A stretch of 64,000 nt of DNA, taken from assembly GCF_002886185.1 (NCBI RefSeq), contig NZ_KZ614146.1, positions 873,234 through 937,233 of the forward strand, given 5' to 3'. A program made the translations under genes and the position numbers. The notes beneath the pieces were generated by a model that was given only the letters and a program-made list of their open reading frames with translations, was not told the origin of the DNA and ran no database searches. Within the stretch, counting starts at the first letter, position 1, and every line of letters starts with the position of its first letter. This stretch comes from Salipaludibacillus neizhouensis. Lineage in GTDB: Bacteria; Bacillota; Bacilli; Bacillales; Salisediminibacteriaceae. Shown here one piece after another: positions 1 to 64,000 of this stretch.

Positions 1-553
1 AATAAGAAAAATGTTTTTCATCTGTTTTTACATCATCACCTACTAGAATTATCTTTTTAAGGTGAGGGAGTTCGTCAACTGGAATACGGGAGACTAGTTC
101 AGGAGTTGTTACGATAACACTTGCTTCGCTATCCTCGAGTCTGCTCTTTACGGCATCTTTCATAAACGCTTCAAAGAGAGGACCAACAACTGCACCCATT
201 TTAATTGCTCCTAGAAGAGCGATGTATAACTCAGGTGCTCGGGGCATGAATATAAAAACTCGATCACCTTTTTCAACATCTAATTTTCGAAACATATGAG
301 CTGCTTGATTTGTTAGTTTTTTTAATTGCTCAAATGTGTAAGTTTCATTGCGGGAAGGATCGGAATATAATAATGCTTTTTTCGCTCCTCTTCCTTCTTT
401 AACATGTCTGTCGATCGATTCATAGGCTATATTAATTTTGCCTGTTTTTGACCAGGTAAACACATCTCTTACATCGTCCCATGAAAAAGAATTTTTTGCA
501 GATTCATAGTTTTGAAGTTGATAGTTACCTTGTTTAGGTTGTAAAATTTTCAT
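1..553 (-). CDS. acsA: Acetyl-CoA synthetase, N-terminal part (cut by window edge)
   Basis: The reverse strand encodes about 184 N-terminal residues before the window ends. AMP-forming acetyl-CoA synthetase activates acetate to acetyl-CoA through acetyl-AMP in the cytoplasm. The segment GDRVFIFMPRAPELY followed by a GAVVGPLFEAF-like stretch matches the ACS N-terminal lobe as I recall it from Bacillus AcsA; the adenylate-binding core lies outside the window. The ATG at 553 has the ribosome site GGAGGTG seven bases upstream. The gene is transcribed leftward, away from the repeat-filled gap at 554-1012. Assignment to AcsA rather than another acyl-CoA synthetase rests on overall N-terminal similarity. 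Confidence 0.9.
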   Translation of the reverse strand, partial: MKILQPKQGNYQLQNYESAKNSFSWDDVRDVFTWSKTGKINIAYESIDRHVKEGRGAKKALLYSDPSRNETYTFEQLKKLTNQAAHMFRKLDVEKGDRVFIFMPRAPELYIALLGAIKMGAVVGPLFEAFMKDAVKSRLEDSEASVIVTTPELVSRIPVDELPHLKKIILVGDDVKTDEKHFSY

Positions 554-672
554 GCAGAACACCTCCAAAAAAATACTTTAAATTACTTTCTATAGCAATC
601 ATATACCTAATATTCTGATACTTCAAATAAGAACTTATTTAAAGACAGAGATTTTTTTAAGAGATAAGAATG

Positions 673-820
673 TATAAAATTGGCATCTACCTTCACACCG
701 CGTGTATCAAGGGAAACCCGCCTTCTTTCGAGTAGCACCTTCACGCATTACGTAGGTGCTACTCGGCGCGGTGGAACTAACGCTGTATTTAAGAAAAGAC
801 GCTTTGCGTTTTTCTTATAG
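673..820 (+). repeat. Family-1 interspersed repeat, copy A
   Basis: This is the first full copy of a repeat of about 150 bp found at nine places in the window. It has three parts. An outer pair of arms comes first, normally ATCTTTACGCCAC and GTGGCGAAAGAT but degenerate here. Inside is a hairpin with GAGTAGCACCT and AGGTGCTACTC arms (730-764). At the 3' end is a terminator-like hairpin, GACGCTTTGCGTTTTTC. It ends in CTTATAG, the inverse of the CTATAAG start seen in other copies. Together with copy B it fills most of the gap between acsA and the small ORF at 1013. Confidence 0.85.
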
Positions 821-825
821 TATAA

Positions 826-952
826 TTTATAAGTTGACAGCTATCTTTACGCCACAAGCATCAAGGGAAGTTCGCCCTTGATGCTTAAATGATGGTGGCT
901 TTAAAGATCACGCTGTATTTAATAAAAAACAGCAGAGCTGTTTTTCTTATAG
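826..952 (+). repeat. Family-1 interspersed repeat, copy B (variant centre)
   Basis: Head-to-tail neighbour of copy A, starting TTATAAGTTGACAGC and ending in CTTATAG. It keeps the outer arms and the 3' hairpin, here with ACAGC/GCTGT arms. The usual GAGTAGCACC hairpin is missing; instead AGCATCAAGGG and CCCTTGATGCT (857-884) form a different central hairpin. Outer and terminal parts therefore stay constant while the central cassette differs. Confidence 0.8.
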
Positions 953-1012
953 AATCTCCTTCTTGATTTTTTTCGTAAATCAACGTAGTTTTAAGGGTAG
1001 GGAGTGAATAAA

Positions 1013-1165
1013 ATGGATATTTTTACGATACTCATTCTTATTGTAATTGGAATCATCTTATTAAAAGTTGTAGGAGCAGTTTTCAGAATTGTTATTTTTA
1101 TAGGAGTTATCTTGTTTATTGTTTATATTTTCCAACAATTAGTAAGTTCAGCTGCTGTATACTGA
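1013..1165 (+). CDS. Small hydrophobic membrane protein, 50 aa
   Basis: A short ORF starts with ATG at 1013 behind the purine-rich site GGGTAGGGAG. The product is almost entirely hydrophobic: residues 4-18 and 22-42 are Ile/Leu/Val/Phe-rich and look like one or two membrane spans separated by a short segment with Lys18 and Arg25. No conserved motif is recognised. Similar 50-60 aa hydrophobic proteins are common in Bacillaceae, but the function cannot be inferred. It lies between the family-1 repeats and fumC and has no terminator before the fumC promoter region. The clear ribosome site and the biased composition support a real gene. Confidence 0.6.
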   Translation: MDIFTILILIVIGIILLKVVGAVFRIVIFIGVILFIVYIFQQLVSSAAVY

Positions 1166-1260
1166 AGGAATTTTTAACTTTATTGTACGTCCTTGATGTA
1201 ATGGAATGGAAAGACTGTTAGAGAAGTGATTTACTAATAGAGGTCACTGTAATTTATAGG

Positions 1261-1279
1261 TATAATGATAGTCATTATA
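1261..1279 (+). promoter_or_regulatory. Fur-box-like operator overlapping the fumC -10
   Basis: The 19-base sequence TATAATGATAGTCATTATA is an 8-3-8 inverted repeat. It matches the classical Fur box GATAATGATAATCATTATC at 16 of 19 positions. Its first six bases, TATAAT, are also the best -10 element upstream of fumC, so a bound repressor would block the promoter. No convincing -35 was found. Confidence 0.55.
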
Positions 1280-1317
1280 GAGTATAACCACCCAAATATT
1301 TAAGAGGAGGAATTTAA

Positions 1318-2706
1318 ATGAGCTATAGAGTAGAAAAAGATACATTAGGAGAAGTGAAGGTCCCAAATGAAAAGTGGTGGGGAGCACAAACACAACGCAG
1401 TTTAGATAATTTCAAAATTGGTTCTGAAAAAATGCCAAAAGAGATAGTAGAAGCTTTTACCATTCTTAAAGAAGCAACAGCTGCCGCAAACCTTCGTCTG
1501 GATAATTTAGAGGAAGAAAAAAGTTTAAAAATTCAATCGGTATGCCAAGAACTTCGTGAAGAGGGTACATATGAACATTTTCCTTTAGTTGTATGGCAAA
1601 CAGGAAGCGGCACACAATCGAATATGAATATGAATGAAGTTGTTGCATTTAGAGGGAATGAACAATTGGAAAAAGAGGGAAGCAATGCCAGAATTCATCC
1701 GAATGATGATGTGAATCGCTCGCAAAGCTCCAATGATACCTTTCCAACAGCGATGCACATTGCTGCTTTAAAAGAAGTCGAAGATCGATTGCTGCCTGCG
1801 ACACAACGTTTAAGAAAGACGTTTGAACAAAAAGCGGCTTCATTTGAAAATGTCATTAAAATTGGACGTACTCACCTTCAAGACGCTACTCCGCTCACGC
1901 TTGGCCAAGAGATGAGTGGTTGGGTACATATGTTAAAGCGTTCTGAAGAAATGATTGCACAATCAAAAACACAGTTAATGCATTTGGCAATTGGTGGAAC
2001 TGCAGTAGGAACAGGTATTAATGCACATCCTAAGTTTGGTGATTACACTGCAGAAGAAATCAGTAAAATAACTGGGAAAAAGTTCTATTCCTCTGAAAAT
2101 AAATTTCATGCGCTTACTTCACACGATGAACTCGTATATGCGCACGGAGCAATTAAAGGATTAGCCGCAGATCTAATGAAAATTGCAAACGACGTTCGTT
2201 GGCTTGCTAGTGGTCCTCGCTCAGGCATTGGGGAAATTTCCATTCCCGCTAATGAACCAGGAAGCTCGATTATGCCAGGGAAAGTGAATCCAACCCAGTC
2301 CGAAGCGTTAACGATGGTTGTTTCTCAAGTTTTTGGTAATGATGCTACGATTGGTTTTGCTGCGAGTCAAGGTAACTTTGAACTTAATGTATTTAAACCA
2401 GTGATTATTTATAATTTCCTGCAATCGGTTCGATTATTAAGTGACGCGATGGATTCCTTTAATGATAAATGTGCAATAGGCATTGAAGTAAATGAAGAAG
2501 TAATAGAAAAGCACGTGAAAAACTCACTTATGCTGGTCACGGCTTTAAACCCTTATATTGGTTATGAAAAAGCTGCAGAAATTGCTAAAACTGCATTTAA
2601 AGATAATTCGACATTAAAAGAAACTGCAGTAAAACTTGGATATTTAACCGAACAAGAATTTGATGAATACATTAACTTAGAAAAGATGGTTAGACCAACT
2701 GAATAA
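1318..2706 (+). CDS. fumC: Class II fumarate hydratase
   Basis: Cytoplasmic TCA-cycle enzyme interconverting fumarate and malate. The 462-residue length is standard for the iron-independent class II tetrameric fumarase. The superfamily signature [15 protein letters not shown] lies near residues 315-329, and the substrate-binding segments SGTQSNMN and [10 protein letters not shown] are intact. The ATG follows AGAGGAGGAA. The gene looks monocistronic: a promoter with an overlapping Fur-like box lies 40 bp upstream, and the next gene has its own ribosome site after a 97-bp gap. Iron-responsive expression would make sense for a fumarase without an Fe-S cluster; that part is inference. Confidence 0.97.
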
Positions 2707-2803
2707 TGTAAATACTAAGTGTCTTTTATTGAATGCAGCATGAAGCTAGCTGTCATTTTATACATTGATAGAAAACATCATGACAACAAAGTGAGGCTAG
2801 AAT

Positions 2804-3727
2804 ATGAATATCGTTGATTTACATTGTGATGCATTATTGAAGCTTCACATGGATCCAGGAAAATCATTTACAAATGATTCAGACTTGGAAGTGAATGCTG
2901 AAAGATTGGTAAAAGGAAATGTGAAATTGCAGTTGTTCGCTATTTTTATTGAGCCGGAGGTTACTAGTCACAAACAATTTCAAGTTGCTCTTGAGCAAAT
3001 CGATCTTTTTCACCGTGAAGTAGTAGGCAAACATCCTAATATAAGAAAAATTGTCCATTGGTCTGATGTTGCTAAACTAAAGGATGGTGAAATTGGAGCT
3101 ATTCTTACTCTTGAGGGTGCAGAAGCATTTGGGAATGATCTTGTAAAATTAAGGACCTTATATCAACTCGGAGTGAAGTCTATAGGCCTAACATGGAACA
3201 ATGCAAATTTATGTGCTGACGGCGTAGCGGAACGAAGAGGTGCAGGTTTAACCAAATTAGGGTTTGAAGTGGTGACAATGAATAATCAAGAAAAGGTTTG
3301 GACAGACATGTCCCACTTATCAATAAATTCCTTTTGGGATGCAGTCGAGGCAGCCGAGTTTCCAGTTGCAACCCATTCAAATTCCAAAGTGATCTGTGGG
3401 GACCGGAGAAATTTGTTAGATGATCAAGCCAAAGCCATTATTGATAAAAAAGGATTTATTGGAATGGTTTTTAATCCCCCATTTTTAAATGGGAAAGAGA
3501 CAGCCACGATGGACGATGTTTTGAGACATATTGATCACTTCTGCGGTCTGGGAGGATCAAAACACGTTGCATTAGGGTCAGATTTTGATGGTATTACGAT
3601 GCATGTCAAGGATTTAGAACACGCAGGGAAATATCAAAATCTGGTTAATGAATTGCTAAAAAGATTTAAAGAAGAAGAAGTGCGTGGATTTGCATACCAA
3701 AATGTCATTGATCGTCTTCCAGTTTAG
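2804..3727 (+). CDS. Peptidase M19 family (membrane-dipeptidase-like) dipeptidase
   Basis: Zn-dependent dipeptidase of the amidohydrolase superfamily, 307 residues and the usual bacterial length. The N-terminal metal motif HCD is at residues 7-9. The bridging glutamate is in LTLEGAEAF near residue 106, a histidine is in ATHSNS near residue 191, and the C-terminal GSDFDG motif is near residue 262. There is no signal peptide or membrane span, so the product is cytoplasmic despite the family name. The start has a GTGAGG-type ribosome site. A G-rich hairpin with a T-run follows, so the gene probably ends its own transcript. Substrate preference is not visible. Confidence 0.9.
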   Translation: MNIVDLHCDALLKLHMDPGKSFTNDSDLEVNAERLVKGNVKLQLFAIFIEPEVTSHKQFQVALEQIDLFHREVVGKHPNIRKIVHWSDVAKLKDGEIGAILTLEGAEAFGNDLVKLRTLYQLGVKSIGLTWNNANLCADGVAERRGAGLTKLGFEVVTMNNQEKVWTDMSHLSINSFWDAVEAAEFPVATHSNSKVICGDRRNLLDDQAKAIIDKKGFIGMVFNPPFLNGKETATMDDVLRHIDHFCGLGGSKHVALGSDFDGITMHVKDLEHAGKYQNLVNELLKRFKEEEVRGFAYQNVIDRLPV

Positions 3728-3772
3728 AAAATGAGTAGCTTCATGGCGGGTTTATGGAAATAATGGGGGCGG

Positions 3773-3811
3773 GGGAGGTTATTAAAGGACCTTTACCGCT
3801 CCCTTTGTTTA
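3773..3811 (+). terminator. Probable terminator after the dipeptidase
   Basis: GGGAG and CTCCC arms enclose inner pairs GGT/ACC and AAAGG/CCTTT with a small bulge, followed by TTTGTTT. The rest of the 305-bp gap (to 4032) holds AT-rich promoter-like sequence for msrA, including TATACT near 3981, but no ORF. Confidence 0.6.
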
Positions 3812-4032
3812 CTTTCATAGAGAGAATAGTTAGGCTGCAATTATGCCCTCGCCTACATCGAGTAAAGATCATGATTAATTAAACCCTAAAAAAGGCTTTA
3901 TAATTACTACTTTTCTAAATGTTTACTTGGTGATAGGAAAGGTAAGCATATTATAAAGTCTAACTCTGCATGCATGTTATACTTGGGTCATGAATGGCTG
4001 TTCGATAATTTCTAAGATGGGAGGCATTCAAA

Positions 4033-4563
4033 ATGGAAACAGGCAATTTAAAGAAAGCAACATTTGCAGGAGGGTGCTTCTGGTGTATGGTTTCACCATT
4101 CGATAAGCAACCTGGAATTCATGAAGTTATTTCAGGGTACACAGGAGGACATACAGAAAAACCTTCGTATAAAGAGGTTTGTTCAGAGACAACAGGTCAT
4201 TTAGAGGCTGTTCAAATTACTTACGATCCGGAAATCTATCCGTTTGAGAAAATTTTAGAATTGTACTGGGGTCAAATAGACCCGACAGATCCAGGCGGTC
4301 AATTTCATGATAGAGGCGAATCCTATACCACTGCAATATTTTATCATGATGAGGAACAAAAGGAGCTCGCTGAAAAATCAAAAAATGCACTTCAGCAAAG
4401 TGGGAAATTCAAAGATCCGATCGCTACGGTAATTCGCGAAGCGTCCACTTTCTATCCTGCAGAAACGCATCATCAGGATTACTATAAGAAAAACTCCCTT
4501 CATTACAAAATGTATCGTAAAGGAAGCGGAAGAGAAGATTTTATTAACAAACATTGGGGGTAA
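4033..4563 (+). CDS. msrA: Peptide-methionine (S)-S-oxide reductase
   Basis: Repairs the S-epimer of methionine sulfoxide in oxidised proteins using thioredoxin. The catalytic motif GCFWC is at residues 14-18, with Cys15 as nucleophile, and is followed by the typical GYTGGH segment and the [13 protein letters not shown] substrate-pocket sequence. The 176-residue length is standard. The ATG is preceded by GGGAGG. The gene lies four bases upstream of msrB in one operon, so both methionine sulfoxide epimers can be repaired together. Confidence 0.97.
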
Positions 4564-4567
4564 TAGC

Positions 4568-4993
4568 ATGAGTAAGAAAGACTTAGAGAAAAAGTTAACA
4601 CCCATTCAATACAAAGTGACACAGGAAGATGCAACAGAGCCTCCTTTCAAAAATGAATATTGGGACTTCTTTGAAGACGGGCTGTATGTAGACGTCGTTT
4701 CAGGTGAAGTACTTTTTAGTTCAAAAGAGAAATTCGATTCTAGTTGTGGCTGGCCAAGTTTTACCGAGCCGCTTGAAAAAGAAAAGGTGAAGGAGAAACA
4801 AGACAATAGTCTCCGAATGACCCGCACAGAAGTGCGCAGCTCAGAAGGTGACTCTCACCTAGGACATGTGTTTAATGACGGTCCAGGACCAAATGGTTTG
4901 CGCTATTGTATTAATTCAGCTTCTTTACGATTTATACCTGTAAAGGATTTGGAAAAAGAAGGGTACAAAGAATATAAATCACTTTTTGAATAA
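4568..4993 (+). CDS. msrB: Peptide-methionine (R)-S-oxide reductase
   Basis: Reduces the R-epimer of methionine sulfoxide. SelR-fold landmarks are present: CGWPSF near residues 60-65, GHVFNDGP, and RYCINSASL with the catalytic cysteine near residue 114. The two CxxC zinc motifs of zinc-type MsrBs are absent, as in other Bacillus-type enzymes of this family. At 141 residues it is full length. It follows msrA with a four-base gap and ends in a strong hairpin terminator, giving a two-gene operon. Confidence 0.97.
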
Positions 4994-4995
4994 AA

Positions 4996-5037
4996 AAACC
5001 ACCAGACCAGTTATTTTAAACTGATCTGGTGGTTTTT
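4996..5037. terminator. Bidirectional terminator between msrB and the ABC-class ATPase
   Basis: ACCACCAGACCAGTT and AACTGATCTGGTGGT form a 15-bp stem with one G-T pair and a short AT loop. An A-run lies before it and a T-run after it, so it can end transcripts from both converging genes. Confidence 0.9.
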
Positions 5038-5090
5038 ATTTTTCAACGAAAGGTTGTTTTGAAGAATGACCGTTCGCTTAGAACGTTTTA

Positions 5091-6785
5091 TTAGTATCTT
5101 ATTCGATTAAATGCCGAAGCTACTTCTAGTTTTCTTGGTAAAGCAAAGTCTCCAGGATGTTTCCCTTTAAAAGGGGATAAAGAATCCAATCCATCTCTGG
5201 TTATTTCTTCATAAACCTTGTCTATTGCTTTTTTGAGACTTGTTTCTCCATTGGCAACGTTAGCAACACGTTTTACCATATGAGCAATGGCTTGCGTTTG
5301 ACTTGAATCAACTAACTGTTCAACGTGATGCAATGCGAGGTTGGAATTGCCAATTCTTATCGAGTGTAATCCCTTTGCCTCGACCTTTTCTTTACGATCA
5401 AATAACTTCCTAATTTTTTGTAGCTCAAGTTTTCTCTCTTCGTGAGCTGAATAAAAAGCTTCTTTGTTGGACACTTCTTTTTCTCTAGTAGATTTAATTG
5501 TATCAGCAAGAAACTTCGCTTCTTTCGTTCGGTCAAAAGGCTTATAATCATCCATCATAATAATATGGTCCGCCACATCAAAGTAGTCACCGGATCCACC
5601 TAAAACAAGGACAGTTGAAACTCCTCTTTCTTTGAATAACTGCTGAACTCTGTCAATAAATGGCGTGATCGGTTCTTTGGATTTACTCACAAGCTTTTGC
5701 ATTCTGCCATCACGAATCATAAAGTTTGTCGCACTTGTATCTTCATCTATTAAAAGGAGTGAAGCATCCATTTCAAGTGCTTCAATAATATTAGCAGACT
5801 GTGAAGTACTGCCGCTTGCATCTTCAGATGAAAAACTTGTCGTTTTCTTGCCGAAAGGAAGATCATTAATAAATGGACTAATGTTTACTTTTGTAACAGC
5901 ACGCCCATCCTCAGAGCGTATTTTTACTGCATCTTCATCTGTGATGACATATTCCCGGCCATCTTCCAACTGATGATTGTAAACACCACGTTCCATGGCT
6001 TGTAATAACGTGCTTTTTCCGTGGTAACCCCCGCCGATTATGAGAGAGATTCCCTTTTTTATTCCCATGCCAGTTTTACTTTTACCAGATGGGAGATTGA
6101 TTGTTGTCTCATACTCTCTGGGTGATTGAAACATAATAACGGATTCATCCATTAACGGTTTATTACTTACTCCAGATTCTCTGGGTAATCTTGATCCATT
6201 CGCAATAAAGGAAACAAGGTTTCTCTTAAACAATTCTTTCCGGATATAAGCCTGATCCTCAGCAAGTAGAAGAGCTTGATTCAGTTTTTCTCTATCGTAA
6301 TTTCTAACTGTATTTAGGACAACGTTTGGGATAACTGATGAAAGAAGTGTCGCAGCTTTTTGTCCAAGAATGCGTCTGCCTTGAGCAGGTAAACCTGTGG
6401 AAAGACGGAATTCTATTCCACCCTCATCTATAGTTACAGCCGTTCGTTGCAATACTTCTTGACCTGGGCGATCAATGGATATTAGTCCACTTTTGCCGGT
6501 TCCATGAACGGGGTTCTTTGTATTTAAGATCTGCCGGTGACACTCATGAGCAAAAAAGTGTGTGAGGGCTGTCTCTTTTTGTAAGTTATCAAATTTATCA
6601 AATGTTAAATCCACATGGTTTGAAGATATAAAGAAGCGTACTCGAGAAGGCGTTGCAAAGGGATCTCCTTGGACATAATCGACATGCAACGTATAATTTT
6701 CTGCATGATATGTTCCTTGTATATCTTTTAAAGATCGATAAGATTTTCCATCTAATTGCTTTAATTTAGCTTGTAATGTATTCAT
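5091..6785 (-). CDS. Predicted ATPase of the ABC class
   Basis: A 564-residue cytoplasmic protein with a P-loop GGGYHGKST near residues 251-259 and a Walker-B-like segment LLLIDEDTSATNFM near residue 340. These are characteristic of the ABC_ATPase (COG3044-like) family, a stand-alone ATPase family without a transporter partner. The N-terminal 240 residues are the family-specific region, with an ESGVSN-type segment before the nucleotide domain. No membrane segments are present. The gene is monocistronic, converges on msrAB and shares its terminator. The biological role of this family is not established to my knowledge. Confidence 0.85.
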   Translation of the reverse strand: MNTLQAKLKQLDGKSYRSLKDIQGTYHAENYTLHVDYVQGDPFATPSRVRFFISSNHVDLTFDKFDNLQKETALTHFFAHECHRQILNTKNPVHGTGKSGLISIDRPGQEVLQRTAVTIDEGGIEFRLSTGLPAQGRRILGQKAATLLSSVIPNVVLNTVRNYDREKLNQALLLAEDQAYIRKELFKRNLVSFIANGSRLPRESGVSNKPLMDESVIMFQSPREYETTINLPSGKSKTGMGIKKGISLIIGGGYHGKSTLLQAMERGVYNHQLEDGREYVITDEDAVKIRSEDGRAVTKVNISPFINDLPFGKKTTSFSSEDASGSTSQSANIIEALEMDASLLLIDEDTSATNFMIRDGRMQKLVSKSKEPITPFIDRVQQLFKERGVSTVLVLGGSGDYFDVADHIIMMDDYKPFDRTKEAKFLADTIKSTREKEVSNKEAFYSAHEERKLELQKIRKLFDRKEKVEAKGLHSIRIGNSNLALHHVEQLVDSSQTQAIAHMVKRVANVANGETSLKKAIDKVYEEITRDGLDSLSPFKGKHPGDFALPRKLEVASAFNRIRY

Positions 6786-6983
6786 TGTTTCATTCCTTTC
6801 ATTGTTATTCTATTCCCTTCTTTGAATGTAACCGGAATACAGAAAAATAAACAGTCGAATCATATAGAATTTATTTGATCATTTATCGTTAGGGTAGAAA
6901 AAGTATTTTCTCATTACATAATAATCAGTAAAAGAGGCAACCTAAATCTGTTAAATACAATAAAATTTGGTAGGAGTGGAAAA

Positions 6984-7664
6984 ATGAAAAAAAGTTGGCT
7001 TATAGTTAGTTTTATTGCAATAGTAGGTTTGATGATGCAGTTTCCAAACTTCACTAGTGCAGATGATACTACGACAGAACAAGCAAAAGCAAGGGTTGTC
7101 CACGCGTCACCAAATGCAACTGCAGTGGATGTGTATTTAGATGACGAAAAAATACTTACTGGTATGCAATTCAAGGAGCTAAGTGAATACCACCCATTGG
7201 ATGAAAAGAGCTATGAGGTAAAAATTTATGAAGAAGGGAGCAAACCGAAAAACTCAGAACCTGTGTTAGAAGCCAATATAACAGCAATGGCAGGCGAATC
7301 ATATACTTTAGCAGTCGGGGGTAAAGTTGACGAACTCCAATTATATGAGATAAAGGATGATAAAGAAGTAAATGAAGAAGAAGCCAAATTAAGAGTGATA
7401 CACTTATCACCAGATGCCCCTGCTATCGATGTTTTTTCTTTAGATACACCAGTTGTGGCAAATGTTGCTTTCTCAGAGGCTTCTAAATATGAAAACTTAG
7501 CAGAGGGAAGCTACTCTCTTGACATAAGACCTGCTGGCCAAGAAAAAGAAATATTTAATATTCCAAATTTGCAGCTTGAGAAAGGTAAAAACTATTCGAT
7601 TATTGCCTTGGGGCTTCTAAAGGGTGACCCAGCTTTCGATGTCATATTAGCAAAAGATAAGTAA
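6984..7664 (+). CDS. Secreted DUF4397-domain protein with two repeats
   Basis: A 226-residue exported protein. Residues 1-26 form a signal peptide: KKS, then a hydrophobic core, then a likely cleavage near TSADD. Two homologous repeats of about 100 residues follow. The first begins ARVVHASPNATAVDVYLDD (from about residue 35) and the second LRVIHLSPDAPAIDVFSLD (from about residue 136). Both have the R-V-x-H-x-S-P signature of DUF4397, a beta-rich domain of extracellular bacterial proteins with no firmly assigned function. No lipobox or anchor is seen. It is monocistronic with its own terminator. Confidence 0.88.
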   Translation: MKKSWLIVSFIAIVGLMMQFPNFTSADDTTTEQAKARVVHASPNATAVDVYLDDEKILTGMQFKELSEYHPLDEKSYEVKIYEEGSKPKNSEPVLEANITAMAGESYTLAVGGKVDELQLYEIKDDKEVNEEEAKLRVIHLSPDAPAIDVFSLDTPVVANVAFSEASKYENLAEGSYSLDIRPAGQEKEIFNIPNLQLEKGKNYSIIALGLLKGDPAFDVILAKDK

Positions 7665-7677
7665 ATAAATTCTATCA

Positions 7678-7713
7678 GTGCACTAGAAAAATTTTCTTTT
7701 TTAGTGCACTTTT
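7678..7713 (+). terminator. Terminator of the DUF4397 gene
   Basis: AGTGCACTA and TAGTGCACT arms flank an A/T loop and are followed by TTTT. Confidence 0.85.
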
Positions 7714-7862
7714 AATGAATGAAGACAGTGTTAACCGCTTACTAGAACTTCTGCGATACAACAGTTAACATCAATTTGTGACAAATAGTTAGAAAAAAAG
7801 CTTGTTCTTTCCGGGAGATACTGTATAAAATAATAGTATCTTATTTACACATAGGTGATTAA

Positions 7863-9017
7863 ATGAAATTAATGGATCGAACTATTTACATAGTAATAGC
7901 CAGTGTATTGTGTTGGTGCATCCTACTGTTACCCATTAATCCGTCTGTCAGTAAAGCGCTAGCATCTGAATCTTTAGTGCAAAGCGAAGCATATGTAGTG
8001 ATCGATTCCAACAGCGGGAAAGTCCTTAGTAGTAAAAATAAGCTGAAAGAAATGTATCCTGCAAGTATTACAAAAATTGTTACGGCAATTATGACAATAG
8101 AATCTATAGATATCAACGAGAAGACTACTGTAAGTAACCATGCTGTTCACGCAGATGGAACCAGGGTATATCTTTTAGAAGACGAAGAAATAACAATTGA
8201 TCAACTTTTACACGGATTGATGGTCAGTTCAGGAAATGATGCAGGAATCGCTATAGCAGAACATGTTTCGGGTTCTGTAGAGAATTTTGCCCTAGATATG
8301 AATCAATTTCTTCGGGAGGAAGTTGGTGTGGAAAATACCTCGCTCTCAAATCCGCATGGACTTTTTGACGAAAGGCACGTAACGACTGCTCTAGACATGG
8401 CCAGAATAAGTGCCTACGCCATGAAAAATGCAAAATTTAGAGAGCTGGTAAATACAGAATCTTATAATTGGGTAGGTGAGGGGTGGGAGACAACATTGTA
8501 TAATCACCATCCACTTCTAAGAGGTAATGAAGAAGTGATTGGTATAAAAAACGGTTTCGTAACGGAATCTGGTTATACATTAGCTACTGCAGCAATCCAA
8601 GAGGATACAGAGGTAATTGTTGTCACACTTAATAGTCCTACTAAAGATATCCTAGTTGATGATACGTTAACACTTCTTAATGAAGCTTTTAGCAAATATG
8701 AGACGAAATGGCTTTCTTTTGCCGATAAAGAAACGCTACCAGGCTATATTTACCCTGATTCACTGCCGGTTACGGTCGTTAAAGGGGAGAAAATTCTAAC
8801 GGGAATATCGGAGACTGGAGTTGTTAGTGTCTACGGTGCAGGGAAACGTTTAATAGATAAAATACAGTTAAATCAAAGGCAAGAGGTTAGATTACCAATT
8901 GATTATTTAAATATAGATAAAGATGTAGCGATTAGCCCTAAACCTGAAAGAAGTGAGAGTTCATTTATGTCATGGTTAGTAGTAACCGGGTTTCTTTACT
9001 TCCCCCTGGATAAATAA
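7863..9017 (+). CDS. D-alanyl-D-alanine carboxypeptidase (PBP5/DacF-like) with altered KTG motif
   Basis: Peptidase S11 enzyme expected to trim D-Ala from peptidoglycan stem peptides outside the cell. A signal peptide covers about the first 36 residues, ending near SKALA. The SxxK motif is SITK at residues 68-71 (catalytic Ser68, Lys71) and the SxN motif lies in SSGND near residue 123. The third motif, normally KTG, reads Lys229-Asn230-Gly231 in GIKNGF. A C-terminal beta domain follows, and the last 20 residues are hydrophobic (FMSWLVVTGFLYF), possibly a membrane anchor. At 384 residues it has family length. The ATG lies after AGGTGATTAA. No partner gene lies downstream, only a 600-bp gap. 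Confidence 0.88.
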   Translation: MKLMDRTIYIVIASVLCWCILLLPINPSVSKALASESLVQSEAYVVIDSNSGKVLSSKNKLKEMYPASITKIVTAIMTIESIDINEKTTVSNHAVHADGTRVYLLEDEEITIDQLLHGLMVSSGNDAGIAIAEHVSGSVENFALDMNQFLREEVGVENTSLSNPHGLFDERHVTTALDMARISAYAMKNAKFRELVNTESYNWVGEGWETTLYNHHPLLRGNEEVIGIKNGFVTESGYTLATAAIQEDTEVIVVTLNSPTKDILVDDTLTLLNEAFSKYETKWLSFADKETLPGYIYPDSLPVTVVKGEKILTGISETGVVSVYGAGKRLIDKIQLNQRQEVRLPIDYLNIDKDVAISPKPERSESSFMSWLVVTGFLYFPLDK

Positions 9018-9170
9018 AGACAGGCACCTTTTCAGGTGTATTATTATAAGATTATAATAGATGTATATATAATCATCATGGAGTGAAAGCGCTTGTCTTT
9101 ATTCCGTAAATTTCAAACAATTCCTTAAATTCCTTATTGTTTGCGGACCATGACTGGTGTAAAATTTAAC

Positions 9171-9267
9171 TATATAAGAAAAACGGCATAGCCGTCTTTT
9201 ATTAAATACAGCGTGATCTTTCCCTTGATACTTGTAGCGTAAATATAGCTGCTAGTTTTATAAATTC
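9171..9267 (-). repeat. Family-1 interspersed repeat, copy C (no central hairpin)
   Basis: Read on the minus strand it starts TTTATAAAACTAGCAGC and keeps the left arm up to TATCAAGGGAA. It then jumps straight to AGATCACGCTGTATTT and the terminal hairpin ACGGCTATGCCGTTTTTC. The GAGTAGCACC cassette is cleanly absent, giving a minimal element of about 97 bp. Confidence 0.8.
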
Positions 9268-9302
9268 TTTAAAAAAAGTGGTATATTGATAAAACGTTGA
9301 TG

Positions 9303-9357
9303 AAAGACTTTTTGCATAAGAACTCGATGACGGAGTCTGGCAATAAGTCTTTTTTTG
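9303..9357 (+). ncRNA. Candidate small structured RNA or orphan terminator
   Basis: AAGACTT (9304-9310) pairs with AAGTCTT (9345-9351), TGC with GCA, and an inner ACTC/GAGT pair closes a GATGACG loop. Seven T residues follow. No ORF ends here, so it could terminate a short untranslated transcript; TATATT at 9282-9287 is a possible -10 only about 20 bp upstream. Weak evidence. Confidence 0.3.
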
Positions 9358-9384
9358 TAACAATTTATAAGGTTTTAAGTTTTT

Positions 9385-9445
9385 AGATATAGTTTCTCCT
9401 TCGACAAGAGAGACTTGAATCCACCTTAGCTACTTAGAACTTTCA
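9385..9445 (+). repeat. Family-2 interspersed repeat, degenerate copy
   Basis: The core TCGACAAGAGAGACTTGAAT matches the family-2 core TCGAACAAAGGAGTCTCGAA, and it is preceded by the shared TTTTTAGATAT. Other copies lie at about 23397, 33661, 42945, 47898 and, reversed, 60961. Confidence 0.55.
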
Positions 9446-9621
9446 AAAAAAACAGAGTTAAGAAAGCAACTATTTAAAGACTACGAATTTTACTTAGCTA
9501 AATTAAGTTTTGATTCAGCTAAATAGCTACCTGTAAATATCTATTTATAGGAATAGATGCACAAATTTTTCTGTGTTTAGAAGAAATACATAAATGAAGT
9601 CTATCAGGAGGATTGATCAGC

Positions 9622-10803
9622 ATGGAGATGGCGAAAAATATTGCAAAACACTTCATTATATTTTCTTCTCTTCTCGTTGCTACCGTGTTGATTTTAACGT
9701 CAGTTGCAGTTTATCTTTGGCAGTCTACAGACGAGGGAAGATTGCCCGCAAAAACTGCAGTAGTGCTTCACGCAATTAATAATAACCTTGTTTCCTTAGA
9801 CATAAATATTCAAGTACCACAAATTGTTTCTGGCGGTAGCGGCGGAGGTTCTCCTCTTTTAAAAGAAGACCTTTACATTCCTGTTCAAGGAGATGTCCAA
9901 ATTCCTATGAGGATGTATCGACCTCAAGGAGAGGGGCCATTTCCAATTATTATTTATTACCATGGCGGTGCCTTTTTAAAGGGATATGGTAATATTGAAA
10001 CGCATGATAATATTATTCGCTCTTTAGCTTCAAGAACAAAGAGTGTTGTAATAGCACCTAGTTACCGAGTTGCACCAGAGTATGTTTTTCCTACAGCAAT
10101 AGAAGATAGTTATTCGGCTCTCATCTGGGGTGTCGAGCAAGCGGAGACTTTTCACGGTGATCCTGAACGAGTGAGTGTTGTAGGAGACAGCGCAGGGGGG
10201 AATATTGCAACAGTTGTGTCAATGATGGCTAGAGACCGTAATGGTCCAGACATTATTTCTCAAGTATTAATGTATCCTCTTACAACATTCCAGGATGTTC
10301 AATTAGAATCCAGGGATGTCTATGATAGCGGATATTATTTATTATCTAGGCAAGTCATGTATCGGGCAAGAGATTTATATACTCCAGAGGAATTGATGTG
10401 GTCGAATCCATATTCATCACCCTTACATGCAGAGGACTTAACGGATTTGCCACCAACACTTATTTTAACTGCAGAATTTGATCCTTTAAGGGATGAAGGT
10501 GAAGCGTATGCAGAAAGACTTGCAGAACAGGGGATTCCTGTAAAAGCGACTAGATACCGAGGTGTTATGCACGGGTTTGTCTCTTTTTATGAAGTGATGC
10601 AGAGCGGTCGATATGGTCTTCAAGAGGTTTCCAGCTTTCTCAGACAGTCAAATCAAGGAACGCTTCTTGTGAATGATAATTACCAATTACAAGTACGTCA
10701 AGCACCTCAAGGACTTGATCGTGTAAGAGAACAAACAGAAGCATTTGCTATTGCTGCCTATTTAATAGGGAGAACAGGTGTAGACCTATTTAACGATCAA
10801 TAG
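9622..10803 (+). CDS. Membrane-anchored alpha/beta hydrolase (HSL-type esterase)
   Basis: Esterase/lipase of the hormone-sensitive-lipase group. An N-terminal membrane span of about residues 8-30 probably leaves the catalytic domain outside the cell. The oxyanion motif HGGAF begins at His114. The nucleophile is Ser190 in GDSAGGN; the acid is Asp287 in DPLRDEG; the histidine is His317 in HGF. Start choice: AGGAGG at 9606-9611 is ten bases from the ATG at 9622 but only one base from the in-frame TTG at 9613, so the ATG is used. Length is 393 residues. The next gene follows after 31 bp and patA after that, suggesting one transcript. Substrate unknown. Confidence 0.88.
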   Translation: MEMAKNIAKHFIIFSSLLVATVLILTSVAVYLWQSTDEGRLPAKTAVVLHAINNNLVSLDINIQVPQIVSGGSGGGSPLLKEDLYIPVQGDVQIPMRMYRPQGEGPFPIIIYYHGGAFLKGYGNIETHDNIIRSLASRTKSVVIAPSYRVAPEYVFPTAIEDSYSALIWGVEQAETFHGDPERVSVVGDSAGGNIATVVSMMARDRNGPDIISQVLMYPLTTFQDVQLESRDVYDSGYYLLSRQVMYRARDLYTPEELMWSNPYSSPLHAEDLTDLPPTLILTAEFDPLRDEGEAYAERLAEQGIPVKATRYRGVMHGFVSFYEVMQSGRYGLQEVSSFLRQSNQGTLLVNDNYQLQVRQAPQGLDRVREQTEAFAIAAYLIGRTGVDLFNDQ

Positions 10804-10834
10804 TGGAGACTAGTTTTGAATAGAAGGAGGAAAC

Positions 10835-11356
10835 ATGGAAAAAAGGCTGCGAATTTTCATGATTATTTTTGCTGTTAGTTTATTAGTATTTGTCATTTCA
10901 TATTACGGCTACTATATGTATATTGGTTTTATGTGGGTTTTAAACGACAGAATGTTAATGTTACTCGTATCCGATGGTCTATTTATTCTTTTTCTACCAT
11001 TAGCTATAGTGTTACTCCTTCGGTTAAGAAGTGCTTGGTGGTTGACAATGATTCTTTTTACACAGCTGTTTGTTGCGAAGATTATAGCCATCTTTGCAAA
11101 TCTATTTCTTGTTTTTTCGGGAACTATTGCCGAACCGTTACAATGGTCAGGATATGTCCTTGAGCTTATTTTTATATTTGTATACTTGCTTATCATCATT
11201 GTCTTTGCAATGCCATCCATTAGAGATTTTTTTACCATAACGTTAACACCTAAACAATGGGTCTGGAGAGTTTTTGCCGGAGCTATGCTGTTGTACATTT
11301 TACATTTTTTGATTACAATGGGTACAGTATATTTCGTAAATCCACAAGCGCCTTAA
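10835..11356 (+). CDS. Multi-pass membrane protein, 173 aa
   Basis: Unrecognised integral membrane protein with four or five predicted spans: roughly residues 7-27, 43-63, 68-92, 97-125 and 145-165. The loops are short, with positive residues on alternating sides. The ATG follows GAAGGAGGAAAC. It lies 31 bp after the esterase and 22 bp before patA without a terminator, so all three are probably co-transcribed. No motif for transport or catalysis is visible. Confidence 0.75.
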   Translation: MEKRLRIFMIIFAVSLLVFVISYYGYYMYIGFMWVLNDRMLMLLVSDGLFILFLPLAIVLLLRLRSAWWLTMILFTQLFVAKIIAIFANLFLVFSGTIAEPLQWSGYVLELIFIFVYLLIIIVFAMPSIRDFFTITLTPKQWVWRVFAGAMLLYILHFLITMGTVYFVNPQAP

Positions 11357-11378
11357 TTATTAATGGGGGAACAGAACG

Positions 11379-12536
11379 ATGGAGTCACTTATAAATTCAT
11401 ACACTAAAAACATAGAATTATCAGGGATTAGACAGTTTTTTAATCGTGTCCAAGCATATCCTGACGCTGTTCAGTTAACATTAGGTCAGCCGGATTTTCC
11501 TACGCCAACTCATATTAAAGAGGCTGCTAAGCTCGCGGTGGATAACAATATGACAACCTATACTCCGAATGCGGGCTTATTAGAACTTAGAAGTTGCGCG
11601 GTTGATTTTGTTAAAAATAAATATGAATTGGACTATAATCCTGAGAACGAAGTAATCGTAACTGTGGGAGCTTCACAAGGTATTGATATTACAATGAGAA
11701 CGATCTTAGAGCCTGGAGACGAAGTTTTGATTCCTGCCCCTGTTTATCCGGCCTATGAAAATATCATTCGCCTCTGTGGGGCAATACCTGTATTTATTGA
11801 TACAACGGAATCCGACTTTATTGTTACTGTCTCCCAGTTAAAGGCTCAGCTAACAGAAAAAACAAAAGCTGTTATGTTACCTTATCCTTCAAATCCAACT
11901 GGAGCAGTGTTAACAGAGGAAGATCTTACATCTCTAGCAAAGTTTCTATCTACGCAAGAAATCTTTACAATTACTGATGAAATTTATTCAGAATTGAATT
12001 ATACAACAAGGCACCAGTCTATTGCTACATATCCTGGTATGAGAGCGAAGACAATTGTGATCAATGGTTTAAGTAAATCACACTCGATGACCGGGTGGCG
12101 AATTGGATTTGTGTTTGCTCCAAAAGAAATTACCCAGCATTTACTTAAAGTTCACCAATATAATGTCAGTTGTGCGAGTTCGATTTCACAATATGCAGCG
12201 CTAGAAGCACTTAAGAACGGTAAAGATGATGCTATATCGATGAAAGAAGTGTACAAAAAGAGAAGAGATTTTGTTTTAGCAAGATTAAAAGAAATTGGGA
12301 TTCCAACGGTTATTCCAAATGGCGCTTTTTACGTACTCCCATCGATTAGGGAATCTGGACTTTCTTCTTTCGATTTTTCAGTAAAACTGTTAGAAGAGCA
12401 GGAGTTAGCGGTTGTACCGGGTGATGCCTTTTCTCCTATAGGTGAAGGGTATATTCGGCTATCCTACGCATATCATATGGATGAATTAAAAGAAGCACTC
12501 CAAAGATTAGAACGTTTTTGGAAAGGAATTGTATGA
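11379..12536 (+). CDS. patA: Class I aminotransferase A
   Basis: PLP-dependent aminotransferase, 385 residues. The protein closely resembles Bacillus PatA along its length, for example SYTPNAG-like and PYPSNPTG segments and SKSHSMTGWRIGF with the PLP-binding lysine near residue 233. In B. subtilis PatA is assigned to N-acetyl-L,L-diaminopimelate transamination in lysine/diaminopimelate synthesis. The ribosome site is GGGGGAACAG. It is the last gene of the esterase / membrane protein / patA unit and is followed by a good terminator. dapA is also in this window but 41 kb away. Confidence 0.9.
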   Translation: MESLINSYTKNIELSGIRQFFNRVQAYPDAVQLTLGQPDFPTPTHIKEAAKLAVDNNMTTYTPNAGLLELRSCAVDFVKNKYELDYNPENEVIVTVGASQGIDITMRTILEPGDEVLIPAPVYPAYENIIRLCGAIPVFIDTTESDFIVTVSQLKAQLTEKTKAVMLPYPSNPTGAVLTEEDLTSLAKFLSTQEIFTITDEIYSELNYTTRHQSIATYPGMRAKTIVINGLSKSHSMTGWRIGFVFAPKEITQHLLKVHQYNVSCASSISQYAALEALKNGKDDAISMKEVYKKRRDFVLARLKEIGIPTVIPNGAFYVLPSIRESGLSSFDFSVKLLEEQELAVVPGDAFSPIGEGYIRLSYAYHMDELKEALQRLERFWKGIV

Positions 12537-12544
12537 AGTTATCA

Positions 12545-12577
12545 AGACTACTCTAATTAAATTATGAGTAGTCTTTA
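12545..12577 (+). terminator. Terminator after patA
   Basis: AGACTACTC (12545-12553) pairs with GAGTAGTCT (12566-12574) and is followed by TTT. Confidence 0.85.
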
Positions 12578-12698
12578 GCGATGCTTTAAAGTATTTAAGA
12601 GGGCTAAACTCTGTTAAATAATTTTAACTATAAAAAGGTGATTTAGATTTTAATTAGGAGGGAAAAGATAAAAGACAGAAAAAAACGATTTTTTAGCT

Positions 12699-12715
12699 GA
12701 TTTTCAAAGAAAATC
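12699..12715. promoter_or_regulatory. Inverted repeat upstream of the odhA promoter
   Basis: GATTTTC-AAA-GAAAATC is a perfect 7-3-7 inverted repeat about 35 bp upstream of the putative -35. It is reminiscent of a CodY box (AATTTTCWGAAAATT) but has three central bases instead of one, so the binder is uncertain. Confidence 0.3.
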
Positions 12716-12747
12716 TTTGAGGAATGTACAGTATAGTGATAAAATAA

Positions 12748-12775
12748 TTGTGGAAACGCTTTACGATGTTAAAAT
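12748..12775 (+). promoter_or_regulatory. Putative odhAB promoter with cre-like sequence
   Basis: TTGTGG, 16 bases, then TAAAAT form a sigma-A-like promoter 58 bp upstream of the odhA start. The spacer contains TGGAAACGCTTTAC (12751-12764), which fits the CcpA catabolite-response consensus in its core (AA-N-CG-N-T) but misses the final CA. Glucose repression of odhAB through CcpA is known in B. subtilis; the site here is weak. Confidence 0.45.
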
Positions 12776-12832
12776 AGTGTAAAGTTAATTAGTAGTATGT
12801 ATGTATTTATTCAGCAATGGAGGTAGCGGAAA

Positions 12833-15685
12833 ATGGCAAATCAATCGATTCGATTGAATGAAGGCTGGTCCCAGTTTTTTGGTCCTAACTTGGGATACAT
12901 GCTCGAACAATATGATGATTATCATGAGGACGCTGAGTTAGTCGAAGAAGAATTAAAGCAGTTTTTTGATAAATGGGGGCCTTATAAAGAAGAGGACGCA
13001 TCTACAAAAGCAGAGCAGACTGAAGCAAAAAGTGACTATAATGGAAATGTATCTGCTGCTATGAAAGCAATGACGTTGGTAGAATCCATTCGCAGAAATG
13101 GACATCTTATGTCGGACATTTCTCCAATTAACTTAGAAGAAAAACCTGAGATATTCAATTTTGAAGACTATGGTATTTCCGAAGAACAACTAAAGCAAAT
13201 TCCTCCCGATTTATTATCACCGTTTAATTCCATTTCATTTAAGGATGGTTTAGAAGCAATTAAGTATTTAAAGAGTGTATATACAAAGAAACTAGCTTTT
13301 GAATTTACTCAAGTACATGATTTAGAAGAAAGAAGATGGCTGTTTCAAATGGTTGAGTCTGGAGATTACCTGCCAGAGGTGACCGATGAAAAAAGAAAAC
13401 AATTACTTAATCGTTTAAATCAAGTAGAAGGCTTTGAACACTACCTTCACAAAACGTTTAAAGGCCAAAAAAGATTTTCTATTGAAGGCTTGGACAATAT
13501 GGTTCCAATGCTCGATGAAGCTGTCAGAGAATCTGTAGAAGACGGCACAGAAAAAATATTAGTAGGAATGGCTCACCGCGGACGTCTAAATGTGCTTGCC
13601 CACGTCTTAGGGAAACCTTATGAACTAATTTTTTCTGAGTTCGTTGATGCCCCGAACAAGGAGTTAGTACCTTCAGAAGGATCTTTAGGGATTAACTATG
13701 GTTGGACAGGTGACGTTAAATATCACCTAGGAGCCAATTTCAGAATTCCAAAAAGCCAATCAAACGCAACGATAACATTAGCAAATAACCCAAGTCACTT
13801 GGAGTTTGTTGACCCCGTTGTAGAAGGATTAACGAGAGCTGCTCAAGATGATCGATCAGAACCGGGAGTTCCAAAACATAATAAGAAGAAGGCATTACCA
13901 ATTTTAATTCACGGAGATGCTGCATTTCCTGGTCAGGGTATTGTCGCAGAAACTTTAAACATAAGTCAATTAAATGGCTATTCTACAGGCGGAACGATCC
14001 ATGTTATCGCCAATAATATGATTGGTTTCACAACAGTAAGTGGAGATTCAAGGTCAACAAAATACGCCAGTGATCTGGCTAAAGGCTATGAAATTCCTGT
14101 TATTCACGTGAATGCTGATGATCCTGAAGCCTGTATTGCTGCGATGCATTTATCTTACTTATACCGAAAAACGTTCCATAAAGATATAGTGATCGATTTA
14201 ATTGGTTATCGCAGATACGGTCACAACGAAATGGATGAGCCGTTAGCTACTCAACCAAAACTTTATAAATTAATCAAAGAGCATGATACTGCTTTTGAAA
14301 TATACGGTAAAAAATTAGTAGCTGATAAAATCATTGAAGAAGAAAAATATAACTCCATGCGCGATGAATTTAACGCTAAGATGGATGATCTATATGAAAA
14401 AATTAAAAACAACAAACGTGAAACTATCGACGAGACGATGATTCCTCCTTCCTATGTCAGTGATACGCTTGAAGGAATTATAACGAAAGTACCGTTGACT
14501 TCTTTACGACTATTAAATCAAGAATTATTAGAATTCCCTAAAGAATTCAATGTCTTTCCAAAGTTAAGAAAAATTCTGGAGCGGAGATTAGAAGCACTTG
14601 AGGATGAAGGAAAAGTAGACTGGGCACTTGCGGAAACGCTAGCCTTAGGTACAATCCTGTCTGATGGTATTCCGATAAGAATGACTGGTCAAGACACGGA
14701 GAGAGGTACATTCTCTCACCGACATTTGGTATTACACGATTATGATTCTGAAAATATTTATTCACCACTTCATATTATTCCTTCCGCTAAGGCATCTTTT
14801 GCTATCCATAACAGCCCTTTGTCTGAAGGAGCCTGTGTAGGATTTGAATACGGTTATAATGTCCAAGCCCCAGAAACACTAACGATCTGGGAGGCACAAT
14901 ATGGTGACTTCTCAAATGGAGCCCAAGTTCTTTTTGACCAATTTATCTCAAGTGGACGAGCAAAGTGGGGGCAAAAGTCGGGACTAGTGTTACTTTTACC
15001 ACACGGGTATGAAGGACAAGGACCGGAACACTCCAGTGGACGTATGGAAAGATTCCTTACCTTGGCAGCCGAAAACAATTGGCATGTAGTTAATTTAACG
15101 AAAGCAAGTCAGTATTTTCATTTACTTCGTCGCCAAGCAAGTTTACTTAAGGAAAATGAAATCAGACCATTAGTATTAATGGCACCAAAAAGTTTATTAC
15201 GAAATGAAAGAGTAGCTTCGAATCCTCTCGAACTAAGTGAAGGGAAATTTGAGCCTATTTTGCCAAATGAAAGATTAGGAAAGAATAAAGATAAAGTCGA
15301 ACGAATTCTGTTCTGTTCTGGAAAAGTAGCAGTGGATCTTGAAGAAGTCATCGATGAAAAAGAAAAAGAACTTGATTGGCTTCATGTGGTTAGAGTAGAA
15401 GAACTGTATCCGTTCCCTATAAAGAAAATTGAAGAATTGTTAAAAGAATATCCGAATCTTGTTCAATTCGTATGGTTGCAGGAAGAACCACAAAACATGG
15501 GATCTTGGCATTATGTTTTCCCTTATTTAAAGAAGCTTACACCAACGACAAATACTCCTGTGCACTTTATCGGTCGTAAACGCAGATCAAGTACTGCAGA
15601 GGGAGATCCGAAAGTTCATAAAAAAGATCAAGCTCGAATCTTAAGAGAAGCGACAACGAAGAATCTAGAAGGGGGATATAAATAA
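12833..15685 (+). CDS. odhA: 2-oxoglutarate dehydrogenase E1 component
   Basis: Thiamine-diphosphate-dependent E1 of the TCA-cycle 2-oxoglutarate dehydrogenase complex; decarboxylates 2-oxoglutarate and transfers the succinyl group to the E2 lipoyl arm. The 950-residue length matches Bacillus OdhA. Visible landmarks are the E1 core [18 protein letters not shown] near residue 247, the ThDP-binding GDAAFPGQG region near residue 360, GHNEMDEP, and the transketolase-like C-terminal half with [15 protein letters not shown]. Preceded by a GGAGG site. odhB starts one base after the stop codon, so the two are translationally linked. Confidence 0.98.
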
Positions 15686-15686
15686 A

Positions 15687-16958
15687 ATGCTAGAAATCAA
15701 AGTTCCAGAATTAGCGGAATCTGTCACAGAAGGAACCGTAGCCGAGTGGTTAAAAAGTCCAGGAGACTACGTTGAAAAAGGCGAGGATATCGTTGAACTA
15801 GAAACAGACAAAGTGAATGTTGAAATTGCAGCGGAAGAGGCTGGCGTTTTAAAAGAAACACTTTTTGAACCTGGTGATACTGTCAAGGTCGGAGATGTCA
15901 TCGCAAGAGTAGACGAATCCGGTAAATCTAGTGGTTCTCAACAAGAGTCTGAAGCTAAGACCGAAGCTTCTAAAGAAGAGAAGAAAGCAGAGGAGAAATT
16001 GGAAAGTAAACCAGAACCATCAACTCCTGCTTCTAATTCTGAAGAGTCAACGAATGGAGATCGTCCACTTGCTTCTCCTTCAGCTAGAAAGTACGCAAGA
16101 GAAAAAGGAATCAGCTTGAGTGAAATTAGTCCTCGCGATCCCTTAGGCAGAATTCGTAAGGATGACGTTGATGAGCACCAACAAAAGCAGCAAAGTGCAA
16201 AAACTAGTGCTCCGGCACCAAGTGCTCCTTCGGCTGAAAAGAAAGATGACCCAGCTAAGCCAGTGGAACGTTTGAAAATGTCACGTCGTCGCAAAACAAT
16301 TGCTAAGCGTTTAGTGGAGGCACAACAAACTGCTGCTATGCTTACAACATTTAACGAAGTTGATATGACAAACCTGATGGAACTTCGTAAAAGACGTAAA
16401 GACAAATTCTTAGAATCTAACGGTGTAAAATTAGGATTTATGTCTTTTTTCACAAAAGCTGTTATTGGTGCTTTGAAGAAATACCCTTACGTAAATGCTG
16501 AAATCGATGGTGACGACCTTCTATTGAAAAAATACTATGACATTGGTATGGCAGTCTCTACTGAAGAAGGTTTAGTTGTTCCAGTTGTAAGAGATGCAGA
16601 TCGCTTGGATTTCGCAGGTATTGAAAAGGAAGTCGGTCGATTGGCTGAAAAGGCGAATGCAAAGAAATTAGCAATTGCTGATCTTACAGGTGGTTCTTTT
16701 ACAATCACTAATGGTGGTGTCTTTGGTTCCCTATGGTCTACTCCAATTTTAAATGCACCTCAAGCAGGTATTTTAGGAATGCACACGATAAAAATGCGTC
16801 CAGTTGCCGTTGAAGACAATAAAATTGAAAACCGTCCAATGATGTATCTTGCATTGTCTTATGATCATCGTGTCATTGATGGTAAAGATGCAGTTGGCTT
16901 CCTAGTTAAAGTAAAAGAATTGATTGAAGATCCAGAAACTTTATTATTAGAAGGTTAA
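15687..16958 (+). CDS. odhB: Dihydrolipoyl succinyltransferase (E2)
   Basis: Core E2 of the 2-oxoglutarate dehydrogenase complex. Domain order: lipoyl domain, residues 1-76, with the lipoylated Lys42 in ETDKVN; a charged Ser/Glu/Lys linker, about 78-122; a peripheral-subunit-binding domain, about 126-162 ([12 protein letters not shown]); an Ala/Pro linker; and the acyltransferase domain from about residue 190, with the catalytic SYDHRVIDG motif near residue 395. Length 423 is normal. It starts one base after odhA and ends before a strong terminator. The E3 subunit is not in this window. Confidence 0.98.
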
Positions 16959-16972
16959 TTAAGATTGAAGAG

Positions 16973-17007
16973 AAGGTGCCCCTGAGATATTCAGGGGCAC
17001 CTTTTTT
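16973..17007 (+). terminator. Terminator of odhAB
   Basis: AAGGTGCCCCTGA and TCAGGGGCACCTT form a perfect 13-bp stem with a GATAT loop, followed by a T-run. Confidence 0.95.
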
Positions 17008-17088
17008 GGGTATATAATTTACGACTAGTAGTTTTTAATGTGTCTATTCCGAAAAAAATATAGCAGTAGGAATTTGAGGTGAAGAAGG

Positions 17089-18576
17089 TTGAATAAAAGA
17101 GTAACAATCGTGGGATCTGGTTTTGGAGGTTTAACTGCGGGAGCCCTTCTACAGAAACAAGGCTATAACGTAACTGTCTTGGAAGCTGCAGTGGAGTGGG
17201 GTGGCTGTTCTGGTAAATTTCAGCGAAAGGATTTTACTTTTCCAGTAGGCGCTACATTAGCAATGGGATTTGAGAAGAATGGCTTACATAAACAGATTAA
17301 TGATTACCTTGGATTTAAAACAGAGTCCTATCCTCTTGAGAAGGTGATGGATGTCCGAATTGGCGAAAGAATTATACCGTATCATACTGATCGTGATTTA
17401 TTTTTAAAAGTGTGGGAGAAAGAGGAACAAAAACAAATACAATCGATCCGGAAATTTTTTCAAGAAGTATGGAGTATCGGTCAAATATTGCGAAGACATA
17501 TGTTACAGTATCCTGTTTTTCCACCTAAATCACGGCAAGAAACTTTCTCCATACTCAGGGGCGTTAAGCCAAATTATATTCGTCTTCTTCCATACATAGG
17601 GAGATCCCTTTCATTCTTAGTAAAAAAATATAATCTGGAAAATTGTAAAACTTTTATTCACTTCAATAACGGGGTCCTTATGGATAGTATGCAAACAACG
17701 TATGAAGATTGCGAAATTCTAATGGGAGCAACCGCATTGGATATTTATCACCATGGAGCATTTTATGTTGATGGGGGGCTATTTAAAGTTGCTGAGGAGT
17801 TAGTTAACTCGATAAAAAGTAATGGTGGGAAGACGCTGAAACCACGGCGGGTAACTAATGTGAACAAAAGAGATTCTATTTGGGTCGTCACAGATCATCG
17901 AGGTAATATCTTTGAGAGTGAACACGTCATTATGAATGTTCCTTTAGCAAATCTAAACGAGTTATTGACTAAAGAAACTTACGAAAAAATTAAGCCTGGT
18001 TTGAAAACGAAAGAAACTTCCCTGAAGCAATGGGGAGCGTTCACAATGTACTTAGCTATTGACGAGGATATCGTTCCAAATAATTTCAATTTGTTTCATC
18101 AAGTAATGATCGCCCCAAATAAATTACCGTCCAGTGATAATCATTTTTTTATGTCTATGTCAAAAAAAGATGATGAGTTTAGAGCCCCAAAAGGCTATCG
18201 AACGATTACTATTTCTACACATATTAACATCGAAGAATGGCAATCAATAGAAAACTATGAAAAGATGTCCGAACTTATAAAGAAAAAGGTACTGACTAAG
18301 CTTGAAAGCATGATACCGGGTATTAATGAGGAGAAGATATATACAATAACGGGCGGTCCGGTTGCTTGGGAACGATTCGTCCTCAGAAAAGAGGGAGGGG
18401 TTGGAGGTTTCCCACAGACGAGACAACATGCCATATGGAACGCTGTTCATCATCGAACAAATGAAAAAGGTTTGTGGCTGTGCGGAGATAATATTTTCCC
18501 GGGAGCCGGCAGTATCGGAGCTTCTAGTTCAGGTGTCCATGTAGCAAGATCTATATCAGGTAAACGGATATTGTAA
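17089..18576 (+). CDS. Phytoene-desaturase-like FAD-dependent oxidoreductase
   Basis: FAD enzyme of the carotenoid/retinoid oxidoreductase group, 495 residues. The N-terminal dinucleotide fold GSGFGG (residues 8-13) leads to VLEAAVEWGGCSGKF. The C-terminal FAD motif LWLCGDNIFPGAGSIGASSSGVHVA lies near residue 463. Start is TTG at 17089, behind GAGGTGAAGAAGG. No other carotenoid gene (crtM, crtB) is adjacent, so a role in pigment synthesis is only one possibility; related proteins act on other polyenes or remain uncharacterised. The stop codon abuts the 509-bp tandem array directly, and no terminator hairpin separates them. Confidence 0.82.
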   Translation: MNKRVTIVGSGFGGLTAGALLQKQGYNVTVLEAAVEWGGCSGKFQRKDFTFPVGATLAMGFEKNGLHKQINDYLGFKTESYPLEKVMDVRIGERIIPYHTDRDLFLKVWEKEEQKQIQSIRKFFQEVWSIGQILRRHMLQYPVFPPKSRQETFSILRGVKPNYIRLLPYIGRSLSFLVKKYNLENCKTFIHFNNGVLMDSMQTTYEDCEILMGATALDIYHHGAFYVDGGLFKVAEELVNSIKSNGGKTLKPRRVTNVNKRDSIWVVTDHRGNIFESEHVIMNVPLANLNELLTKETYEKIKPGLKTKETSLKQWGAFTMYLAIDEDIVPNNFNLFHQVMIAPNKLPSSDNHFFMSMSKKDDEFRAPKGYRTITISTHINIEEWQSIENYEKMSELIKKKVLTKLESMIPGINEEKIYTITGGPVAWERFVLRKEGGVGGFPQTRQHAIWNAVHHRTNEKGLWLCGDNIFPGAGSIGASSSGVHVARSISGKRIL

Positions 18577-19085
18577 TCAATTAAGGATAGACGTGTTCAA
18601 TTTAAGGTAGACACAATCAATTAAGGGAGGCATCCGATCAATTCAGAAAGGCGCAATCAAATGAGAGAAGAACGCATTCAATTCAAAGGCTGACGCCATC
18701 AATTGAGGAGAAGACGTGATCAATTCAGAAAGACGCATTCAAATGAGAGGTGAACGTGATCAATTCAGAGAGACGTAATCAATTGAGGGAAGAACGCATT
18801 CAATTCAAAGGTGGACGCAATCAATTGAGGGGAAGACGTGATCAATTCAAAAAGACTCATTCAAATGAGAGAAGAACGCATTCAATTCGAAGGCTGACAC
18901 AATCAATTAAGGGGGGCATCCGATCAATTCAGGAAGACGCAATCAAATGAGAGAAGAACGCATTCAATTCAAAGGCTGACGCAATCAATTGAGGAGAAGA
19001 CGTGATCAATTCAGAAAGGCGCATTCAAATGAGAGATGAACGTGTTCACTTCAAAGAAGAACGTATTCAATTGTGGAGAAAATAG
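18577..19085. repeat. Tandem array of 25 short units with 82-bp higher-order period
   Basis: Every unit begins with TCAATT or TCAAAT (one TCACTT), and unit lengths are mostly 21 or 19 bases (20 in the first two). The units recur in a fixed order of 21+19+21+21 = 82 bp, with endings resembling AAGACGTGA, AAAGACGCAT, GAAGAACGCAT and GGCTGACGCAA. This higher-order block appears about five times, once with two extra units, and a longer similarity of 286 bp is visible between the first and second GGCATCCGA-containing blocks. The summed unit lengths give exactly 509 bp. The 19-base units break any reading frame, so the array is non-coding. It lies immediately after a stop codon. Confidence 0.9.
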
Positions 19086-19234
19086 TTACAATCCAGGCCA
19101 GGAAGGTTTTTACTTGAGCCACTGAGTTATCTTTTGAATAAGATTTTTATCAAACTAAGTTCTAGATTTTTATATTAAGTTAATTTCTGTGTTAGACTGA
19201 TAGAAAATATAAAGAATTTGAGAGGCATTTTAAA

Positions 19235-19957
19235 ATGACAAAGGCTATATTATTTGATTTGGATGGAACATTATTACCAATGGATACAAATATGTTCGTA
19301 GAAAATTATGTAAAAGAATTAGCACCAAAAGTAGCACATATTATCAGTCCTGATGAATTCGTAAAGGCTTTATTCGCAGGTACAGAAGCGATGATGAGAA
19401 ATTTAGACCCTGAAAAAACAAATGAAAAAGTGTTTGAAGAAACTTTTTTAGAATTAACAACATTAACCCGAGAGGAAATTTGGCCAACTTTAAATGATTT
19501 TTACGAGAATACATTTCCTAGCTTTTCTCATATGTGTGCGCCGACACCGCTTGCCAGGATTGTTGTGGAAGAAGCGATTAATCAAGGTTATCGGGTAGCA
19601 GTTGCTACAAATCCAGTATTCCCTAAAGCGGCAATTTACCACCGGCTCAAATGGGCTAACATAGATGACCTTCCATTTGATCTAGTGACTGTATATGAAC
19701 AAAGTTCTTTTACAAAGCCACATCCTCAGTATTACCAAGCGATATGTGATCAAATTGGTTTTGATCCAAAAGAATGTATTATGATTGGCAATGACAAGCA
19801 AGAAGATATGGCGGCCTCACAAACTGGTATGAAGACTTATTTGGTAGAAGGCTGTGTGATTGATCGGGGAGAACCTGTTTTTCCTATAGATGATTCGGGA
19901 TCGCTAGAAGATTTGTATGAAAGCATAAAGAATAATGAAGGTATGTTCCAAAAGTAA
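19235..19957 (+). CDS. HAD-superfamily hydrolase
   Basis: Probable cytoplasmic phosphatase, 240 residues. Motif I is DLDGTL (residues 8-13, nucleophile Asp8), motif II AVATNP near residue 129, motif III the lysine in FTKPHP near residue 165, and motif IV GNDKQED near residue 187. A helical cap sits between motifs I and II (C1-type). The ATG follows GAGAGGCATTTTAAA. It is separated from the upstream gene by the tandem array and has its own promoter region, plus a terminator shared with the converging exporter. Substrate not predictable. Confidence 0.9.
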   Translation: MTKAILFDLDGTLLPMDTNMFVENYVKELAPKVAHIISPDEFVKALFAGTEAMMRNLDPEKTNEKVFEETFLELTTLTREEIWPTLNDFYENTFPSFSHMCAPTPLARIVVEEAINQGYRVAVATNPVFPKAAIYHRLKWANIDDLPFDLVTVYEQSSFTKPHPQYYQAICDQIGFDPKECIMIGNDKQEDMAASQTGMKTYLVEGCVIDRGEPVFPIDDSGSLEDLYESIKNNEGMFQK

Positions 19958-20014
19958 TTTCATTATATCCAAAAGTGCAACTAGAAGGAGTTTGAATTTC
20001 AAAAATAATTATTC

Positions 20015-20055
20015 AAAAAAGGCATTGAAGTGATTTAGCTTCAATGCTTTTTTTG
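20015..20055. terminator. Bidirectional terminator
   Basis: AAAAAAGGCATTGAAG and CTTCAATGCTTTTTTT form a stem with both A- and T-runs between two converging genes. Confidence 0.9.
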
Positions 20056-20073
20056 CTTTGAAACTACCTTTAC

Positions 20074-21057
20074 TTAAGCTTTCCTGGAAACCTTTTCTTT
20101 AATTAACGCTGCTTTGTTACTCATTTTCTTAGCTAGTAAACTATGCGCTAACATGCCTAATATGATAATAAATAAGCCGATAATAGCAAGACCACTTGGT
20201 AATGGTGTTGAAAGAAGAAGTACTTCCCCGAAAACTACAAAAAATATTTGCGCAGACTGAGTTGCTTCTACTGCTGCTAATTTCCCTTGATCTTTTCGGA
20301 CTCCATCGGTTGCCATAAAAAATAACGTTGTAGCAATAACACCAGAGCTAATTGCTACGATAAATGTTTGAGAAACTTGTGAAGTGGATGGAGGCCCCAC
20401 ATTAATCATTCCATATACACTTAAAAGTATCCAAAAAGGCAGTGATGCGATTGTCATCCCCAGTACTCGTTGAAAAGTATCAAGTCTACCACCACAAAGT
20501 TCCATCATTTTACGATTGCCTAAAGGATAGGCAAAAGCTGCTAATACTACGGGTGCCACCCCTGCTAAAAGCATGGTCGTGGTAATAGAGGTTGCATGTT
20601 GCCATTGTATTAAAACAACGCCAACTAAAATGATCGAAGAAATAGACATAGCCTTGAATGGGATCTTATACCTTACTTTTATGTAGCCATCTGCAGTCTT
20701 TATTTGTTCATAAAATAAAGGAACGAGCAAAGTTCCAGTAACAATCGTTAGTTGCCATGTTCCAGACACAAGCCACCCAGGTCCAAAAGCAGCTGCATAA
20801 GTGATTGGCGCGTAGAACAGTACAAATGCAAAAAAACTCCAGAAAATCCATTTGAAGATATTTTGTCTCATTTCAGTAATTAATTGTTTCAAGTTTTTTC
20901 GAAAGAGTACAATAATGAGTAAAAATGGAACCATGAAGAAAAAACGAAGTGACGAACTCCATATCCAACTGCCGCCTGTAAGTTCCATCGATCGATTCAA
21001 GATAAACGTTACTGCAAAAAACATTGATGCTAAAACTCCGAGAAGGATTTGCTTCAT
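20074..21057 (-). CDS. EmrE-family multidrug/metabolite efflux transporter
   Basis: Integral membrane protein of the drug/metabolite transporter superfamily with about ten spans, resembling the multidrug resistance efflux transporter family (PF13536-like). The ATG at 21057 is preceded by GGAGTG at the right distance; an upstream in-frame GTG at 21075 would overlap that site and is not used. The product is 327 residues. The C-terminal tail is short and Lys/Arg-rich (KKMSNKAALIKEKVSRK), consistent with the positive-inside rule. It is monocistronic. The exported compound cannot be inferred. Confidence 0.85.
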   Translation of the reverse strand: MKQILLGVLASMFFAVTFILNRSMELTGGSWIWSSSLRFFFMVPFLLIIVLFRKNLKQLITEMRQNIFKWIFWSFFAFVLFYAPITYAAAFGPGWLVSGTWQLTIVTGTLLVPLFYEQIKTADGYIKVRYKIPFKAMSISSIILVGVVLIQWQHATSITTTMLLAGVAPVVLAAFAYPLGNRKMMELCGGRLDTFQRVLGMTIASLPFWILLSVYGMINVGPPSTSQVSQTFIVAISSGVIATTLFFMATDGVRKDQGKLAAVEATQSAQIFFVVFGEVLLLSTPLPSGLAIIGLFIIILGMLAHSLLAKKMSNKAALIKEKVSRKA

Positions 21058-21358
21058 AATACTCACACTCCACAACCATAGTAAAAAAAGTCTGATTTAT
21101 TAACACAGTAAACAGTATACTACTTTACAGTCACTAATGGTGAATTACTCTACGGTTATAGAAGAAATTTTTCACGTATTAATGTCTTGTCAGTTGCATG
21201 TGTTATAAAGGGCTTGATTCGAAGAAGAACTGAAAATACTAATTTTTTTACCGGTGCTCTCAATAACGCGAACTACTTTTATCTGCATATCGTGTTTAAG
21301 GATAGATATTATAAGGAATACTTACTATATATTTATTGAAGAAGGAGTTGTTTTGGAA

Positions 21359-21778
21359 ATGACGCAACAGGAATTAAAAAATAAAGTTTTAGATATATTT
21401 AAAGAGAACAAAATTGGAACGCTTGCATCAGTTAAAAATAATCGTCCTCATTCAAGGTACATGACGTTTTACAATGAAGAATTTACGCTTTATACACCTA
21501 CACACAAAAATACTCATAAGGCTGAGGAAATAAAAGAGAATCCTTATGTGCATATTCTACTAGGTTATGAAGGTGAGGGATTAGGGGATAAGTTTATTGA
21601 AGTTGAAGGGAAAGCAACAATCTCTAATTCGAATAAACTAAAAGAAGAACTATGGAAAGAAGACTTTGAAAATTGGTTTGATGGAAAAGATGACCCAAAT
21701 TATATTGTTTTAGAAATCGAACCTTCGATGATTAGATTAATGAATGATGGCAAGGAACCACAAACGATTACATTTTAA
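21359..21778 (+). CDS. Pyridoxamine-5'-phosphate-oxidase-like flavin protein
   Basis: A 139-residue split-barrel protein of the general stress protein 26 type. The N-terminal half carries IGTLASVKNNRPHSRYMTFY and the middle LYTPTHKNTHKAEEIKENPYVHILLG, typical of FMN-binding pyridoxamine-oxidase-fold stress proteins. The ATG at 21359 is eleven bases from GAAGGAG; a TTG at 21353 is possible and would add two residues. Upstream codons in the same frame are not protein-like. The biochemical role of this subgroup is not settled. Monocistronic, with terminator. Confidence 0.85.
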   Translation: MTQQELKNKVLDIFKENKIGTLASVKNNRPHSRYMTFYNEEFTLYTPTHKNTHKAEEIKENPYVHILLGYEGEGLGDKFIEVEGKATISNSNKLKEELWKEDFENWFDGKDDPNYIVLEIEPSMIRLMNDGKEPQTITF

Positions 21779-21785
21779 AAATATC

Positions 21786-21833
21786 AAAAAGTATGTCATG
21801 AGGAGATTGATATTCCTTATGGCATACTTTTTT
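21786..21833 (+). terminator. Terminator after the flavin protein
   Basis: AGTATG...CATACT arms, with additional ATGAGG/CCTTAT pairs, followed by TTTTTT. Confidence 0.8.
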
Positions 21834-21842
21834 AAAGAGAAT

Positions 21843-21993
21843 TTATAAAATTGGCAGCTATCTTTACGCCACAAGTATCAAGGGAAACCCACGTCCTTTC
21901 GAGTAGCACCTACACACACTTAGTAGGTGCTACTCGGGGGTGGCTAAAGATCACGCTGCATTTAATAAAAGATGCTTTGCATTTTTCTTATAA
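21843..21993 (+). repeat. Family-1 interspersed repeat, copy D (full)
   Basis: Full-length copy. The left arm is CTATCTTTACGCCAC. The central hairpin GAGTAGCACCTAC/GTAGGTGCTACTC has the loop ACACACTTA. The right arm GTGGCTAAAGAT is followed by the terminal hairpin GATGCTTTGCATTTTTC, where ATGC/GCAT replaces the ACGC/GCGT seen in copy A. It lies in the 381-bp gap between two rightward genes, downstream of a terminator. Confidence 0.88.
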
Positions 21994-22014
21994 TCTAGTA
22001 ATAAGCAAGAAATG

Positions 22015-22057
22015 AAAAACTCAGTATTACTAATTCATTTAGTGTACTGAGTTTTTT
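22015..22057 (+). terminator. Terminator-like hairpin downstream of repeat copy D
   Basis: ACTCAGTA (22019-22026) pairs with TACTGAGT (22045-22052), followed by TTTTT and preceded by an A-run. No gene ends immediately upstream; it would stop read-through or a transcript entering from the repeat. Confidence 0.7.
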
Positions 22058-22159
22058 AGTGATGAAATAGAACTTTACAGAATGAACAGATAGAAAACTA
22101 GACACACTAACAGTGACTGATTTGACGGTGCATGAAAATTGAAATAGGAGCGTGAACGA

Positions 22160-23293
22160 ATGAAAGCTGTAACTTATCAAGGACCAAATCATGTGGAAGT
22201 AAAAAATGTCCCTGATGCAGTAATAGAAGATAGAGAGGATATTATTGTTAAAATTACATCAACAGCTATTTGTGGATCTGATCTTCATCTATATCAAGGA
22301 AATATGCCGTTACCGAAAGGATATATCATTGGACATGAGCCGATGGGGATTGTTGAAGAGGTGGGACCTGGCGTAACAAAGCTGAAAAAAGGCGACAGAG
22401 TGATTGTTCCTTTTAATGTTGCGTGTGGTCATTGTGTGTATTGTGAGAAGGACTTAACAAGTCAATGTGACAACTCAAACCCTCACTATGATTCAGGAGG
22501 GTATTTTGGATATACAGAAAAGTTTGGCGATCATCCGGGTGGTCAGGCAGAATATTTAAAGGTGCCTTTTGGCAATTTTATTCCGTTTTTGGTTCCTGAG
22601 TCATGTGAACTAGAAGATGAATCACTCTTGTTTTTATCAGATGTCATACCCACTGCTTACTGGAGTGTGGAACATGCTGGTGTTAAAAAAGGAGACACGG
22701 TTATTGTTCTTGGTTGTGGACCAATAGGATTAATGACACAAAAATTTGCGTGGATGAAAGGAGCGAAACGAGTTATCGGAGTCGATTATATTGATTATCG
22801 ATTGAGTCATGCAAAGAAAATGAATAAAGTGGAGGTTTACGATTTTACGAAAGATCCAGATATGGGTGAGACGCTAAAAGAAATCACAAACGGTGGGGCT
22901 GACGTGGTGATTGATTGTGTTGGAATGGATGGCAAAAAGTCCCCATTGGAGTTAGTGGAGCAGAAATTAAAGCTGCAAGGAGGAACGCTCGGACCGATCC
23001 AAATTGCTACGAAGGCAGTGAGAAAAGCCGGAACCGTCCAAATATCTGGTGTATATGGCAGTAACTATAATAATTTTCCTTTGGGGCCATTTTTTGCAAG
23101 AAATATAACTCTAAAAATGGGTCAGGCACCAATAATACCTTATATTCCCATGCTGTACGATAAAATAACAAACGAAGAATTTGATCCGAAAGAAATTATT
23201 ACACATAAAGTTCCGTTAGATCAAGCTGGCAATGCTTATAAAATATTTAATGAGCATGAAGACAATTGCATCAAAGTGATTATTAAACCGTAG
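22160..23293 (+). CDS. Zinc-dependent alcohol dehydrogenase (FdhA-like MDR)
   Basis: Medium-chain dehydrogenase/reductase, 377 residues. The catalytic zinc site includes CGSDLH (Cys39) and GHE. The structural zinc loop has the pattern CGHCVYCEKDLTSQC. The Rossmann motif GCGPIGLM lies near residue 188. The long insertion after the structural zinc loop and the overall length resemble glutathione-independent formaldehyde dehydrogenase-like and other Zn-ADH proteins of Bacillaceae. The ATG follows AATAGGAGCGTGA. Monocistronic with terminator. The physiological substrate is unknown. Confidence 0.9.
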   Translation: MKAVTYQGPNHVEVKNVPDAVIEDREDIIVKITSTAICGSDLHLYQGNMPLPKGYIIGHEPMGIVEEVGPGVTKLKKGDRVIVPFNVACGHCVYCEKDLTSQCDNSNPHYDSGGYFGYTEKFGDHPGGQAEYLKVPFGNFIPFLVPESCELEDESLLFLSDVIPTAYWSVEHAGVKKGDTVIVLGCGPIGLMTQKFAWMKGAKRVIGVDYIDYRLSHAKKMNKVEVYDFTKDPDMGETLKEITNGGADVVIDCVGMDGKKSPLELVEQKLKLQGGTLGPIQIATKAVRKAGTVQISGVYGSNYNNFPLGPFFARNITLKMGQAPIIPYIPMLYDKITNEEFDPKEIITHKVPLDQAGNAYKIFNEHEDNCIKVIIKP

Positions 23294-23330
23294 TTTAACA
23301 ATTCTGGCTTCTTGATATGAAAATAGTAGT

Positions 23331-23362
23331 AGACACCTTTAATTAAAAAGGTGTCTTTTTTG
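23331..23362 (+). terminator. Terminator of the alcohol dehydrogenase gene
   Basis: GACACCTTT and AAAGGTGTC arms followed by TTTTTT. Confidence 0.88.
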
Positions 23363-23396
23363 CAAGACCAGAATTCATAAAATTATTGAATTTTTT

Positions 23397-23455
23397 GAGA
23401 TTGTTATTTTCTATCGACCAGAGAGACTCGAATCCGCTCTAAGTTGCTGCTTTAA
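23397..23455 (+). repeat. Family-2 interspersed repeat
   Basis: GAGATTGTTATTTTCTATCG is followed by ACCAGAGAGACTCGAATCCG and CTCTAAGTTGCTGC. It is similar to the copies at 47898 and, reversed, 60961. It lies between converging genes. Confidence 0.65.
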
Positions 23456-23467
23456 GCGGGACCTTGG

Positions 23468-24274
23468 CTATTCAAATCGAACTTTTATTTCCACTAAATC
23501 TTGTATCGAACCATCTCTTGCACTTCTTGTAAATACTTGCAGTGTACCTTCTTCAGAGGTTGGTTCAGTGTCAAATGTTACACTTTCTCTGAATCGCCCA
23601 TAGTTTGGTCCTGCATATTCGGCAGTTGTAAAGGTTTCTTCGATAACTTCCGTATTGTTAGCATCGACTAGACGGTATAGTACATTCGCTTCAAAGGCTC
23701 TTGCAAATCCTTCAATTATAGAATTGTCACGAACGATACTTCCTGGAAAAGGTTGAACAACTACGATGTTTTGTGAAGACGGTATTGGAATAAGTACTTT
23801 AATCCCCTCATAAATAAGGTCTTGGGAAATGGCAGGCCGAGAACTGTTTGCTAACAAAATTTCTTCGATCGGTACACCAGTAACTTGTGAAATAGAATTC
23901 AACGTATCATTTAACTCGACATCGTATGCGAATACAGGCACCCTTAATTGTTGATTCGGAAAAATGATATTAGGATTTTGTACGGTTGGGTTTATTCCAG
24001 CTAGAAGCTCCCAATGAGTGGAGAATCGTTGTGCAAGTAATATTAAGTTATCACCTGGCTGTGCCACGTAAAAGGTTTCAGTTGGATCAACTAATTGTCT
24101 AGGGATGACTAACACTTGCCCTGTATAAATAACAAAAGGATCTGTAAAAGGTGGATAAAGACCGTTCGCTTGACTGATAGCATCGACATCACTTTCATAT
24201 CTCACGGCAAGACTGTAAACAGTATCTCCTGGCTGAACAGTATGAATGATATGTGTACCATATTGAATCGCCAT
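23468..24274 (-). CDS. Triple LysM protein with Gmad2 domain
   Basis: A 268-residue protein with three LysM repeats, at about residues 8-58, 63-110 and 112-160. Each has a V-x-x-G/N-D-T/N-L/V core and an IP/VPV end. A C-terminal immunoglobulin-like Gmad2 domain follows, from VVQPFPGSIV near residue 168 to the end. Gmad2 and LysM are known from spore germination and spore-coat-associated proteins, so a spore envelope location is likely; that is inference. There is no signal peptide, which suits mother-cell assembly. The ATG at 24274 is best spaced from AAAGGGAG; an ATG at 24280 and a GTG at 24283 are too close. Confidence 0.85.
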   Translation of the reverse strand: MAIQYGTHIIHTVQPGDTVYSLAVRYESDVDAISQANGLYPPFTDPFVIYTGQVLVIPRQLVDPTETFYVAQPGDNLILLAQRFSTHWELLAGINPTVQNPNIIFPNQQLRVPVFAYDVELNDTLNSISQVTGVPIEEILLANSSRPAISQDLIYEGIKVLIPIPSSQNIVVVQPFPGSIVRDNSIIEGFARAFEANVLYRLVDANNTEVIEETFTTAEYAGPNYGRFRESVTFDTEPTSEEGTLQVFTRSARDGSIQDLVEIKVRFE

Positions 24275-24442
24275 GTTCATCACTCCCTTTACTTCATTAT
24301 TAATAACTATGATGTAACTTTTTGTCCATATGCTAGTTAAAATTCAGCTTAATTTATCAAAAGAATTTCCTATTTATGTTAAAATGATATTATTATTAAT
24401 TATTCAATTAATTTAAAGATGGTTAACTCAGGAGGATAGTGA

Positions 24443-25246
24443 ATGTCAAAGGAAACAGTGATTACTTTGAATGATGTTAGCGTTAGAAGAGGCGAAAAAC
24501 TTCTTTTAAAAAATATTTCATGGAATGTACATAAAGGACAAAATTGGGCGATCTTAGGATTAAATGGCGCTGGAAAAACAACCCTTTTAAAAATCATTAC
24601 TTGCTATATGTGGCCAACTCTAGGTTCCGTTGATGTGTTAGGGTATCGTTATGGAAAAGTAAATGTTCATGAACTAAGAAAGTCAATTGGGTGGGTTAGT
24701 AATTCTTTGGATCAGCAACTGCAGTCCCATCAAAATGATACAGCGCTTGAAATCGTACTTAGTGGGAAATATGCTTCTGTAGGTTTGTATGATTCTATTA
24801 CTGAGGATGATAACCATCAAGCAATGGAACTTTTAAAGAAATTTGACATTCAACATATAACAAATGAACCTCTCCGTGTTTTTTCCCAGGGAGAACGGAA
24901 AAAAGTATTGCTTGCGAGAGCTTGGATGTCAGAATTAAAATTGTTAATTTTAGATGAACCTTGCGCGGGATTGGATATTTACTCAAGGGAAGAGTTCCTG
25001 AACACATTGGAAAAGATGACAAAAGAAGAAAATGCACCAACTATTGTTTTCGTAACTCATCATATCGAAGAAATAATCCCTTCGATAACTGATTTACTGT
25101 TTATCCATTCAGGGGAAGTGGTAGATTCAGGAACGAAAGAACAAGTTTTAACGGAAGAGAACTTAGAGCAGACATTCCGGGTTCCTTTGAATCTTCATTG
25201 GCATAATGAACGACCTTGGATTAGTGTGAAAGCAAAACTTTTATAA
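24443..25246 (+). CDS. ABC transporter ATP-binding protein (YlmA-like)
   Basis: Single ABC nucleotide-binding domain of 267 residues. Walker A is GLNGAGKTT near residues 38-46, the signature is FSQGERKKVLLARA near residue 150, Walker B is LLILDEPCAGLD, and the switch histidine is in FVTHH. It resembles Bacillus YlmA and the photorepair-type ModF-like ATPases. No permease gene is adjacent, so the partner, if any, is elsewhere. The ATG follows AGGAGG. The AIM24 gene begins 24 bp downstream and tenA 42 bp after that, suggesting an operon. Confidence 0.88.
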   Translation: MSKETVITLNDVSVRRGEKLLLKNISWNVHKGQNWAILGLNGAGKTTLLKIITCYMWPTLGSVDVLGYRYGKVNVHELRKSIGWVSNSLDQQLQSHQNDTALEIVLSGKYASVGLYDSITEDDNHQAMELLKKFDIQHITNEPLRVFSQGERKKVLLARAWMSELKLLILDEPCAGLDIYSREEFLNTLEKMTKEENAPTIVFVTHHIEEIIPSITDLLFIHSGEVVDSGTKEQVLTEENLEQTFRVPLNLHWHNERPWISVKAKLL

Positions 25247-25269
25247 AAATTTCAAGGAGTTGAGATGAA

Positions 25270-25944
25270 TTGGGTAAATATTCTATTGACGAGTTTATTA
25301 ATCAAACAAAACAAGATGCAGGGGAAAATAACTTTTTTGAATTAGAAACACCACGTATTTTAGAAGTGAATTTAACAGATTTAGTATGGGCGAAATTAGG
25401 GTCAATGGTTTCCTATAGTGGAGATATAAAATTTGAACGCGAAAAATTATTGGAACACGGGGCTGGGCGTATGGTTAAAAAAGCATTTACCGGGGAAGCA
25501 AGTTCCTTAATGAAAGCACAAGGTCGAGGTCAATTGTATTTAGCAGATGCAGGAAAAAGAATCACTATTCTTGAACTGGACAATGATGTCATCGCGGTTA
25601 ATGGGAATGATCTTCTTGCATTCGAACCTAGTATTGAGTGGGATATTAAATTGATGAGAAAAATAGCAGGCATGATGTCGGGAGGTTTATTTTACGCGAC
25701 TCTTCAGGGCAAGGGGCTTGTGGCAATTACGTCACATTTTGAACCGTTGACATTGCCGGTTCGTCCTGGTCTTCCTGTGATGACTGATCCTAGTATGACA
25801 GTGGCTTGGTCCGGGCACTTACAACCTGAGATACGAACCGATATGAATTACAGAACGTTATTAGGAAGAGGAAGCGGAGAGTCTTTCCAAATGGAGTTCT
25901 CTGGTGAAGGATTTGTCATCGTTCAATCTGCACAAGACTCTTAA
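25270..25944 (+). CDS. AIM24-family protein
   Basis: A 224-residue beta-rich protein of the AIM24/TrAX-like family, recognised by VWAKLGSMVSYSGDIKFE near the N-terminus, the Gly-rich repeated strands, and LPVRPGLPVMTDPSMTVAWS in the C-terminal half. Bacterial members have no firmly established biochemical function to my knowledge. The start is TTG at 25270 behind AAGGAGTTGAG; a nearby ATG at 25265 is out of frame and closes at once. It lies between an ABC ATPase and tenA in a tight row. Confidence 0.85.
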   Translation: MGKYSIDEFINQTKQDAGENNFFELETPRILEVNLTDLVWAKLGSMVSYSGDIKFEREKLLEHGAGRMVKKAFTGEASSLMKAQGRGQLYLADAGKRITILELDNDVIAVNGNDLLAFEPSIEWDIKLMRKIAGMMSGGLFYATLQGKGLVAITSHFEPLTLPVRPGLPVMTDPSMTVAWSGHLQPEIRTDMNYRTLLGRGSGESFQMEFSGEGFVIVQSAQDS

Positions 25945-25985
25945 TACACTTTATTAAAATTAAATGATAAAGGAGATAGTGCAAT

Positions 25986-26651
25986 ATGAAAAAGTTTTCA
26001 GAGAGAATTAGAAAGAAAGCAGATCCAATTTGGCAGGATAACTTTAATCATCCATTCATCAAGGGACTTGCTGATGGTACGCTTCCAATTGAATCTTTTA
26101 AATATTATGTTCTTCAAGATTCTTATTATTTATCTCATTTTGCAAGGATTCAATGCGCAGGAGGAGCTAAAGCAGAAGATTTCTATACGACCAGCCGAAT
26201 GGCTATTCATGCGCAAGGCTCGTATGAAGCAGAAATGGCCCTGCACGAAAAGTTTTCTAAGATGTTGAATATAACTACTGAAGAGTTTGAAAACTTTATT
26301 CCTGCCCCTTCAGCGTATGCCTATACTTCACATCTCTATCGTGTGGCGTACAATGGGAATCTTGGTGAGATTATTTCTGCACTGCTTCCATGTTATTGGG
26401 TGTATTTGGAGATAGGAGATTTATTACAAGGTGCTACTCCAGAAGAGGAAGTGTATCAAGAATGGATCGCTGCTTATGGAGGAGACTGGTTCAGGGACTT
26501 GGTAAATGAACAAATCGACCGGTTGGATGAAATTGCCGAAACAGTTACGGAAAAAGACCGCAAAAAAATGGAAGAGCATTTTCTTATTAGCAGTCATTAT
26601 GAGTATGCTTTTTGGGATATGGCATATAATCGAGAAGATTGGACCAGATGA
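25986..26651 (+). CDS. tenA: Thiaminase II / aminopyrimidine aminohydrolase
   Basis: TenA hydrolyses aminopyrimidine products of thiamine breakdown for salvage into hydroxymethylpyrimidine, and can cleave thiamine. At 221 residues it is all-helical. The catalytic cysteine is near residue 136 in LLPCYWVYLEIG. The substrate-pocket Tyr/Glu residues of the family are visible in FARIQCAGGAKAEDFY and SSHYEYAFWDMAY. The ATG follows AAAGGAGATAGT. No TPP riboswitch precedes the gene or the row it belongs to, so regulation here does not look thiamine-controlled. Ends in a strong terminator. Confidence 0.93.
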   Translation: MKKFSERIRKKADPIWQDNFNHPFIKGLADGTLPIESFKYYVLQDSYYLSHFARIQCAGGAKAEDFYTTSRMAIHAQGSYEAEMALHEKFSKMLNITTEEFENFIPAPSAYAYTSHLYRVAYNGNLGEIISALLPCYWVYLEIGDLLQGATPEEEVYQEWIAAYGGDWFRDLVNEQIDRLDEIAETVTEKDRKKMEEHFLISSHYEYAFWDMAYNREDWTR

Positions 26652-26720
26652 TTAATTTAGGATATAAAAAATGATAGAGCAATTTAGTAAAGAGATGGAG
26701 GATCGACTCATTCTCTAAAT

Positions 26721-26767
26721 AGGGCCCTGAAAAAGTAAAGATTACTTTTTTCAGGGCCCTGTTTTTT
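26721..26767 (+). terminator. Terminator after tenA
   Basis: AGGGCCCTGAAAAAAGT-type arms form a long stem ending in TCAGGGCCCT, followed by TTTTTT. Confidence 0.93.
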
Positions 26768-26828
26768 AAAATGATGGTGACGAAAGCTCACACTGTATTT
26801 AACAAAAGGCGCTAAGGGTTTTTCTTAG
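26768..26828 (+). repeat. Family-1 repeat, 3' remnant (copy E)
   Basis: Only the right part is present: GATGGTGACGAAAGCTCACACTGTATTTAACAAAAG, then a decayed terminal hairpin (GGCGCTAAGGGTTTTTC) and CTTA. The pairing of the hairpin is lost, consistent with an old copy. Confidence 0.65.
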
Positions 26829-26829
26829 C

Positions 26830-27012
26830 TTATGAGTTCTCTATTAAGTTGTTCAGGTCAATATCTTGTTCATTTTCGGGGTCATCAAGATGATACACTC
26901 TTGCTGTTTCCTGTGAATCATTGACATGTTGGATATATACTCGTGACCCGTTGAATGTAACATTTGCCATAATAGATGATTCAGAAATCTCTATTGCTCG
27001 TTGCGTATTCAT
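26830..27012 (-). CDS. sspH: H-type small acid-soluble spore protein
   Basis: A 60-residue protein matching the SspH family as I know it: MNTQRAIEIS start, VTFNGSRVYIQHVND, ETARVYHLDDPENEQ and a C-terminal acidic LNNLIE. SspH proteins are minor spore-core components made late in sporulation. The start at 27012 follows AAGGAGGAGTGC; a second ATG at 27016 is out of frame. This gene is direct evidence of a spore-forming host. Confidence 0.88.
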   Translation of the reverse strand: MNTQRAIEISESSIMANVTFNGSRVYIQHVNDSQETARVYHLDDPENEQDIDLNNLIENS

Positions 27013-27197
27013 TCATGCACTCCTCCTTAGCATAGTTGATGCAGTCTGTTAAAACAGGATTTCTATTTATTTTTTGCTTAATTAGGGGGAATTATTCCGA
27101 ACAGGTGAAGGTTCTCCTCGATCCCATTACTAACTTTGATTTAAAAAGTTTTTTTAGGAAAAAATAAAGTTTAACTGATCTTTAAGGAGGTATGTAG

Positions 27198-28406
27198 ATG
27201 ATTTCAAAGGCAGATGTACAAAAAGCACGTGAAAAAATAAAAGATATGATACATGAAACCCCGCTGGATTTTTCTTATACTTTTAGTGAAATGGCCAACA
27301 ATTCCGTTTACTTAAAGCTAGAAAATTTACAAAAAACAGGTTCCTTTAAGGTAAGAGGTGCCTATAATAAGTTGCTGTCTATGACCGAGAATGAGCGTGA
27401 AAAAGGGGTCATTGCTGCTTCCGCAGGAAATCATGCTCAGGGCGTTGCTTATGCTAGTCGATTAATGAAAATTCCTTGCACAATAGTCATGCCTGAAGGG
27501 GCACCTTTAAGTAAAGTTCAAGCAACAAGAGGTTATGGCGCGAAGGTTGAATTAATTGGCGAGAGTTTCAATGATGCTCTTGATTATGCACAAGTACTTC
27601 AACAAAAAACAGGTGTCTCTTTTATACATGCTTTTGACGACGATGCCATTATTGCCGGGCAAGGAACGGTAGGATTAGAAATATTGGAGCAATTGCCGGA
27701 TGTAGAAGCCGTCATTTGTCCGATTGGCGGAGGAGGATTAATTGCAGGAATAGCAACTGCCATAAAAGAAAAGAAACCCGAAGTTAAGATATATGGTATT
27801 CAAGCATGTGCCTGTCCGAGTGCGCAAAAGTCTGTAGATGAGCAAAAACCAACCATGATCGAGGCATCGCCAACAATGGCTGATGGTATCGCTGTAAAGA
27901 AACCTGGCGAAAGAAATTTTGCAACAATCCAAAAATATGTGGACGACATATATTGTGTTGAAGAAACGGAGATTGCAAGAACAATGCTTACATTATTAGA
28001 AAGAAGTAAGCTTCTCGTAGAGGGCTCTGGTGCGTGTGCACTAGCTGCTTTAAGTTATCATAAGATTCCTATCAAGGAAAAAAAGGTCGTTGTATTGGTT
28101 AGTGGTGGAAATGTTGATATATCATTTATGTCTAAAATCATCGAGTACGGATTATTAGAAGGCGGTCGATATTTTTCTTTCCATACTCTAATTAAGGATC
28201 AGCCTGGAAACCTTCAAAGAGTATTAAAACTCCTAGCTGATTTGGAGGCGAATGTTTTGAACATTAATCAACAACGAGTAGGTGTGAAAGTTTTTCCTGG
28301 TCAAACTCTTCTGCAACTTTCGCTTGAGACAAAAGACCATACTCATATCGAGACGGTGATCGCAACACTAGAGGAACATGGTTACAAAATAACTGTGGTA
28401 GGCTAA
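27198..28406 (+). CDS. ilvA: Threonine ammonia-lyase
   Basis: PLP enzyme converting threonine to 2-oxobutyrate, first step of isoleucine synthesis or threonine catabolism. The 402-residue protein has the PLP lysine in SFKVRGAYNK near residue 51, the phosphate loop GGGGL near residue 179 and a C-terminal ACT-like domain from about residue 325 (KDQPGNLQRVLKLLADLEANVLNINQ). One regulatory domain and this length fit the medium form found in Bacillus and in catabolic TdcB-like enzymes with an ACT tail. Monocistronic, GGAGG ribosome site, no T-box or other leader visible. Whether it is biosynthetic or catabolic is open. Confidence 0.92.
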   Translation: MISKADVQKAREKIKDMIHETPLDFSYTFSEMANNSVYLKLENLQKTGSFKVRGAYNKLLSMTENEREKGVIAASAGNHAQGVAYASRLMKIPCTIVMPEGAPLSKVQATRGYGAKVELIGESFNDALDYAQVLQQKTGVSFIHAFDDDAIIAGQGTVGLEILEQLPDVEAVICPIGGGGLIAGIATAIKEKKPEVKIYGIQACACPSAQKSVDEQKPTMIEASPTMADGIAVKKPGERNFATIQKYVDDIYCVEETEIARTMLTLLERSKLLVEGSGACALAALSYHKIPIKEKKVVVLVSGGNVDISFMSKIIEYGLLEGGRYFSFHTLIKDQPGNLQRVLKLLADLEANVLNINQQRVGVKVFPGQTLLQLSLETKDHTHIETVIATLEEHGYKITVVG

Positions 28407-28425
28407 GTATAAATGGTTACTTCTA

Positions 28426-28456
28426 AAGGCCAAGTGATTAAATTACTTGGTCTTTA
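28426..28456 (+). terminator. Terminator after ilvA
   Basis: AAAGGCCAAGT and ACTTGGTCTTT arms with one mismatch. Confidence 0.75.
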
Positions 28457-28624
28457 AACTTGGTTTATTCGCTAAATACCGAAGTGGAATTACATATAAA
28501 AGGTTTGAATGGACACGTAATTTTATCTGGTGGAGAGTTATCGGTTTAAATGATGGGCATCAAGATTTATAATAGGAAAGAGTGAACTATTGTTAAAGGC
28601 GAGATGGCCGGGAGGTACAAGAGT

Positions 28625-29470
28625 ATGGATTCAAAAAACCAAAACGATCAGAGTACTCCAGAGGAAGAACGAAAAAAAGAAGACGAAAGAGTTTTCTTTG
28701 ATGGAGAACATTATTATACAAAAGAAGAATTTTTTAATCCAGATGATGAAGAGGAAGATCCTAAGCCTAAGAAAAACAAAAAAGGTTTTAAAATAGTAAT
28801 TGCTTCAGTACTGACACTTGCTTTATTTAGTAATGTGTTTGCAATATGGCCAAAGCTGATAAATCTTCCAGCACTTGAATTTTTAGCAACTTCTCAGGAA
28901 TTATCTCAAAATGAAGACGTACAAACATATACGGATTCGGTAGTAGTAGTAAGAGGTGGAAATAGCAAAGGAACTGGGTTTTTATTCACGGATGAAGGGC
29001 ATATTATGACTAATCAACATGTCATTGAAGATGAACCTTTTGTAACAGTCTCGTTTCAGAATGGAGACGGATATCATGCCGAGGTTATAGAAAGTGATGA
29101 AGAACTCGATATTGCCATTTTGAAAGTCGAAGAAGTGGAACTAGATCGGCATGTATTAGAATTCGAAGATGCGTGGGATATAGACGAACCTGTTTACGTA
29201 ATCGGTAATCCATTATTTTTTAATTATATTGCAAATGAAGGTCAATTGCTTGGCGAGACAACCACACAAAATAGAGAAGATCCCGTGCTGATGCTAGATG
29301 CACCGGTATATAGAGGTAGTAGCGGTAGTCCTGTCATAAATGAACAAGGAAATGTCGTTGGTGTTATTTTTGCAACGACTCAAGTTGATCATGAGGGTAA
29401 CGAACAGAAGGTGGGTCTTGCAGTCCCAGTTGAGGATTTTATCGAAGATTTGTCAGTCGGAGAAAATTAA
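28625..29470 (+). CDS. HtrA-like membrane-anchored serine protease without PDZ domain
   Basis: S1C-type trypsin-like peptidase, 281 residues. A highly charged cytoplasmic N-terminus (about residues 1-55) precedes a single membrane span, about 58-78. The extracellular chymotrypsin-like domain has His in TNQHVIED near residue 132, Asp in EELDIAILKV near residue 161 and Ser in RGSSGSPV near residue 231. The sequence stops after the protease domain, so the C-terminal PDZ domain of classical HtrA is missing. Start choice: GGGAGG at 28610-28615 is nine bases from the ATG at 28625; the upstream ATG at 28604 overlaps this site. A surface quality-control role is inferred. Confidence 0.88.
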   Translation: MDSKNQNDQSTPEEERKKEDERVFFDGEHYYTKEEFFNPDDEEEDPKPKKNKKGFKIVIASVLTLALFSNVFAIWPKLINLPALEFLATSQELSQNEDVQTYTDSVVVVRGGNSKGTGFLFTDEGHIMTNQHVIEDEPFVTVSFQNGDGYHAEVIESDEELDIAILKVEEVELDRHVLEFEDAWDIDEPVYVIGNPLFFNYIANEGQLLGETTTQNREDPVLMLDAPVYRGSSGSPVINEQGNVVGVIFATTQVDHEGNEQKVGLAVPVEDFIEDLSVGEN

Positions 29471-29605
29471 ATTTTATGGATTAACGTTTAAGACTTGAAT
29501 AAATCGTTGAATCTTGAGATAATGGCTGATGGCTTGATATAGATAATAATATAATGATGAAAAGATAACGAACATTAATATAAAGTTTTGAAAGTAGGGT
29601 TAATT

Positions 29606-30682
29606 ATGAAGAAAGCATCCATTTATGGCTTAACATTTGAACAGCTTACGGATTGGCTGACAGAACGTGGTCAGAAAAAATTCCGTGCGCAACAAGTGTG
29701 GGACTGGTTATATAGAAAACGAGTGAAAGCTTTTTCTGACATGGTAAATATAAAAAAAGATTGTGTATTATTATTGGAAGAGAATTTTGTAATCCAAACA
29801 TTGGAGTTGCACTCCAAGCAGGAATCCAAGGATGGTACGATGAAATTCCTATTCAAACTAGATGACGGAAATCTAATCGAAACAGTATTAATGAGATTTG
29901 ATTATGGTTCTTCTGTTTGTGTTACTACACAAGTTGGTTGTAATATTGGCTGTAGTTTTTGTGCCAGCGGTCTTTTATCAAAAAGCAGAGACTTGACAAG
30001 TGGTGAGATTGTAGAGCAAGTGATGAATGTCCAGCACAATATGGATAGTGTCGGTAAAGAAGAAAGAGTCAGTCATATTGTTGTCATGGGTATTGGTGAA
30101 CCATTTGATAACTTTGTGAACTTAATGGACTTTATTAGTGTTGTAAACAGTGATCGCGGACTTGGAATTGGTGCTAGACATATCACGGTGTCTACAAGTG
30201 GTATAGTCAAGAAAATTTATGAATTTGCAGATGCAGGCATCCAGGTTAATCTTGCTGTCTCATTACATGCTCCTAACAATGAACTCCGTACGAAAATTAT
30301 GAAAGTGAACCGCGGACAACCAATTGAGAAAGTAATGGAAGCCGTGGATTACTACTTGGAAAAAACAAACAGAAGAATTACATTTGAATATATTTTGTTA
30401 GATGGAGTTAATGACAGTGCAGAAACAGCGCATGAACTAGTTGAATTAATCAAGGACAAGAAGCGACTTAGTTATGTGAATTTGATACCTTACAATCCTG
30501 TTGACGAGTATATTCAATATAAACAAAGTAAAAAAGGTTCTATTTTAACGTTTTATGACATTCTTATGAAGAATGGTATTCAATGTGGGGTTCGCCATGA
30601 ACAAGGCTCTGATATTGATGCGGCCTGTGGCCAGTTAAGAAGTAAGCAGATGAAAAAAGACAGAGAAAAAGCAAAAGTATAA
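29606..30682 (+). CDS. rlmN: RlmN-type dual-specificity rRNA/tRNA adenine-C2 methyltransferase
   Basis: Radical SAM enzyme methylating C2 of A2503 in 23S rRNA and A37 of some tRNAs. The [4Fe-4S] motif CNIGCSFC places cysteines at 112, 116 and 119; the C-terminal catalytic cysteine lies in DIDAACGQL. Motifs [10 protein letters not shown] and ITVSTSGI are RlmN-like rather than Cfr-like. The product has 358 residues from the ATG at 29606, behind GTAGGGTT; the TTG at 29588 lacks a ribosome site. In B. subtilis rlmN sits in the rsmB-prpC-prkC region, whereas here the gene stands alone, so this may be a second copy. Confidence 0.93.
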
Positions 30683-30683
30683 A

Positions 30684-30831
30684 TTAAGAAAAACGCGTAG
30701 CGTCTTTTGTTTATTACATCGTTATCTTTCGCCACCCCGAGTAGCACCTACGAAGTGCGTGTAGGTGCTACTCGAAAGGAGGGTGTTTTTCCCTTGACAC
30801 GCGTTGCGTAAAGATAGCTGTCAACTATAAA
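30684..30831 (-). repeat. Family-1 interspersed repeat, copy F (reversed)
   Basis: Full copy on the minus strand, with central hairpin GAGTAGCACCTAC/GTAGGTGCTACTC, outer arms CTATCTTTACGC and GGTGGCGAAAGAT, and a terminal hairpin GACGCTACGCGTTTTTC. It directly follows the rlmN stop codon, in opposite orientation to rlmN. Confidence 0.87.
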
Positions 30832-30844
30832 TTCTTAACTTTAA

Positions 30845-30882
30845 AAAAGGAACTTGGAGATTTTTCTCCAAGTTCCTTTTTT
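30845..30882. terminator. Bidirectional terminator between rlmN and the MFS gene
   Basis: AAAAAAGGAACTTGGAGA and TCTCCAAGTTCCTTTTTT are perfectly complementary around a short T-rich loop. Confidence 0.95.
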
Positions 30883-30887
30883 ATGTT

Positions 30888-32315
30888 TTATTTTTGATCT
30901 GAAATAGGACTAACACTTTTTCCCTCTAAAGGTGGATATGTCTTTCTAATAAAGACTGCTAAAATTAACCCTACAAAGGTAACAGAGGTGAGTACTACAA
31001 AAGCCATGTTTACCCCGAAGATTTCCGGGTATGAGATACCGGGTTGTTCAGCGGCATACTCTCCTGCAGTTGTCATTACTGTTACAAGAATAGCAGTTCC
31101 TACCGATGCTGCAATTTGTCGCATCGTATTTGTCATCGCTGTTCCGTGTGCAAGCAAACTTTGAGGTAATTCATTTAATCCAGCCGTAGTTACCGGCATC
31201 ATAACCATAGATAACCCAAACATACGAATCGCATACATTACTGTTAAATACTGCAAGGAAGTTGATTCATCGAGAAAACACAGACCTAACGAAGCCCCTG
31301 TAACAATAACCATACCAACTACTGCAAGTACTCTTCCTCCAACTTTATCGAAAATTCTACCTGTAATTGGCGACATGATACCTGTTAAGACAGCACCTGG
31401 AAGAAGAACAAGACCAGCTTCAAAGGCAGTGAAATCTAAAATGTCCTGCATATATAGAGGAATAAGCGTTTCTGAACCAATAAGACCCATAAATGCAATT
31501 GAGGCCACAACTGTACCAATAGTGAATGTTCTGTATTTAAAGATGCGAAATTCCAGCATGGGATGCGCCATACGTAGCTGACGAAGAATAAAGAATACTA
31601 GTGAAAGAACCCCTATAATTAACACAATTAAGGTGATTGGACTAGTAAAGCCTACATTTCCTGCGCTTGTAAAAGCGTATAACAATCCACCAAAACCAAA
31701 GGAAGATAAGATGATGGATATTGGATCCACTTTAGGATTTTTCAGTTCGGTTACATTTTTCAAAATAAAGTGAGATACAATGATAATCCCAATGGCTAAT
31801 GGCAAAATGATTAAAAACAATAGTCTCCATGAATAGTTAGAAGTAATCCATCCAGATAATGCTGGTCCAATTGCTGGGGCAAACGAAATGACTAAACCGA
31901 TATAACCCATAGCTGCACCACGTTTGTTTACTGGGAATATCATTAGGAAAACTGTTTGCATTAACGGAAGCATAACCCCCGTACCAGTTGATTGAATAAT
32001 TCTACCGAATAGTAATACTTCAAAGTTAGGAGCTAGACCTGCAACAATGGTTCCTAAGGTAAAAATACTCATTGCAGTGATGAATAATTGTCTTGTCGTA
32101 AATTTTTCAATTAGAAAGGCACTGATCGGGATCATAATTCCGTTAACAAGCATAAACACAGTCGTTAACCACTGAGCCGTATTGGCTGTAATATTCATTT
32201 CTACCATAATTGGCGGAATGGCAGTGATCATTAGTGTTTGATTTAGAATAGTAATAAAAGAGCCGATGAGGAGCAGTGCTGCTATTAGTGTCTTATTATT
32301 TACTTCGGTATTCAA
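30888..32315 (-). CDS. DHA2-family MFS multidrug transporter
   Basis: Drug:H+ antiporter of the 14-span EmrB/QacA/LmrB group, 475 residues. Motif A-like LIEKFTTRQLFITAM and motif C-like GPALSGWITSNYSWRLLF are visible. The start is TTG at 32315, seven bases from AGGAGG. It is monocistronic and diverges from an EamA transporter across a 339-bp AT-rich region. No adjacent TetR or MarR regulator is present, so any control is from elsewhere. Substrates are not predictable. Confidence 0.9.
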   Translation of the reverse strand: MNTEVNNKTLIAALLLIGSFITILNQTLMITAIPPIMVEMNITANTAQWLTTVFMLVNGIMIPISAFLIEKFTTRQLFITAMSIFTLGTIVAGLAPNFEVLLFGRIIQSTGTGVMLPLMQTVFLMIFPVNKRGAAMGYIGLVISFAPAIGPALSGWITSNYSWRLLFLIILPLAIGIIIVSHFILKNVTELKNPKVDPISIILSSFGFGGLLYAFTSAGNVGFTSPITLIVLIIGVLSLVFFILRQLRMAHPMLEFRIFKYRTFTIGTVVASIAFMGLIGSETLIPLYMQDILDFTAFEAGLVLLPGAVLTGIMSPITGRIFDKVGGRVLAVVGMVIVTGASLGLCFLDESTSLQYLTVMYAIRMFGLSMVMMPVTTAGLNELPQSLLAHGTAMTNTMRQIAASVGTAILVTVMTTAGEYAAEQPGISYPEIFGVNMAFVVLTSVTFVGLILAVFIRKTYPPLEGKSVSPISDQK

Positions 32316-32654
32316 GATGAGTCCTCCTGTTTTACATGGATAATATTTAGTGTGACTAAGTATTTTATAGATCTAAGAAACTATTATACGCTTAGTATTG
32401 CTAGTAAACAAATAAAATTAATAAATAAAGCGTACTTTAACATAACTTATTAGATTGTCCTAGTTAAGAAAGCAACTGCATGGAAATATTATTATATTAA
32501 AATAGTCATATTTAATGACTAAAAACATGTTTTTTTCCATTGTTTTTACTTCTTATATACGATACTTTTACCTTATAGACATTAAAGAGCTTCTAAATTA
32601 GCAGTTTGTTATTCCTGAACCTGGTAGAGAGAGAGAAAAAGGGAGGGTGTAGCG
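32316..32654. other. 339-bp divergent intergenic region between two exporters
   Basis: Very AT-rich with no ORF. ACTAAG (32355-32360) and CTTAGT (32391-32396) form separated inverted arms near the MFS start and could be an operator. Several TATAAT-like hexamers occur. GTTAAGAAAGCAACT near 32464 also occurs near 9459. Nothing else is recognised. Confidence 0.4.
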
Positions 32655-33596
32655 ATGCCTAAAATTAAAATGAATCAGGCTCTTGCCTATGCTTGTGTCG
32701 TTATTGGAGCCTCGTGTTGGGGCATCGTTGGTTTATTTGTGCAGCAGCTGTACGCGAGTGGTTTTACACCTTGGCAAGTAGTGACAATAAGGTTAACAAT
32801 TTCAAGTTTGATTTTATTTCCAGTATTATTTATTTTGTTTAGACAATATTTAAAGATCGATTGGAAGGATATTCCTTACTTTTTTATTTTAGGTGTTTTT
32901 AGTATTGCACTGTTCAATTGGTGTTATTTTGCAGTGATGGAGCGTTCATCAGTAGCAATTGCTGTTGTGTTTGTTTATACGTCACCAGTTTTTGCAGCAT
33001 TGATAGCACGGATATTGTACAGAGAGAAACTGACATTGCAAAAAAATCTAGCCATTATATTCACCGTTGCTGGTTGTGCCTTAGCCATTGAATTTATTCC
33101 TATTGGAGGAATTACAGTTACATTAAGCACGGTTTTACTAGGTTTATTAGCAGGCTTATTTTGTTCTTCTTATAGTATAATCGGAAAACATGTCAGTAGG
33201 GCTTATCATCCTGTTACGATTACGTTTTACGCGATGATCTGTGGAAGTGTGTTTATGATACCGACGAGTCAAATATGGAAAAAGACGGAAATGTTACTAA
33301 CGACTGAGATATGGATGCCGATTATGGGGATTTCGATTATTTCTACAATCCTTGCTTATGTGTTATTTACTCTGGGTCTGTCTTATGTAGAATCTAGTAA
33401 AGCAGCAATACTTTCTTCCGCTGAGTTAATTATTTCGGTTTTAGTGAGCATTTACATCTTAAATGAAAGTTTAACTTTTTGGCAAGGATTTGGATTTATA
33501 TTTGTGGTTGCCTCAGTCGTACTAACTATCTTTTCATTCAAAAAAAGAGCGAGTCAAATTCATTCTATGAAAACGAGTAATAAATCGCTTGAATAA
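32655..33596 (+). CDS. EamA/DMT-family transporter
   Basis: Ten-span drug/metabolite superfamily transporter of 313 residues made of two EamA repeats, residues 10-145 and 160-300. Typical features are GIVGLFVQQLYASGFTPWQVVTIRLTISS in span 1-2 and SSAELIISVLVSIYILNESLTFWQ near the end. The tail KKRASQ is positively charged and cytoplasmic. The ATG follows GGGAGGG. The gene is monocistronic with terminator. Direction and substrate (often amino acids or nucleosides in this family) are unknown. Confidence 0.9.
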   Translation: MPKIKMNQALAYACVVIGASCWGIVGLFVQQLYASGFTPWQVVTIRLTISSLILFPVLFILFRQYLKIDWKDIPYFFILGVFSIALFNWCYFAVMERSSVAIAVVFVYTSPVFAALIARILYREKLTLQKNLAIIFTVAGCALAIEFIPIGGITVTLSTVLLGLLAGLFCSSYSIIGKHVSRAYHPVTITFYAMICGSVFMIPTSQIWKKTEMLLTTEIWMPIMGISIISTILAYVLFTLGLSYVESSKAAILSSAELIISVLVSIYILNESLTFWQGFGFIFVVASVVLTIFSFKKRASQIHSMKTSNKSLE

Positions 33597-33600
33597 AAAA

Positions 33601-33638
33601 GAGTACTGGATAAATTATTTATTCAGTATTTTTTATAT
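33601..33638 (+). terminator. Terminator of the EamA gene
   Basis: TACTG-ATAAAT and ATTTAT-CAGTA arms followed by TTTTTT. Confidence 0.8.
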
Positions 33639-33660
33639 ATATTAAAAAATTAGGTGTTTA

Positions 33661-33785
33661 GAGATTGCTTTTTTCTATCGAAAAAAAGGTGCTCGAAACC
33701 GCACCCTCCTTTCGAGTAGCACCTACACGTAATACGTAGGTGCTACTAGGGGGGCGAAAGATCACGCTGTATTTAATAAAAGACT
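33661..33785 (+). repeat. Hybrid repeat: family-2 start fused to family-1 copy G
   Basis: Positions 33661-33700 carry the family-2 opening (GAGATTGCTTTTTTCTATCG...GGTGCTCGAAACCGCACC). From about 33705 the sequence becomes family 1: CCTTTCGAGTAGCACCTAC, loop, GTAGGTGCTACT, then GGCGAAAGATCACGCTGTATTTAATAAAAGAC. The terminal hairpin is missing. Both families lack their complementary halves, so this is a junction of two elements. Confidence 0.75.
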
Positions 33786-33869
33786 AAATAATTTATCACT
33801 TTTTAGCATATTTCTTTGATTTAAGTGAAAAATATATGAAGAAATAATAGCTGGAAAGGAGAGGTATAT

Positions 33870-34043
33870 ATGGTTAATCGAAATGATGTTTGCAAGGCGT
33901 GTGAAGGAACAGGAATGTTGTCAGATGACGAAGAATGGCAGTATGTCTGCACGATCTGTGATGGACAAGGAGAAGCTATTGCTGAAAATATTATTCACCC
34001 GAAACGAATGAACGTAGATGAAAATAATCGTCTTTTAGATTAA
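33870..34043 (+). CDS. Small double-CxxC (DnaJ-zinc-motif-like) protein, 57 aa
   Basis: Starts at an ATG behind GGAAAGGAGAGG and encodes 57 residues. Two CxxCxGxG motifs, CKACEGTG (residues 8-15) and CTICDGQG (27-34), match the zinc-binding repeats of the DnaJ cysteine-rich domain. A single zinc ion could be bound by the four cysteines. The C-terminus is hydrophilic. Related small proteins occur in Bacillaceae without assigned function. It stands alone between a repeat and a converging membrane protein gene. Confidence 0.78.
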   Translation: MVNRNDVCKACEGTGMLSDDEEWQYVCTICDGQGEAIAENIIHPKRMNVDENNRLLD

Positions 34044-34070
34044 ATTATATTGGATTCTTTTTTATATCTA

Positions 34071-34607
34071 CTACTTTCGGATTCCCTTCACCCAGAACCC
34101 GCCGAAAAATGCTTTTGTCTCATGTGAGATAATAAATGCGTGAGGATCTAACGCTTTTACAGTTAAATAGAGATTGCGTTCCGATTTTCTTGATGTAAGG
34201 ATATCCATCATCAGACGCTCACCTTCACGCCCATATGCAACCCAATTTGTTACGCCATAACCTTTGTCCCGGAGTGAGTTTGGAATGTCTGGCTCGTATT
34301 CTTTGGTAATAACCGTTACTTTGATATATCCTAAAGCTAATTTTTCTTCAATTTTCATCCCAACGATAACACCAATTCCATAACCAATAGCATAAGCAAT
34401 TAGATTTTCAGTGCGATCTAAGTTATCCAAGACAATACCTAAGCCAATAATGTACACAAGTATCTCCACAATGCTTAAACCAGCTGCCAGATAACGCCAG
34501 CCTTTTAATGTAAGAATCATTCGAATTGTAAAAAGTGTGACGTAAACAATGTTTATAACTAAGATAATAATTACCATACCAACCGCGTTCTCCATGATTA
34601 AACTCAT
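34071..34607 (-). CDS. UPF0316/DUF2179 membrane protein (YebE-like)
   Basis: A 178-residue protein with three N-terminal spans (about residues 8-30, 36-55, 60-82) and a soluble C-terminal DUF2179 domain ([38 protein letters not shown]). DUF2179 proteins are often proposed to bind ligands at the membrane, but the function is unknown. The start at 34607 is placed by AGGGGGATT seven bases upstream; the longer frame beginning at 34640 lacks a ribosome site. Transcribed toward the small zinc-motif gene. Confidence 0.82.
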
Positions 34608-34816
34608 TATAATCCCCCTAAAATATTCTAACTTTTTCATTTAATATGGTATAAGACGGGATCGGTTACTTATTTAACTCATAACTCTTACTATCAAAAA
34701 AATTACTTGTTTTATAATTACTTCTAACACAAAACGTTTATCCCTTTAAATTAATTTTGATAATTTAATTCTTTCTTACAAACCCTAAGGAAAGATATAT
34801 AAGAGGAGGTTTAAGT

Positions 34817-35080
34817 ATGGATAAGAAAAGGCAAGAAAATTCAGATAAAGTAGCAGAAAAAAGTTATGAACCAGACGATTACAATCGAACAGATGAATTA
34901 TCTAAAGGGATGGCTATCACACACGAGCAAGTTTCTGACACATTTACCGAGGGAACCGTTGATGGGAAAATTGACGATGTAGGAGAAGATGGGTCATTAA
35001 AGTCTCATAATGGAGAAGCGATTCCAAGAGAAGGTTATGAATACAAAAAATATGACCAAAAAACTACAGAAAAATCTTAA
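34817..35080 (+). CDS. YozQ-like DUF4025 protein
   Basis: An 87-residue, very hydrophilic and probably disordered protein. The TDELSKGMAITHEQVSDTFTEGTVDG segment is the DUF4025 signature known from Bacillus YozQ. There is no membrane segment or cysteine. The ATG follows AAGAGGAGG. Members of this family occur in spore formers and are of unknown function. Monocistronic, with a strong terminator shared with the converging peptidase gene. Confidence 0.8.
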   Translation: MDKKRQENSDKVAEKSYEPDDYNRTDELSKGMAITHEQVSDTFTEGTVDGKIDDVGEDGSLKSHNGEAIPREGYEYKKYDQKTTEKS

Positions 35081-35152
35081 TTAACTACGCAATCAAAGCA
35101 TAAAACACGATTCAATAAAAAAGTTTAAGAAGCCTTGATCTTCAGAACGTCG

Positions 35153-35195
35153 AAGAACCCATGCTGATTTTGGAAGCATGGGTTCTTCCTTTTTA
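35153..35195. terminator. Terminator between yozQ-like gene and DmpA peptidase
   Basis: AAGAACCCATGCT and AGCATGGGTTCTT form a 13-bp stem, followed by CCTTTTT. Confidence 0.92.
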
Positions 35196-35196
35196 T

Positions 35197-36258
35197 TTAA
35201 ATTATGCTAATATTATATTTCTCTAATAAATCTTTAAGCGCCGGACGTGTGTTTCCATTTGTACCAGTTATTTCAGAGGCAGTTATTAAAGAATTTAAAA
35301 TTGCTTCTTCTGTGGCTTCTGAAACAGCGTGAAAAGCGATATCGATATCCTCCTCATGTATCACAGAGGAAGAGAGCAGGGTGTTAAGTTTATAATGAGG
35401 AACCTTTGTTGCGGTAGAAAAACCAATCACGATATCACCACTGCCAGTAGATAAGGATGATCCTGTAAGGGAAAGTCCGGTGACTGTTCTTTTTAAGATA
35501 CGATTAAGTTGTCTATCAGAAACTGGAAGGTCCGTAGCGACAATAATCATAATAGAACCTTTATCTTTAACTTCATAAGAAGGATGCAGATGGAAAATTT
35601 CTTTGCCAGTCTCTTTACCATTAATGGTCAGATCCTTTAAGACTCCAAAATTAGTGCAGACTAAAACTCCCATCGTATACATTCCATGAGAGAATTGCAT
35701 AATTCTAGATGAAGAACCGATTCCACCTTGTAATGAAAAACAAACCATTCCAGTTCCTGCACCAACGGAACCTTCTTGAAATTCAGAGGCGGCATTTGAG
35801 ATCGCCTGAAAAATGTGTTCTTTTTGTATAAAACCTGCTCGAATGTCATTTAGAATCATATCATTGCATTCCCCGACAACTGGGTTAACAGTTCCAGTTG
35901 TTTTACCTATGTCGGGATTGCTCTTTAACATGTATTCAATTAGAGCATCCGCAGCAGTACCGACACTCAAGGTATTTGTAAGTATAATAGGAGTTTCGAG
36001 TGTACCGAGTTCATTCAGCTGAAGTGTACCAGTAGTTTTGCCAAAACCATTCATGACATGACAACTTGCGATCATTTTCTCTTTAAATAAATTTCCTTTG
36101 TGGGGAATGATAGCGGTAACTCCAGTTTGCATGTTTCTATCGCTAAGAGTTGTATGGCCAACCTTCACACCAGGTACATCTGTTATTGCATTTAGTACGC
36201 CTGGGCTAAAATCTCCAATATTTACTCCGTAGTTTCTTAACCGTTTCGTGTTTTGCAT
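35197..36258 (-). CDS. DmpA/P1-family aminopeptidase (peptidase S58)
   Basis: N-terminal-nucleophile-type peptidase that matures by self-cleavage, 353 residues. ITDVPGVKVGHTTL at the start and the GGIGSSSRIM motif, where cleavage would expose a serine, are family hallmarks; ETPIILTNTLSVG and VVGECND are also conserved. Family members cleave N-terminal residues from peptides, amides or beta-peptides. There is no signal peptide, so the product is cytoplasmic. The ATG follows GAAGGAGTATAA. It diverges from the phosphofructokinase gene. Substrate not deducible. Confidence 0.9.
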   Translation of the reverse strand: MQNTKRLRNYGVNIGDFSPGVLNAITDVPGVKVGHTTLSDRNMQTGVTAIIPHKGNLFKEKMIASCHVMNGFGKTTGTLQLNELGTLETPIILTNTLSVGTAADALIEYMLKSNPDIGKTTGTVNPVVGECNDMILNDIRAGFIQKEHIFQAISNAASEFQEGSVGAGTGMVCFSLQGGIGSSSRIMQFSHGMYTMGVLVCTNFGVLKDLTINGKETGKEIFHLHPSYEVKDKGSIMIIVATDLPVSDRQLNRILKRTVTGLSLTGSSLSTGSGDIVIGFSTATKVPHYKLNTLLSSSVIHEEDIDIAFHAVSEATEEAILNSLITASEITGTNGNTRPALKDLLEKYNISII

Positions 36259-36452
36259 GTATTTATACTCCTTCCATCATGTTTATTATTCACCAAAAAG
36301 AAGGAATAATCCTTTTCTTTTCTATTTAGATGAAAGCTAAAATCAAGATAATTAAAAATTAATAGACTTGCATGGACTTTTCTGTGAAGACGGTGTATTC
36401 TCTAAGTTATGGACATAAGAAGTCAGACAACTTTATGAAAGGGGATACATAC

Positions 36453-37412
36453 ATGAAAAAGATTGCTGTATTAACAAGTGGGGGAGATGCACCTGGTATG
36501 AACGCTGCAATTAGGGCAGTGGTAAGGGCAGCCGTGTATTATAACATTGAAATTGTTGGAATTACTAGAGGATTTGCTGGATTGATCAAAGGTGAATTAA
36601 TAGAAATGGAAGCGTCTACTGTTGGAGATATTGTTCATAAAGGTGGTACGATGCTGAAAACAGCTAGATCAGAGGAGTTTAAAACGGAAGAAGGAAGAAA
36701 AAAAGCTTATGAAATATTAAGGGAAAATGGGGTGGAGGGCTTAGTCGTTATCGGAGGAGACGGTTCTTTCGCTGGTGCTCAAAAACTCAGTGAAATGGGG
36801 ATAAACACCATAGGAATTCCCGGAACAATCGATAATGACTTGGCATACACCGAGTATACGATCGGATTTGATACGGCAGTAAACACAGTTTTAGATGCTG
36901 TTACAAAAATTCGTGATACATCATCTTCCCATGAAAAAGCAACAATCATTGAAGTTATGGGAAGAAATTGCGGTGATATTGCATTACACGCAGGTCTAGC
37001 TGGAGGTGCGGAAAGCATCATTCTTCCAGAGGCTCAATTAGGGATTGAAGATATCGCCAAAAAGCTTAAACAAGGAAAAGAAAGAGGAAAACTTCATCAC
37101 ATTATCATGCTCGCCGAGGGATCTGGCATTGCTTCGCAATTGCAAGAAGAAATTTTAGAGAAAGCCGGTGTCAATGCTCGTGTAACCGTTTTAGGATTTA
37201 TTCAACGCGGAGGAGACCCGACATCTTTCGATAGAATTATAGCTAGTAAAATGGGCGTGAATGCTGTGGAATTGCTGTTAAAAAATGAATCAAATAAAGT
37301 AGTAGGTATAAAAGATAATAAGATCTTTAATATGGATATTACGGAAGCTTTAAACATGAAAAAGCCCTTTGATAACCACATGTATAAGTTAACCGAAATA
37401 TTATCTGTTTAG
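36453..37412 (+). CDS. pfkA: ATP-dependent 6-phosphofructokinase (stand-alone)
   Basis: Phosphorylates fructose-6-phosphate, committing it to glycolysis. The product has 319 residues from the ATG at 36453 (GAAAGGGG upstream), the standard bacterial length; the longer frame has no ribosome site. [17 protein letters not shown] and PGTIDND are intact, with the catalytic aspartate in the last. The segment [18 protein letters not shown] and [10 protein letters not shown] reminds me of clostridial rather than typical Bacillus PfkA (NDIPGTDFTIGFDTA, MGRHAGDIAL). The usual Bacillus neighbours accA, accD and pyk are absent. It may therefore be a second, possibly acquired PFK; this comparison is from memory. 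Confidence 0.9.
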
Positions 37413-37499
37413 TATTAGAGATTTGAACACCTCCTTGCGTTTAATCCCTTCTACTAACGTGAATATTAAAGGTATCATGTTTTTGGAGGGAATTAATAA

Positions 37500-38003
37500 A
37501 TGAAGCAACAAGAAATACAATTATTAAAAAAAGAACTTTTAAAAATGAAAGAAGAGTTCGAGACCCGATTATCAACTCAAGAGGATAGTAAGGAAAGTGC
37601 TGGGGATACGGGAGAACTTTCAAATACTTCTAACCATCCCGGAGATCAAGGAACGGAGTTATTTGATAGACAAAAAGAAATGACTTTAGATAATCATTTA
37701 AATGAAACGTTAGAAGAAGTGAGTGAAGCGTTAGAAGCAATTCAAGATGGCACCTACGGTAAATGTGCAGAATGTGGGAAGGAAATTCAGTTTGAAAGAC
37801 TGGAAGCAATTCCAACGACAAAGTGGTGCATAGACCACGCGAAAAAACAAACAGAAGAAAACAAACGTCCAGTAGAAGAGGATATAACAAGTCCACTGAA
37901 AAAAGGGGATACATCTTATAAGCAAGAGCTGCGACAAGATACTTGGGAAGCTGCGAGTGAGCATGGTACCTCATCAGATACACCAGATGGCACTCAAAAA
38001 TAA
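37500..38003 (+). CDS. yteA: YteA-like TraR/DksA zinc-finger protein
   Basis: A 167-residue protein of the YteA/YocK sporulation-associated family. The N-terminal coiled-coil region (residues 1-75) is rich in Glu and Lys and contains the conserved NHPGDQGTELFDRQKE segment. The DksA-type zinc motif follows near residues 87-115: CAECGKEIQFERLEAIPTTKWC, then IDH. The fourth ligand position is His rather than Cys. RNA polymerase binding as in DksA is not established for this subgroup. The start has TTGGAGGG. A stable stem follows the gene. Confidence 0.85.
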   Translation: MKQQEIQLLKKELLKMKEEFETRLSTQEDSKESAGDTGELSNTSNHPGDQGTELFDRQKEMTLDNHLNETLEEVSEALEAIQDGTYGKCAECGKEIQFERLEAIPTTKWCIDHAKKQTEENKRPVEEDITSPLKKGDTSYKQELRQDTWEAASEHGTSSDTPDGTQK

Positions 38004-38020
38004 AATTAGATTAGTAAGTA

Positions 38021-38053
38021 GAGGGTGTGACCAAGTTTTTGGTCACACCCTCT
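38021..38053. terminator. Terminator-like stem between yteA and pepT
   Basis: GAGGGTGTGACC and GGTCACACCCTC are perfectly paired around AAGTTTTT. It lies between convergent genes; a T-run is lacking on the + side. Confidence 0.75.
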
Positions 38054-38060
38054 AGACTCT

Positions 38061-39293
38061 CTAAGCATTTTCTTCGAATTTTTTTGCGATACCCACAATG
38101 ACATTAGTAGCTTTTTCCATATTTTCGACGGAAATAAATTCATACTTACTATGAAAGTTTTCTCCACCGGTAAAAAGGTTCGGAGTAGGTAAACCTTTAT
38201 AGGAGAGTTGTGATCCATCCGTTCCTCCTCTGATCGGCTCAACAATAGGAGTTATTTCCAATGAAGTCATTACTGAAAAGGCAACATCTACAATTTCTTT
38301 TACTGGTTCTATTTTTTCTCGCATATTATAATACTGGTCTTTGATAACTAGTTCAACAGTGTTTTTTCCGAATTTTCTTTGCATGCCTTCCGCGACCCAG
38401 CGAATATGCTTTTTTTTGTTTTCGAATTTCTGTTGATCAAAATCACGAATAATATAGTGTAATGTAGTTTTTTCTACATCACCATCCATAGAGAGCAAAT
38501 GATAGAAACCTTCGTATCCAGCAGTGTGCTCTGGAGCTTGACTCAAAGGAATTTCATCATGAAAGTTCATTGCAAGCTTCATGGAATTTGTCATTTTGTT
38601 TTTTGCTGTGCCGGGATGAACGTTATTGCCATGAAAGATAACTTCGGCAGAAGCAGCATTAAAACTTTCGTATTGAAGTTCACCTATGGGACCACCGTCT
38701 ACAGTATAAGCAAAAGATGCCCCGAATTTTTCTACGTCAAACTTATGTGGTCCACGTCCTATTTCTTCGTCAGGCGTAAATGCTATACGAATTTTTCCAT
38801 GCTTAATCTCAGGATTAGCAATTAGAAATTCAAGTGCAGTCATAATTTCTGCAATTCCTGCTTTGTTATCCGCGCCTAAAAGCGTATTCCCATCTGTAGT
38901 AATCAGTGTATGTCCGATGTAATTTTGAAGATTTGGAAACTTATTAGGTTCAAGGATGATAGATTTCTCTTTATTTAACACGATTTCACTGCCATCATAA
39001 TTCTTTACTAGCTGAGGGCGAACATTCGTACCAGTAAAATCAGTGGCGGTGTCTAGATGAGCAAGAAAGCCAATTACCGGAACATCTTTCTCTGTATTTG
39101 AAGCGAGCGAGGCCATCACGTAACCGTAATCATCTATGTGTACATCTTCCATACCAATTGTATGTAATTCTGCAACTAACATTCTTGCAAGTTCCCACTG
39201 TCCATCAGTAGAGGGACAAACTTCATTCGACATGTCTGATTGCGTGTCTATTTTTGCATACGCAGTTAACCTTTCAATCAATGTTTGTTTCAT
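38061..39293 (-). CDS. pepT: Tripeptidase T
   Basis: Zn-dependent M20-family peptidase removing the N-terminal residue from tripeptides in the cytoplasm; 410 residues, standard for PepT. Metal and catalytic motifs: FLAHLDTA near residue 78, GADNKAG near residue 141, TPDEEIGRG near residue 174 and GGTDGSQLS near residue 350. The start has only a weak ribosome site (GAGCTGAGA). Monocistronic. A 363-bp gap separates it from the upstream antiporter gene. Confidence 0.96.
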
Positions 39294-39656
39294 CTATTCT
39301 CAGCTCCATTTATTATATTTAAGATATGTATAACTAAATCATACTCTCTATTGTGTAATAGAACAAATACTAATTTTAAAAATGAAGGAACCCAGTAACA
39401 TTCTACTCGAGGTATAGAGATAATTGGCTATAGAAGGGAAAGATGAAATAGCCGTGGTTCTTCTTTCAATCGTGCATTTACGCTCCTGACCACTTAACGG
39501 TAACGGTCGTTTCAACGAGAGGAATCGTTATTACTTCCATGTGATGCTCTATTACTTTTTACGAATAACTCCTTTTATGTCTCATAAATATCTTAGTCCA
39601 TCCGTGAAAGAATGAACGGATAAACTACCGCAAATATCATTTTGGTTGCACTACAT
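39294..39656 (-). other. 363-bp gap with nested hairpin on the minus strand
   Basis: No ORF. Read on the minus strand, GAACC and GGGTTC (about 39459 and 39387) can pair around an inner GGCTAT/ATAGCC hairpin and are followed by CTTCATTTTT. This may be the terminator of the NhaC-type gene or a short structured RNA. A second compact hairpin, ACGGT(aacGGT)/CGTT, lies near 39500. The rest is unremarkable. Confidence 0.35.
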
Positions 39657-41072
39657 TTATAATAAAAATGGAATAAATGTATATAGAACAGCAGTTATTC
39701 CTGCTGCGATTAGAGCTGGTTTTAACTTAAAGTGGGCATAGTCGATAACCGAAAGGCCTAATATTTTTGAAATAGTAACGGTATCATCACTTAAAGGGGA
39801 TGCAAAAGCCCCGAAAGAACCACTAGCAAAAACAGCTCCAATGACAAGTGGCAGACTTACATCTGCTGCAAAGGAAAGAGAAACGCCGAGGGGCATTAAT
39901 ATTCCCCATGCGCCCCATGCTGAACCGATAAAGTAAGAGATCATGGCTCCAAAAAGAAATAGCAACGGAGCGATAAACATATGAGGAATCCATTCTGTGT
40001 TGGCTGTTATAAAACTGGAGAATCCTAAATCATCAGTAGCGGAAGATAATCCCCATACAACAGTCAAAAGTACAATAACAGACATTAATTCATTTCCACC
40101 TAATAAAAAACTGTCCACTAATACTGTTAATTTAAAACGTTGAAAGAGATATAAAATGATACTCAAAAAAACAGTAATCAAAAGGGCAACAACCATTGCT
40201 TGCAGAACATCAGCTTCTATAAAAGCTTGAAAAAAGTTTACGCCCTCTCCCATGCCATCCCACCAGGTGAGAAACAGTGTGAATCCAATAACTGAAATAA
40301 GCGGAAAAATTAAATTCCATGGTCTGTTTGGTAACTCTTTAGAAACGGATGGATGACAGTCATGCCAATCTGCTTCCGATTCAGACTCAGACTCAGAACC
40401 TTCAATATCTGTAGGAGCATCTGACTTTGAGTGGTGAAAAAAACTTAAATATATACCTAGTAAAATGATCACAAAGGCAAAGAAATTAAAAGGAATGCTG
40501 CGAATAAATAACGAGTAAGGATCGATATCACTGCCTACATTCTCCACAGAAACTTGGATCACAGATACCATATAACCAACAAAGGCTGTTGCTACTGGTA
40601 TCAAAACAATCACAGGTGTTGCAGTTGTTTCAATAACAAAACCGAGCTCTTTCGTAGACATTTTTATCTCCTTTAAAAGAGCTTTCATAATAGGAGCAAT
40701 TGTCACAAAGCGAAATGTAGGTGCACTGAATGTCCCTATTGTAGAAACATAGGTGAGAATGAGGGCCTGTTTTTTAGTCTTGATCTTTTCGGCGGCAAGT
40801 TCTACAAATCCTCTGATCCCTCCTGTTATTTTAATGATTCCAACAAGACCGGAAAATGCATAAAGAAAGACAATAATTTTAATATTGTTTTCATCAATTA
40901 ACGCTAGAACCAAATATGTAAGCATCGTTTGAATACCACCAAGAAAACTAGGATTAGCTAAATAGGATCCAACAAGAAGGCCAATAATAAGTGCTGGCAG
41001 AACTTGTTTTGTAAACATTGCTATAGGTATTACTAATAAAAAAGGTATTATAGATAGCCAACTGGCTTCCAT
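39657..41072 (-). CDS. NhaC-type Na+/H+ antiporter family protein
   Basis: Polytopic transporter of about twelve spans, 471 residues from the ATG at 41072, which has GGGTGGA upstream; an ATG at 41108 lacks such a site. Conserved ion-transporter segments include TIGTFSAPTFRFVTIAP, ETTATPVIVLIPVATA, IGSAWGAWGILMPLGVSL and SGSFGAFASPLSDDTVTISKI, typical of the NhaC/arginine-ornithine-like ion transporter superfamily. A hydrophilic central loop contains the acidic run SESESESEADWHDCH. Na+/H+ exchange is the likely role, but related members exchange organic solutes. Monocistronic. Confidence 0.85.
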   Translation of the reverse strand: MEASWLSIIPFLLVIPIAMFTKQVLPALIIGLLVGSYLANPSFLGGIQTMLTYLVLALIDENNIKIIVFLYAFSGLVGIIKITGGIRGFVELAAEKIKTKKQALILTYVSTIGTFSAPTFRFVTIAPIMKALLKEIKMSTKELGFVIETTATPVIVLIPVATAFVGYMVSVIQVSVENVGSDIDPYSLFIRSIPFNFFAFVIILLGIYLSFFHHSKSDAPTDIEGSESESESEADWHDCHPSVSKELPNRPWNLIFPLISVIGFTLFLTWWDGMGEGVNFFQAFIEADVLQAMVVALLITVFLSIILYLFQRFKLTVLVDSFLLGGNELMSVIVLLTVVWGLSSATDDLGFSSFITANTEWIPHMFIAPLLFLFGAMISYFIGSAWGAWGILMPLGVSLSFAADVSLPLVIGAVFASGSFGAFASPLSDDTVTISKILGLSVIDYAHFKLKPALIAAGITAVLYTFIPFLL

Positions 41073-41406
41073 GCTGCATTCCACCCATCGATGTACTCTT
41101 TCAAACATTTACTTAGCATGTGACTTAACATTAAAATTATGTATCATCGATATTTATGAAGGAGCCAATTAACTAAAGGCTATGCTATAAAGTGGATGAA
41201 TCTTAAACTAGAAGGGGTTCTGAGTGATGATTGAAAAGATAAAAGAGAGAGAAAGTTACAAAGGTGATGTGATGGCGGGAATCTTTAAGGAGAAGTTGTA
41301 CAGTGGATGACGGCAGACGGGATATAAGGATTAGAAGCCACTCATTTATTTTCCAAGTATGAGCTAAAGTACACAGACGCATACTACCTATAAAAGGAGG
41401 CTGAAA
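41073..41406. other. 334-bp divergent gap upstream of the YpzI-like gene
   Basis: Contains promoter-type AT-rich sequence. A possible 27-codon ORF at 41227-41310 (M-IEKIKERES start, GGGG upstream) is too short and too isolated to call. No repeat or RNA motif is seen. Confidence 0.4.
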
Positions 41407-41541
41407 ATGGGAAGAGACAGGCAAGAAAAAAAGCTGAAAGAGTCACACAGGGTTGAGTCTGATCGGGATCAAAAGTTAGAGTACAAAGGTGCTACAAAGC
41501 TAGAGGGGCCAGAAGCAGCTAGAAAAAGAAACAAAGAATAA
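41407..41541 (+). CDS. ypzI: YpzI-family small protein, 44 aa
   Basis: A 44-residue, highly charged protein starting MGRDRQEKKLKES with RVESDRDQKLEYKGATKLEGPEAARKRN. This matches the YpzI family of Bacillus as I know it. The start follows AAAAGGAGG. No structure or function is known; the family is restricted to Bacillales-type genomes. Ends before a good terminator. Confidence 0.82.
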   Translation: MGRDRQEKKLKESHRVESDRDQKLEYKGATKLEGPEAARKRNKE

Positions 41542-41556
41542 TTTACAGCGTCAATT

Positions 41557-41594
41557 AAAAAAACTTTCTGTAAGTAAATCTTACAGAAAGTTTA
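41557..41594. terminator. Terminator after ypzI
   Basis: AAACTTTCTGTAAG and CTTACAGAAAGTTT with loop TAAAT. The A-run upstream also suits the opposite strand. Confidence 0.88.
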
Positions 41595-41688
41595 TAGACA
41601 TATGAACAACTACTTCCTGACTGATTGTCTGAATCAAGTCAGGTATAAAAATTTACGTTGTAACAGTACTATTTACAAAACTTTATAA

Positions 41689-41865
41689 TTAACTTCCCAT
41701 TTTACGGCGCATACTGGCAGTTTGTTTAGGCTGTTGGCTCGTCATTTTTTTCGTATTACCAAGGGAGTTATTTGTTTGTTGATTTGAACTGTTTTTTTGC
41801 TTTTTCTTTTCTAACTGCTGTCTCATTGCTTCTTGCAAATTAATTTTCTTTTTTGGGGTTTCCAT
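41689..41865 (-). CDS. Small Gln/Lys-rich protein, 58 aa, unknown
   Basis: Not recognised. From the ATG at 41865 (AAGGAGAG ten bases upstream) it encodes METPKKKINLQEAMRQQLE followed by a run rich in Gln, Lys, Asn, Ser and Thr, ending TASMRRKMGS. The first half could be a short basic helix and the rest is disordered. The longer in-frame extension to 41946 lacks a ribosome site. A basic, low-complexity small protein in a spore former could be spore-associated, but nothing shows this directly. Confidence 0.6.
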   Translation of the reverse strand: METPKKKINLQEAMRQQLEKKKQKNSSNQQTNNSLGNTKKMTSQQPKQTASMRRKMGS

Positions 41866-41986
41866 GTTTTTGTCTCTCCTTATAATATAAGAACTCTTTT
41901 CATTATAATACAATTTATTCGAAATAGGTGATAAATTTTGATTCAAATGATGTCCTTATTAGTATCTCCATATATGGGGAGTTTTA

Positions 41987-42787
41987 TTAGCGCATCACAC
42001 TGCCACCCGATATCTTCATGGATTCGCCTACAATATTTTCAGCCGCGTCAGTTAATAGAAAGATAATACTATTTGCTACTTCCTCTGGATCTGTAATTCT
42101 TTTTGAAGGTAATCCGTTATTTACTATCTCCAATTGTTTTTCATAGCTTCGATTTTCTTGTTTAGCTTTCTTCTCAATTGCTCCACGACCCATTTCCGTA
42201 TCTACAAAGCCGGGACATATCGCGTTGACTCGAATAGAATGTTCAATTGCTTCTAATGCAAAGGATTGAGTGAACCCAATTAAGGCAAATTTAGAAGCAC
42301 TATATGCCGTGTTCCCATAAGTACCTCTTAGTCCGGAAAGGGAAGAGATGTTCACGATGGAACCTTTTTGCTTTTTTATCATCTCGCGGTAAACGAGTTG
42401 AGTAAGCAGAACGGTAGACGTGTAGTTGACATCCATCACTTCACGAAGATCATCTTCTCTGATTTGCTCCATCGTGTCTCCTCCAACAATGCCAGCTGAA
42501 TTAACGAGACCTGTAATGGGACCATTATGCTTCACAGTTTTCTCCACAAGGTTGATTCGATCCTGTTCTTTTGCTATATTTGCCGCAATAATATTTACTC
42601 TTGCTTGATCATTAATAGACTGACATTCTTGCTTTAAATTCTGTAATTTAGCTTCATTTCTTCCAGTAATCGTTACATGTCCACCACATTTTACAACTTC
42701 AATTGCGGTGACATAACCAATACCGCCAGTAGCTCCAGTTATCAAAATATGTTCATCTTTCAGTGCATCTTTATCATAAATACTCAT
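41987..42787 (-). CDS. SDR-family NAD(P)-dependent oxidoreductase
   Basis: Classical short-chain dehydrogenase, 266 residues. Cofactor motif TGATGGIG lies near residues 17-24, the NSAG motif (VNSAG) near residue 107, Ser in NISSLSG near residue 150 and the active site YSASK near residues 163-167. The CPGFVDTEMG segment follows. The sequence is 3-oxoacyl-ACP-reductase (FabG)-like, but no fatty-acid genes are adjacent, so the substrate is open. Start taken at ATG 42787; a GTG at 42796 sits too close to the AAAGG site. Confidence 0.88.
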   Translation of the reverse strand: MSIYDKDALKDEHILITGATGGIGYVTAIEVVKCGGHVTITGRNEAKLQNLKQECQSINDQARVNIIAANIAKEQDRINLVEKTVKHNGPITGLVNSAGIVGGDTMEQIREDDLREVMDVNYTSTVLLTQLVYREMIKKQKGSIVNISSLSGLRGTYGNTAYSASKFALIGFTQSFALEAIEHSIRVNAICPGFVDTEMGRGAIEKKAKQENRSYEKQLEIVNNGLPSKRITDPEEVANSIIFLLTDAAENIVGESMKISGGSVMR

Positions 42788-42944
42788 TACATTCACCAGC
42801 CTTTCTGTGTCTAATTATTCCCTTAATGAAAGAACAGAAACCTAGACTTCATTAATAAAAACAGTAGATACGAAAAGCGATGACTTCAGCGGTGAAAATC
42901 TTTTTTTAAGCCTCCTAAAAACGGTCTTTGTTAGAAGAGGCAAA

Positions 42945-42990
42945 AAGATTGCCTCTGTAAAGCATCGACCTGTAGAGGATTCGAGTACTC
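42945..42990 (+). repeat. Family-2 repeat remnant
   Basis: AGATTGCCTCTGTAAAGCATCGACCTGTAGAGGATTCGAGTACTC shares the AGATTG...ATCGA...GA-TTCGA spacing of family 2 but is much decayed. Confidence 0.35.
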
Positions 42991-43032
42991 GTAAATTTCT
43001 GATTAAAACAATATTAGACGAAAAAATATCTT

Positions 43033-43064
43033 AAAAAAAGAGCACCTTAAAAGGAGTGCTCTTG
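43033..43064 (-). terminator. Terminator of pssA
   Basis: On the minus strand AAGAGCACTCC and GGTGCTCTT pair and are followed by TTTTTTTAAG. Confidence 0.88.
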
Positions 43065-43074
43065 TTTGATTTAA

Positions 43075-43776
43075 TTAGTCATTCTCTTTCGTATTTAGCC
43101 GCTTTTTCTTAAGGAGAAAATGTACAATCATAAATGCAAAATAAATTAAAATTGCTACAATCATTAAACTTGAAAATTCCAGCTTAGCATTAAACCTTAC
43201 TACAACAATCAAAGAAAGCAATAATAATGTGATAATCGTTCCGTATTTTGGAATAGGAATTTCTTTTAAACTTGGAATTTTTATTTTACTTACCATTAAC
43301 ACACATAAAAGGGTGTATATAGTAGCTAAAGCTGCATCAGGTATCGCGAAGTTAAAGATCGTTAATAATGCAATCACACCACCGGCAGCAGTAATCGGCA
43401 CCCCGGTAAAATAATGTGCGGTTGAAGTTTCTTCGTCAATATTAAATCGAGCTAGTCTAATCGCTCCGAAAACCGGAAACATACCTGCTATTAATAAGCC
43501 GATCATTCCAATATCAACAAATGTCGTACTAAATATTAAAATAGCAGGTGCAATACCAAACGTTACAATATCAGCTAAAGAATCCAATTCTTTACCAAAT
43601 GCACTTTCCACGTTAAGTTTTCTAGCTATCCATCCATCCATACTATCTAGCATCATTCCAATAAGTATAAAAAGTGAAGCATTTTGATAATCTCCTAACA
43701 TAGCTGAGCCAACGGATAAAAATCCGAATAAAAGATTACTCAATGTTATGAAGTTTGGAATATTTCGTTTGATCAC
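43075..43776 (-). CDS. pssA: CDP-diacylglycerol-serine O-phosphatidyltransferase
   Basis: Membrane enzyme making phosphatidylserine from CDP-diacylglycerol and serine, the precursor of phosphatidylethanolamine. The CDP-alcohol phosphatidyltransferase signature DGWIARKLNVESAFGKELDSLAD has the DGxxAR...G...D...D pattern. About six to seven membrane spans; 233 residues. Start is GTG at 43776, behind AAAGGATATG. No psd gene follows; unlike B. subtilis, where pssA-ybfM-psd are linked, the gene here is isolated. Terminators bound both ends. Confidence 0.93.
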   Translation of the reverse strand: MIKRNIPNFITLSNLLFGFLSVGSAMLGDYQNASLFILIGMMLDSMDGWIARKLNVESAFGKELDSLADIVTFGIAPAILIFSTTFVDIGMIGLLIAGMFPVFGAIRLARFNIDEETSTAHYFTGVPITAAGGVIALLTIFNFAIPDAALATIYTLLCVLMVSKIKIPSLKEIPIPKYGTIITLLLLSLIVVVRFNAKLEFSSLMIVAILIYFAFMIVHFLLKKKRLNTKEND

Positions 43777-43849
43777 TTAATCATATCCTTTCTGCGTATT
43801 GGGTTGTATTTATGATTATATTCTATTGGATGTATTATATTAGCAGAAA

Positions 43850-43895
43850 GAAATAGCCACCCTGTCTGTGAGTCAGGTGACTATTTCAATAAAAA
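43850..43895. terminator. Hairpin between the RND and pssA genes
   Basis: AAATAG-CACC and GGTG-CTATTT arms with A/T-rich flanks. It can end the RND transcript on the minus strand; the remaining 130 bp to 44029 shows no feature. Confidence 0.65.
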
Positions 43896-44028
43896 GCTGT
43901 TAAAACTATGTTGCCAACTGCCATTACCGCAAAATAAAATTCCTACATGAACAAGTTATTTTATTCCTTATTTACTTACTCATAGTATACAGTATTAGAA
44001 AGTTGAAATGCAATTGACAGCATTATCT

Positions 44029-47000
44029 TTAACTTGATTTCTCTATTTTTTCAACACGCGCTTCTTGTATTATTGTTTGTTTTTCCCTTTCAACCAAAAA
44101 GTAGATACTAGGAATCAGGAGGAGAGTTATCGTTGTTGCGAATAAGAGACCAGATATAACAACTGTAGCTAAAGGTGCTTGGTAACCTGCAGATGCACCG
44201 CCTAATATAGCTAAAGGAAGCATACCGCCTACTGTTGTCATCGTTGTCATGAATATCGGACGTAATCTATTTTTCCCGGCTTGAACCATCGCTTCTCTGA
44301 TCGGTAAACCTTCACGTCTTAACTGGTTTGTTCTATCAACGAGTAAGATGGCGTTGTTTAAAATTATTCCTATGAGCATTAACAATCCCATTGCAGAGAT
44401 AACACTTAATTCACGTTGAGTTACTAATAAGCCTAGAATAACACCCGTTGCTGTGAAAGGAATGATTGACATAATAATAAGTGGATGTTTTAAGCTGTTA
44501 AACTGTATGGCCATGACAACATAAACTAGAAACAATGAGATGATAAAAATAAAAATTAAATCATTCATCGCTTCTTGCTGAGTTTCTAAATCCCCACTCA
44601 GTTGTACCTCATAACCAGGTAAGTCTTTCCGATTCGATATTAATTCTTGAAGCTCGCTGTTTACCGAGCCTAAATCACGATTCTCGATCGAAGCAGTAAC
44701 TTGAATAACTCGTTTGCCATCGATTCTTTCAATTTTATTAGGTGTATCTAATGAGGTAAAGGAAACATATTCGGATAGGGTTTTTTCACCTTCCCTAGAT
44801 GTAACTGTTACGTCTAAAAGATTATCGATCGTCTTTGGACTCTCGTCTGCTTTGATAAATACAGGAATATAGTCACTAGTTTCATTATTACTAGGAATTT
44901 CAGCAATTGGATCTACTGTTTCAGATAAAGTCAGTTTTTCTAAAACTGTCATTTTAGATATGCCATCATTTTTCAATTGATCTTCATCTAAGACAATTCT
45001 TTTTGTTTCCTGGCTATTTTTAAAAGAGGTAACGACATTTGTAACTCCTTCAACGGTTTTTAAATCATTTTGGACATCTTCAGCCAAAAGTTGCAACTCC
45101 TCAAAATCTTCCCCGACTACCTCCATCTGAATGGATTGTTGACCACCGGTATCCATCATACTTAAAACGTTGGATATAGGAGTCTCATCTTCTAATTCTC
45201 GAATACTGGATATAACTTTGGAAACAACTTTATCTTGAGAAACAGTGATTTCATTATCTTTTGTTAAATTAACTAAGACATAGAAATTGTCTATATTATC
45301 CATGACAATATAACTATCAACATCCTGTAAATCTTCTAGTTGAAAGTGAATGGCATCTGCAATATCTTCTCTTTCTTCCGCACTAAGACCGGTTTCGAGA
45401 TCTACAGTAAGCTCCGTATATCGATTAAAAATATCGGGCATGAGTGTAACTGGAACTTTAGCTGTTAAAAATAATGAGCTGGCTAAAATGACTAGGAATA
45501 AACTAATTACATAAATACTGCGTCTCTTTTTTTCTGAGACCCACTGAAGTATTTTTCCGTAAGTTTGCGTGATAGGTCCGTCTGACACTCTGGTTGAATT
45601 TTTTCGAAGTTTCAAGAAATTTTCGGAAAATGTTGGAATAACAGTAAAAGATATAAGTAAAGAACTAACGAGTGTGATCACAACTACTAGGGAAAGGACA
45701 ATGATAAACGCACCCATTTCACCTCCAAATAGACCAATCGGTAAAAATACAACAATGGTTGTCAACATCGAAGCTATTACTGGAGAAGCAACTTCCTTTA
45801 CACCTGTCATGACTGCCTCTTTACCAACAAAACCATTTTCTTTTTTACGGTAGATGGATTCCATAATAACAATCGATGCATCGACCATCATTCCAATTCC
45901 GAGCCCTAAAGCAATCATTGAAAGCATGTTTAAACTGTATCCTATGATCCACATCGTTGAGAATGTTAAAAGTAATGATAAAGGAATAGACAAGCCTACA
46001 ATGATCGTCGCTCGTGGATTTCTCAAAAACAGGAACAAGACGATTATAGCAATGATCCCTCCAAAAAGAACACTTTGGGTAACACCATCTATTGCATCCT
46101 GAACATAATCCGCTTGATTGACAATTTCATTCAAAGAAAAACCAGAGACTAAATTCTCTTCATTTATTAAAGCTACTTCGCTCCGGACCGCATTTGCCAT
46201 ATCTATTTGTGTAAACCCGTCCGTACGACCAATCTCCGTAAATATGAAACCAGCATCACCATTTTTCCAAGTTTCCGCTTGAATTTCCGATGTTATTTCA
46301 GTCACTTCAGCAATGTCTTCGATTTGAACAGATCCCATTCTTGTTTCCATGAGATCATCAATGGATTGAAAGGACTGTTCCCACCGAAGACTTGGTTGAC
46401 CTTCTTCATCTGACAATTCCCCCAATGATAAATCTAAGTTAACTTCTTGAATCGATTTAATCGCTTGATCGACTGTTAGTTCATGTTCCGCTAATTTATC
46501 TTCATCAAAGACAAGTTCCCATTCTTTTTCTTGTAAACCGGTAAATGCCACCTCTCTAACTTCCGGTAAAGCTTCGAGTCTTGGTTTGAGAACATTGTTA
46601 GCAAAGGTTGTCATTTCGTTTATAGACCCTTCAGAAATATCCATAAAAAATTCATAAGGCTGATCAGTCGAAAACTGTTGAACAGTCAATTCTGTGACTG
46701 GCAAGTCACTCGTGATTGATTGTAAAGTACTTTCCACATCCAAGGAGGCTTCCTTACCCATTCCTTCATCAGTGAAGTACTGAATCACCGCTAAACCTTC
46801 TGAGGAGGTTGATGTATAGGAATCAATGCCTTCTACACCTTCGATACTTTGCTCGGCAATCAATGTCAGCCTTTCCTCTACTTCGCTTGAAGTTAGAGAA
46901 CCTGATTCCATATAGATAATTCCTCCATCCATCGTCACTGGTGGAAGCAATTCTTGATCTAACTTACCGATAGAATAGAATCCAATTCCTAATATGAATA

Positions 47001-47061
47001 CGACCAAGAGACCAACAATCAGTTTTCGTTCTAACAATACACGTAATAAATTCATTAACAT
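44029..47061 (-). CDS. RND-superfamily efflux permease (SwrC/AcrB-like)
   Basis: Twelve-span proton-driven exporter, about 1010 residues, with two large extracellular loops (about residues 35-325 and 555-835). GMMVDASIVIMESIYRKKE near residue 385 carries the acidic proton-relay residue. A second half follows the same layout (GIILNNAILLVDRTNQLRREG). Gram-positive SwrC/YerP proteins have this architecture without membrane-fusion or outer-membrane partners, and none is encoded here. The start may be ATG 47061 or 47055, both downstream of AAGGTGGG. Family substrates include surfactin-like lipopeptides and detergents; the one here is unknown. Confidence 0.93.
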   Translation of the reverse strand: MLMNLLRVLLERKLIVGLLVVFILGIGFYSIGKLDQELLPPVTMDGGIIYMESGSLTSSEVEERLTLIAEQSIEGVEGIDSYTSTSSEGLAVIQYFTDEGMGKEASLDVESTLQSITSDLPVTELTVQQFSTDQPYEFFMDISEGSINEMTTFANNVLKPRLEALPEVREVAFTGLQEKEWELVFDEDKLAEHELTVDQAIKSIQEVNLDLSLGELSDEEGQPSLRWEQSFQSIDDLMETRMGSVQIEDIAEVTEITSEIQAETWKNGDAGFIFTEIGRTDGFTQIDMANAVRSEVALINEENLVSGFSLNEIVNQADYVQDAIDGVTQSVLFGGIIAIIVLFLFLRNPRATIIVGLSIPLSLLLTFSTMWIIGYSLNMLSMIALGLGIGMMVDASIVIMESIYRKKENGFVGKEAVMTGVKEVASPVIASMLTTIVVFLPIGLFGGEMGAFIIVLSLVVVITLVSSLLISFTVIPTFSENFLKLRKNSTRVSDGPITQTYGKILQWVSEKKRRSIYVISLFLVILASSLFLTAKVPVTLMPDIFNRYTELTVDLETGLSAEEREDIADAIHFQLEDLQDVDSYIVMDNIDNFYVLVNLTKDNEITVSQDKVVSKVISSIRELEDETPISNVLSMMDTGGQQSIQMEVVGEDFEELQLLAEDVQNDLKTVEGVTNVVTSFKNSQETKRIVLDEDQLKNDGISKMTVLEKLTLSETVDPIAEIPSNNETSDYIPVFIKADESPKTIDNLLDVTVTSREGEKTLSEYVSFTSLDTPNKIERIDGKRVIQVTASIENRDLGSVNSELQELISNRKDLPGYEVQLSGDLETQQEAMNDLIFIFIISLFLVYVVMAIQFNSLKHPLIIMSIIPFTATGVILGLLVTQRELSVISAMGLLMLIGIILNNAILLVDRTNQLRREGLPIREAMVQAGKNRLRPIFMTTMTTVGGMLPLAILGGASAGYQAPLATVVISGLLFATTITLLLIPSIYFLVEREKQTIIQEARVEKIEKSS

Positions 47062-47271
47062 CGCCCACCTTAATTAGTTGATAACTTAAGCTTATGTGTT
47101 GGCGGACAATAGAACGACGTACTAGAGACTTGTATTTAATAAGACTTGAGGCGTATAATTTTCAGAAGTTGGATGTGAAAATTTTTATGTGAACAAAAAG
47201 GATAAATCAATCGTAATCACGAATTAACAATAAGGGTTAGGAATCTAGCTAGAATAAGTGAGGGATATATA

Positions 47272-47769
47272 ATGATGAATAAAATAATTTTAATTGGCTC
47301 TAGTGGTTCAGGTAAGTCTACAATGGCCCGTCAATTGGGGGACAAGTTAAATGTAGATGTTTATCATTTAGATTCATTGTTTTGGAAGCCCGGATGGGTT
47401 GAAGTTCCTAAGAATGAACAACGTGAAACCCAAAAGCAGCTTGTGAGAAAAGATCGATGGATTATCGATGGGGATTATGGATCTACGGTTGATTTAAGAA
47501 TGAATGCTGCTGATACTGTGATTTTTCTAGATACGAATCGATATCTATGTCTTTATAGGGTTGTAAACAGATGGAGAAAGCACCGAAATAAGACGAGACC
47601 GGATTCTGGTGCGGGTCCTGATAGGATTACATCTTCCTTTTTAAAGTGGGTGTGGTCATATCCTAATACAGTACGACCAAAAGTCATGGAGAAAATAGAG
47701 AGGTTAAAAGATGAAAAACAAATTATTATCTTGAAAACTCCAAAAGAGGTCCAGACCTTCGTCGATTGA
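47272..47769 (+). CDS. P-loop kinase-like protein (DNA topology modulation/FlaR-like)
   Basis: A 165-residue adenylate-kinase-like P-loop protein. Walker A is GSSGSGKST (residues 8-16), followed by LDSLFWKPGWVEVPKNEQ and WIIDGDYGST, a pattern known from proteins annotated as DNA topology modulation protein FlaR; that annotation is weakly founded. It is most likely a small nucleotide or nucleoside kinase. The start follows GTGAGGGATATATA. Monocistronic, divergent from the RND gene. Confidence 0.83.
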   Translation: MMNKIILIGSSGSGKSTMARQLGDKLNVDVYHLDSLFWKPGWVEVPKNEQRETQKQLVRKDRWIIDGDYGSTVDLRMNAADTVIFLDTNRYLCLYRVVNRWRKHRNKTRPDSGAGPDRITSSFLKWVWSYPNTVRPKVMEKIERLKDEKQIIILKTPKEVQTFVD

Positions 47770-47897
47770 ACCATCGCATGATAAATTTTGAAAATAAATA
47801 GTAATCGACTAGCGTATTTGGGCAAATTTTTCAATTTTTTGTGGTTTGTCATTAAAAATGCTGTTTTTTACATGATAGGAATATATAAAGTTATGTT

Positions 47898-47970
47898 TTT
47901 TAGATATTGTTGTTGCCTCTCGAACAAAGGAGTCTCGAATCCGCTCGAGGTGGCTGCGTTCAACAGAAGA
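47898..47970 (+). repeat. Family-2 interspersed repeat, well-preserved copy
   Basis: TTTTTTAGATATTGTTGTTG is followed by CCTCTCGAACAAAGGAGTCT and CGAATCCGCTCGAGGTGGCT. It is the best-preserved forward copy in the window and fills much of the gap before the AI-2E-family gene. Confidence 0.7.
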
Positions 47971-48054
47971 TAGGGAAAAGCGGGTTTGAAAACCCCTTTA
48001 AAGAGGGAAGTTTAACCTTTATAAACTGCTATCGAAGAAGGAAGAGTGATAATT

Positions 48055-49137
48055 ATGCCAACAACGAAATGGTTTAAATTTTTATACGGATTAGTTCTAC
48101 TATTAATTGCTATTAATTTAGCTGTACAAGTACCTTTTATTTTCCAACCTATTGGAATAGCTTTCAGTACGATAGCGCCAGTTTTAATTATTGGAGGCGT
48201 TCTTTATTACATATTGCGTCCACTTGTGGGGCTCTTGAATAAAAAACTTCCAAATGCACTTTCAATAGTACTTATCTTTCTAGCATTCGCTGGGATAGTT
48301 ACAGGTTTAATTATGTTTGTAGGACCAATATTAGTACGTCAAGTTACGCAATTAGTCGAAAACTTTCCTAACTTTGTTGAAACAGCACAAAGTTGGCTCA
48401 ATGGTATCATGCAAAGCAATTGGGTAGCATATATTCAAAACGAACAAGCTTTCCAAGAGTTTGATACTTCCACAATCACAGATAATCTCTCCGGAATTTT
48501 TTCCAATATGAGTGAGAATATCATGAGCTTTTTTGCGGCGTTATTTACGACAGTAACAGTGATTGTTATTATGCCGTTTGTGCTGTTTTTCTTATTAAAG
48601 GATGGGCATAGACTGCCAGATAATGTTTTACGATTTTTACCAAAAGAACAAGTGGGGGAAGGTCAACGTATTTTAACTGACATGGATGAGACACTAAGTG
48701 CTTACATACAAGGTCAGGCAATTGTAAGTGTTTTTGTAGGCGCATTATCTCTCATTGCATATTTAATTATTGGAGTTGATTATGCACTAATTCTAGCGAT
48801 TGTTGCAATGTTTACAAATTTAATCCCATTTATTGGACCATTCATTGGGACAATGCCGGCTGTGTTTGTTGCGTTATTCCAAAATCCAGTAATGGCACTT
48901 TGGGTTATTCTTGCTATTGTAGTTATTCAGCAAATAGAAGGAAATTTGATCTCTCCAAACGTAATGGGCAGAAAGCTACACATTCACCCATTAACGATTA
49001 TTTTAGTGCTCCTCATTGCGGGGAACTTAGCGGGGTTAGTCGGTTTGATACTAGCGATCCCTTCTTATGCAATCGGAAAAGTAGTAATTCAAAATATCTA
49101 TCGTCTGCTTAGGCTTCGATATCCGCAAATACGGTAG
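48055..49137 (+). CDS. AI-2E/PerM-family membrane protein
   Basis: Eight-span transporter-like protein of the AI-2E (PF01594) family, 360 residues from the ATG at 48055; an in-frame GTG at 48046 is too close to the AAGGAAGAG site. Typical elements are the FVGPILVRQVTQLVENFP-like loop, MPFVLFFLLKDG, and VIQQIEGNLISPNVMGRKLHIHPLTII. Members include autoinducer-2 exporters and Na+/H+ antiporters, so the substrate is not certain. The yihY-like gene follows after 30 bp, probably in the same operon. Confidence 0.9.
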   Translation: MPTTKWFKFLYGLVLLLIAINLAVQVPFIFQPIGIAFSTIAPVLIIGGVLYYILRPLVGLLNKKLPNALSIVLIFLAFAGIVTGLIMFVGPILVRQVTQLVENFPNFVETAQSWLNGIMQSNWVAYIQNEQAFQEFDTSTITDNLSGIFSNMSENIMSFFAALFTTVTVIVIMPFVLFFLLKDGHRLPDNVLRFLPKEQVGEGQRILTDMDETLSAYIQGQAIVSVFVGALSLIAYLIIGVDYALILAIVAMFTNLIPFIGPFIGTMPAVFVALFQNPVMALWVILAIVVIQQIEGNLISPNVMGRKLHIHPLTIILVLLIAGNLAGLVGLILAIPSYAIGKVVIQNIYRLLRLRYPQIR

Positions 49138-49167
49138 TATAATGCTAGAAATTGGAGGAGATTAACA

Positions 49168-50007
49168 GTGAAAGAAATGATTTCATTTTTAAAAGAACTG
49201 GCAGATGAATTTATAAAAGATAATGCGCCTATACTTGCAGCGGCACAAGCGTATTACTATTTGCTGTCCATAGTTCCTCTGTTAATCTTGGTTTTAGCAA
49301 TTTTGCCATACTTGGATATAAATCCGGACAATGCAATACAACTCTTTCAAAGTGCACTACCAAGCGAAATGGCAGAGATATTACAGGATACGATTTTCAC
49401 GATCATTTCCACTCCCAGTGGTGGATTGTTAACTGTTGGTATAATAGGAACAATCTGGTCAGCTTCAAACGGAATGAATGCATTTATTCTGGCAACGAAT
49501 ACCGCTTATAATGTTACTGAGAAAAGATCATTCTTAAATAGAAGACTTCATTCTGTACTACTTACATTCGGTATGATTATCGCTCTGGTAGCCACGTTAA
49601 TTTTACCGGTTTTTGGAGAAGTTATCATGAGTTTTGTTAGATCATTTATGGTGATTCCAGGCGATTTTGAAATAATCTTTTTCATGGTAAGGACCCTTCT
49701 TGGATTTGTAATTATGGCGTTGGTTCTTGCTGCTCTCTATTATTTTGCACCTACCATTAAGCTTCCTTTCAAAATGGTACTGCCGGGAGCGATTTTTGCG
49801 ATCATTTCCTGGCAGGTTATCTCTTGGGGATTCTCGTACTACGTTAGTAATTTCGGTAATTTTTCAGCTACCTATGGAAGTCTGGGTGGTATCATCATAC
49901 TCATGCTCTGGTTTTTCTTAACAGGTCTTATTCTTGTAGTAGGGGCAGAGATTAATGCTATCTATTACAATCGTAAAACCATTGTCACAGTATCCAGAGT
50001 AAAATAA
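49168..50007 (+). CDS. YihY/BrkB-family membrane protein
   Basis: Six-span protein of the YihY/virulence-factor BrkB family (formerly mis-assigned as RNase BN), 279 residues. AAAQAYYYLLSIVPLLILVLAILPYL near the N-terminus, WSASNGMNAFILATNTAYNV in the middle, and FSATYGSLGGIIILMLWFFLTGLILVVGAEINA near the end are family hallmarks. The GTG start at 49168 follows GGAGGAG. Likely co-transcribed with the AI-2E-family gene. Biochemical function is not established. Confidence 0.92.
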   Translation: MKEMISFLKELADEFIKDNAPILAAAQAYYYLLSIVPLLILVLAILPYLDINPDNAIQLFQSALPSEMAEILQDTIFTIISTPSGGLLTVGIIGTIWSASNGMNAFILATNTAYNVTEKRSFLNRRLHSVLLTFGMIIALVATLILPVFGEVIMSFVRSFMVIPGDFEIIFFMVRTLLGFVIMALVLAALYYFAPTIKLPFKMVLPGAIFAIISWQVISWGFSYYVSNFGNFSATYGSLGGIIILMLWFFLTGLILVVGAEINAIYYNRKTIVTVSRVK

Positions 50008-50050
50008 AAAAGGAGCAGGCACCATTATTTAATGGGCTCTGCTCTTTTTA
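50006..50050. terminator. Bidirectional terminator
   Basis: AAAAAGGAGCAGGC and GCTCTGCTCTTTTT arms with minor mismatches lie between the converging yihY-like gene and pflA, whose stop codon is inside the T-run. Confidence 0.85.
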
Positions 50051-50773
50051 ATTGATATTTAATAATTCTTTTGCTCGTGTTACTTCCTGTTCAGAAGGGG
50101 TTTTGACACCGTCGAGAGGATAGGTTAAACCTAACTCTTTCCATTTATATACTCCCATTTTATGATAGGGTAGAATTTCTACTTTTTCTACGTTCGTAAG
50201 CGTAGAAATAAAAGACGAAAGATCTGTTAAATCTTTTTCTGTATATTTTCCAGGAACGAGAACATGCCGAATCCACACTAGGATTTCAAGAGAAGAAAGT
50301 TGTTTCGCAAATTCTAAAATATGTTTGTTTGAGACACCCGTTAATTTCCGGTGTTTTTCATCGTCCATTTGTTTTATATCTACTAGTACTAAATCGGTAT
50401 AGGTCAGTAGTTCTAGAAAAGTATTTTGAAAAACTGCTGACTTGGAATAACATCCACCTGAACTATCAATGGTTGTGTGAATACCTAGTTTTTTACACTC
50501 TTTAAAAAGAGCAAGCAAAAAGTCGAGCTGCAGAAGGGGCTCTCCGCCACTTACGGTCACACCTCCGCCAGAATGCTTCATGTAAGGAAGGTATTTTTTG
50601 ATATCTTCCATTAATGATTTCACGCTCATGATTTCTCCTGTAGTACGATTCCAAGTATCGGGGTTATGACAAAATTGGCAACGGAGTAAACAGCCTTGAG
50701 TAAAAATAACATAACGGATACTCGGTCCGTCCACCATGCCTGACGTTTCAATGGAATGGATTCTTCCTTCCAT
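50048..50773 (-). CDS. pflA: Pyruvate formate-lyase activating enzyme
   Basis: Radical SAM enzyme that installs the glycyl radical on PflB. The CxxxCxxC motif is Cys28, Cys32, Cys35 in GCLLRCQFCHNPDTW. SGGGVTVSGGEPLLQ carries the SAM-binding GGE. Length 241 is standard. The ATG follows CAAGGAGGAATT. It lies downstream of pflB on the same strand, but the 255-bp gap between them is largely filled by a family-1 repeat, so its expression from the pflB promoter depends on reading through that element. Confidence 0.97.
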   Translation of the reverse strand: MEGRIHSIETSGMVDGPSIRYVIFTQGCLLRCQFCHNPDTWNRTTGEIMSVKSLMEDIKKYLPYMKHSGGGVTVSGGEPLLQLDFLLALFKECKKLGIHTTIDSSGGCYSKSAVFQNTFLELLTYTDLVLVDIKQMDDEKHRKLTGVSNKHILEFAKQLSSLEILVWIRHVLVPGKYTEKDLTDLSSFISTLTNVEKVEILPYHKMGVYKWKELGLTYPLDGVKTPSEQEVTRAKELLNIN

Positions 50774-50877
50774 AATGAATTCCTCCTTGAGATTAGTATG
50801 TATAGGGGGAGCGTAAGTGCTCCCCAGCTGCTTTTAAGGCATTTCCATTTTACTTACTAGATAAGCGTACTAGAATC

Positions 50878-51029
50878 TATAAGTTGACAGCTATCTTTAC
50901 GCCACACGCTTCAAGGGAAGCCCGACCTTCTTTTCGAGTAGCACCTACACGCAGTTCGTAGGTGCTACTCGCGGTGGCGAAAGATAAAACGCTGTATTTA
51001 ATAAAAGACGGCTATGCCGTTTTTCTTAT
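50878..51029 (+). repeat. Family-1 interspersed repeat, copy H, within the pfl operon
   Basis: Full copy from CTATAAGTTGACAGC to TTTTTCTTAT. The left arm is CTATCTTTACGCCAC, the central hairpin GAGTAGCACCTAC/GTAGGTGCTACTC, the right arm GTGGCGAAAGAT and the terminal hairpin GACGGCTATGCCGTTTTTC. Its last bases touch the pflB stop codon (51029-51031). Its T-run faces opposite to pflBA transcription; on the minus strand the hairpins still form. Confidence 0.9.
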
Positions 51030-53281
51030 CACATAGACTCGTGGAATGTCCGATTTATCACGTCGATTTGTTGTTCACGAGTAAGTTTTATAAAGTTAAC
51101 CGCGTATCCCGACACTCTGATTGTGAGTTGGGGATATTCTTCCGGTTTTTCCATCGCGTCAAGTAGAGTGGAGCGGTCAAACACATTAATGTTTAAATGG
51201 TGGCCTTGTTTATCAGAATATCCGTCAAGGATCGCTGATAGATTTGCTTTTTGTACATCTTTTTCTTTACCCAGTGCTTTAGGTACGATAGAGAAGGTGT
51301 TTGAAATACCATCTAAAGAATGCTCATATGGCATTTTTGCAACAGAGTTCAGAGAAGCCAATGCACCTTTTTTATCGCGACCGTGAAGCGGATTAGCACC
51401 AGGCGAGAATGGTTCACCACTTTTTCGGCCATCAGGTGTGTTCCCGGTTTTCTTTCCGTAAACAACATTGGAAGTAATCGTAAGGATAGACATGGTTGTC
51501 TTAGAGTTTCTGTAAGTTTGGTGCTGCATTAACATTTTTGAAAATTTAATAACGATGTCTTTTGCAATGTCGTCGACACGATCGTCATCATTCCCGTATT
51601 GTGGATAGTCACCTTCGATCTCATAGTCGACAGCTAATCCGTTTTCATCACGAATTACTTTTACTTTAGCGTGTTTAATCGCACTTAATGAATCTGCTAC
51701 AACGGACAATCCGGCAATTCCAGTGGCCATGGTACGCATGATTTCTTTATCGTGTAATGCCATTTCAATTCTTTCATAGCTGTACTTATCATGCATAAAG
51801 TGGATAATGTTTAAAGTATTTATATAGAGATCCGATAACCATTCTAATACACTGTCGTAGTTGTTCATAACTTCGTTGTAATCTAAATACTCGGAAGTGA
51901 TAGGCTTTATGCCAGGAGCAACTGTGACGTTCGCTTTTTCGTCAACTCCACCATTGATCGCATACAGTAAAGCTTTAGCTAAATTTGCTCGTGCCCCAAA
52001 GAATTGCATTTGTTTTCCTATTTCCATTGCGGAAACGCAGCAGGCAATACCATAATCATCACCAAATTCAGGTCGCATAATTTCATCATTTTCATATTGT
52101 AAGGAACTCGTCTCGATAGACATTTTTGAACAGAAATGCTTGAATGATGTTGGCAATGCAGGTGACCAAAGGATGGTTAAGTTTGGCTCGGGTGCTGGTC
52201 CAAGATTTTTTAACGTGTGTAAAAATCGGAATGAGTTTTTTGTAACCAATGGACGACCGTCTTTACCAATTCCACCAATAGATTCGGTTACCCAAGTAGG
52301 GTCACCACTGAATAATTCATTATATTCAGGTGTTCGCGCAAATTTTACTAATCTTAGTTTCATAACAAAGTGGTCAACTAATTCTTGGGCATCTTTTTCT
52401 GTTAAAGTTCCATTTTCGAGATCACGTTCAATATAAATATCTAAAAAGGTGGAAACCCGTCCTAAACTCATTGCTGCCCCATTTTGTTCTTTTACTGCTG
52501 CTAGGTAGCCAAGGTAGAGCCATTGAAAAGCTTCGCTAGCGTTTTGCGCAGGTTCTGAAATGTCAAAGCTGTAAATATTGCCAAGCTCTTTCAACTCTTG
52601 TAAGGCTCTGATTTGTTCCGCAATTTCTTCACGTAATCGAATAACATCCTCCGTCATTGTACCTGTGAGACTAGCAAGCTTTTCTTTTTTTACAGCTACT
52701 AGATAGTTGACACCATACAAGGCAACTCGTCTATAGTCTCCAATAATTCTGCCGCGGCCGTATGCGTCTGGCAAACCAGTAATAATACCGACCTTTCTAG
52801 CGAGCATCATTTCAGGAGTGTAAGCGTCAAATACTCCTTCGTTGTGAGTTTTTCGATAATCAGAAAAGATTTTTTCTACTTTTTCGTTTAATTTATAGCC
52901 GTAAGATTCAAGCGCAGCTTTAGCCATTCTAATACCGCCATATGGTTGCATGGAGCGCTTAAAGGGGATATCAGTTTGAACACCAACAATTTTTTCCGTT
53001 GCAGGATTTAAATAACCTGCCTTATGGGAGGTTATCGTTGATACTATTTCTGTATCAAGATCATACACACCACCGCGTTCACGTTCTTCTTTTGTTAGTT
53101 TCATCACTAGTTCCCATAAATCTTTTGTAGCTTTGGTTGCGTTAGTTAAAAAAGACTCGTCACCTTCATATACTTTGTAATTGGTTTGGATGAAATCTCT
53201 TACATTTACTTCATTTTCCCAATAACCCTGTTTGAATTCTTCCCATCCACGCTTTTCATTTTTTTCAAAAGTAGTCACCAT
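51029..53281 (-). CDS. pflB: Formate C-acetyltransferase (pyruvate formate-lyase)
   Basis: Glycyl-radical enzyme splitting pyruvate plus CoA into acetyl-CoA and formate under anoxia. The product has 750 residues from the ATG at 53281 (GGAGG ten bases upstream); an upstream GTG-type extension lacks a ribosome site. The active-site cysteine pair is in [17 protein letters not shown] near residue 415, and the glycyl radical site RVSGYAVNF lies about 24 residues from the C-terminus. pflA follows. A perfect Rex/Fnr-type palindrome lies 40 bp upstream of the start, consistent with redox control. The host is therefore probably facultatively fermentative. Confidence 0.98.
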
Positions 53282-53320
53282 CAAAGATTCCTCCATTTCT
53301 AAATTGAGATAAAAGTTTTA

Positions 53321-53336
53321 TGTGAAAACATTCACA
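53321..53336. promoter_or_regulatory. Rex-type operator upstream of pflB
   Basis: TGTGAAAACATTCACA is a TGTGAA-N4-TTCACA palindrome, matching the Rex consensus TTGTGAA-N4-TTCACAA except for the outermost base pair. It also fits the Fnr/CRP pattern TGTGA-N6-TCACA. A candidate -10 (TAAAAT on the minus strand, 53357-53352) lies upstream of it, so the site would be just downstream of the start of transcription. A repressor such as Rex fits that position better than an activator at -41.5. Confidence 0.6.
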
Positions 53337-53490
53337 TGATGTTGTGATTTAATTTTAAAACAGAATAAGGAGGAGGAGTAACTTGAAATGTGACACTTTC
53401 ATGACGAATATAACAGAATGTTTTTTTTATATAACAGAAGGTAAAAGTGGGGATTCAGTAGTACAAGTTTTATAGTACAGGCAACTAAAC

Positions 53491-53520
53491 TAAAAAAGGT
53501 GTCCCTTAGGACACCTTTTT
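53491..53520 (-). terminator. Terminator of dapA
   Basis: AAAAAGGTGTCC-TAA-GGGACACCTTTTTT on the minus strand, directly after the dapA stop codon. Confidence 0.93.
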
Positions 53521-54410
53521 TAAACTGCTGATGAAGAGTATATTTTATGTTGGATTGCTTGATAGATTGTTTGTGCTTCTAACTCTGTTACCGGAATCAT
53601 TGGTAATCTAACAGGTCCTACGTGTATACCCTTCATTTCCAATGCTGCTTTCACTGGGGAAGGACTTGGCGCAATAAACATCGCTTTCATCATTGGCACT
53701 AAATCTCGATGAAGTGCGGAAGCATATTGGCTGTTACCGTTTTGGTGAGCGGTAATCATAGTTTGCATCTCACTACCAATAATATGTGAGGCAACAGATA
53801 CGACTCCGTGTCCACCGATGGCTAATACCGCTAAGGTTAGACTATCATCACCACTGTAGAGAGAAAAGTTCTCTGGAGTATTTTGAATGATCGTAGTCAT
53901 TGCATCAAGATCACCACTTGCTTCTTTAACGGAAACAATATTTTCAACCTGGGATAGTCGAATGATAGTTTCCGGTAACATGTTCACGGCAGATCTACCA
54001 GGAATATTGTAAAGCATAACTGGTAAGTTTGTAGACTCGGCTACCTTTTTAAAATGAAGGTAAAGGCCTTCCTGATTTGGCTTGTTGTAGTATGGATTAA
54101 CGAGCATCACTCCATCTACACCAGTTTGCGTTGCTAATTTTGTTAATTCTACAGATGCTTTCGTACTGTTGGAGCCAGTTCCAGCAATAACCGGGATTCT
54201 TCCATCGACAACTTCCACGACATAACGGAATAATGAAAGTTTCTCCTCATTCGTTAATGTTGGGGATTCTCCAGTTGTGCCTGCAACAACAAGACCATCT
54301 GATCCATTTGCAATTAAATAATTTACTAATTCTCTTGTAGCATGAAAATCAATGTTTTCCTCTTGGTCAAATGGCGTGACCATCGCGGTTAAAACGTGTC
54401 CGAAATTCAT
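53520..54410 (-). CDS. dapA: 4-hydroxy-tetrahydrodipicolinate synthase
   Basis: Condenses pyruvate with aspartate semialdehyde, entering the lysine/diaminopimelate pathway. The product has 296 residues from the ATG at 54410 (AGAGGTG seven bases upstream). The Schiff-base lysine lies in SVKEASGD near residue 163, the tyrosine in MLYNIPGRS near residue 135 and the Thr pair in VAGTTGESPT near residue 45. In B. subtilis dapA follows dapG; here it is alone behind a lysine riboswitch, so it is probably a lysine-repressed isozyme or the only copy relocated. Cell wall diaminopimelate and spore dipicolinate both depend on this step. Confidence 0.96.
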   Translation of the reverse strand: MNFGHVLTAMVTPFDQEENIDFHATRELVNYLIANGSDGLVVAGTTGESPTLTNEEKLSLFRYVVEVVDGRIPVIAGTGSNSTKASVELTKLATQTGVDGVMLVNPYYNKPNQEGLYLHFKKVAESTNLPVMLYNIPGRSAVNMLPETIIRLSQVENIVSVKEASGDLDAMTTIIQNTPENFSLYSGDDSLTLAVLAIGGHGVVSVASHIIGSEMQTMITAHQNGNSQYASALHRDLVPMMKAMFIAPSPSPVKAALEMKGIHVGPVRLPMIPVTELEAQTIYQAIQHKIYSSSAV

Positions 54411-54420
54411 TTGAAACACC

Positions 54421-54479
54421 TCTATTCAACAAATTTTGTTCGTCCAATCTACATGACGAGTCCAAGGTCCTGAATAGAG
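54421..54479 (-). promoter_or_regulatory. Hairpin covering the dapA ribosome binding site
   Basis: In the dapA leader CTCTATTCA (54479-54471) pairs perfectly with TGAATAGAG (54429-54421), and an inner TCGTC/GACGA stem stacks on top. The right arm contains the AGAG of the dapA ribosome site AGAGGTG. This hairpin lies after the riboswitch terminator, so only full-length transcripts contain it. Confidence 0.6.
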
Positions 54480-54512
54480 CTAAATCGCATGAGTAACTGT
54501 TATTTAAACACT

Positions 54513-54751
54513 AAAAAGCAACAACGAGGGTATCGTTGCTGCTAGAATGTATAACACAGTTATTCCAGCGTGAGATAGCCCTCCATATAGTCATCTGACT
54601 ACATGACAGTTCTGCATTTATTCAATGACAGACCCAACAACAATCCTATGAGCAGACTATTGCTTCGGCAAGTATCCCTTTCGATATTTATCATAGGAGC
54701 TCAATCTCCTCAAAATACGTACTAATGACCTTTGCACCTCTATACTCACTT
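54513..54751 (-). ncRNA. Lysine riboswitch (L box) with terminator, dapA leader
   Basis: On the minus strand the aptamer runs from about 54751 to 54569. P1 is formed by GTGAGTATAG and CTATCTCAC. Conserved L-box segments are visible: TAGAGGTGCAAAGG near the 5' end, GGGATACTTGCCGAAGC in the middle and TGGAGGGCTATCT at the 3' end. A terminator follows at 54541-54513 with AGCAACGA-type arms and TTTTT. Lysine binding should favour the terminator and shut dapA off. Recognised from the L-box pattern in Bacillus lysC-type leaders. Confidence 0.93.
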
Positions 54752-54951
54752 CAAAAGATAATTGAAGTAAATAAATATGAACTTTGAGTTTACTTTATCA
54801 AAGAAAAGTAACTTTTGCAATAGTTTTTGAATTTTATCTGTTGGACTTGGTTCTACTATTCCCGTAATACAATAGTTGAAACTTGTCTATAAAATAGGAA
54901 TAGTCTAAATAACGCTCGCAGCAAGTCTTGTAAGAATAATAAAATATTAAA

Positions 54952-55863
54952 CTAAGATACTTTTTTCGCTTGCCAATTTTTATTTTTTGAAAAAGAAGAA
55001 AGCTTTATATTACCTAGAGCAACACCAAGGAGAACAACAATAACACCTAACCATTGGATGGGTGCAACGTATTCTACTAAAACAACTGCAGAAAGTATGA
55101 CAGCGACTGGAAGTTCAGAAGCAGAAAGAATTGTTCCAAGACCAGTGCCAACTTTCGGCATTCCAATCGCAAATAATAACGGTGGCAAACAAACCCCAAA
55201 TACGCCTAGGAAAACGCCATATGGTGAAAAGCTAATCATTTGCGAAACACTCTCAAATGCGGTAGTCGGAGGGAAAAGAATACTAACAAAGATAAGTCCT
55301 CCTGTCGCGATTAGCGCGCTTTTCTGTAAAGGAGGAAGTTCTTTTCCAACGTTGCCGCTAATAAATAAGAATGAAGTAAACGTGAAAGCAGATAGAATAC
55401 CAAAAATGACACCATTTATCGTAAAGCTTCCAAATCCATTCGTAATAATTGCAGTAGCTAAAAGTGAGCCTATGAGTAATATGACAATCGAGAGCCATTG
55501 AGCTTTACTCGGAGTTTTGCGATACAGAATGTAATCAAACAGAGAACCAATCCATACAAATTGAAATAAAAAGATGATCGCTAATGAAGCATCTATAGTT
55601 TGCAGCGAAAAGTAATAAAAAACACCGGTTAAACTCATAGGAATTCCGCAAAGTAAAAGCAAGCCAAGATACTTTATTGACATCTTGGATTTTCTAGTGA
55701 AAAGCACAAGTATCCAAAGAAGTGCAGCACCTATCATAAATTGACTAATAGTAATTTGAGCTAAATTAAAACCAGCACCATATGCAAGTTTCACACTCGT
55801 AGATAGTGCTCCTAAAGAACAACCACCAATAAAAACAAATAAAGCATACATCCACATTTTCAT
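54952..55863 (-). CDS. EamA/DMT-family transporter behind an attenuator leader
   Basis: Ten-span transporter of 303 residues with two EamA repeats. It starts MKMWMYALFVFIGGCSLGALSTSVKLAY, has the QFVWIGSLFDYILYRKTPSKAQW loop in the first half and ASELPVAVILSAVVLVEYVAPIQWLG in the second. The ATG follows AGAGGTGAAATATT. A strong promoter (TTGACA, 17 bp, TAAGAT) and a leader containing a terminator precede it, so it is conditionally expressed. Substrate unknown; an amino acid or toxic metabolite is plausible. It lies upstream of the separately controlled dapA. Confidence 0.9.
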   Translation of the reverse strand: MKMWMYALFVFIGGCSLGALSTSVKLAYGAGFNLAQITISQFMIGAALLWILVLFTRKSKMSIKYLGLLLLCGIPMSLTGVFYYFSLQTIDASLAIIFLFQFVWIGSLFDYILYRKTPSKAQWLSIVILLIGSLLATAIITNGFGSFTINGVIFGILSAFTFTSFLFISGNVGKELPPLQKSALIATGGLIFVSILFPPTTAFESVSQMISFSPYGVFLGVFGVCLPPLLFAIGMPKVGTGLGTILSASELPVAVILSAVVLVEYVAPIQWLGVIVVLLGVALGNIKLSSFSKNKNWQAKKVS

Positions 55864-55893
55864 AATATTTCACCTCTAAATTTATTTTGAATA

Positions 55894-56034
55894 CAAAAAA
55901 GCCATACATCGGGTCAGATGTATGGCGAAAATAAAGGATTATCCTTTAGAAAAGTCCATGTTCTTCACAAATTGCGAAGTTTTGATATTCAATTAATCCT
56001 TATTCATCTTAGTCATTTATTAAGGTTTTGTCAA
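55894..56034 (-). promoter_or_regulatory. Promoter and putative attenuator of the EamA gene
   Basis: The promoter is TTGACA (56034-56029), 17 bases, TAAGAT (56011-56006). About 75 nt downstream lies an intrinsic terminator (GCCATACATC/GATGTATGGC then TTTTTT, 55926-55894), upstream of the EamA start. Between them is a possible 17-codon uORF with a TTG start at 55992 (MNIKTSQFVKNMDFSKG). AAGGATT at the RNA 5' end can pair with AATCCTT, which otherwise folds locally as AAAGGATAATCCTTT. No known riboswitch class was recognised. Confidence 0.6.
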
Positions 56035-56292
56035 GGGATTTTCAGCAAAATGGATATGAAGAGGAAGGTGGAATGTTAGAACCCACTTTACTGCGGCGGT
56101 AGTGCCTACAGTATGCGTATATTCATGTGATATTGCGATGGAAGCGTCCAGCTGCGGCAAGGGGGTGGAACCGCCTGTTCTAATTCACCACGGACGGATG
56201 TTTCACTTTTTTGATAGTGATTGTAAGAAAATGTATAAAGTAATACAATTAAAAGCAGATATCATATAATCATTAAGTGAGGGTGAAAAAAT
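56035..56292. other. Intergenic region with a GC-richer segment before the GrpB gene
   Basis: The stretch 56085-56205 is clearly more GC-rich than its surroundings (CTGCGGCGGTAGTGCC, CAGCTGCGGCAAGGGGGTGG). It contains no ORF and no family match that I can defend. It may be a degraded repeat. AT-rich promoter sequence for the GrpB-like gene follows. Confidence 0.35.
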
Positions 56293-56808
56293 ATGAGAAA
56301 AGTCGAGGTTGTCTCTTACAGAGAAGAATGGACACTATTATTTCAAGAGGAATCTATAAAAATATCTCGTATTTTCGGGAGTGAGTGTATACATCTATAT
56401 CATATTGGCAGTACAGCAATACCGAACATGCATGCTAAGCCAGTAATTGACATCCTTGTTGAGGTGCAGAAGATAGAGAATGTCGATTCTTTTAACTTGG
56501 AAATGGAGCGGATTGGCTATGTGGCTATGGGAGAAAACGGTATTGAAGGTAGACGTTTTTATAAGAAAGGGGGAAATAACCGGAGTCATCACGTTCATGT
56601 TTTTGGAACGCAAAATAGAGAAATACAACGGCACATAGTATTTAAGGACTACTTGATAGCTCACCCACATGAAGCAGACAGGTACAGTCAACTGAAACAA
56701 CTATTGGCGAAAAAGTATCCAGATGATATCGAGAAATACATAGATGGTAAAAACAATTTTATTAAGGATATCGATGCTAAAGCAAATAGATGGTTAAAAG
56801 GTAGATAA
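56293..56808 (+). CDS. GrpB-family nucleotidyltransferase-like protein
   Basis: A 171-residue protein of the GrpB/DUF UPF0157 family. The fold is related to nucleotidyltransferases: HIGSTAIPNMHAKPVIDILVEV near residue 35 has the GS...D-x-D-like pattern, and SHHVHVFGTQNREIQRHIVFKDYLIAHP follows. The start has GTGAGGGTG. The precise reaction is not established for most members. A GNAT acetyltransferase gene follows 63 bp downstream and may be co-transcribed. Confidence 0.88.
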   Translation: MRKVEVVSYREEWTLLFQEESIKISRIFGSECIHLYHIGSTAIPNMHAKPVIDILVEVQKIENVDSFNLEMERIGYVAMGENGIEGRRFYKKGGNNRSHHVHVFGTQNREIQRHIVFKDYLIAHPHEADRYSQLKQLLAKKYPDDIEKYIDGKNNFIKDIDAKANRWLKGR

Positions 56809-56871
56809 AATGAAACTGGTATAATTATGAGCAGAATTTGCATTCATTAATGATGGTAAGGAGATCTTAAT

Positions 56872-57399
56872 ATGATAGAACTAAAATTTTTTGACACTGC
56901 CGATTTTGAAAGGCTTATAAGTTGGATTGATTCCCCGGAGTTATTACTAAAATGGGGTGGACCAGGGTTTCATTATCCATTGGATGAGGGGCAATTAAAT
57001 ATATACAAGAAAAATTCGAATCACGATCATGCAGAAACTCTCGTATATAACGTTATTCACCAAAAAACTGGTGAAGTTCTTGGACACATTTCCTTAGGGA
57101 AAATAAATCGAAAAAATAGATCTGCGAGGATTGGGAAAGTATTGATCGGCTCTGAGAATATTAGAGGGCAAGGAATAGGACAACGAATGATGAAAGAAAT
57201 TCTCAAAGTAGCATTCGATGAACTTCAATTACATCGTGTAAGTCTGGGAGTGTTTGACTTCAATATTGCTGCAATAATGTGTTATGAAAAAGTAGGCTTT
57301 AAAAAAGAAGGTTTACTTAGAGACACTGCAAAAAATGGAGACGAATACTGGAGTCTTTATGAAATGAGTATCTTAGAGGAAGAATGGAGGAGAAATTAA
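56872..57399 (+). CDS. GNAT-family N-acetyltransferase
   Basis: A 175-residue acetyltransferase of the RimJ/SpeG-like group. The acetyl-CoA motif A is GKVLIGSENIRGQGIGQRMMKEIL near residue 98 (R/Q-G-x-G-x pattern RGQGIG). The C-terminal LGVFDFNIAAIMCYEKVGFKKEGLLRD is typical of this group. The ATG follows AAGGAGATCTT. The target amine is unknown. Its 3' hairpin overlaps the end of the converging MFS gene. Confidence 0.9.
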   Translation: MIELKFFDTADFERLISWIDSPELLLKWGGPGFHYPLDEGQLNIYKKNSNHDHAETLVYNVIHQKTGEVLGHISLGKINRKNRSARIGKVLIGSENIRGQGIGQRMMKEILKVAFDELQLHRVSLGVFDFNIAAIMCYEKVGFKKEGLLRDTAKNGDEYWSLYEMSILEEEWRRN

Positions 57400-57436
57400 A
57401 TCATGAATAAATCAAAAAAGATTTATTCATGATTGG
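57400..57436. terminator. Hairpin shared by GNAT and MFS gene ends
   Basis: ATCATGAATAAATC and GATTTATTCATGAT are perfectly complementary with a short A-run loop. The MFS stop codon lies in the right arm. Confidence 0.7.
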
Positions 57437-58680
57437 AATTTTTCCATTGAACTAGAATCGTGATATTTTCGTTTGGAAGGCTTTATGATAACGAATAATA
57501 AAACAGTCGTCAGCACCAATGTGATAAAAGCACCACTTACAACGACATATTCAACGGAAATTAAATGAGCTGTGACAGCAAAAATAGAAGTGGTAACTAT
57601 GACAAGAAAGGCTTCAACAAAACCATACATACTTCCAATACGTCCCATAACATCAACTGGAATATTATTTTGATAAAAAGTGAAAAATCCAGTGTTGGCA
57701 AAAGCATTCGCAAAGGCTAGAATAAACACCCCTAGTGATGCCATCAAGAAACTATTGGAGAAAGCAAAAATAATGTAGCCTATAGCAACCGTAAAGGAAC
57801 CTAGACCGATGAGTAGAGAAATACTTAGGTTTTTGGTGAACACTACATTAATAATTGCACCCACTAGTATCCCTGCACCCGCAATACTTACGAGAAATCC
57901 ATATTCCCCATCTGTCAATGAAAGGACTTCTTTTGCGAATGCCACCTCAAGGGAATCTATTGCTGTTTGCAAAACGACAAACCCACTAAACAGGAAATAG
58001 ATAGTAATAACATAAATGTATTTCCGGCTAAATTCCATCACTACTTTCCAGTCTTTCTTTAACAGAGTTAAAGACATTGGCTCAATGGGTAATTTATTAA
58101 TACTGTTCTTTTCCAAGTTAGGCATAAATAGTGTGACTGTAGCTGAAAAGAAAAATGCAAAGGCATTAATATAAATTGCAAGGATAGGGGAGCCACTCAT
58201 AAATAATAGTCCGGTAATAGCGGGACCGATAAAAAAAGCACCCGAATCAAGTAAGCTTCTTAAAGAATTAAACTTTTGTCTTTGCTCGGTCGGTATGAGC
58301 CTTGTCATATAGCTCACCGAACAAGGTCGATAAATAGAGGAAGCCATATTTATAAAAAACACCAAGATGTAAATGACCCATAAGGAAGTATAGAAAACTG
58401 CTAAACATGTAATTAGAATGCCTTGCAGAAGATCCAACAAAATCATGAAGTGCTTTTTGTTAAGCCGGTCAATTATGCTGCCACTCCATAAATTAGTTAC
58501 CAGTGTAGCTAAAGGTTTGATGATGTAAAGTAATGCCACGGCAAGAGCAGATCCTGTCATATTGAAAACAATAACATTCAAAGCAATAAAGTAGATCCAC
58601 ATGCCAATATTGGAAATTCCAATACCAAATAATAAGATGGAAGGATACTTCCATGGTTTCAATACTATTCTAATATTCAC
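57427..58680 (-). CDS. T-box-controlled MFS transporter (DHA3-like)
   Basis: Twelve-span major facilitator, 417 residues, resembling the DHA3/macrolide-efflux (MefA-type, MFS_3) group: NIGMWIYFIALNVIVFNMTGSALAVALLYIIKPLA near the start and LWSGSIIDRLNKKHFMILLDLLQG as motif A. The start is GTG at 58680, seven bases after GGGATGGGG. That ribosome site is part of the T-box terminator's 3' flank, so folding could affect translation too. A longer frame upstream runs through the T-box and is not coding. T-box control implies a link to one amino acid, perhaps import or export of it, but the substrate is unknown. Confidence 0.85.
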   Translation of the reverse strand: MNIRIVLKPWKYPSILLFGIGISNIGMWIYFIALNVIVFNMTGSALAVALLYIIKPLATLVTNLWSGSIIDRLNKKHFMILLDLLQGILITCLAVFYTSLWVIYILVFFINMASSIYRPCSVSYMTRLIPTEQRQKFNSLRSLLDSGAFFIGPAITGLLFMSGSPILAIYINAFAFFFSATVTLFMPNLEKNSINKLPIEPMSLTLLKKDWKVVMEFSRKYIYVITIYFLFSGFVVLQTAIDSLEVAFAKEVLSLTDGEYGFLVSIAGAGILVGAIINVVFTKNLSISLLIGLGSFTVAIGYIIFAFSNSFLMASLGVFILAFANAFANTGFFTFYQNNIPVDVMGRIGSMYGFVEAFLVIVTTSIFAVTAHLISVEYVVVSGAFITLVLTTVLLFVIIKPSKRKYHDSSSMEKFQS

Positions 58681-58681
58681 T

Positions 58682-58990
58682 AAAAAACCCCATCCCCAAG
58701 AATTTAATCTTGAGGACGAGTTTCGAAATCGCGGTGCCACCCCAGTTTATTAATATGTCACCATATTAATCTTATCAAGTACGTCAAAGGCAGAAACACC
58801 CGTGGTTTACTAGAGGTTCAAACAAATGATTATACTTTAGCTCTATAACGGGAGCTCCCGTCACATCATCCCCAGCGAAGGTTCCAATGCGACACTTAGA
58901 GGCTTGGTTCAATAAATTCATTCTTACTCCTTTTCAATTAACGGAGCTCCCTGTAAAGAACATCATTACCTACTCTTCTCTTCATTGCGT
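58682..58990 (-). ncRNA. T-box leader upstream of the MFS gene
   Basis: On the minus strand, stem I begins near AGAGAAGAGTAGGTAATG with the AGTA bulge. The T-box sequence AACTGGGGTGGCACCGCG lies at 58747-58730. A terminator, CCTCAAGA...TTCTTGGGG then TTTTTT, ends at 58682. By analogy with other leaders, the specifier position after ATTGA reads ACC (58908-58906, threonine); shifted by one it would be CCA (proline). A promoter-like TTTACA, 17 bases, TAAGAT lies upstream (about 59034-59006). Uncharged tRNA should permit read-through. Confidence 0.92.
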
Positions 58991-58999
58991 TTCAAATAT

Positions 59000-59270
59000 T
59001 TAAAATATCTTATCATTTATAACAAATATTGTAAACAGTGTTATTTTAGAAGGGTGTTTTAGTGAAAAAGTTGGTGTATCGGGAAAGGAGCTTAAGAAAG
59101 TAAAAGGCGGAGACTTTAGCGTGTGAAGCAACGAATGAAGCCCTGCTCGTGGAAAGTGTTCTTCCGCAGTGAATTCAAGTGGCATCAAAGGCTCTGATGA
59201 TATATTTAAAGATTGTTCATAACTTAGCATGCTAAAATAAGGATAGAATGAAAGAGAGGGATCTGGACTT
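59000..59270. repeat. Degraded GC-rich Bacillus-type repeat before a HAD gene
   Basis: Positions about 59090-59175 (AAGGCGGAGACTTTAGCGTG ... GAAGCCCTGCTCGTGGAAAG ... TTCCGC) match, in decayed form, the repeat at 60838-61005 (AAGGCGGCGACTCCTGCGGG ... GCATTGCCCGCGGAAAGC ... TTCCGC). No ORF is present. The remainder is the promoter region of the HAD gene. Confidence 0.55.
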
Positions 59271-59927
59271 ATGAAGAACAAAAAAATTATTTTATTTGAC
59301 TTAGATGGTACGCTTTCAGACCCTAAGCAAGGGATAACTTTGTCTGTTCAATATGCATTAGAAAAAATGAGTATCTTTGAACCTAACATTGACAAACTTG
59401 AATGCTTTATTGGACCACCTCTTCAGGTATCCTTTGCAGAGTATTATGGCCTTGATAAGGAAGATACACAAACAGCTGTACAATTTTTTAGAGAACGATT
59501 TGTCGAAAAAGGTATGTTTGAGAATGAATTATTCTCTGGTATAGCCTCTTTACTCAAGCAATTAAAAGACGCAAATTATAACCTCGTTGTGGCGACGTCT
59601 AAACCAACTATTTTCGCGGAAAAGATCCTTCATTATTTTGCCATCGACCATTTTTTTGAGTTAGTCGTAGGTAGTAATCTTGACGGATCACGATCTTCTA
59701 AAACAGAAATTATTCAATATATATTAGACAAATACATAGAGCATGAAAAAGGTAAGTTTATAATGGTTGGGGACCGCAAACACGATATTATTGGTGCAAA
59801 TAATACAGGTATTGACTCCATTGCGGTGACATATGGATATGGTAATTTCGAAGAGTTGGAGACATCCAATCCAACAGTTATTTTAAATAGCGTAGAGGAA
59901 TTACAGATAGTGCTTACCTTTAGTTAA
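59271..59927 (+). CDS. HAD phosphatase, phosphoglycolate-phosphatase-like
   Basis: A 218-residue HAD hydrolase. Motif I is FDLDGTLSDPKQG (nucleophile Asp10), motif II VVATSKPT near residue 111, the motif III lysine is in SSKTEI near residue 143, and motif IV is MVGDRKHDIIGA near residue 163. The small helical cap and length fit Gph/PpaX-like enzymes. The ribosome site is GAGGGATC. The gene stands alone. Phosphoglycolate, pyrophosphate and nucleotides are known substrates in the family; which applies here is open. Confidence 0.9.
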   Translation: MKNKKIILFDLDGTLSDPKQGITLSVQYALEKMSIFEPNIDKLECFIGPPLQVSFAEYYGLDKEDTQTAVQFFRERFVEKGMFENELFSGIASLLKQLKDANYNLVVATSKPTIFAEKILHYFAIDHFFELVVGSNLDGSRSSKTEIIQYILDKYIEHEKGKFIMVGDRKHDIIGANNTGIDSIAVTYGYGNFEELETSNPTVILNSVEELQIVLTFS

Positions 59928-59942
59928 ACTAGTATTTTCTTT

Positions 59943-59980
59943 TTAAGGAGTTCGTAGAAAAAATAGAAGCTCCTTAAGAG
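59943..59980. terminator. Hairpin after the HAD gene
   Basis: TTAAGGAG and GCTCCTTAA arms surround an A-rich loop. The + side lacks a strong T-run. Confidence 0.55.
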
Positions 59981-60170
59981 CAAAACGTGTACTCGCATTA
60001 ATGACAATAGTCCCTAATTCTATTTAATCGCAGAAAAGAAGAGAGGTTTTTTCCATTATATGTTAAATTTGTCTTATAGGTAATACAGAGTTTGCGAACG
60101 ATTAGACATGGAAATAGTGAAAAGGTTTTAAGTTACAAATCATATTACTTTTGGGAAGGGGAATGGTGAA

Positions 60171-60512
60171 ATGGCAACAGCAAATGACCCTATTTGGATT
60201 TTTGTTCTTTTATATGCAATATTTATAATTACGTTTATAAGTGCTATTAAAAGTCTAAATCAAAGAAAAAGAATTATTCTCTCAATCGGGATGATTGTAA
60301 TCATACCAGTACAATATCTTTTACAGTTGGTTTCTTCAATTGGGCGCAGCCCAGGTGTGACTGAAATGCAGCATTTGATAAATGGTATAGCTCAATTCGA
60401 TACTTGGGCAATTTTTGTCTTATTAGCATATTTATATATTGTGATTTGGTGGATAATGATCTTAAAATCGTATAAAAAATTTGGAATGCAAAATACTAAT
60501 TCGACAGTATAA
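60171..60512 (+). CDS. Small three-span membrane protein, 113 aa
   Basis: Unrecognised membrane protein with three predicted spans, at about residues 8-28, 38-58 and 80-102, and a basic C-terminus. The ATG at 60171 follows GGGAAGGGGAATGG. No motif is visible. It lies between a HAD gene and a repeat-filled gap with no obvious operon partner. Confidence 0.7.
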   Translation: MATANDPIWIFVLLYAIFIITFISAIKSLNQRKRIILSIGMIVIIPVQYLLQLVSSIGRSPGVTEMQHLINGIAQFDTWAIFVLLAYLYIVIWWIMILKSYKKFGMQNTNSTV

Positions 60513-61050
60513 TATTTTCTGTTCAGTAATAATTATTAATGCTTTTGCTAAGGCTATCGCTAATAAAAGAATGGAATTTTAAGTATATCTAAGAAAAACG
60601 TCTAGCGTCTTTTGTAATGATTTTGTTGATTGGTTATCATCGAAGGTTGTTTGGAAAAATTACCGCTCGCTTTCCGTGGATGATCCGCGAGCCTCCTCGA
60701 GCAAACGACGCTCTGCGGGGTCTCGCTTGGATCATTCTTCCATAGGAGTCTCGCGGATTTTTCCAAACTAGAATTTTTATAAAGGTAGTTTACATAAATG
60801 TTTCTAGACTTGAAAAAATAAGCACAACGTTTTAAAAAGGCTGTCTAAGTAGAACAAAATAACTCGAAGAAGCGAAGGCGGCGACTCCTGCGGGATAAGC
60901 AATAGCTGAAGACTCCGAGGGACGGTTTTGTCCAAGGAGGCTGAAGCATTGCCCGCGGAAAGCTTCCGCCTAGAGTGGATTCGAGATTCCCTGTTCGGTG
61001 AAAATAACTCCAATCAGAATCTATAACACTTCAGACTATTTAATTGTTTC
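60513..61050. repeat. 538-bp gap made mostly of repeats
   Basis: Three elements lie side by side. 60591-60622 is a reversed 3' remnant of family 1 (AAGAAAAACGTCTAGCGTCTTTT). 60639-60778 is a GC-rich element flanked by GTTTGGAAAAATTACCGC and GCGGATTTTTCCAAAC as imperfect terminal inverted repeats, with CGCTCGCTTTCCGTGG and CTCTGCGGGGTCTCGC inside. 60838-61005 is a second GC-rich element, with GAAGGCGGCGACTCCTGCGG and GCCCGCGGAAAGC, that ends in a reversed family-2 core. Such GC-rich elements are widespread in Bacillus genomes. No gene is present. Confidence 0.8.
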
Positions 61051-61836
61051 TTAAGAACGACTTTGTATAGATAATGGTTCCATGTCCGTTAACTTTTCTT
61101 TTAATAATTTTTTAACTAGGGTTGCTGCTTTTACTTTGATATCAAGAAATACAGAAGTCTGCACGTTAAAGTTTCCAGTTGAGATGGAAGCTTTTAATTC
61201 ATTAACTGTATTACACTCCTCATTAAAATCATTATAAACACTTCCGTATTGTAAGTATTGGTGAGTGTCGCTGCCTCCAACAATAGGGAGACCAACTACC
61301 TCCGCAAAATTAATTAGTTTACTTGTATAGGGTTCTTTTCCATAGGCATATAGATCCTTCCCGTTTAGATCAAAAGCATCCAGGCGTTGAAGCTGTTTGA
61401 TTTCAAGATGATGGAGAGGGGTGCTCTCCCGGAATGGATGAGCTCCTATTTTTAATAATTGATAATCTTCAACAAGATTCAAAAGATCATCAAAAGGAAG
61501 AAAGGTAGTCTCGGTTGTATGATTTTCTAAAGATTTACGAATCTCTAGCACATCTTGACGGTTCCCAATCAGGATAATATGCCCATTTTCCTGAATATCT
61601 ACTTCAATTCCTGGAAAAAGCTTTAATCCGTCAATCATATAATACCCTTGCTCGTACGTGTAATTCTTTTCAAGGAAATCAAAAAGATCATTCATTCGAA
61701 AGGTGTTAAAATGTTCCGTCATTGCCAGGGCTGTTAACCCGCTTGCTTTTGCCTCTTTCATCATCTCTCGGAAATAATCGGGCATAAACAGCGACTTTTT
61801 AGATATTTTTACGTGACTATGAAAATCTATTCTCAT
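61051..61836 (-). CDS. PHP-domain metal-dependent hydrolase
   Basis: Cytoplasmic 261-residue protein of the polymerase-and-histidinol-phosphatase superfamily. Metal ligands include His5 and His7 in FHSHVKIS, His in TEHFNT near residue 42, KIGAHPFRE near residue 136, and GGSDTHQ near residue 196. The superfamily hydrolyses phosphoesters. The ATG follows CAGGAGG. It begins 26 bp after the EcfT gene on the same strand and is likely co-transcribed with the ECF transporter, suggesting it processes the imported compound or a derivative; that is inference. Confidence 0.87.
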   Translation of the reverse strand: MRIDFHSHVKISKKSLFMPDYFREMMKEAKASGLTALAMTEHFNTFRMNDLFDFLEKNYTYEQGYYMIDGLKLFPGIEVDIQENGHIILIGNRQDVLEIRKSLENHTTETTFLPFDDLLNLVEDYQLLKIGAHPFRESTPLHHLEIKQLQRLDAFDLNGKDLYAYGKEPYTSKLINFAEVVGLPIVGGSDTHQYLQYGSVYNDFNEECNTVNELKASISTGNFNVQTSVFLDIKVKAATLVKKLLKEKLTDMEPLSIQSRS

Positions 61837-61862
61837 GATAAAACCTCCTGTTTTTCTAACTA

Positions 61863-62678
61863 TTAAATATTTCCCGCAACAAACAACGTGAAGACATACA
61901 AAGCTGAAAATGCTAAGAACATGTAATCGCGAGATCGAAACGATAAATGGGCAAGCTTGATCTTTTTGACCTTCGGATGATTAAATGCATAGAAACTACC
62001 TTTCAGCTCTAACGCTTCAACTGTTGTTCTTGCCCGTTTTGCAGTACTCAACAGCAAAGGATAAAAAGATAGTACAGCGATCTTTGCAAAATAACCAATC
62101 GTACGCCAATAAAGAAAACCATGTTTCATAGGGGCCTTTCCCCGTAAACGGAAGGATAGAAATACGTGATGATATTCTTCGAGTAAACTCGGGAGCATCC
62201 GATAACCGTACGCAATACTAAAAGAGACTTGGCCGGGGACACCAATTTTTAGAAGGCCATTGCTCAATTTTTCCGGATCCATCGAACAAAAAACGGTGAT
62301 ACTTGCTAACGAGATGATAGATACCTTCATGGTTAAAATAATAAGCGGCAATATCACACTTAAATCACCACCAAAGAACCAAGATGCGATCAACAAATAA
62401 CCACCTTGTCCTAGTAATCCTAAGCACAGAATCAGGATAATTAAAGGAGATATTTTGGCTGTGATTGTAGTTATAACCATGAATACCAGTAGCCCTATTA
62501 GTACAGGCTTATTATGAATAAACCAAGGAGCCATTCCGAAAAATAGATACCAGATAAATAGAGTACGTGGATCGAGCTTCGCTAAAAAGGTGTGACCATT
62601 CCCATAAGCAGTATTTAACAATTCAATTTTAACTTGTTCAACAGAGAGTTTTTCAGATAATTTCCGTGTATATTCCAC
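61863..62678 (-). CDS. Energy-coupling factor transporter T component
   Basis: Transmembrane scaffold subunit (EcfT/CbiQ-like, similar to YkoC), 271 residues with about five to six spans. The two coupling motifs are visible as SFRLRGKAP near residue 173 and TTVEALELKGSF near residue 217. The GTG start at 62678 follows GAGGAGAATC and overlaps the 3' end of the ATPase gene by 26 bp, so the two are translationally coupled. The substrate-binding S component is not in this window. Confidence 0.9.
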   Translation of the reverse strand: MEYTRKLSEKLSVEQVKIELLNTAYGNGHTFLAKLDPRTLFIWYLFFGMAPWFIHNKPVLIGLLVFMVITTITAKISPLIILILCLGLLGQGGYLLIASWFFGGDLSVILPLIILTMKVSIISLASITVFCSMDPEKLSNGLLKIGVPGQVSFSIAYGYRMLPSLLEEYHHVFLSFRLRGKAPMKHGFLYWRTIGYFAKIAVLSFYPLLLSTAKRARTTVEALELKGSFYAFNHPKVKKIKLAHLSFRSRDYMFLAFSALYVFTLFVAGNI

Positions 62679-64000
62679 TAGGATTCTCCTCTTTTTTTAA
62701 TGCATGAACAAATTCTTCGACAGTGTAGGCGAGGGGAGACATATGTAACTTCCTGCTTAACTCTAAAATCTGAGGGGGTTTTAAACCAGCTAACTCCAGC
62801 AGGGATACGTTACTGAAAACTGATTCACGGTCTCCGTCGTGAATAACCTCCCCTTCATGTAAAACGATAATTCTGTTTGCCCATTCTGCGACAAGCTGCA
62901 TGTCATGAGTCGCAATTATCACGGAAATAATTTGTTCTTTTAAAGAATCGATTAACTTCGTGATATGCTTACGAGTTGCAATATCTAGATTGGCTGTAGG
63001 TTCGTCCAGTAAAATGATAGAGGGTTCCATAGCAACGCCTATCGCTAAAGATGCTCGTCTTTGTTGACCGCCGCTCATTAAACGGCTGTCGTTATCCTGT
63101 AGATCTGTCAAGTCGAATTGGCGTAGTACATCCTCTACTATTTTTTCGTACCCAGGAACCTTTCGGGCTTTCAAATAAAACTCGACATCTTTTCTGACGC
63201 AGTCCTCAATAAACATCTCTTCAGGATTTTGATAGATGTACGTAACAGTATCTGCCAATTTTTCGGGCGAGTAATTCCTAGTATTTTTACCTTCTACATA
63301 TACATTACCTTTCTCTGGTTTAACGAGACCTGTGATTAATCGCATTAACGACGACTTTCCCGCACCGTTATTCCCTACAAGGGCTACTAAATCACCGTGA
63401 TGAATATCTAAATTGATGTCTTTTAAAACCTTTTTTCGTGAGCGATTTACCATTTTATAAGAGAAACTGACTTGCTTCAGTTCAACAAGTTTATCCCTTT
63501 CCGCAAGGTGAGAGTAGTTGCTCCGTGGAAATTCATCTTTATGGTTGTTTAATTGGATTGGAAACTGGTTTAAAGCTTCCTCTAATCTCACTGGTAACTC
63601 ATTATTTTTAAACTGTCCGCACTGATAGGCTGCTTGGGTCACTTGTGGTGGATATATTTTGCTCGCTAACAGATGGTCTACTTCTTTTAAGGCGTCGTTC
63701 GTTTGCTTTTTCCAAATAATCTGGCCAGCATCCATTAACACAACTTGATCGCAAAACTCGGCAATAAATTCAGTATGATGTTCAATGACTATAATTGTTT
63801 TCCCATGATCTTTATTTAACATTTCTAAAATTTTATATACTTCTTCTGCATGGAAAGGATCGAGCTGAGCGACGGGTTCATCAATAATTAAGATATCAGG
63901 GTTAAGAGAAACAGCACCAGCTAAAGCGAGCTGGTGTTTCTGTCCTCCACTTAACTGCCAAACAAACTCATCATCATGACCATGCAGGCCAACTAAATCA
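62653..64000 (-). CDS. ECF transporter ATPase with two fused ABC domains (5' end outside window)
   Basis: The reading frame continues to the window edge. Residues encoded at 63823-64000 include the ABC signature LSGGQKHQLALAGA and Walker B ILIIDEPVAQLD of the first nucleotide-binding domain. The second domain has Walker A GNNGAGKSS, signature MSGGQQRRASLAIG and Walker B IILLDEPTANLD. Two ATPase domains in one chain fit YkoD-like or CbiO-fusion ECF ATPases. It overlaps the EcfT gene. In B. subtilis the related ykoFEDC operon imports a thiamine precursor; no evidence here fixes the substrate. Confidence 0.9.
   Translation of the reverse strand, partial: DLVGLHGHDDEFVWQLSGGQKHQLALAGAVSLNPDILIIDEPVAQLDPFHAEEVYKILEMLNKDHGKTIIVIEHHTEFIAEFCDQVVLMDAGQIIWKKQTNDALKEVDHLLASKIYPPQVTQAAYQCGQFKNNELPVRLEEALNQFPIQLNNHKDEFPRSNYSHLAERDKLVELKQVSFSYKMVNRSRKKVLKDINLDIHHGDLVALVGNNGAGKSSLMRLITGLVKPEKGNVYVEGKNTRNYSPEKLADTVTYIYQNPEEMFIEDCVRKDVEFYLKARKVPGYEKIVEDVLRQFDLTDLQDNDSRLMSGGQQRRASLAIGVAMEPSIILLDEPTANLDIATRKHITKLIDSLKEQIISVIIATHDMQLVAEWANRIIVLHEGEVIHDGDRESVFSNVSLLELAGLKPPQILELSRKLHMSPLAYTVEEFVHALKKEENPSGIYTEII

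Follow-up and report, generated by a model that had tools for sequence, protein, structure and literature searches.

A glutamine-specific T-box leader class upstream of putative DHA3-type MFS transporter genes and second glutaminyl-tRNA synthetases in Bacilli

A complete transcriptional T-box precedes a gene for a putative DHA3-type transporter of the major facilitator superfamily (MFS) in Salipaludibacillus neizhouensis, and comparison with related leaders assigns its specifier codon to glutamine. Both elements lie on the minus strand of the window, i.e., the whole 64,000-nt stretch of DNA that was analysed. The preferred reading, to which a probability of roughly 0.45 is assigned, is that of a glutamine-specific T-box through which uncharged tRNA-Gln induces a pump that exports an inhibitor of Gln-tRNA formation. 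Under such a mechanism, uncharged tRNA-Gln would bind the CAA specifier through its anticodon (UUG) and UGGC through its free NCCA end, thereby favouring an antiterminator that would allow RNA polymerase to reach the MFS gene; with charged tRNA-Gln, the terminator would stay in place and the gene would remain off. The DHA3-type pump would then export the inhibitor, possibly one of glutaminyl-tRNA synthetase (GlnRS), or one of glutamyl-tRNA synthetase (GluRS) where Gln-tRNA is made from Glu-tRNA-Gln. By analogy with the T-box family, the leader is expected to respond to tRNA in this manner; export by the MFS protein and the nature of the inhibitor are inferred.

The leader, its specifier codon and its start region

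The following features were assigned, listed in the direction of transcription:

59007..59035, minus strand: promoter-like TTTACA-17-TAAGAT, 5' of the leader (consensus match only)
58709..58994, minus strand: T-box leader with stem I, stem II/IIA-B, stem III and antiterminator (RF00230, 91.6 bits; R1, 149.5 bits)
58904..58906, minus strand: specifier codon CAA, glutamine (sequence; register from comparison)
58849..58860, minus strand: stem IIA/B element CGGGAGCTCCCG (cmscan alignment; leader alignment A1)
58749..58770, minus strand: stem III (RF00230 alignment, fold, alignment A1)
58736..58739, minus strand: T-box UGGN with N = C, able to pair with G73 of tRNA-Gln (sequence, RF00230 alignment, ARAGORN)
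58689..58720, minus strand: intrinsic terminator stem-loop, 5' arm shared with the antiterminator (13 bp, -20.6 kcal/mol)
58688..58697, minus strand: GGGGATGGGG, likely ribosome-binding site, mostly in the terminator 3' arm (sequence; start-distance comparison)
57427..58680, minus strand: MFS transporter, DHA3 type, 417 aa, GTG start (Pfam, NCBIfam, motif residues)

The first-pass annotation had described a T-box RNA with all main landmarks, and this description held: RF00230 matched positions 58994-58709 (minus strand) over model positions 1-219 (E = 1.5e-20 in a scan of 881 bp), and a terminator follows. Because the score lies 1.4 bits under the RF00230 gathering score of 93, this T-box is absent from a default Rfam scan. 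The only Rfam element that such a scan displays is a lysine riboswitch aptamer (RF00168, 54568-54750, minus strand, 115.7 bits), downstream of which lies a 299-aa frame named by eye as dihydrodipicolinate-synthase-like (54419-53520, minus strand). The higher score with R1, a covariance model that spans the leader from specifier to T-box and was built on 20 leaders (alignment A1), is not independent, since the window sequence is one of its 20 rows. A genome-wide search yielded 19 T-boxes of at least 58.9 bits, comprising the window leader and 18 others, and two further matches of 15.6 and 17.7 bits were treated as chance. One of the 18, before a proB-like gene (L019), is a weak T-box at 58.9 bits with no proline codon readable at the expected place.

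Folding of the whole 321-nt leader gave a z-score of -2.34, with 1 of 100 shuffles equally stable, and none of 200 shuffles equalled the terminator (58720-58689). The antiterminator stretch by itself received no support from folding, as 169 of 200 shuffles folded as well; an antiterminator that is weak without tRNA is what the T-box family would predict. In the RF00230 alignment, the strand CTCGTCC is common to the antiterminator and terminator pairings, which makes the two folds mutually exclusive. Upstream of the leader, two promoter-like sites were found against a shuffle mean of 1.5, and comparable sites occur in 13 of 22 MFS leaders with sufficient upstream DNA.

The stem I loop of the window leader reads GAACCAAGCCTCTAAG, in which the first-pass annotation had tentatively seen the threonine codon ACC; the proline codon CCA is equally legible in this leader alone. 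Across relatives, a different register emerges. In 16 other T-boxes of the same genome (a count by eye of first genes and specifier spacing that excludes hisS and proB), the distance from the end of the specifier to the conserved GAG is 6 nt in 13 and 7 nt in three; in the window leader the 6-nt spacing gives CAA, the 7-nt spacing gives CCA, and ACC fits neither. Among 98 leaders of GlnRS and MFS genes in which the codon stands at GAA+1, CAA is invariant while the preceding base varies freely (C in 47, A and G in 22 each, T in 7), and this constancy beside a variable neighbour identifies CAA as the codon. The tRNA complement agrees with this register: among the 72 tRNAs of the genome, ARAGORN found G73 in tRNA-Gln, A73 in tRNA-Pro and U73 in tRNA-Thr(GGU), together with three tRNA-Gln(UUG) genes, so the CAA specifier matches a host tRNA. 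The window UGGC is complementary to G73 of tRNA-Gln and mismatches both U73 and A73. Such agreement is usual in this genome, where, read by eye, N pairs with the discriminator base in 15 of the 18 other T-boxes, forms a wobble in one (trp) and does not pair in two (his and one tyr). Taken with the presence of GlnRS genes behind the same leader class, the sequence comparison indicates that the specifier is CAA, for glutamine, and leaves a threonine or proline T-box with hardly any likelihood. The comparison upheld the T-box itself and changed its amino acid from threonine to glutamine. Serine (AGC) was considered as well, as tRNA-Ser(GCU) also carries G73, and was ruled out by the register and the GlnRS linkage.

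The earlier description of a GTG start with its ribosome site in the 3' flank of the terminator was likewise borne out. The U-run occupies 58687-58682 and the start at 58680 lies one base beyond it; with this start, a conserved Trp sits as far from the N-terminus as it does in three homologs compared by eye (L067, L069, L074). The G-rich stretch at 58697-58688, largely in the 3' arm, is the best candidate for the ribosome site. To judge from the homologs, this GTG position is unusual and this lineage lacks the spacer and ribosome site found as a rule, as the start lies 14-174 nt past the U-run in 85 of 90 MFS loci (start codons assigned with a simple rule; apart from that of the window, four short distances may be mispicks). 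Since the start is 1 nt from the U-run and the candidate ribosome site is inside the terminator stem, opening of the terminator could control translation too, as a feature local to this lineage. The same arrangement might instead signal a switch that is decaying in this genome, with spacer and ribosome site lost and with expression poor or translation dependent on terminator opening. Besides the atypical start, decay would fit a score lower than those of 12 of 13 relatives in the first homolog batch (100-121; one at 71.6) and two of three in the second (116.6 and 98.5; one at 87.3), and a specifier-to-T-box span of 184 nt where the remaining 19 rows of A1 have 138-163 nt. The MFS frame is nevertheless intact, as are the specifier, UGGC, stem III and terminator, and decay is judged quite improbable. 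The excess length of the span lies mostly between stem II and stem III (58840-58771, minus strand).

Recurrence before MFS and GlnRS genes

The RNA class, its codon, its gene pairs and their recurrence are what the comparison of genomes shows. Counting that of the window, 31 of 60 genomes contain an MFS homolog at E <= 1e-60. Among 29 homolog loci, the Rfam model detected a T-box in 16 (13 of 16 in the first batch, 3 of 13 in the second), and the RF00230 cut-off was reached by 12 of 16 and 2 of 13 loci, respectively. Two close homologs (L072 and L073) keep the gene behind T-box remnants that have lost stem I, one locus (L079) is at a contig end, and ten more distant loci have no T-box by the Rfam model. 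In a FastTree phylogeny of the MFS proteins (121 rows; of the order's 90 loci, only proteins of at least 380 aa were kept), these ten T-box-less homologs fall on one side of a branch with an SH-like value of 99.

When R1 was searched against 299 genomes of the window's order, 220 matched at E <= 1e-6, other T-boxes included. Among the matches listed, 147 of this class were examined (30 with loci and 117 other listed matches; G013, G047 and G052 omitted as identical to L082, L089 and L086): 90 precede MFS genes, 10 GlnRS genes and 3 other genes, all with CAA, and 44 carry AAA (lysine). CAA was present in all 90 MFS and all 10 GlnRS loci examined; L126 was read by hand (CAA, N = C) and L247 has CAA directly after GAA, both being counted as CAA. 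The variable base of UGGN is C in 85 and T in 5 of the MFS loci, and C in 2 and T in 8 of the GlnRS loci. The three other CAA targets encode a GNAT protein (L123) and a protein of about 156-194 aa (L135 and L160), which also follows the MFS gene in L158. The AAA leaders were picked up by R1 as members of the same RNA class and read in the same register; those with an identified first gene precede LysRS genes of both classes, a GNAT protein of about 186 aa and, once in the order, an aspartate-semialdehyde-dehydrogenase-like gene (LysRS and dehydrogenase-like frames named by eye).

Across the window's taxonomic class, 76 of 398 genomes matched R1 at E <= 1e-30. The 24 new loci read from a set of 30, the remainder being already known matches, comprise 13 MFS and 7 GlnRS genes, all with CAA, and 4 dehydrogenase-like genes with AAA; nine further loci add six MFS genes with CAA (one repeating L277) and three AAA cases. 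AAA T-boxes of this class stand before the aspartate-semialdehyde-dehydrogenase-like gene at L261-L263, L274 and L218.

MFS homologs with 49.6-58.0% identity were also found on five Bacillaceae plasmids (one strain supplies two of them, and two leaders are nearly identical), and all five have a CAA leader. N is C in two of these leaders and T in another two; the fifth, L310, has UGGA, which mismatches G73, and at 64.5 bits is perhaps degenerate. On the 41.7-kb Priestia megaterium plasmid pN447-3.3 (L313; coordinates 695-1187, minus strand, and 3648-3900, plus strand), thrS stands behind two tandem T-boxes, about 2.5 kb from the glutamine T-box MFS gene. The plasmids of L310 and L312, from Peribacillus and Priestia, both carry a NUDIX hydrolase gene close to the MFS gene, at 86 bp downstream in one case and at a distance of some 1.7 kb in the other; one of the two plasmids also has a GNAT gene. 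The idea that the leader is a relic of a lost synthetase gene, raised with the first-pass annotation, is rejected because the RNA-MFS pair recurs at the 90 loci of the order; it is found as well at 13 of the 24 further loci and on the five plasmids.

Elsewhere the leader class precedes a gene of Gln-tRNA formation, as would a glutamine T-box: it stands before GlnRS at 10 loci in the window's order and at 7 loci read from a different family of the taxonomic class, which makes two orders. All 10 T-box-GlnRS genomes of the order possess two GlnRS, the copy without a T-box scoring better with TIGR00440, and two GlnRS are likewise present in all eight such genomes of the other family (codon read in seven; G671 by coordinates only). 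The HIGH motif, kept in 22 of 22 first copies, reads HIGS in 16 and HISN in one of the 17 T-box copies, with the last His lost in all; near the SKR motif, first copies have SKRKLK versus SKRYLR or a close variant in T-box copies. A quick tree of 16 rows (L257 and L309 being the same gene, and L268 flagged as a long branch meeting the other group) places the T-box GlnRS on one side of a branch with an SH-aLRT value of 100. The first copy is presumably the housekeeping enzyme, and the HIGS-bearing second copy (GlnRS2) may be another way of meeting the same stress. GlnRS2 could also have an ancillary stationary-phase role by analogy with T-box LysRS, which is always accompanied by a second, non-T-box LysRS and for which that role, not resistance, was proposed (PMC2916919).

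TIGR00440 exceeds its cut-off in 115 of the 299 genomes, including that of the window, which also has GatB and whose own GlnRS has no T-box in front of it by the genome-wide T-box search. A positive link between the T-box MFS gene and GlnRS presence was tested and the opposite trend was found: the gene occurs in at least 16 of 115 genomes with GlnRS and at least 76 of 184 without (p = 3.7e-7, kinship uncorrected), both being lower bounds because they are based on listed matches only. Among the same matches, none of the 10 T-box-GlnRS genomes also has a T-box MFS gene, a number too small to mean much. In genomes lacking GlnRS, Gln-tRNA is made by GluRS and an amidotransferase (PMC2494555), and the RNA should therefore report glutamate charging of tRNA-Gln there; the inducer of the T-box MFS gene would be a GluRS block or a lack of glutamate.

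Export, import and other possible roles of the transporter

The downstream gene had been described as a DHA3-type MFS protein, and the profile matches fit this at the level of the MFS: MFS_1 (PF07690, 2.5e-27) and MFS_3 (PF05977, 4.7e-19) exceed their Pfam cut-offs and place it in the MFS, and motif A and C residues are present. Its score with the DHA3-type model TIGR00900 is 113.4 bits against a cut-off of 319.6; exporter models (H+ antiporter, EntS and Tet(V)) take the first three places in NCBIfam, all far under cut-off, and the weaker matches include two uptake families, PgtP and aromatic acid/H+ symport. Motif C marks exporters. The MFS fold cannot distinguish import from export. The residues of motif A (G67, D71, R72) and motif C (G152, P153, G157) are conserved in 100% of 109 T-box-linked rows, a set that includes a few genes fetched twice; since the ten T-box-less homologs also keep them, except R72 (5 of 10), they speak for the family and not for this role. 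The nearest named relative is from Sutcliffiella halmapala (72%), and a sequence search of solved structures found no relative at E 0.01. No recurrent next gene follows the MFS gene (68 loci compared, of which 63 have a frame at that place), and a fixed operon was ruled out, as downstream genes differ widely.

A pump exporting an inhibitor appears more likely than a glutamine importer from these sequence data. Counted in favour of export were the RF00230 match, the constancy of CAA, the fit of UGGC to G73, the GlnRS linkage, the HIGH change and its IleRS2 precedent, the motifs, the exporter models at the top of the NCBIfam matches and the plasmid copies; counted against it were the customary assignment of T-box transporters to uptake of their cognate amino acid (PMC2494555), the weaker uptake-family matches, the second copies of LysRS, the bias towards GlnRS-less genomes, the UGGA of L310 and the lack of a recurrent next gene. 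The chief rival, a doubtful but not negligible one, is an importer of glutamine, glutamate or a glutamine-containing peptide that is switched on by starvation. Most transporters under T-box control in Firmicutes take up amino acids (PMC2494555), and in the listed matches the gene is commonest in genomes without GlnRS, where charging of tRNA-Gln depends on glutamate; an importer would sit less easily with a DHA3-type protein bearing motif A and C residues, with the plasmid copies, and with sister CAA targets that are duplicate synthetases rather than biosynthesis or known uptake genes. It is less probable again that the protein exports some other metabolite or serves as a general stress pump, with the level of Gln-tRNA charging taken as a sign of nitrogen or stationary-phase status. 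The T-box LysRS with its ancillary role (PMC2916919) offers a precedent for this, and the missing partner gene and the decay of the T-box in L072 and L073 while the gene stays are compatible with it; the constancy of CAA over two orders and the plasmids argues the other way.

An extension of the export reading, held more tentatively, is that the glutamine T-box regulon of Bacilli acts as an antibiotic sensor, in which uncharged tRNA-Gln would induce either the DHA3 pump or the HIGS GlnRS2 against a natural inhibitor. If export is true, the RNA would mark the pump by the stress that it answers, and the pump and GlnRS2 together would point to natural products that block Gln-tRNA formation; if the sensor reading is true, a leader-reporter fusion would provide a screen for the inhibitor. 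In the mentions of GlnRS and GluRS available from one review, no natural inhibitor is named, only synthetic microcin C derivatives against GluRS (PMC7916415). T-box specifiers serve to assign transporter substrates, and in this case the obvious reading of a single leader (threonine or proline) was wrong and comparison revealed glutamine.

The GNAT gene of about 186 aa stands behind AAA T-boxes of this RNA class at L214, L220:378-947, L230, L232, L236, L237 and L239-L244. For the protein of L220, the only one scanned, RimL scores highest among the NCBIfam models but stays under its cut-off. Because RimL and MccE detoxify aminoacyl-adenylate antibiotics (PMC7916415), these loci may represent a parallel lysine case.

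Relation to known T-box systems

With the usual transcriptional RF00230 T-boxes with full stem I, the window leader shares the landmarks, a UGGN that matches the host tRNA and the terminator/antiterminator pair; it differs in its glutamine specifier and its DHA3 MFS target. Glutamine specifiers are among the least common in TBDB (PMC7778990). A literature search found, in the text that it covered, no description of a glutamine T-box-MFS pair or a T-box GlnRS2; as the main surveys of Vitreschak (2008) and Gutierrez-Preciado (2009) lay outside it, priority cannot be claimed. A screen of 891 genomes for synthetase genes included GlnRS, and a word search of its available main text gave neither "Gln" nor "GlnRS" (PMC2916919).

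Wels et al. (2008) reported one T-box MFS gene in Bacillus anthracis (PMC2494555), which resembles the window in having an MFS gene behind a T-box in Bacillus and differs in its label, being placed under Lys in Table 1; the legend of Figure 6C in the same paper colours one specifier class "Pro or Gln". If the B. anthracis transporter belongs to the same family, a register displaced by one base, with CAAG taken as AAG, would account for its entry under Lys.

Three further systems come close. The lysK T-box of Bacillus cereus (class I LysRS) resembles the T-box GlnRS in serving an extra synthetase beside the normal one, with a codon from a mixed codon box, and differs in its lysine specifier and in its explanation as an ancillary stationary-phase enzyme (PMC2916919). 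As the lysK leader also answers to tRNA-Asn (PMC2916919), cross-response of the window class to tRNA-His is possible. IleRS2, like GlnRS2, is a second class I synthetase beside a normal copy with an altered HIGH motif, and in IleRS2 the alteration raises mupirocin resistance up to 10^3-fold (PMC10485003); the change itself differs, GlnRS2 having HIGS, with the last His lost, versus G/AXHH in IleRS2. Finally, the ThrRS-ArsR-MFS operon of Bacillus siamensis and others, behind tandem T-boxes, also brings a synthetase and an MFS gene under T-box control (PMC12452182), but with threonine and within one operon, whereas the glutamine T-boxes described here place the two genes at separate loci.
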